Source: a virus | IMG/VR virus record: IMGVR_UViG_3300032053_000548 | Coordinates: 1-23,085 of that record | Reading direction: 5' to 3' (one strand) | DNA length: 23,085 nt | In this document: positions 1 through 23,085 of the stretch, in pieces | How positions within the stretch are numbered: position 1 is the first letter of the stretch | How the letters are laid out: the number at the start of each line of letters is the position of its first letter | Translations under genes and position numbers: made by a program | The notes under the pieces: generated by a model | What the model saw: only the letters and a program-made list of their open reading frames with translations | Database searches by the model: none | What the model was told of the DNA's origin: nothing

Positions 1-345
1 GGATTGTTCACACTAGGCGCAGGAGGGGTGGGAATTGATGGATTACAACATGCTATGCACAATGTTGTTTTTTTAAACATTGCGTGGACACCCGCTGAAC
101 ACGAACAAGCAGAAGATCGGCTGCATCGGATTTTACAAAAAAATGCGGTTCAACCCTATTATATAATGGTAGAAGATACGATTGATGATGCAATGAAGGA
201 AACGATTCGTGAAAAACAGGAAATAATAGATTTGGTGGTGGATGGTGCCCTCATGGCCCCCGTCAGAAAAACATCATTTTTTAAGGATTTTGTGAAACGC
301 ATCAGTAAGCAATATAATGTCTTTTTCGGGGAAGAAACTGAGTGA
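1..345 (+). CDS. SNF2-type helicase, C-terminal fragment (gene enters from the left edge)
   Basis: The reading frame is open from the first base, so this is the 3' end of a longer gene. The TTG at position 4 is not a convincing start. The visible 114 residues hold two signature helicase motifs: motif V (GAGGVGIDGLQ) at about residues 6-16 and motif VI (QAEDRLHRILQ) at about residues 36-46. The latter is very close to the QAEDRxHRIGQ of SNF2-family ATPases and contains the arginine-finger Arg. A short basic/acidic tail follows. Such phage helicases are DNA translocases, comparable in role to T4 UvsW (branch migration, replication restart), though T4 UvsW itself belongs to another SF2 branch. 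The next gene starts about 40 bases downstream behind its own Shine-Dalgarno sequence. Family is confident; the exact role is not visible. Confidence 0.82.
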   Translation, partial: GLFTLGAGGVGIDGLQHAMHNVVFLNIAWTPAEHEQAEDRLHRILQKNAVQPYYIMVEDTIDDAMKETIREKQEIIDLVVDGALMAPVRKTSFFKDFVKRISKQYNVFFGEETE

Positions 346-385
346 TTAGCTAGTTATATGTGTATGCTTAATAAGGAGTTATTTT

Positions 386-1147
386 ATGAGTGAAGAAAGA
401 GGGTTTCCTACAGAAGAAATTTCGTTGCCAAGTAAAGGTCGTTTTTATCCGGAGGGATCTCCATTGTGTTCTGGAAAGCTGGAGCTATCTTACATGACCG
501 CAAAGCAAGAGGACATTCTTACAAGTACATCTCTTGTGCAACAAGGAGTTGTACTGGATAAATTATGTGATAGTATTATTGTTACTCCCGGCGTCAAATC
601 CAAAGATTTATTGTTGGGTGATTTCAATGCAGTTATTATTGCATCTCGTATTTTAGGATACGGAAAAGAATATCCAATTACGGTACATTGTCCATCATGC
701 GGAAAAGAAAACATCATTCCTGTTAATTTGGTAGAGCTTAAAGACAAGGAAGTTGAGCAGGAGCCAGATGCCGATGGATTGTTTACTCTGCAATTGGGGA
801 GTAATGCAATAAAATTTAAATTACTTACTCGCAAAGACGAATTGGATATCAATCAAGAAATAATAAAAATGAGTAAGATTCTTAAAGATGACATTTCACA
901 TCAGTTGTCTACTAGATTGCGTTATATTGTAGTTGAAGTAAACGGCAGTCGCGATAAAAATGAAATTTACCGATTTACAGAAAATATGCTCGTTCGTGAC
1001 ACTAAAATATTACGAGAAACATATCAAAAGGTACAACCAGATTTAGATTTTAATATTTCATATGATTGTACTTGCGACAGCGGTTCCAATCAGACTGTGA
1101 GACTTGCCATTTTGGCGGATTTCTTTTGGCCTGACCTCAAAATATAA
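386..1147 (+). CDS. 26: baseplate hub assembly protein, T4 gp26-like
   Basis: A 253-residue protein whose opening (LPSKGRFYPEGSPL, residues 14-27) followed by YMTAKQEDILTS and the ending ADFFWPDLKI match, from memory, the gp26-type baseplate protein of T4-like phages. Two cysteine pairs are visible: Cys102/Cys105 in CPSCGKEN and Cys228/Cys230 in CTCDSG. Together they could hold one zinc ion, although the second pair is C-x-C rather than the C-x2-C I would expect. In T4, gp26 takes part in building the central hub of the baseplate. An AAGGAG sequence lies about 9 bases before the ATG, supporting this start. The last 44 bases overlap the next gene in the +1 frame. Position before a tape-measure-like gene agrees with T4 order (26-51-27-28-29-48-54). 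Confidence 0.8.
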   Translation: MSEERGFPTEEISLPSKGRFYPEGSPLCSGKLELSYMTAKQEDILTSTSLVQQGVVLDKLCDSIIVTPGVKSKDLLLGDFNAVIIASRILGYGKEYPITVHCPSCGKENIIPVNLVELKDKEVEQEPDADGLFTLQLGSNAIKFKLLTRKDELDINQEIIKMSKILKDDISHQLSTRLRYIVVEVNGSRDKNEIYRFTENMLVRDTKILRETYQKVQPDLDFNISYDCTCDSGSNQTVRLAILADFFWPDLKI

Positions 1148-1316
1148 GGTTGATTTACATACTACTATTTTCAGGATCATGTATGCAATGCCGGGATTTT
1201 CATTTACTGATTTATATAATATGCCAGTTTATTTACGAAATTTTTATACAACCGAGTTAATAAAGCAGCAAGCAGCAGAAACGAAGGAATTAGAAAAATC
1301 TAAACAGAGTCGTTAA
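1104..1316 (+). CDS. small baseplate hub assembly protein in gp51 position; start uncertain
   Basis: A short frame (70 residues counted from TTG 1104) that overlaps the end of the gp26-like gene and stops 2 bases before the next start. The core LTSKYKVDLHTTIF, FSFTDLYNMP and VYLRNFYTTELI, plus a charged Lys/Glu tail, resembles the small protein that follows gp26 in many T4-like phages, where gp51 is a hub assembly factor. The first ATG in frame is at 1179, and using it would cut off the KYKVDLHTTIF segment that I take to be conserved. Translation therefore probably begins at TTG 1104 or CTG 1131, or ribosomes enter by a +1 shift from the gp26-like frame. No clear Shine-Dalgarno precedes TTG or CTG. 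Reality of the gene is likely; the start is unresolved. Confidence 0.6.
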   Translation: MPFWRISFGLTSKYKVDLHTTIFRIMYAMPGFSFTDLYNMPVYLRNFYTTELIKQQAAETKELEKSKQSR

Positions 1317-1318
1317 AT

Positions 1319-4300
1319 ATGGCATTTCCGTCTAAAGACCTTACCGATCAAATTTTGAAAAGCATTGCAACTGATATCCGTGTTCAAATTCTTGTCGGTA
1401 ACAAAGCATTACAAGACATGGTATTTGACGAAGTAACAAAACGAGTAATAGAAAAAAGTAATGCTGATTTTAATACTGAATTCCAAAAATATCTGGACGA
1501 ATTAGAAGCCGCCGGTACATTTAATCCTCCTGTAGTACCTCCGGTACCACCTGTAGTACCTCCTGTGCCTCCTCCCGGTGGTCCTCCTCCCGCTCCTCCC
1601 GGTGGCCCTCCTGCTCCACCTCCCGGTGGACCTCCGGGGACTCCTCCTCCCGGTGGTCCACTTCCACCCCCTCCCGGCGGCGGGGGTGGGTGGGAAAATG
1701 AACTAAAAAATGAATTGCTGCAATTACAATTAGCTTCCTCTTCTGCGGTTGACGGTGTACATCAATGGGCAACCAATCTTAATAATGTTACTGCTGCCGA
1801 CAGAAGAATTGTTGATTTAGTAAGCGCACTTTCATCTGCTGCATGGGGGTTGGCAAATGATCTTCCTACAACAGAGCAAGAATTTCTTTCGTTCAAAGGT
1901 GCCATAGGAACTATAAACGAATCTCTTTCAAGTATTGTTCAACAAATTGAAATGGGAAATACTGAATTCGTTGCTACCGGGCTTTCGTTGGAAAATCTCC
2001 GAACTCAATTACAAAACACAAGACATATTATAGATGCTGCTGTTGTAGATCGGCAATCAGCGCAAGTAGTTGTAAATCAACTTGGGGGCGAACGTGCAAC
2101 CGCCCGCGAGGAACGATTAGAAGAATTGGTGCAGGCGGCCCGCGGGGCTGGTGGAAGGTTTATCGCACTTCCTCCCGCAGAGAGACGAGAGCAAGCCAAT
2201 CTCCGTGCGGAGCAAATTGCGTTTGATAATGCCACAAATTCTGTTCAAAAATTAACTAGAGAAATTGGTTTTAATGTAAATAATTTTCAGGCACTTAATA
2301 AAGTAATTACATCAGTAGCCAGAACAGCGATGATTGCAGAACATGAACACAATACCAATATGGGTAAGTTTATACCGGGGTATTCAAAAACTGCAAATAC
2401 AGTGAAAGATATGAATACTATATTGGCCGACAAAGGTATTCCTTTATACACTAAGTTTCTAGGAGGAATTTTGATGGCAGTTGATGGACTTGGGAAATTG
2501 TCAACTGCGCTACTTACTGCAATTCAAACTGTATATGCATTTGGTAAACAAAATGCAATGCCATTTAACCAAATTGCTAAGTTTTGGCTGGAAAGTATTA
2601 AAGCTTCGTGGGATTCTATTGGAAGTTTATATAGTTTTACAGATAAAGATTACAGAGAAACCGTTCAAGCCGAACAAGCCTCTGTTGGTGGTAGGTTGGC
2701 TCCGGCAGAAACTGCAACATATGTTACTCAAGCAACCAGAATGGGAGTTGATTCCGGAGACTTATTCCGTACTGCATGGCAATCATATGGATTATTAGGC
2801 CGATCACTTGATTCTTCGCGGGATGGAGTTATTAAAATTATTGATCAATTCAAATCTCTTGGTATCGTAGGTCCAAAAGCACTTGAATACATGAAAAATA
2901 ATGCACAATTAATAGCAATTTATGGTGATCGGTTCTATGGAAAAATTGCAGACTCTGCAGTTAAGTTTACTAAAATGGGCGTTGACTTACAGAACTTTAG
3001 AATGTTGGCAGAAAATATAGTTCTTGATTTTGGTTCGTTCATTGACAAGACAGCCGAACTCGGCGCAACAATCCCCGGATTGCAGTTAGATGTTATTGGA
3101 TTAACTCAAACATCTATGATGGAAGGTCCAATTGCGTTAGCAGATGAATTGCAAAGACAATTACAAGCATCAGGAAAAGATTTTTCTGAACTTCCATATT
3201 TTCAGCAAATAGCATTAAAACAGGCATTTAGTTTAGATGAAGCTACAATTGCTAAACTTACAGGAGAACCATTAGAAGATATTCCCTTATCAACTCTTGA
3301 AATTGACAAATCAAGTAATGGATTTCTTGCGAACATATTACAGTGGCTAATTGATAATGGATCAAGATTTACTGGTTTATTTAGTATTTTTTCTATGGTT
3401 GCCGATGCCATCGGATCTATTGCATCTACTCTAGTGGGAATATGGGGATTGTTTAAACTCGGTAGTATTGTTAAGGGAATAGCGGCGCTACGTACCGGTG
3501 CAAGTGTTGTGGGTGCAGCAGAAGTAGCGGGTGCAGCGGGTGCAGCAGAAGTAGCGGGTGCAGCGGGCGCAGCAGAAGTAGCGGGTGCAGCGGGCGCAGC
3601 GGGTGCGGCTGCTCGTGGGGGGATTGGGTGGAAAACTGGGGTCGGCAGGATAGGGATGGGTCTTGGATTTGGAGTAGCAGCCTTGGGTGCTGGTGCGCTT
3701 GAAGATCAACAAAGAGAAGAAGGTAATATAAAAACTGCTAACGCGGCTGGTATAGCTAAATCTGCACTGACGGGTGCTGCGTGGGGAGGATCGATGTTCG
3801 GCTTGCCGGGAGCAGCGGTGGGTGGAACAGCGGGAGCGTTGATTGGAGTACAAAGAGAACTCGATCCTACCAACAAAATAGGACAAGAAAATTATAATAG
3901 GGCAATGACTAGTCATACTCAAGGTGGTGCTATTAGTGAAGCAATCCGAGCTATAATTACATTATTCGGCGGCAAATCTAGGTCTGTACCACAATCACAA
4001 TCTGGGCAACCATTACCTACATCTGCTCGTCAAGCATCTATTTTTGATACAGTTATGACAAGTCCAATTAATACAAAAGTTCAACAATTACCAGAACTAG
4101 TGGTTACTGCCACTCGTCCCCTTATTCCTCCTGAAATAAAGGTGGTATCACCACCTGTTATTTATCATGATACATTGCCGCAAGATACTCGTCCTATAAA
4201 TCCGTATACAGGAAAAAGAATAGATGTTGATAGTACGGGAAAACCAATTGCACTCTTGGATTTTTCACCGGTCATATTAGAAATAAAAAATCTCAATGCA

Positions 4301-4405
4301 AGTATTAAGCAAATGCAGTTTAATGTTGATGTGAATTTAGATGGCAGAAGAGTTGGAACCGGTTTAGCATCGTTGGGTGCTGGATATGCTGCGCATAATA
4401 TATAA
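1319..4405 (+). CDS. tape-measure-like tail protein
   Basis: A 1028-residue protein with the layout expected of a tape measure protein: a short N-terminal domain (1-68), a Pro/Gly linker (70-124), long helix-rich Gln/Ala/Glu stretches (about 125-660), hydrophobic segments able to enter a membrane (about 667-745 and 765-790), an Ala/Gly tandem repeat (733-759), and a C-terminal end with NVDVNLDGRRVGTGLA, typical of tape measure tails. In T4 this role belongs to gp29 (590 residues): it sits inside the tail tube, sets its length, and is ejected ahead of DNA. The Pro-rich linker is unusual. Residues 913-932 are encoded by a segment repeated exactly at the start of the gene at 6447. The ATG lies 2 bases after the previous stop with only a weak Shine-Dalgarno, suggesting coupled translation. 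A lytic or other structural role is not excluded. Confidence 0.68.
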   Translation: MAFPSKDLTDQILKSIATDIRVQILVGNKALQDMVFDEVTKRVIEKSNADFNTEFQKYLDELEAAGTFNPPVVPPVPPVVPPVPPPGGPPPAPPGGPPAPPPGGPPGTPPPGGPLPPPPGGGGGWENELKNELLQLQLASSSAVDGVHQWATNLNNVTAADRRIVDLVSALSSAAWGLANDLPTTEQEFLSFKGAIGTINESLSSIVQQIEMGNTEFVATGLSLENLRTQLQNTRHIIDAAVVDRQSAQVVVNQLGGERATAREERLEELVQAARGAGGRFIALPPAERREQANLRAEQIAFDNATNSVQKLTREIGFNVNNFQALNKVITSVARTAMIAEHEHNTNMGKFIPGYSKTANTVKDMNTILADKGIPLYTKFLGGILMAVDGLGKLSTALLTAIQTVYAFGKQNAMPFNQIAKFWLESIKASWDSIGSLYSFTDKDYRETVQAEQASVGGRLAPAETATYVTQATRMGVDSGDLFRTAWQSYGLLGRSLDSSRDGVIKIIDQFKSLGIVGPKALEYMKNNAQLIAIYGDRFYGKIADSAVKFTKMGVDLQNFRMLAENIVLDFGSFIDKTAELGATIPGLQLDVIGLTQTSMMEGPIALADELQRQLQASGKDFSELPYFQQIALKQAFSLDEATIAKLTGEPLEDIPLSTLEIDKSSNGFLANILQWLIDNGSRFTGLFSIFSMVADAIGSIASTLVGIWGLFKLGSIVKGIAALRTGASVVGAAEVAGAAGAAEVAGAAGAAEVAGAAGAAGAAARGGIGWKTGVGRIGMGLGFGVAALGAGALEDQQREEGNIKTANAAGIAKSALTGAAWGGSMFGLPGAAVGGTAGALIGVQRELDPTNKIGQENYNRAMTSHTQGGAISEAIRAIITLFGGKSRSVPQSQSGQPLPTSARQASIFDTVMTSPINTKVQQLPELVVTATRPLIPPEIKVVSPPVIYHDTLPQDTRPINPYTGKRIDVDSTGKPIALLDFSPVILEIKNLNASIKQMQFNVDVNLDGRRVGTGLASLGAGYAAHNI
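1526..1690 (+). other. proline/glycine-rich linker in the tape-measure-like protein
   Basis: Residues 70-124 are almost only Pro, Gly, Val and Ala: first PPVVPPVPP-type units, then PPPGGPP-type units, ending in five Gly. The DNA is locally GC-rich and built of cct/ccc/ggt codons, unlike the AT-rich flanks, which suggests growth by repeat slippage. Such a stretch would form an extended polyproline chain separating the N-terminal domain from the helical body. Confidence 0.85.
3515..3595 (+). repeat. three tandem 27-bp units (AAEVAGAAG) in the tape-measure-like gene
   Basis: Three head-to-tail 27-bp units encode AAEVAGAAG three times (residues 733-759). They differ by a single third-position change (ggt/ggc) and are followed by a partial unit (AAGAAARGG). 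Near-identity at DNA level points to recent duplication. The segment lies between two hydrophobic regions of the protein. Confidence 0.9.
4054..4114 (+). repeat. 61-bp direct repeat, copy 1 (inside tape-measure-like gene)
   Basis: These 61 bases recur without mismatch at 6446-6506. Here they encode residues 913-932 of the tape-measure-like protein, with the core QQLPELVVTAT. Identity begins at the base before an ATG codon and ends after the second Thr codon; the flanking bases differ. Confidence 0.97.
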
Positions 4406-4419
4406 GGAAATGATCATAT

Positions 4420-6174
4420 ATGGCCTATGAAACATTATTAAATAAATTTCTTGAAAATGAAACTTATTTGTATGGAAAAAATCCACTAACAGGCGACGAA
4501 AAAATTGGATGGTATGTAGAAATCCGCCCCGGTTCTACCGCATTACTACAAGGTGGTGATCCTTTTCTAGATACCCGTTCAATTCCAGTTGTATCTGGAG
4601 CCAGAGATGTTAAACGCATTACTAGATTTTTATTTTCTGGTAAGGGACTGCTATTTTTAGGAAAGCAAGCACTCCTGCAAACAGGTAACACCTTCGGTCA
4701 GACGCGATTACTTAATCCATTATTTGTGGCCAAACAACTCATTCCGTTTACGCACTCCCCGCGCCATGCATCTAATATTCCACTTATTATTTCCTTGGTT
4801 AGTAAAACCCTCGGAGCCAAGCCACCGGGAGGACTAGATTCAAACAGATTACAAAAAGAAACTGTTACTAACATTAGAACATTGGTTAGATCTAAAACAG
4901 CTATTCCAACCAAAGCAAAATTATCATTTTCTAATATCATTGATACTATCACATCACCATTCAAAGCACTTACAAGTGTCATTGGTGGTGCTACCATCAA
5001 TGCAAACGAACGGCCAGAAATTAAGTATCAAGGCTTTTTAGATTATATTGATATAGAACGCATTCGAATTATGGGATCGGAATTTCCAAGAACTCCATCA
5101 TTTAGTATTAATCCAAAAACTGATCCAATAGTTAAACAATCGCAAGATACTAGATATTTCGTATCAGCGGCGGCGAAATACACTATAGAAAAAGTAAGAA
5201 AATTAACTACATTTGAATTTACTGGACTTCCTACTAGACCAGAACTCTCACCTTCTCAATTTGCATTCATTCCTAATTTTGGTAATATTCCTGTTCCCGG
5301 AACTAATAAAATTGATAATGTAGAACAAACATTGACAGATTTGAACAGTTCGTTTCAAAAACAATTAACAAAGTACATATATGATCCAAAATCATTTGTT
5401 GGCCCCGGATCACCAACAAAATCAATAACAGTTGCTCGTTCTACTCAAATGAATAAAAATAAATTGAAATACAATGTTGATACCATTGCACCAACTGATA
5501 TTCTCAACAAACAAATTTTTGCAACTATTGAGCAGCCAGACTATATTATATTTACCTTCGAAGCAGCCGGGAAGAAAGTACAACTTCGTTCATTTATTGT
5601 TGATTTTGGAACTACAGTTGAAGCGGAATATACAGAAGATAGATATGTTGGTCGGTATGAAAAATTTCTTACATATATTGGTGTAAATCGTAAAATTGAT
5701 TTGTCATTTTATTTGATACCTCATAATTCAAATGAAGTAGATGTAGTGTGGGGTAAATTGGATTGGTTAACTCGTCTTGCATACCCCACTGGTATTCAAT
5801 CTTCAGGATATTTTGAACCACCACTTACTAAACTTACAGTTGGTAGAGTTTTTGATCGGTTGCCAGTATTTGTTAAAAATATATCGTGGAAATTAGAAGA
5901 TACGAGCACATGGGATATTGATAAAGAAGTGCCATTATATATTAAGGTAAACATGCAAATTTCAATTATAGAATCTGCATTGAATACGCTGCAACGCGGG
6001 GCATTATACGAAATAGTTAAAAATCCTGTTTTTATAGGAAGGAAAACACCAACAGTAAAAACTACTACATATGTTGAACCGAAATTGCGACCGGCACCAA
6101 GTACATTCCCCGTGCCCAATCCCATAATTCCGTCTCGTTCCGAACCGCCAGATCTTTTGGGTATAGGAGGATAA
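4420..6174 (+). CDS. baseplate/tail-tube initiator-like protein (gp48/gp54 type)
   Basis: A 584-residue protein without signal peptide or cysteine-rich motifs. The C-terminal third (about 375-530) resembles the tail-tube-cap/initiator proteins of contractile tails: a beta-rich stretch with FTVEAEYTEDRYVGRYEKFLTY-like order, where a region on distorted tube-like strands is followed by NRKIDLSFYLIPHNSNEV, WGKLDWLTRLAYP and LTVGRVFDRLPVFVKNISW, then a segment ending in VNMQISIIES. In T4, gp48 and gp54 sit on the hub and start tube polymerisation; their genes follow the tape measure gene, as here. The last 60 residues are Pro-rich and probably extended. An AAGGAA sequence precedes the ATG, and the gene ends 2 bases before the next start. 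The N-terminal half is not recognised. Assignment rests on pattern and gene order, not on a strong motif. Confidence 0.55.
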   Translation: MAYETLLNKFLENETYLYGKNPLTGDEKIGWYVEIRPGSTALLQGGDPFLDTRSIPVVSGARDVKRITRFLFSGKGLLFLGKQALLQTGNTFGQTRLLNPLFVAKQLIPFTHSPRHASNIPLIISLVSKTLGAKPPGGLDSNRLQKETVTNIRTLVRSKTAIPTKAKLSFSNIIDTITSPFKALTSVIGGATINANERPEIKYQGFLDYIDIERIRIMGSEFPRTPSFSINPKTDPIVKQSQDTRYFVSAAAKYTIEKVRKLTTFEFTGLPTRPELSPSQFAFIPNFGNIPVPGTNKIDNVEQTLTDLNSSFQKQLTKYIYDPKSFVGPGSPTKSITVARSTQMNKNKLKYNVDTIAPTDILNKQIFATIEQPDYIIFTFEAAGKKVQLRSFIVDFGTTVEAEYTEDRYVGRYEKFLTYIGVNRKIDLSFYLIPHNSNEVDVVWGKLDWLTRLAYPTGIQSSGYFEPPLTKLTVGRVFDRLPVFVKNISWKLEDTSTWDIDKEVPLYIKVNMQISIIESALNTLQRGALYEIVKNPVFIGRKTPTVKTTTYVEPKLRPAPSTFPVPNPIIPSRSEPPDLLGIGG

Positions 6175-6176
6175 TC

Positions 6177-6443
6177 ATGGATCGTAAAGTAGTATTTAAA
6201 GTTGGCAAAACAATAGCAGGGGTTCCATATTATCTTACTGGTAAATTGCCCGATGTTAAAGTAACCGACACCGATCAAACATATAATGGCCGCATGGGTG
6301 AACGACTTGATTACATTTCCAATAAAGTATATGGAAAACCAGTATACTGGTGGATTATTGCAAAAGCAAATGGTATTACTAATGGAGCGTTTTCTTTAAA
6401 CGAACCCCAAATACTCAAAATTCCAAAACTTTCATTATTTTAA
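6177..6443 (+). CDS. short LysM-like baseplate protein (gp53/gpX type)
   Basis: An 88-residue protein with the pattern GERLDYISNKVYGKPVYWW followed by IIAKANGI and a C-terminal ILKIPKLSLF. This is the phage LysM-like module (R-L-D-x-I-x-x-x-x-Y-G-x-x-x-x-WW-x-I-A-x-A-N) found in T4 gp53 and in the tail protein X of P2-like phages. It acts in baseplate assembly, joining wedge or sheath to the hub, rather than in wall digestion. A strong Shine-Dalgarno (GGAGG) lies about 8 bases before the ATG, within the last codons of the previous gene. The stop is 3 bases before the next start, so the three baseplate genes are probably translated together. Confidence 0.75.
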   Translation: MDRKVVFKVGKTIAGVPYYLTGKLPDVKVTDTDQTYNGRMGERLDYISNKVYGKPVYWWIIAKANGITNGAFSLNEPQILKIPKLSLF

Positions 6444-6445
6444 TA

Positions 6446-6506
6446 TATGACAAGTCCAATTAATACAAAAGTTCAACAATTACCAGAACTAGTGGTTACT
6501 GCCACT
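6446..6506 (+). repeat. 61-bp direct repeat, copy 2 (start of hub-like gene)
   Basis: Exact copy of 4054-4114. The ATG at 6447 is the start codon of the large hub-like gene, so the repeat supplies its first 20 residues. Recombination between the two copies would remove 2392 bp and join the tape-measure-like frame to the hub-like frame without a frameshift. Confidence 0.97.
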
Positions 6507-9500
6507 AATAAAAAGGGAAATTTTTTCTTTGACCCATTTTATCCAGAAGTCATTGAGGAATTGAATCGTAGAAAATCATCTGCCAATCTTGCCCGAACTT
6601 ATATGCCATTCGCTCGGCTAACAACTTCAATAGAATTGCCGGACAATAAAGGACGCTTTTTTACTGTTGGATTGCACGGATTTGATAATTCCGAAATTGA
6701 GAGTATTTATGAGCCTGTTGATGGGGGAACTTTATTGGGGTATACATATAAGAATGAAAAAAAAATTCCACTCTATACATCAGATATTCCCGCATTAGTT
6801 TCTAGTAATTCGGATGGTACCATTCCCTCGGGGGCAGATACCGCTGGAAGAGAATTTTTAGAGACTGAAAATATAATTCAACGAGAAGTTAAAAAATTTC
6901 CTCCCCCCGGAATTACAAATGTTAAAATACGCCGAGCCGGTATCGCGGGGTCATTATTACAAGCAGATGTAGAAATTGCAGTTAATACACTGGGGCAATT
7001 ACAGGCATTACAAGAATATCTTTTTATTCCGGGGGTTAATATTATTCTGGAATGGGGAAGAGTCGCGAGTGGCGATGATCCCAATTCGCTTCTTAACTCG
7101 GCATTAAATTTTAATAAAGGTGCCGACATTGAATTTTTAAAATCATTGGTAGCAAATAAAAAAAATAGACGGCATGTATTCCAAAATTATGTTAAACATA
7201 CTAACTGCAATTATGATTTTATGGTTGGGAAAGTAAGTAATTTTTCATTTGCAATGAAAGGTTCTAAATATATTACTACAGTAAGAATTAGTTCTACTGG
7301 AGATTTGATTTCATCATTGGCTAATACAGAAACTTCATTACCTCCCACCGAAGATGGAAAGGGTGATGTATATTTAACTGCTATTAATGAATATTTTACA
7401 GAACAAAATTTTGAATTAAAATTACAACAAGACGAACAAGATTCACGGTTTAAACGGCATGTATATTTATTGAAAGCTCCTTCTAAAACGGCGGAAGCAA
7501 CAAATCAGGCAATTAAAGAGGCGGTCGCGGGCGACCAGCCAGCCGGAGATATATTTGGAACAAATGTTGGTGGGTTTTATATTTCGTGGGCATATTTTGT
7601 CAATGAAATTTTACATGGTACAACTGATGCGGGCGGGAGTCTCAAAGAACATATAGTACAACGCGGGCGTTGTGATACTTGGTATAATTATCCTCAATTA
7701 GAAAAAATTGTTGCTGCAGATAAGAATCAAATTGCGTGGGTAGATGGCCCGGTAGATGATCCTGACGAAAAACCTATTGGATGCCATTTATTTTTGCGAT
7801 CTATTGATCCTTCGGTTATGGTTATTTTTAACCAAACTCGCCAAACAAACTTGCCATATGATACATTTGAACAAGCTCTAACTACTGAAGTAAAACGGTG
7901 CATAAACAGGAACCCCGGAGCGACTACCGGTGACGACATGAAACGAGCATATGAAACATTTAAATCATATGGTCATTTTGAAGATGCATTGGGCAATTTC
8001 GGAAAATTGTCACGAGGAGTGTGGATTAATCATCATGTTATCAGTCGGGCATTTATAAATAACCCAACGTTTCACGCTGCGCTTTCTCAAATTTTACGAG
8101 CAATGTCCGCAGCTACTGGAAATTTTTGGAATTTACAATTGCATTTGAATGAAGCTTCTTCTAAATTAAACATGGAAAAACCAGAAATAAAAGTATATGG
8201 ACCGCCGACTCTTCCTGCTATAAGTGAGGGTGTAAATTCTTCAGATGACGCAAGTACCACATTTACTATTATTGATGTGCACACAACTGATAGTTTGGCT
8301 GCCGCAAAGGAATTGATTGAAACAGCTAAACGGAATAAAATCTACATGTTCAACCGTAGATTGAATTCCAATGATATCAATAAAACTGACTATACAGTAA
8401 GTGAGGGAACTAGCTTGGGATCGGGGGGAGGCGAATTAATATCATTGGAAGCAGATTTTTCGCTTCCAAGTATTTTGGCATCTCAAATCGCAGTACAGGG
8501 TATTAGAGGTCCGGGTGATTCCGGATATTTTGGTATAATTGGATCTTCTACTGGATTTCAAACTGGAGCCATGTTTGAAACTACTATAATAGATATTTTA
8601 AAACCTCCTACTACTCAAACTGCACAACGGGATGGTATGAACGAAGAGGATGCGTATAGCGTTCCTATTGGGGCAGCGGGAAGAATAATTAGATTGCACG
8701 CTGCTGGAAAAGGCGGAGAAGATGTAAAAATAAATGAAATTAAGATTAGTATCGGTGGTAATAAAAAAACTGGTTTGAAACCTCTCGAATATACATTGGG
8801 AATGGATGTTCTAATCGCGATGGCTGTTGCAAAATCGACCGGCAATACAGTCTTAATTGATAGGCTTAATGAATTTGCACTGAACCAGAACAAATACGAC
8901 AATATTCCAAACGGGGAGTACACTCGAAGGGTAAAGCTTCAAGCTCTATTCAAAACTACTCTCGCTGGTGCTGTTGGGCTATCGTCTACAGTGGGTGACG
9001 AAGCGACAAATGGAGTTATATCAGAATTAGGATATGATAAATCTATTTCATCAAACATGCGGGCCAAACTTTCCGAGGCTTTAACCCCTCCCGGTGCTCT
9101 GGATAATAGACCACCAGTGGCCATGCAGGCATTGTTATTAACTTTGCTGCAGACTAATAATGCTGCGTTTGAAAAAACTGTTAATGAGGCATTAGATAAT
9201 TTGGAGAAAAACAAGACTGATAGCACTAATCCAGTAACTGCTTTTACTAGATTATTACACATTGCGGCGGCGAAATACAATACAGCGGCTGACGGTAGAC
9301 CCAATGATATGGTAGAGTCTATTTTTACCACCAACACTCCTCTTATACAAAGAGAAATTTTAGATTCTCAAAAAGCAGATGCCCAACTAGGAGCAATAAT
9401 TGAAAGATACAAAAATTATGGTACATTTATAGAATTTATAGAACTTATACCAAGTTATATGTCTCGTAGAGCACGGTCATGGGCATTGGCAGATGCAAAA

Positions 9501-9809
9501 CTTCGTGATAAGAGGGTGGGCACAAATTTATTATCTCCGGCACCAACTCGATTGCATATAAAAATAAGCCTGCCCGGAATTTCTAGTATTCATATTGGAG
9601 ATCTTTTTTGGGTAGATCGAATACAACCAAATTTGTATTTGGATGGATTGTTTACTACTATCGGATTGAGTGAATCAATAACTCCTTCAAAGGGATGGGT
9701 TACCAGTATCGAAGGTGTATTTTTGTTCTTGGGAAGATTTCATTTTGCCGAAGTATTTCAAGGTATACAACCATCTCCGGATTCTATTACACGACCAATT
9801 GGAGAATAA
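6447..9809 (+). CDS. very large baseplate hub-like protein
   Basis: A 1120-residue protein. The first 20 residues are identical to an internal segment of the tape-measure-like protein. Then come mixed beta/alpha regions with hub-like patterns such as ADVEIAVNTLGQLQALQEYLF and GVNIILEWGRV (about 170-205). The C-terminal part (about 1030-1095) has the order LHIKISLPGISSIHIGDLF, DRIQPNLYLDGLF, then GWVTSIEGVF, which fits the hub fold of contractile tails (T4 gp27 / P2 gpD type). Such hubs form the trimeric centre under the tail tube and carry the membrane-piercing spike. I see no lysozyme motif, so this protein probably lacks T4 gp5-like wall-degrading activity. No Shine-Dalgarno is visible before the ATG, which lies 3 bases after the previous stop; coupled translation is likely. 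At 1120 residues it is about three times T4 gp27. Confidence 0.55.
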   Translation: MTSPINTKVQQLPELVVTATNKKGNFFFDPFYPEVIEELNRRKSSANLARTYMPFARLTTSIELPDNKGRFFTVGLHGFDNSEIESIYEPVDGGTLLGYTYKNEKKIPLYTSDIPALVSSNSDGTIPSGADTAGREFLETENIIQREVKKFPPPGITNVKIRRAGIAGSLLQADVEIAVNTLGQLQALQEYLFIPGVNIILEWGRVASGDDPNSLLNSALNFNKGADIEFLKSLVANKKNRRHVFQNYVKHTNCNYDFMVGKVSNFSFAMKGSKYITTVRISSTGDLISSLANTETSLPPTEDGKGDVYLTAINEYFTEQNFELKLQQDEQDSRFKRHVYLLKAPSKTAEATNQAIKEAVAGDQPAGDIFGTNVGGFYISWAYFVNEILHGTTDAGGSLKEHIVQRGRCDTWYNYPQLEKIVAADKNQIAWVDGPVDDPDEKPIGCHLFLRSIDPSVMVIFNQTRQTNLPYDTFEQALTTEVKRCINRNPGATTGDDMKRAYETFKSYGHFEDALGNFGKLSRGVWINHHVISRAFINNPTFHAALSQILRAMSAATGNFWNLQLHLNEASSKLNMEKPEIKVYGPPTLPAISEGVNSSDDASTTFTIIDVHTTDSLAAAKELIETAKRNKIYMFNRRLNSNDINKTDYTVSEGTSLGSGGGELISLEADFSLPSILASQIAVQGIRGPGDSGYFGIIGSSTGFQTGAMFETTIIDILKPPTTQTAQRDGMNEEDAYSVPIGAAGRIIRLHAAGKGGEDVKINEIKISIGGNKKTGLKPLEYTLGMDVLIAMAVAKSTGNTVLIDRLNEFALNQNKYDNIPNGEYTRRVKLQALFKTTLAGAVGLSSTVGDEATNGVISELGYDKSISSNMRAKLSEALTPPGALDNRPPVAMQALLLTLLQTNNAAFEKTVNEALDNLEKNKTDSTNPVTAFTRLLHIAAAKYNTAADGRPNDMVESIFTTNTPLIQREILDSQKADAQLGAIIERYKNYGTFIEFIELIPSYMSRRARSWALADAKLRDKRVGTNLLSPAPTRLHIKISLPGISSIHIGDLFWVDRIQPNLYLDGLFTTIGLSESITPSKGWVTSIEGVFLFLGRFHFAEVFQGIQPSPDSITRPIGE

Positions 9810-9815
9810 ATAATC

Positions 9816-11414
9816 ATGTTAACTAAACTTAAAGATATACGAGATAACATGACCAATGTTATATATAACATGTTTACTAACAATAAAAAGTTCTATAATA
9901 TTTCTCCAGTTAGTAATAGGGCGCATCCAGTATATGGGCAGGTATTAGCGGGGTACTATACTAGATATTTTATCTGCCGAACTCAACAAATCAAATACGG
10001 TCCTGTCATTGAAATAGATCTTAATCAGTATGCTAATTTATCCTCCAATCCTAATTTCATTGTTGTAGAGATCCCGTGGAATGTTTGCGGGCCATTGGAA
10101 GATGGAATGTTGGTCATTGCAGGAAAAGAAGTACCGAATCCCGGAGTCATATCCCAAAATAAAGCATTAGTATTAACTGCTTCTGAAAAGATTCCTGCAT
10201 TAATATATTATATTAAAGAACATTATGATGAATATCATATGGAAAATTGTCCAGCTTATACACCAAGTCCAGAGCTTTCTGGATCGTTAATGACTTCTTC
10301 TGAAAAGTATAGTCACAAAATTAAAGATCAAACTGCCAATGCAATTATCCGTCCTCCCACTGTAATAGCGAATAGAGGATTGCCAAGGTATATAAGTAAT
10401 CCAACTTCAGTAACTCCAGTAACTCCAGTAGAAGCGGCAACTTCACCCCACCGATGTACATTAACGGATACGCTTATTGGTAGTATTAACAGAAATACCT
10501 TAACTAAGGTGTGTTCCTTTTCACCTTCATCGGAGGTACCATTCCGTATTACTGCTATTAAATATTATAGTGGTACCTATAGTGGAACTGACGCCGGAAC
10601 CGCTTATTTCAATGTACAAATTGTACCTCCTAATTTTTATGGAACTATTGAGTGGCATGGTGGAAGTATGTGGCCCGGGGGGGCAAATGTGGCGAATGGT
10701 GGAAGCACAATTAAAAAAGCAGGGTTTAGTGGAGGATATTATTGGTTTCCCGGTGTCAATCCGGTATATGTCCCCCTCACACTAGATATTTCATATTCTG
10801 ATTATTATTATTTCCCAACGCTAGATGAAGCCGATCCCGGGCATGGTGGCGGTATACTTTTTCAAGCAGATGCATATGGTAACATTACCACCAAAATGCG
10901 AGATGTATTAAACCAAGAAATTTGGGACGGCCATTGGGGACAAGTGTATAATCAAATATATACATTGGATTACCCCGGGCGCAAGGCGTTGTATCCAAAT
11001 ATCAACCCAGCAGAAGGTGATTCACTTGCATTCGGTCCAGATGAGGGACATATTGGTCTTGGTTGGCAATTATGTTATCCCGGTATTGGTATCGGTGGCG
11101 GATATGATTCAATAACAAGTGACGCTGGTGAAATGTATCCATGCGTTATAAAACAAATTTGGACCGCCGATGATGATTTTTTCTATTCAGAAGCAGGATA
11201 TCAAAATCAAACAGAATATCAAGCCCAGTGGTTGAATACCCCGGATAATGGATATCCTCTCGGCACACATGGTAATGGTGGCCCGTTATCTCCCGTAACG
11301 GGTAATCCGGGAGATTATATCGCATTTGTTATTACAATGGACGGCAACAGTAGTGGTGGGGATACATTAACTGATGCGTGGGCAGAAATATCATGGGAAC
11401 CCTATTATGGCTAA
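9816..11414 (+). CDS. Tyr/Gly-rich protein of unknown function, probably structural
   Basis: A 532-residue protein I do not recognise. The N-terminal 110 residues look like a small globular domain (HPVYGQVLAGYYTRYFICR, then IEIDLNQYANL). A Pro/Ser/Thr-rich linker with repeated TPVTPV follows (about 195-210). The remainder is rich in Gly, Tyr, Trp, Asn and Asp with few Lys, as in beta-sandwich or beta-helix receptor-binding or carbohydrate-contacting proteins. There is no signal peptide and no membrane segment. It is the last gene of the tail module; the next gene begins behind a promoter and belongs to replication. Position and composition suggest a baseplate-attached adhesin or decoration protein, but this is inference only. 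Start: GGAGAA lies about 12 bases before the ATG, at the end of the previous gene. Confidence 0.5.
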   Translation: MLTKLKDIRDNMTNVIYNMFTNNKKFYNISPVSNRAHPVYGQVLAGYYTRYFICRTQQIKYGPVIEIDLNQYANLSSNPNFIVVEIPWNVCGPLEDGMLVIAGKEVPNPGVISQNKALVLTASEKIPALIYYIKEHYDEYHMENCPAYTPSPELSGSLMTSSEKYSHKIKDQTANAIIRPPTVIANRGLPRYISNPTSVTPVTPVEAATSPHRCTLTDTLIGSINRNTLTKVCSFSPSSEVPFRITAIKYYSGTYSGTDAGTAYFNVQIVPPNFYGTIEWHGGSMWPGGANVANGGSTIKKAGFSGGYYWFPGVNPVYVPLTLDISYSDYYYFPTLDEADPGHGGGILFQADAYGNITTKMRDVLNQEIWDGHWGQVYNQIYTLDYPGRKALYPNINPAEGDSLAFGPDEGHIGLGWQLCYPGIGIGGGYDSITSDAGEMYPCVIKQIWTADDDFFYSEAGYQNQTEYQAQWLNTPDNGYPLGTHGNGGPLSPVTGNPGDYIAFVITMDGNSSGGDTLTDAWAEISWEPYYG

Positions 11415-11441
11415 ATCGGATAAACACCTAATATCAGTGAG

Positions 11442-11470
11442 TTGACAAATCAGATCGGATAGCGTATATT
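11442..11470 (+). promoter_or_regulatory. sigma70-type promoter before the polymerase gene
   Basis: TTGACA (11442-11447), a 17-base spacer, and TATATT (11465-11470). The -35 is a perfect consensus match, the spacer is optimal, and the -10 differs at one base. It sits in the only gap between the tail and replication modules. The expected start of transcription, about 7 bases after the -10, is near 11477, only about two bases before the polymerase ATG at 11479. Confidence 0.7.
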
Positions 11471-11478
11471 CTATTCAT

Positions 11479-12741
11479 ATGAAAATGGTTACTGATTTTA
11501 CTCCGCATAAAACTATTACCTGTGCCTTATGGTTAAGTGATCAATTACGCCACCCGTTAATGAACGAAGTGGCTGTAATTGGTGTGCGTTCTGGTACGGA
11601 AACATATATCCTTCCCATTCATCATTATGATGCTGGTTCGCGAGTCATTACTAAAGAGCATTTTATAGATTTGGTAAAAGATTGTATAATTCAGACCAAT
11701 GATAAGAAGAAATTTTTGCAGTTTTTTGGAACTGTGGCGACTGTGCAGCAGATGGGAATGGACCCCGAATGGGGGTGTGTTGATAGTGGTCCATATCTTT
11801 ATCACATTGATAAAATCAATAACGCATACCAATCGGTTCCTCTCGTTAAGATAGCAGAGTGGTTAGAAATTATTCTAGATCAAATTGAAAATAAATTTGT
11901 TCATGTGTCTCCGTTCTTTAATGATGAATACATTCCGTGTCTAGTTGAACTGGAAGCCTCGGGTATCTGTGTAAACCCCGAAAAGCTTATCGAACGACGG
12001 CCCGCAGTTGCAAAAAAATATTTGAATAAAAATTTATTGTATACAAATTATTATCCATTCACTGTAACTGGTCGGGCGAGTAATGCATTGGGGATCAATT
12101 TCTCCGCACTTAATAAAAGTACGGGGGAACGTGATATGTTTGTATCTCGTTTTTTTGAGGGGCACTTGCTGTCTATTGATTTTGAAGCATATCATTTGAG
12201 ATTAATTGCCGACGATCTTGGAGTTGATTTACCAGCGGGGTCACTTCACACAGAACTTGCCAAGATATATTTTAAAACTGATAACATTACCGATGAATTA
12301 TATCAGGCTAGTAAACAAAAAACATTTGAAATCATGTATGGGATGACTAATAATGTTCCAGATTTTGAATTGTTCAAGCGAATACAGAACCACCGCAAAC
12401 AGATGTGGAATTCTTATTCTGTTCATAATAGCATAATTCTCCCCACCGGGGTCACTGCGAAGATCACCGATGCAAATCCTAGTAAAGTATTTAATTACTA
12501 TGTCCAAGCACTAGAAGTGGTAAAAACTATCCCCAAATTAAGAGCTATAACAAAGTACCTAAATAACAGAGAAAGTAAGCTGGTATTGTACACATATGAC
12601 AGCGTTTTGCTGGATGTGGCCCCCGGTGACGATATAAGTAGGGTGTTTGGAATCCTTACAGAGTATGGAAAATATCCTACCCGAATATATACCGGACAGA
12701 ATTATAATGCCATGAATGAAGTGGGTCTAACTGCAATATAA
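11479..12741 (+). CDS. short divergent family A DNA polymerase
   Basis: A 420-residue protein with the palm and fingers of family A polymerases but less than half the length of E. coli Pol I. Visible in order: LEASGICVNPEKL (158-170), TGRASN (197-202), motif A SIDFEAYHLR with Asp234, motif B ASKQKTFEIMYGM with Lys279, Phe283, Tyr287 and Gly288, the region VFNYYVQALEVV with Gln344, and motif C YTYDSVLLD with Asp374. Both metal-binding Asp residues are kept, so activity is plausible. Odd points: His of the usual HDE is Tyr, the following Glu is Ser, the motif A Glu is His, and the motif B Arg is Tyr. The N-terminal 140 residues show no exonuclease D-x-E motif, so proofreading is unlikely from this chain. 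No Shine-Dalgarno precedes the ATG; the promoter lies directly upstream. T4 itself uses a family B polymerase. Confidence 0.75.
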   Translation: MKMVTDFTPHKTITCALWLSDQLRHPLMNEVAVIGVRSGTETYILPIHHYDAGSRVITKEHFIDLVKDCIIQTNDKKKFLQFFGTVATVQQMGMDPEWGCVDSGPYLYHIDKINNAYQSVPLVKIAEWLEIILDQIENKFVHVSPFFNDEYIPCLVELEASGICVNPEKLIERRPAVAKKYLNKNLLYTNYYPFTVTGRASNALGINFSALNKSTGERDMFVSRFFEGHLLSIDFEAYHLRLIADDLGVDLPAGSLHTELAKIYFKTDNITDELYQASKQKTFEIMYGMTNNVPDFELFKRIQNHRKQMWNSYSVHNSIILPTGVTAKITDANPSKVFNYYVQALEVVKTIPKLRAITKYLNNRESKLVLYTYDSVLLDVAPGDDISRVFGILTEYGKYPTRIYTGQNYNAMNEVGLTAI

Positions 12742-12810
12742 ATCGTATTATGACACTGAAGTTAAATACTTATTAGAAGTGGTTATATATGTCATTATAC
12801 GAGAAATATT

Positions 12811-13224
12811 ATGGTTACAACCCAATTGCTTTGCACCTTTTGTGCCAGAGATAACATAGATTCTGTAATTGAGCAAATTCGAAACACCTACGCATTGGCA
12901 TTTGATACGGTCTACATTCTAGAAAATCTAGATGATAAGGATCAGTTAATTATTACCTATAATATTCAAGGCAAAGATTTCGATCTTGAACAATTGGGGC
13001 AAATTATTTCATCTACTATTTCAGTGCATCGCAAGAAACAAACTAATACAATATACACCATTAATGCGTTGAATAAATTGATACTTGAAAAAAATAATGG
13101 TATATTAGATATCAAATACAAAATAGATTGGGAGGAACTTAATAACATGGTATTAGTTACTGCATATCAAAAATTAAAGAAGATTAGAACCAAGATTCTA
13201 GAGATTCGGCGCTTGACAGATTAA
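12811..13224 (+). CDS. unknown protein in the replication cluster
   Basis: A 137-residue protein that I cannot assign. The first half reads as alternating helices and strands (TQLLCTFCARDNIDSVIEQIRN, then FDTVYILENL and QLIITYNI). The second half is helical and Lys-rich (SVHRKKQTNTIYTINALNKLI and YQKLKKIRTKILEIRRL). The pattern suits a small DNA- or protein-binding factor. The spacing of 69 bases after the polymerase gene has no strong Shine-Dalgarno; only weak GAGA lies before the ATG. The promoter of the following gene begins inside its last codons, so transcription of the next operon overlaps its 3' end. Location between polymerase and single-strand binding protein suggests a replication role, by context only. 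Confidence 0.6.
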   Translation: MVTTQLLCTFCARDNIDSVIEQIRNTYALAFDTVYILENLDDKDQLIITYNIQGKDFDLEQLGQIISSTISVHRKKQTNTIYTINALNKLILEKNNGILDIKYKIDWEELNNMVLVTAYQKLKKIRTKILEIRRLTD

Positions 13225-13241
13225 GTACAATGCGTTATATT
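13213..13241 (+). promoter_or_regulatory. sigma70-type promoter before the gp32-like gene
   Basis: TTGACA (13213-13218), a 17-base spacer, and TATATT (13236-13241): the same two hexamers and the same spacing as the promoter at 11442. The -35 lies within the last codons of the upstream gene. Predicted transcription start is near 13248, giving an AU-rich leader of about 72 bases. Confidence 0.68.
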
Positions 13242-13247
13242 TATTCG

Positions 13248-13319
13248 TAAGTATGAACGGTTACATAATAAATTAAACAGTTTATACTAAATCATAAACA
13301 CTAAACACAGGAGAAGTAT
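13248..13319 (+). promoter_or_regulatory. AU-rich leader of the gp32-like gene, possible autoregulatory site
   Basis: About 72 bases, almost all A and T, with no strong hairpin and a repeated ACTAAA/CTAAAC element, ending in AGGAGAA about 5 bases before the ATG. T4 gp32 represses its own translation by binding an unstructured AU-rich leader over its ribosome binding site. This leader has the right composition and position, but binding is inferred. Confidence 0.4.
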
Positions 13320-14099
13320 ATGTCATTAGATTTTACAACACTGCGTGCGAAGTTGAACAGTTTCAAGGGTATCAACGATAGGCAAGCCGCAGTGTGGAAG
13401 CCCACCGAAGGCAAATCAACAATCAGAATTCTACCTTGGAAAGAAAACCCCAGTTGGCCGTTTGCTGAGTTGTATTTTCATTATTTAGGCCCGAAAACAT
13501 ATCTGTCACCCATCTCATATGGCGATCTTGATCCTATTGCTGAATTTGCCGACAAGCTGCGGGCAGAACAGTTAAAGGAAAGTTATGCACAGGCAAAGCA
13601 GTTTATGCCCAAGTTGCGTACATATGTTCCTGTTATCGTTCGTGGTGAAGAAGATAAGGGTGTTCGTTTTTGGTCGTTTGGTAAAATGGTGTATGAGGAA
13701 TTGCTTGGTATCATGGAAGATCCCGATTATGGTGATATCACAGATCCTATTAAGGGGCGGGATATCGTTATAGAGTATATTCCAAAGGAAAAGAGTGATA
13801 CAAACTTTGCCAAAACCAATGTTCGTGCAAAGCCGTCAGTTTCTCCGGCGTCTCCCGATCAAAAGATATTGGATTCTTGGTTGCTAAATCAACCAGATCT
13901 TAAAGAAGTTTATAAGGCACCTTCTTACTCTGAATTAGAAGTTGTTTTGGCGAAATATATTGATCAGGATGTAGTGCCGGTAGGTGTTAAGGTAGAGGTA
14001 ACCGATGTGGTACCAAGTGCCACTGTTGAAAAAATGGGATCGGAAGCCAATACACCACAAAAAGTTATCGAGGCGTTTGACGAATTGTTTAGTAAGTAA
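13320..14099 (+). CDS. 32: single-stranded DNA-binding protein, T4 gp32-like
   Basis: A 259-residue protein that would coat single-stranded DNA during replication and recombination. The N-terminal part fits the gp32 core: KLNSFKGIN, then a WKPTEGKSTIRILPWKEN stretch aligned with the T4 VIRFLP strand, then PFAELYFHYLGPKTYLSP. FWSFGKMVYEELLGIM (about 118-133) also fits. T4 gp32 binds zinc with three Cys and one His; here there is no cysteine in the whole protein, and the zinc region reads SPISYGDLDPIAEFADKL. The C-terminal 35 residues end in an acidic VIEAFDELF tail, as expected for the region that recruits partner proteins. A strong AGGAGA precedes the ATG. UvsX, its usual partner, is the next gene. 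Function is well supported by fold pattern and context. Confidence 0.78.
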   Translation: MSLDFTTLRAKLNSFKGINDRQAAVWKPTEGKSTIRILPWKENPSWPFAELYFHYLGPKTYLSPISYGDLDPIAEFADKLRAEQLKESYAQAKQFMPKLRTYVPVIVRGEEDKGVRFWSFGKMVYEELLGIMEDPDYGDITDPIKGRDIVIEYIPKEKSDTNFAKTNVRAKPSVSPASPDQKILDSWLLNQPDLKEVYKAPSYSELEVVLAKYIDQDVVPVGVKVEVTDVVPSATVEKMGSEANTPQKVIEAFDELFSK

Positions 14100-14128
14100 A
14101 TAACTTTTAACAATTGAGTTTTGGGATC

Positions 14129-14159
14129 GTATGCCATCATATAATTTATGGTGGCATAC
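14129..14159 (+). promoter_or_regulatory. 13-bp RNA hairpin between gp32-like gene and uvsX
   Basis: Arms 14129-14141 and 14147-14159 pair over 13 bp with a single T-G wobble and a 5-base loop (taatt). No T-run follows, so it is not a standard intrinsic terminator. Immediately after, CTCC and GGAG (part of the uvsX ribosome binding site) could form a second small hairpin with a 7-base loop. The element could protect the upstream mRNA, be an RNase site, or tune uvsX translation. Confidence 0.55.
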
Positions 14160-14180
14160 CTCCACATATAGGAGAGGCAT

Positions 14181-15350
14181 ATGGCGAAGCGTACCACGGA
14201 AGATGGAGTAGTAAAGGAACTTAAAAAGAAACAAGTATTCTCTAGTAATAGAGATGAATTAGCTCAACTCATCGCTGACAGTTTGAATAAATTGAACAAA
14301 GATGAGCAGATTGCATATTTTCTAGATGGCAAGGAATCCACTCCTACCGACATTAATGATTTTATCTCAACTGGTGCCACTATGCTAGATATTGCCATTA
14401 GCAATAGACCCAATGGAGGAATTGCTGTTGGTAGAATTACAGAAATAACGGGCCTTGAGGGAAGTGGAAAATCACTCCTCGGCGCAGAATTAATTATCAG
14501 CACTCAGAAGCGTGGTGGTCTGGGCGTTTTTATTGATACCGAAAATGCTACTAGTGTAGAATTTTTAGCGGCCATGGGAGTTGATACAAATAAATTTTTA
14601 TACTGTCCATTAGGAACAGTCGAGGAAATTTTTGAATCAATTACAAATATCATTGAAAATGTTCGTTCTAGTCCCAAGGAGAGTGATAGAAATAAATTAA
14701 TAACTATTATTGTTGATAGTGTGGCAGCGGCAAGTACTATGCGGGAACTAGAGGCAGGATTTACTAAAGATGGGTACGCAACTGATAAAGCTATTATTAT
14801 CAGTAAAGCATTGCGAAAAATTACCAGAATGCTTGGTCAACAACGAATTACACTAGTATTTACTAATCAACTTCGTATGAAAATGAATGCAATGCCATTT
14901 TCCGATCCATGGACTACATCGGGCGGTAAGGCCATTGCATTTCATTCTTCTACTAGAATACGATTGAGTTTAACAGGAAAAATCAGTGCAAATGATCAAG
15001 TGGTTGGAGTAAAAGTTAAAGCACAAGTTGTGAAGAACCGGCTTGGCCCGCCGCATCGGACAGCGGAATTTGATATCTATTTTAACCGGGGCATTGATGA
15101 TACAGTATCGTGGTTAACTGTACTCAAGGAACAAAAAATCATTAAACAGACTGCTGCGTGGTATTCGTATCAAAATGATGATGGTACCGAATCTAAATTT
15201 CAAGCTAAAGAATTTTCCGGGTTTCTTAACGCCGATCCAGTTCGTAAGGAAAAATTATACACACAAATTTGTGATGCACTAATTATGCAATATCAATCAG
15301 AGTTTGATCCAACTGCAGTTGAGATTACCCCAATAACAGAAGAGGAATAA
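14181..15350 (+). CDS. uvsX: UvsX-type RecA-family recombinase
   Basis: A 389-residue strand-exchange ATPase, equal in length to T4 UvsX (about 390). Walker A is GLEGSGKS at residues 91-98, the catalytic Glu lies in FIDTENA (Glu121), and Walker B is ITIIVDS at 174-180. The stretch MLGQQRITLVFTNQLR fits the strand and Gln switch of RecA proteins, and the DNA-binding loop region lies near TSGGKAIAFHSSTRIRL. The acidic end (ITPITEEE) is usual. It forms filaments on single-stranded DNA and drives recombination-dependent replication together with the gp32-like protein encoded just upstream. GGAGAGG lies about 5 bases before the ATG, but part of it may be covered by a small hairpin. The next gene starts one base after the stop. 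Confidence 0.93.
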   Translation: MAKRTTEDGVVKELKKKQVFSSNRDELAQLIADSLNKLNKDEQIAYFLDGKESTPTDINDFISTGATMLDIAISNRPNGGIAVGRITEITGLEGSGKSLLGAELIISTQKRGGLGVFIDTENATSVEFLAAMGVDTNKFLYCPLGTVEEIFESITNIIENVRSSPKESDRNKLITIIVDSVAAASTMRELEAGFTKDGYATDKAIIISKALRKITRMLGQQRITLVFTNQLRMKMNAMPFSDPWTTSGGKAIAFHSSTRIRLSLTGKISANDQVVGVKVKAQVVKNRLGPPHRTAEFDIYFNRGIDDTVSWLTVLKEQKIIKQTAAWYSYQNDDGTESKFQAKEFSGFLNADPVRKEKLYTQICDALIMQYQSEFDPTAVEITPITEEE

Positions 15351-15351
15351 T

Positions 15352-15687
15352 ATGTTAATAATTGCGATGCTAGCACTGATAATGGCCTTCATAGATATGG
15401 TGGTGATATATCAAGTGGACCGTGACCTTACTGAAAAAATTCGCGAAGATTTTGCTCTTTTAAGAACCGATTATCAGTTTTTGCGCAAAGATTATATAGC
15501 ACGAATTCAAGAAGTACGCGATTCACTACCCCAATACCCCTCAGTCGAGACGAACGCGAAATTGGCTTTGCAAGCTAAGGAAACTGAATTAAAAAAGATG
15601 CTTCGAGGCCGACCTAAGCCAACTCCGCTTCCGTTAAAAACGATTAAAGAAGGGCGTAGTATTAAGAAGCCCGGGAAGAAGAAGTAA
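15352..15687 (+). CDS. small protein with N-terminal membrane helix and coiled coil
   Basis: A 111-residue protein with a hydrophobic N-terminal helix (about residues 2-20, LIIAMLALIMAFIDMVVIY), then a charged helical region likely to form a coiled coil (about 24-90), and a very basic Pro/Lys tail (RGRPKPTPLPL, then KKPGKKK). The layout implies an inner-membrane anchored protein with a basic cytoplasmic tail that could touch nucleic acid, or a spanin-like or other envelope protein. I do not recognise the family. It begins one base after the uvsX stop and ends one base before the next gene, so it is translated as part of the recombination operon. Confidence 0.6.
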   Translation: MLIIAMLALIMAFIDMVVIYQVDRDLTEKIREDFALLRTDYQFLRKDYIARIQEVRDSLPQYPSVETNAKLALQAKETELKKMLRGRPKPTPLPLKTIKEGRSIKKPGKKK

Positions 15688-15688
15688 T

Positions 15689-16027
15689 ATGATACCTCTT
15701 ACAGAAGCAGAGATTCATTCATTGGGAATGAAAGCATTAATATTTGCACTGGATACTATTATTCCCAAAACAAATGATGGTTCAGAAGAAACATCAAATT
15801 TTAAAACACTAGTATTAGAACAATTTGAATTGAATTTTTATCGGTGTTTGTTGCATTCGTGCCCCGAGAAATTTGCCAATTTGTCGCAGCCAGAATTGGC
15901 AGCAAATCAATCTCCAGTTACTATTTTTGACACTCCACAGTATAAGCCCCCGGCAACAGAATTTTACCAACGACAACTTTTATTAGATAATGCGGAAGGC
16001 GGTCGTGGTGGATATGATGCGCAATGA
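15689..16027 (+). CDS. small acidic protein of unknown function
   Basis: A 112-residue protein, mostly helical in its first 70 residues (EAEIHSLGMKALIFALDTII and FKTLVLEQFELNFYRCLL), with a Pro/Gln-rich tail and a glycine-rich end (NAEGGRGGYDAQ). No motif is recognised. Its stop overlaps the next start as ATGA, so it is coupled to the macro-domain-like gene. The real coding nature is supported by tight operon packing on both sides. Confidence 0.55.
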   Translation: MIPLTEAEIHSLGMKALIFALDTIIPKTNDGSEETSNFKTLVLEQFELNFYRCLLHSCPEKFANLSQPELAANQSPVTIFDTPQYKPPATEFYQRQLLLDNAEGGRGGYDAQ

Positions 16028-16392
16028 ACTTTAAGCCTCCGATTTTTGTCTTTGGAAGTAATCTTGCGGGGCGGCATGGAAAGGGTGCCGCCTTGGAAGC
16101 TATGCTTAAACATGGTGCCATATATGGAAAAGGTATTGGTTTATATGGTAATAGTTATGCGATACCTACAAAAGACGAAGATATTAAGACACTATCCTTA
16201 CATCGTATTAGTAAGTATGTGGATACTTTTCTTAGTTTTGCAAAACTTAATCCTGAGATGAAGTTTGAAGTAACTCGTATTGGGTGTGGCTTGGCCGGAT
16301 ATGAGGACAAAGATATTGCACCCATGTTTAAGGGCGCATCCAGTAATATTATGTTACCCGCTGGGTGGCGACCGCTGGCGAATTCCAAATGA
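16024..16392 (+). CDS. macro-domain-like phage protein
   Basis: A 122-residue protein with IFVFGSNLAGRHGKGAALEA at residues 7-26, then GLYGNSYAIPTKD and VTRIGCGLAGYEDKDIAPMF. The pattern of a G-S-N-x-x-G-x-x-G-x-G-A loop followed by SYAIPTK and IGCGxAG resembles the small macro-domain-like family common in tailed phages. Macro domains bind or hydrolyse ADP-ribose derivatives, so it may counter ADP-ribose signals or host defence, or process nucleotides; activity cannot be read here. It overlaps its neighbours by 4 bases on each side (ATGA at both ends), so it is tied to the exonuclease gene that follows. Confidence 0.65.
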   Translation: MNFKPPIFVFGSNLAGRHGKGAALEAMLKHGAIYGKGIGLYGNSYAIPTKDEDIKTLSLHRISKYVDTFLSFAKLNPEMKFEVTRIGCGLAGYEDKDIAPMFKGASSNIMLPAGWRPLANSK

Positions 16393-17459
16393 CCGATTTA
16401 AAAGAAGTATTCAAAAATATGGAATTTGAAGATATGAGTTCCATGAAATATAATGACAAAATATTGTTTGTGGACGGGTTGAATACCTTCATACGCAATT
16501 GGTGTGCCATTCCCACGCTCAATGAAAATGGTAATCATGTTGGTGGAGTAACTGGATTTCTTAAATCTATTGGTGCGGTAATCCGGTATCTTAAACCAAC
16601 TCGGGTGGTACTCATATTTGATGGTGTCGGAGGAAGTCAGCGGCGACGAAAATTATATCCCCAATACAAAGCTCAACGCAAACCCATTGTTCATGTTAAT
16701 CGTACTTATGATCTTGAAACTCCTGAACAGTCACAAGAAAACAGGAACAATCAATTGGTTGCTCTCATGAACATGCTAATACATTTACCCGTAACATTAA
16801 TTTCTATTGATAATGTTGAAGCGGATGATGTTATTGCGTATGCGAGTGAATGGACGGTTAAACAAGGTGGGAAAGCCATTATATTATCTACAGACAAAGA
16901 TTTTTATCAAATGATCAGTGAACACATTCATTTGTGGCACCCCATTAAGAAGAAAAATTACACAATAGAAACTGTGGTAGAAGATTATAAAATTCTCCCT
17001 GATAATTTTGTATTATATCGTGCGTTGACAGGAGATAAGTCTGATAATGTTCCGGGGGTTAAAGGTATTGGGGAAATAAAACCCAACGGAAAAACTGCAT
17101 CTAAGTTACTCAAATATTATCCAGAATTTAGTACTCATTCAATTGACTTAAAGTTCATCTATGAACGAGCGGAAAAACATCAAAAAGAATCCAAATTATA
17201 TCAAAGTATTCTTAATAGTAAAGATATTATAGAACGCAATTTAACCTTAATGACACTACGAGATGTAAATATTAGTGTATCATCGAAATTAAAAGTATTG
17301 AATTCTCTTCAAAATCATGTACCAAGTTTGCAAAAATTGGCCTTGACAAAGTTACTAATTAGTGGTAACTTTATTTCCTCACTTCCCAATTATGATGTGT
17401 GGCTATCCACATCGTTTATGCCACTATTGAGGTTTTATGGAATCAAACAAGGAGTATAA
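16389..17459 (+). CDS. 5'-3' exonuclease / flap nuclease (FEN family)
   Basis: A 356-residue nuclease from ATG 16389, which overlaps the previous stop as ATGA; an upstream in-frame GTG at 16365 is less likely. Acidic metal ligands appear in order: Asp29 (LFVDGLNTF), Asp78 (LIFDG), Glu144/Asp146/Asp147 (VEADDVIAY), Asp169/Asp171 (STDKDF), Asp216/Asp219 (GDKSDNVPG). The Arg/Lys-rich segment SQRRRKLYPQYKAQRKP fits the helical arch. The DNA-binding H3TH region GVKGIGEIKPNGKTASKLL carries a short insertion compared with the usual GIGPKTA form. It would remove RNA primers and 5' flaps on the lagging strand, like T4 RNase H. As the polymerase upstream has no 5' nuclease, it supplies that activity. 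Its end overlaps the helicase gene by 23 bases. Confidence 0.88.
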   Translation: MTDLKEVFKNMEFEDMSSMKYNDKILFVDGLNTFIRNWCAIPTLNENGNHVGGVTGFLKSIGAVIRYLKPTRVVLIFDGVGGSQRRRKLYPQYKAQRKPIVHVNRTYDLETPEQSQENRNNQLVALMNMLIHLPVTLISIDNVEADDVIAYASEWTVKQGGKAIILSTDKDFYQMISEHIHLWHPIKKKNYTIETVVEDYKILPDNFVLYRALTGDKSDNVPGVKGIGEIKPNGKTASKLLKYYPEFSTHSIDLKFIYERAEKHQKESKLYQSILNSKDIIERNLTLMTLRDVNISVSSKLKVLNSLQNHVPSLQKLALTKLLISGNFISSLPNYDVWLSTSFMPLLRFYGIKQGV

Positions 17460-18837
17460 TACTTCTGTTGACACCTTAGTTAAGTACGGAGCAACATTTC
17501 AAACAAAAGCTGTTGCTGCTTTGTTGGGTTCGCCTACTTTTTTGGCACAATCATTTGATATTGTCAATCCAAATTATTTTGAGAATGAAGCATCCAAGTG
17601 GATTATTAAATTTTTGCTGAAATATCATGCAGAATATAAACAACTTCCCTCAATAGAAGTTTTTGCTACTGAATTACAAAAAGACAGGGAAAATAATCTT
17701 ATTTATGGGTTAATCCGCGACCAACTTAAAGATATTTATACTAGAGTTGGAAATATTCCCGACGAAGAATATGTTCAAAAGGAATTTTTGGAATTTTGTA
17801 AAAATCAAACATTAAAATCTGCGATTCTTCATTCTGTAGACCTATTACAGTCCGGACAATATTCACAAATCAAAACTGTCATTGATAAAGCAATGCATGC
17901 GGGGAATTCTCGTGATTTGGGACACGATTATGCGGATGTAGACGCACGATTGAAAGTTCCCCCACGAAATGTAGTTGCTACAGGGTGGAATCCAATAGAT
18001 AATGTTATAAACGGTGGTCTTGCGGCAGGAGAATTGGGAGTTGTTGTGGCTCCGTCTGGCATAGGAAAATCGTGGATTTTGTCCACCATTGGTGCCAACG
18101 CCATCAGACAAGGAAAGACGGTTGTTCACTATACAATGGAATTAAATGAACATTATGTCGGAGTTCGTTATGATACCATTTTTACTGGAATTGAACCGGC
18201 ACTTATTCCTGTGCATTATGATGAAGTAAAAGAAGTTGTAAATAGATTATCGGGTAAAATACGCATTAAATATTATCCTGCCCGAGCATCAACTATACAT
18301 ACATTACAGTCTCATTTGGAACAATTGCATATGATCGGAGTTATTCCTGATCTAATTATCGTGGATTATGGGGATTTAATGCGAAGTGTTGACAAATTTG
18401 ACAATACATATGAGGGTCAGGGTTCCGTATATCAAGAACTCCGAGGTATGGCAGGGGAATATAATGTCCCTATTTGGACAGCCTCTCAGGCCCAACGAGG
18501 GGCATTGCAAGATGAAATTATCCAAGCAGACAAAATTGCGGAATCCTATCAAAAAATCATGAATGCAGATTTTGTTATGTCTGCAAGCCGCAATCTTGAG
18601 GATAAAGCAAAAAATGAAGGAAGAATACACATTATTAAAAATCGGTTTGGAATAGATGGAGTAACATTTAAGATGTATATGCATACTGGTATGGGACTTG
18701 TAAAGGTAGTAGAATTCAATAGTGCCGAAGATCTTGCATTAAAACAGCGACTTGGAACATTATCATCTGCACCGTCAGTTGTGACTCCGGCAGGAAACAC
18801 CTCTTCACCGTTTTTAAAGAGTATCTATAAGAAATAA
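17437..18837 (+). CDS. 41: replicative DNA helicase, gp41/DnaB family
   Basis: A 466-residue hexameric helicase, close to T4 gp41 in length (475). The N-terminal domain (YGATFQTKAVAALLGSPTF, residues 18-36) fits the gp41 type. The RecA-like core shows Walker A APSGIGKS at 205-212, the catalytic Glu in TMELNE (about 235), Walker B LIIVDYGD at 306-313, and TASQAQRG at 348-355. It unwinds DNA at the fork and would associate with a primase that is not in this window. Unlike several environmental phage relatives, this gene has no intein at its Walker A or other motifs. ATG 17437 lies inside the end of the exonuclease gene; translation is probably coupled. A gap of 82 bases follows. Confidence 0.92.
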   Translation: MESNKEYNTSVDTLVKYGATFQTKAVAALLGSPTFLAQSFDIVNPNYFENEASKWIIKFLLKYHAEYKQLPSIEVFATELQKDRENNLIYGLIRDQLKDIYTRVGNIPDEEYVQKEFLEFCKNQTLKSAILHSVDLLQSGQYSQIKTVIDKAMHAGNSRDLGHDYADVDARLKVPPRNVVATGWNPIDNVINGGLAAGELGVVVAPSGIGKSWILSTIGANAIRQGKTVVHYTMELNEHYVGVRYDTIFTGIEPALIPVHYDEVKEVVNRLSGKIRIKYYPARASTIHTLQSHLEQLHMIGVIPDLIIVDYGDLMRSVDKFDNTYEGQGSVYQELRGMAGEYNVPIWTASQAQRGALQDEIIQADKIAESYQKIMNADFVMSASRNLEDKAKNEGRIHIIKNRFGIDGVTFKMYMHTGMGLVKVVEFNSAEDLALKQRLGTLSSAPSVVTPAGNTSSPFLKSIYKK

Positions 18838-18853
18838 TATGTTTCTATAGATA

Positions 18854-18868
18854 CACATCGGAGATGTG
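18854..18868 (+). promoter_or_regulatory. short perfect hairpin before the reductase gene
   Basis: CACATC and GATGTG form a 6-bp perfect stem with a 3-base loop (gga) in the 82-base gap between helicase and reductase genes. No T-run follows, so it is not a terminator. Its role is unknown and it may be chance. Confidence 0.3.
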
Positions 18869-18919
18869 CCATACAGATATTTATACTCCCGACCAGACAT
18901 ACAAGCAACGAGGAAATAA

Positions 18920-21499
18920 ATGAACACAGCAGATGATATTCTCAGTTCAATAACGATTTTTATGAAGTACGCCAAGCATTTAGATTCCAAAAATAGACGA
19001 GAAAACTGGAAAGAGATTATAGATAGAAATAAATTTATGCATATTAGTAAATTTCCAGAATTATCCCAAGAAATAGAAGATGCTTATAAATTCGTGTATG
19101 ACAAAAAAATACTTCCTTCAATGCGAGCTATTGAAGATTCCACTCCAATTTTAACAATTAATGGATGGACAACGGTGGGAAAAATTGTCCCGGGAGATAT
19201 AATATACGATTCTCGGGGGAAGCCCACGACAGTTTTACGAGTAAAACACTTCACAGATAAAAATCTCTATAATATACAATTTACGAACGGGGCATCAATA
19301 GTGGCGTGTGATGAACATCTTTGGATTGTGTCTACCGAAGATGACCGAAGAGAAAATAAAACTCGGGTAGTTGATACCCAATATATCAAAACACATCTTG
19401 CACAGGGTGATAAAAACAATATAAGTATTCGAAATACTCTTCCGCTTGAATTTGAACAGAAATTATATGTAATTGATCCATATATTTTAGGAGTGTGGCT
19501 AGGAGATGGGTTTTCCAACGGAACTCAATTTGCAGTTAATGCTGGAAGTGACGCAGAATATATGAAGGCTGTGTATGAACATGCCGGATATTCGGTACGA
19601 AAGGCCGGTGCAAAAAATATCTATGCATGGAATGTTGTTGGATTAAAGCCAGCATTGAATGAATGCAAATTAATAAAAAACAAGCACATTCCTGAAGAAT
19701 ATTTATTTGGAAACAGTGAACAGAGAATTGCTTTGTTGGCGGGATTAATGGATACTGATGGCCACATCACACTTAGTGGTAGATGTTTATTCACCAATAC
19801 CAATATTCGCATCATTGACGGAGTGAAATTTATTCTTTCGTCGTTGGGGATTAAGTATACCACTGGAATTCCTAGACAAAAAATGTCACATCATAAATTG
19901 CTGTACACCATTTCATTTTTTACAGATTTACCAGTGGTTCGTATGCCGCGAAAATTAAAAAATCTTCGTACCCCAACCATTAGAAATCAGTTTCGTAAAA
20001 TAGATGATGTCACACCAGTTGGAATTGGAAATGCGTCATGTTTTATTGTTAACTCCCCAGATAACAGTTTTCTTGTTGGGTCAGAATTAATAGTGACTCA
20101 TAATTCATTGCAATTCGCGGGAAAGCCCACAGAGATTAACAATACCAGAATATATAATTGTAGTTTTATGCCGATGGATCATTACGCCGCATTTAGTGAA
20201 TTAATGTTCCTTTTATTATCTGGTACCGGTGTAGGATATTCGGTCCAGCAGCATCATGTGGAAAAGCTACCCGAAATCACCCGTCCAACCAAAACAAAAC
20301 GATATTTGGTAGGCGATTCCATTGAAGGGTGGTCCGATGCAGTCAAGATGCTTGTCAAAGCATATTTTACTGGGAAAGCTGCCCCCGCGTTTGATTTCAG
20401 TGATATTCGTCCCAAAGGTGCCCGTTTGATTACTGCGGGTGGTAAAGCTCCGGGGCCAGAACCGCTCAAGGACGGACTTCACAGTATTCAGAAAATTTTT
20501 GACCGAAAACAATCTGGTGATAAGCTAACTACTTTAGAAGTGCATGATATCTGTTGTTATATTGCCGGTGCTGTTTTGTCTGGTGGTATTCGTCGTTCGG
20601 CCATGATTGCGTTGTTTGACTTGGACGATGATGATATGTTAACTTGTAAGTTTGGTCCGGGGTGGGACGAATTAAATCCCCAACGACACCGTGCGAACAA
20701 TTCGGCTGTCATTCTTCGTCATAAGATTGATAAAGAAGTGTTCTTTGATTTGTGGAAGAAACTGGAAGCTGGTGGTACTGGTGAACCGGGACTCTTCTTC
20801 ACCAATGACAAAGAATGGGGATTAAATCCCTGTGCAGAGATTTCACTTCGGGCATTTCAATTTTGTAATTTGGTAACAATCAATACAACAAACTTAAAAG
20901 ACCAAGAAGATTTGAATGCTCGGGCAGAAGCAGCCGCATTTGTCGCCACCCTTCAAGCAAGCTATACTAATTTTCATTATTTGAGGGATATATGGAAAAA
21001 GACCACGGAGAAGGAAGCATTAATTGGAGTGAGCATGACTGGTATTGCATCTGGTGCAGTGCTAAAATTGAGTATGAAGGACGCAGCACATGCTGTGAAA
21101 GAGGAAAACGAGAGAGTTGCAAAACTAATTGGGATCAACTCAGCAGCGAGATGTACTACGGTAAAACCAGAAGGTTGTTTAACACTAGATACTGTAATTA
21201 GGACAACAGATGGTAATAAAACAATGGCAGAGCTTATATCTCTTCTCACCGACGAAAATGTATTTGAAGTTGGAAGTGGTGTGTGGATAGAACCAAAATC
21301 AGATGTGTTTGTATATAATGAAAACGACGATGCCGAAAAAATTACTAAATTATATGTTAATGGAATGTCGGAAGTATATGAAATAACAATGGAAGATGGA
21401 TTTGTAGCCAAATTAACATCTGAACATAGATTAAAAACTACTACCGGATGGAAACGAGTCAAAGATTTGAACAAGGACGACGAGATTATTGGATATTAG
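18920..21499 (+). CDS. nrdJ: class II ribonucleotide reductase, N-terminal part, with a cis intein and a split-intein N half
   Basis: An 859-residue precursor. Extein residues 1-69 and 396-752 form the first two thirds of a monomeric B12-dependent (class II) ribonucleotide reductase, which makes deoxyribonucleotides. Seen are ILPSMR joining SLQFAGKP across the cis intein, IYNCSFMP with a redox Cys, LLSGTGVGYSVQ, IRRSAMIALFDLDDDD, and the active site NPCAEISL with Asn636, radical Cys638 and Glu640; Cys649, eleven residues on, fits the second redox Cys (C408/C419 in Lactobacillus leichmannii). Residues 70-395 are a cis intein. Residues 753-859 are the N half of a second, split intein interrupting KPEG/TTSL, and the gene ends there with TAG-TAG. 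AACGAGGAAA precedes the ATG. Active enzyme needs the product of the gene at 21552. Confidence 0.9.
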   Translation: MNTADDILSSITIFMKYAKHLDSKNRRENWKEIIDRNKFMHISKFPELSQEIEDAYKFVYDKKILPSMRAIEDSTPILTINGWTTVGKIVPGDIIYDSRGKPTTVLRVKHFTDKNLYNIQFTNGASIVACDEHLWIVSTEDDRRENKTRVVDTQYIKTHLAQGDKNNISIRNTLPLEFEQKLYVIDPYILGVWLGDGFSNGTQFAVNAGSDAEYMKAVYEHAGYSVRKAGAKNIYAWNVVGLKPALNECKLIKNKHIPEEYLFGNSEQRIALLAGLMDTDGHITLSGRCLFTNTNIRIIDGVKFILSSLGIKYTTGIPRQKMSHHKLLYTISFFTDLPVVRMPRKLKNLRTPTIRNQFRKIDDVTPVGIGNASCFIVNSPDNSFLVGSELIVTHNSLQFAGKPTEINNTRIYNCSFMPMDHYAAFSELMFLLLSGTGVGYSVQQHHVEKLPEITRPTKTKRYLVGDSIEGWSDAVKMLVKAYFTGKAAPAFDFSDIRPKGARLITAGGKAPGPEPLKDGLHSIQKIFDRKQSGDKLTTLEVHDICCYIAGAVLSGGIRRSAMIALFDLDDDDMLTCKFGPGWDELNPQRHRANNSAVILRHKIDKEVFFDLWKKLEAGGTGEPGLFFTNDKEWGLNPCAEISLRAFQFCNLVTINTTNLKDQEDLNARAEAAAFVATLQASYTNFHYLRDIWKKTTEKEALIGVSMTGIASGAVLKLSMKDAAHAVKEENERVAKLIGINSAARCTTVKPEGCLTLDTVIRTTDGNKTMAELISLLTDENVFEVGSGVWIEPKSDVFVYNENDDAEKITKLYVNGMSEVYEITMEDGFVAKLTSEHRLKTTTGWKRVKDLNKDDEIIGY
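19127..20104 (+). mobile_element. class 3-type cis intein with LAGLIDADG endonuclease domain
   Basis: A 326-residue insert between Arg69 and Ser396 of the reductase precursor. It begins with Ala and ends VTHN, followed by Ser. Ala at position 1 cannot start a class 1 reaction. The triad of class 3 inteins is present: Trp135 in block B (CDEHLW), Cys374 in block F (ASCFIV) and Thr393 beside the penultimate His394 (intein positions 66, 305 and 324). The block F Cys would attack the N-terminal junction. Two endonuclease motifs, ILGVWLGDG (189-197) and LLAGLMDTDG (272-281), keep their Asp residues, so homing activity is plausible. Insertion interrupts the conserved SMR/SLQF reductase motif. The frame is intact across both junctions. 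Confidence 0.88.
21176..21496 (+). mobile_element. split intein, N-terminal half
   Basis: 107 residues starting with Cys753 directly after KPEG. Block A is CLTLDTVIRTTDGNKTMAELI-like, and block B has the TxxH motif as TSEH (Thr833, His836). The end LNKDDEIIGY is acidic, complementing the basic start of the C half. Cys1 and the TxxH motif indicate a class 1 intein. No endonuclease motif is present. Two tandem TAG codons end the frame. Confidence 0.9.
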
Positions 21500-21551
21500 T
21501 AGAATGTATGTTTTGTTAAACCCGTGAGCGGAAGAACTTTGGAGAAGTAGA

Positions 21552-21656
21552 ATGAAGATTAAATCAATTAAAAAATTTCCACCTCAATTTACGGTGGACA
21601 TAGAAACTCAAAATACACACACATATCAGTTGGGAAATAAAGTAGTATCGCATAAT
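21552..21656 (+). mobile_element. split intein, C-terminal half
   Basis: 35 residues beginning MKIKSIKK (basic, suited to pair with the acidic N half), with block F around FTVDIETQ (Asp16 at the position that is Cys in class 3 inteins) and block G VVSHN, penultimate His34 and final Asn35. The next residue, Thr36, is the +1 nucleophile. The lengths (107 + 35) are those of endonuclease-free split inteins. Confidence 0.92.
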
Positions 21657-22238
21657 ACTACATCATTGGTCCTCGGCACATCATCTGGCGTACATGCGTG
21701 GCATAATGATTATTATGTTCGGCGGCTTCGGGTGGACAAGAATGAAGCTATTTATCAATATCTGGCAGAAACCATCCCTGACATGTTAGAAGATGAATTC
21801 TTCCGCCCCAATCAACAAGCTGTTATCAGTATTCCTGTTAAAGCACCTGATGGTGCGGTAACTCGCCAAGAATCTGCGTTGGATCTCTTGAATCGGGTTA
21901 GTAAAGTCTGGAAAGAGTGGGTGAAACCCGGACACAGAAAGGGTGCAAATAAGAACAATGTATCCACCACGGTCAATGTTCGTGATAACGAGTGGGAGAT
22001 AGTGCGGGATTGGATGTGGGAAAATCGTGAGAATTTCACTGCACTGAGTTGTTTCCCGACCGATAATAATAATTATGTTCAACCTCCCTTTCAAGACATT
22101 ACTAAAGAAGAATATGAGGAAATGAGTAAACACTTACATAAAATCAATCTCAATAAAGTTGTTGAAGTGGAAGACAAAACCACTTTAAATGAAGAGGTTG
22201 CCTGTGGTGGTGGTGGTGGTGGGTGTGAAGTGAGGTAA
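21552..22238 (+). CDS. nrdJ: class II ribonucleotide reductase, C-terminal part, with split-intein C half
   Basis: A 228-residue protein whose first 35 residues are intein and remaining 193 are reductase. The extein resumes as TTSLVLGTSSGVHAWH, which joins KPEG from the first gene to rebuild the substrate-binding KPEGTTSL loop of class II reductases. Then YVRRLRVDKNE and KNNVSTTVNVRDNEW follow. The C-terminal tail has two Cys, Cys218 and Cys225, six Gly apart, matching the mobile redox tail that is re-reduced by thioredoxin. GGAGAAG lies about 5 bases before the ATG, so the gene has its own ribosome binding site. It is in a different frame from the upstream gene, 52 bases after its stop, so the break is not a simple frameshift. 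Mature enzyme after splicing: 69 + 357 + 193 = 619 residues. Confidence 0.9.
   Translation: MKIKSIKKFPPQFTVDIETQNTHTYQLGNKVVSHNTTSLVLGTSSGVHAWHNDYYVRRLRVDKNEAIYQYLAETIPDMLEDEFFRPNQQAVISIPVKAPDGAVTRQESALDLLNRVSKVWKEWVKPGHRKGANKNNVSTTVNVRDNEWEIVRDWMWENRENFTALSCFPTDNNNYVQPPFQDITKEEYEEMSKHLHKINLNKVVEVEDKTTLNEEVACGGGGGGCEVR
22206..22223 (+). repeat. GGT trinucleotide run between the redox cysteines
   Basis: Five GGT codons and one GGG encode six Gly between Cys218 and Cys225 of the reductase C-terminal part. The run of identical codons suggests length change by slippage. Confidence 0.85.
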
Positions 22239-22281
22239 CAGATTTTACACACTATTTATATAAGACACAAGGAGAATTTAT

Positions 22282-22971
22282 ATGTCTTATATATACACCA
22301 TTACCAATACTGAAAATGGGAAATTTTATGTGGGAAAATCAATTAAATTATTTCGGCGTTGGTGGGAACATCTTTATATGGCAAATACAAAAAATAATAG
22401 ACACCCACTATATGATTCTATTAGAAAATATGGAATCGACAAATTTAAATTTGATGTAATAGAAGAATGTACAGATGATATTCTTAATGAAAGAGAAATT
22501 TATTGGATAGCCAAACTGACCCCACCGTACAATCTAACAATCGGTGGCACTGGTGGAGATACATTTTCTAAACGAACGAATGCTTCTAAAGAAATTACAA
22601 GGAAAAAATTATCTGAACATGCCAACCGATTGTGGAACAACAAAAGTTACCGGGAATTAATAACAGAAAAAGCAATAAAAAATGCACAAAATCCAGAATA
22701 TATTAAACGAGTATCTGTTGGTGTTAAAAAAGCTATTGAAAATAAAAAGGACATCTGGAGTGAGTGTAAGCGGGGTAAGAAAAATGGTCGGTGGCTAGGA
22801 TATATTGAAATGTATACTCCAGACGGAAGACTATACAAACGATACGAAACCGCTGTGGATTGTTATCATGACACTGGATTATCTAAGCATCTGATACGAA
22901 GAAAAGCAGAGACAGGAGCGTGTATGGAACGAGGATATTTTAAAAACTACACTTTTAAATTGGTCAAATGA
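22282..22971 (+). CDS. free-standing GIY-YIG homing endonuclease
   Basis: A 229-residue protein. The nuclease domain is at the N-terminus: YIYTITN and KFYVGKS (GIY-YIG core, residues 3-20), Arg25/Arg26, then NEREIYWI with the metal-binding Glu (about residue 73), and PPYNLTIGGTGGD. The middle part is Lys-rich with SKEITRKKLSEHA, a NUMOD3-like DNA-binding motif, and KNGRWLGY. The end TAVDCYHDTGLSKHLIRRKAETG fits an intron-encoded-nuclease repeat (IENR1/NUMOD1). Such enzymes cut an unoccupied allele and copy themselves by recombination. It lies 43 bases after the reductase C-terminal part, behind AAGGAGAA, and is not inside an intron or intein that I can see. Its target may be the neighbouring reductase or intein sites. 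Confidence 0.88.
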   Translation: MSYIYTITNTENGKFYVGKSIKLFRRWWEHLYMANTKNNRHPLYDSIRKYGIDKFKFDVIEECTDDILNEREIYWIAKLTPPYNLTIGGTGGDTFSKRTNASKEITRKKLSEHANRLWNNKSYRELITEKAIKNAQNPEYIKRVSVGVKKAIENKKDIWSECKRGKKNGRWLGYIEMYTPDGRLYKRYETAVDCYHDTGLSKHLIRRKAETGACMERGYFKNYTFKLVK

Positions 22972-22972
22972 C

Positions 22973-23085
22973 ATGTTTTTATCAGTGACTCAATCAGTTG
23001 GATATACTGGAGAACAATCAGCAGAAGTATTTGCAAAGTTTTTAGAGCGACATGATATGGTGGTAGTTAAATATGATGCAGAGTG
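22973..23085 (+). CDS. probable thioredoxin-like protein, N-terminal fragment (runs off the right edge)
   Basis: Open frame from ATG 22973, two bases after the endonuclease stop, to the window end: 37 full codons. The pattern AEVFAKFLERHDMVVVKYDAE, with a next codon starting TG (Trp or Cys, or a stop), fits the strand before the WCxxC active site of thioredoxins (compare VDFWAEWCGPC). The active site itself is outside the window. A thioredoxin next to a class II reductase makes sense, as this enzyme is reduced by thioredoxin. No Shine-Dalgarno is visible, so translation may be coupled to the upstream gene. Family call is tentative. Confidence 0.45.
   Translation, partial: MFLSVTQSVGYTGEQSAEVFAKFLERHDMVVVKYDAE

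Follow-up and report, generated by a model that had tools for sequence, protein, structure and literature searches.

How might a phage obtain an intact ribonucleotide reductase from a coding sequence that carries two inteins and is divided between two genes? The question is raised by nrdJ in a complete IMG/VR virus record of metagenomic origin, 23,085 bp long, all of which was analysed and is called the window below. Upstream of nrdJ lie genes for a baseplate hub protein, a gp32-like DNA-binding protein, a RecA-like recombinase, a 5'-3' exonuclease and a DnaB-like helicase, and the window looks like part of a tailed-phage genome. The first nrdJ gene encodes the extein segment E1 (69 aa), intein 1 (326), E2 (357) and the split-intein half IntN (107), and the second encodes IntC (35) and E3 (193). 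A hyphen within a motif marks a splice junction.

18920..21499, plus strand: N-terminal nrdJ gene, 859 aa, E1, class 3 intein, E2 and IntN in a single open frame (RTPR TIGR02505 E=6e-51; phrog_367 E=8.5e-78; intein_Nterm TIGR01445 E=2.4e-7)
18920..19126, plus strand: E1, N-extein 1, 69 aa, ending in PSMR (exact abutment with E2 in 61 intein-free homologues)
19127..20104, plus strand: intein 1, class 3 cis intein, 326 aa, from Ala to THN, bounded by Ser, with an internal LAGLIDADG homing endonuclease domain (conserved residues; 6rix and 6bs8 matches; AF2 model; Foldseek)
19478..19957, plus strand: LAGLIDADG endonuclease domain, approximate extent (PF14528 E=3.2e-6; PI-SceI match across intein residues 118-257; alignment)
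20105..21175, plus strand: E2, central extein, 357 aa, with active-site Cys88, Cys312 and Cys323 in spliced-protein numbering (aligned to Cys119, Cys408 and Cys419 of RTPR 1l1l)
21176..21496, plus strand: IntN, N-half of the class 1 split intein, 107 aa, Cys1, TSEH block B (41-57% identity to other phage NrdJ IntN at the KPxG-C site)
21497..21551, plus strand: stop and spacer separating the split-intein genes, 55 nt (three in-frame TAG codons; GGAG before the next ATG)
21552..22238, plus strand: C-terminal nrdJ gene, IntC and E3, 228 aa (RTPR E=7.7e-13 from residue 36 onward; phrog_367 E=3.6e-27)
21552..21656, plus strand: IntC, C-half of the class 1 split intein, 35 aa, ending in SHN, Thr+1 (alignments; IntC motif in 70 other viral contigs)
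21657..22235, plus strand: E3, C-extein, 193 aa, holding the C-terminal thiol pair, Cys609/Cys616 in spliced-protein numbering (aligned to RTPR Cys731/Cys736; direct abutment with E2 in homologues that lack inteins)
22282..22971, plus strand: free-standing GIY-YIG homing endonuclease gene, immediately 3' of nrdJ (PF01541 E=1.7e-11; TIGR01453 E=2.3e-29)

Translation reproduced to the base the frames, lengths and junctions of a first-pass annotation of this DNA, and the joined exteins E1, E2 and E3 come to 619 aa, the length it had proposed for the product. Judging from junctions and conserved residues, we consider it very likely that class 3 cis splicing of the N-terminal precursor and class 1 trans-splicing of the two precursors together yield a 619-residue RTPR-type enzyme. 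Cys305 would attack the Arg69-Ala bond of the 859-residue N precursor, Ser+1 would take over the acyl group and Asn326 would then cyclise, with removal of the 326-residue intein 1 in cis and joining of MR-SLQF. IntN of the N precursor would pair with IntC of the 228-residue C precursor, and the split intein (Cys1, Thr+1, Asn35) would ligate KPEG to TTSL to give the continuous 619-residue enzyme. We infer that both reactions take place and that the product is active; the cis and trans reactions could probably occur in either order, a required order not being evident.

The reductase and its junctions

Profile searches with the nrdJ pieces gave matches to TIGR02505 (the RTPR family), phrog_367 and PF21995; the TIGR02505 score lies under the whole-protein cut-off owing to the division and divergence of the protein. 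The TIGR02505 and phrog_367 matches identify the enzyme as a monomeric-type class II ribonucleotide reductase, and the class II assignment of the first-pass annotation is further borne out by the presence of all five catalytic cysteines: RTPR Cys119, 408, 419, 731 and 736 correspond to extein residues 88, 312, 323, 609 and 616. As the Cys609/Cys616 pair is encoded by the second gene, neither chain alone has all five. The spliced enzyme would be expected to show adenosylcobalamin-dependent activity. Its C-terminal thiol motif reads C(G)6C, compared with CxxxxC in RTPR and CGGGGC in the intein-free homologue L002, and this swinging-arm pair may act differently from those of the other two.

A scan of viral contigs with E2 gave 61 NrdJ homologues, 48-80% identical per extein segment. 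The proposed extein continuity at SMR-SLQF and KPEG-TTSL could be read directly from these: E1 and E2 adjoin without an insert in all 61, as do E2 and E3 wherever that junction is present, so that intein-free homologues are seamless at both points. The residues at the first junction are PSMR-S in 60 of the 61, with Ala in the remaining one, and those at the second are KP(E/S/A)G-T in 58 of 58. By residue numbers counted manually along an alignment of L002 with the Lactobacillus RTPR (1l1l), intein 1 lies between the equivalents of Arg99 and Asn100, 20 residues ahead of Cys119, and the split intein between those of Gly551 and Thr552, in the KPSG loop. Both inserts are, by this alignment, near catalytic residues, a typical placement for homing inteins.

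The presence of two inteins and a neighbouring GIY-YIG gene at one locus might suggest a decaying reductase gene, crowded by mobile elements, from which active enzyme is not made; Campylobacter phage nrdA genes are described as degenerating via inteins in PMC3653736. We regard this as highly improbable for the window, however, where all three extein segments, the five catalytic cysteines and the splicing residues are intact, and where the natural split is the only break in frame.

Two inteins of different classes

Class 3 inteins are defined by a WCT triad, a Cys at motif C2:4 and the absence of the N-terminal nucleophile (PMC7891396, PMC7664689). Intein 1 begins with Ala1 rather than Cys or Ser, ends in THN and is followed by Ser+1, and W66, C305, T324, H325 and N326 are invariant across 11 aligned phage class 3 inteins. 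Its best sequence matches in the PDB are two class 3 crystal structures, 6rix and 6bs8, with which the triad lines up (its Trp in block B, its Cys at block F:4 and its Thr ahead of the terminal HN). The AF2 model (pLDDT 89.9, pTM 0.89) has a HINT fold; Foldseek aligns its splicing and endonuclease domains with PI-SceI (TMq 0.81) and its splicing domain with class 3 DnaB inteins (TMt about 0.8). The LAGLIDADG acidic residues D127 and D211 are retained (LGDG, MDTDG). These features agree with the earlier description of a class 3 cis intein with a LAGLIDADG domain; a class 2 identity is ruled out by the block F Cys and the triad. Splicing would be expected to proceed through a branched intermediate at the block F Cys.

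The PSMR site of this intein is filled in three other contigs: L066 (52% identical), L169 and L170. In L169, Asn replaces both LAGLIDADG acidic residues (LGNG, MDTNG) and the triad and splicing residues are kept, a pattern that fits what would be expected if splicing is maintained once homing ability is gone. Among isolated phages the nearest relatives, at about 33-36% identity, are inteins of terminases, and most of the related intein loci found occupy P-loops (GK before the intein, HN at its end, S/T after it). It is reasonable to suppose that a class 3 intein of P-loop type moved into a reductase.

The second element has Cys1, TSEH (TxxH) in block B, a terminal SHN and Thr+1, and lies in two separate genes, as the first-pass annotation had it in calling this a class 1 split intein. 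Its catalytic residues are preserved in every aligned relative, and we infer that it performs trans-splicing. The split falls at the usual endonuclease-insertion point, and a contiguous relative (L070) aligns with it end to end. Both genes have open frames and ribosome-binding sites, that of the C gene being fitted by a GGAG upstream of the ATG.

With a single metagenomic record of 23,085 bp, an assembly error merging two strains, or a sequencing artefact producing the split, has to be weighed. The N and C open reading frames, however, are in different frames, and the gap contains three TAG codons in the N frame (a tandem TAG TAG, then TAG), so one sequencing indel would not fuse them. Added to the ribosome-binding site in the gap, the dozens of independent contigs split at the same residue and the filled class 3 site in L066, L169 and L170, this makes an artefact of the record as a whole extremely unlikely, and a sequencing-error origin of the split is ruled out. 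Amber read-through was also considered and rejected: with TAG read as sense, the frame would run only a few codons past the start of the C gene before reaching TAA, and it is not in that gene's register. TAG closes only one of the 18 genes in the window, the N-terminal nrdJ gene, which is too few to support recoding.

The two chains could also work unjoined, as a non-covalent reductase with the intein halves as relics, in the manner of NrdA-a/NrdA-b of Aeromonas phage Aeh1. The Aeh1 enzyme is described in PMC3653736 as functioning with two separate chains and no self-splicing element, so activity does not strictly depend on trans-splicing, and the loop that receives the split intein adjoins the active site, where the two chains would meet. 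Relics would decay, however, and the halves here are full length with their catalytic residues all kept, and dozens of contigs carry this split intein at an identical position. We therefore think relic halves very unlikely, and keep to trans-splicing as the preferred reading.

The KPxG-T family and the downstream endonuclease

Relatives at the identical site were gathered first by IntN and then by a degenerate DNA pattern for IntC. The IntC motif was found in 70 other contigs, not all independent and several of them near-duplicates, of which 51 are split, six are contiguous and 13 have no N-half found in the available stretch. Among the 49 split cases in which the distance between the halves could be measured, it is short (17-235 nt) in 15 and >600 nt in 34; the long gaps examined contain HNH or GIY-YIG genes, the latter in L071. 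L117, of the same NrdJ lineage as the window, keeps only the tail of an endonuclease gene between the halves, while L070 is a contiguous mini-intein that still has the IntC start Met, and its model shows a HINT fold (pLDDT 93.3) with NpuDnaE as the nearest structure. The short gap in the window is probably what is left after loss of an endonuclease gene. Between the window and L063, IntN is 57% and IntC 68-69% identical but the exteins just 30-38%, a contrast that points to transfer of the split intein between NrdJ lineages. Close relatives of the split intein were not found in isolated phages (best 32%), and none were confirmed in prokaryote genomes. The family is large in the reductases of uncultured phages, far beyond what the accessible literature describes.

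The GIY-YIG gene at 22282-22971 is similar to intron endonucleases; a search of the window for a group I intron gave no Rfam match at the gathering threshold. Many relatives have endonuclease genes between the halves, including the GIY-YIG gene of L071, and the enzyme could accordingly serve the split intein by collaborative homing, its gene having relocated from between the halves to behind nrdJ. We consider this unlikely, since the only close relative found (52% identical) lies directly 3' of an intein-free nrdJ in L026 and so spreads without an intein. Most likely, from this placement, it is an independent mobile gene parked behind nrdJ.

The pairing compared with known systems

The first-pass annotation had called the pairing of the two inteins unusual. 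That holds for the class 3 cis member and fails for cis plus split inteins as such, which recur within one NrdJ in environmental contigs: L067/L069 (cis intein at NP-C, with HNH), L072 (cis intein at YN-C, and group I introns in addition), L074 (three split inteins and one cis), L106, L109, L124, L131, L136, L137, L139 and L153. Every cis intein read in these other combinations starts with Cys, and the PSMR site is empty in all split-bearing loci where it is readable. Conversely, of the other contigs with a filled class 3 site, L066 and L169 are empty at KPxG-T, and the sequence of L170 stops short of it. The window alone has a class 3 and a split intein together in our sample, which consists of the sequences matching the patterns used, uniqueness beyond it not being implied. 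The individual elements are thus known, and their combination was seen in no other record examined.

We give even chances to the fuller statement that this is the first protein known to need class 3 cis and class 1 trans-splicing, and also a member of a largely undescribed, widespread KPxG-T split-intein family that preserves contiguous, endonuclease-carrying, remnant and bare-split stages. If so, two dissimilar autocatalytic chemistries would operate in one native precursor, where they could be compared, including whether one gates the other. Of greater importance than the pairing is the family at large: its dozens of natural, uncharacterised split inteins with Thr+1 are candidate ligation tools, and a comparison of its contiguous members with those split around an endonuclease gene, those split around a remnant and the bare splits bears on how split inteins arise. 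Phage NrdJ itself is an unusually crowded intein target, with up to four inteins per gene.

Maturation of a single protein through both cis and trans splicing is reportedly found in the DnaE of Trichodesmium, a case attributed to Liu and Yang (2003), whom PMC5874633 cites. Its inteins are, to our knowledge, all class 1, and it is a cellular DNA polymerase whereas the window encodes a phage reductase.

The split intein resembles NrdJ-1 (Dassa 2009; PMC13123727), which is also a class 1 intein, naturally split, from the class II reductase of an environmental phage. NrdJ-1, however, has native NPC-SEI flanks and Ser+1 (PMC13123727), which rules out a shared insertion site; the window intein, at KPEG-T with Thr+1, lies about 110 residues further along, and NrdJ-1-like split inteins occur at the NrdJ-1 site itself in L074 and L076. 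Seven nrdA and two nrdJ environmental split inteins from Dassa 2009 are reported in PMC3653736. Intein 1 is like the phage terminase class 3 inteins and MchDnaB1/MsmDnaB1 (6rix, 6bs8) in its first residue (Ala/Val), WCT triad and THN end, and like the phage members in its LAGLIDADG domain, but the phage terminase and DnaB class 3 inteins lie mostly in P-loops and intein 1 at PSMR-S of a reductase. A further likeness is to AceL NrdHF (PMC7891396), a class 3 intein with Ala1 in a probable phage reductase, also with a GIY-YIG gene involved. In AceL NrdHF, however, the class 3 intein is itself split and its host is a class Ib beta subunit (PMC7891396), whereas the window has its class 3 intein in cis and the split in another intein, of class 1, within a class II enzyme.

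Possible stages of splitting and endonuclease loss at the KPxG/T site

The insertion site of the window split intein in the class II ribonucleotide reductase gene, nrdJ, (KPxG/T; the slash marks the insertion point) is also occupied in the viral contig L070, where a contiguous mini-intein (709-1155, at KPSG/T) retains, after a five-residue linker, the Met that begins the C-terminal half (IntC) in split forms. This mini-intein is possibly a pre-split or a re-fused form. On another contig, L117, the endonuclease gene in the spacer between the stop of the N-terminal half (IntN) and IntC is reduced to its C-terminal tail, apparently an intermediate stage of endonuclease loss.

Reductase genes with several inteins

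In each of two compared contigs, nrdJ contains two split inteins, and one enzyme therefore requires three extein-bearing genes to be joined:

L064, 2683-6773: nrdJ, two split inteins
L076, 3084-7440: nrdJ, two split inteins

A single phage nrdJ (L074, 1-5025) contains four inteins:

Split, site ILM/C: C-half alone present on the contig
Split, like the published NrdJ-1, site NPC/SEI: halves separated by a nuclease-like gene
Cis, QF/C...Q/CNL
Split, site KPSG/T: halves separated by an HNH-like gene

The nrdJ of L169, an open frame of 1617 aa on the reverse strand, has three cis inteins, and in the class 3 intein Asn replaces both acidic residues of the LAGLIDADG domain:

PSMR/S: class 3, cis
NP/C: Ser1 type, cis
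QM/C: Cys1 type, Gln at end, cis

Composition, introns and a helicase intein

Within the window, G+C is 29.5% in the first extein (E1, 18920-19126) as against 43% in E2 and E3. Separately, a 20-residue stretch, MTSPINTKVQQLPELVVTAT, is common to two window ORFs, lying near the C-terminus of one (1319-4405) and at the N-terminus of the other (6447-9809).

Rfam identifies two group I introns in contig L072 (2085-2454 and 4891-5113), the second of which lies within an nrdJ also bearing one cis and one split intein. In L063, a DnaB-like helicase (4928-7366) carries a class 3-like intein that is 27% identical to the window class 3 intein, so in this phage the class 3 intein and the split class 1 intein sit in separate proteins.
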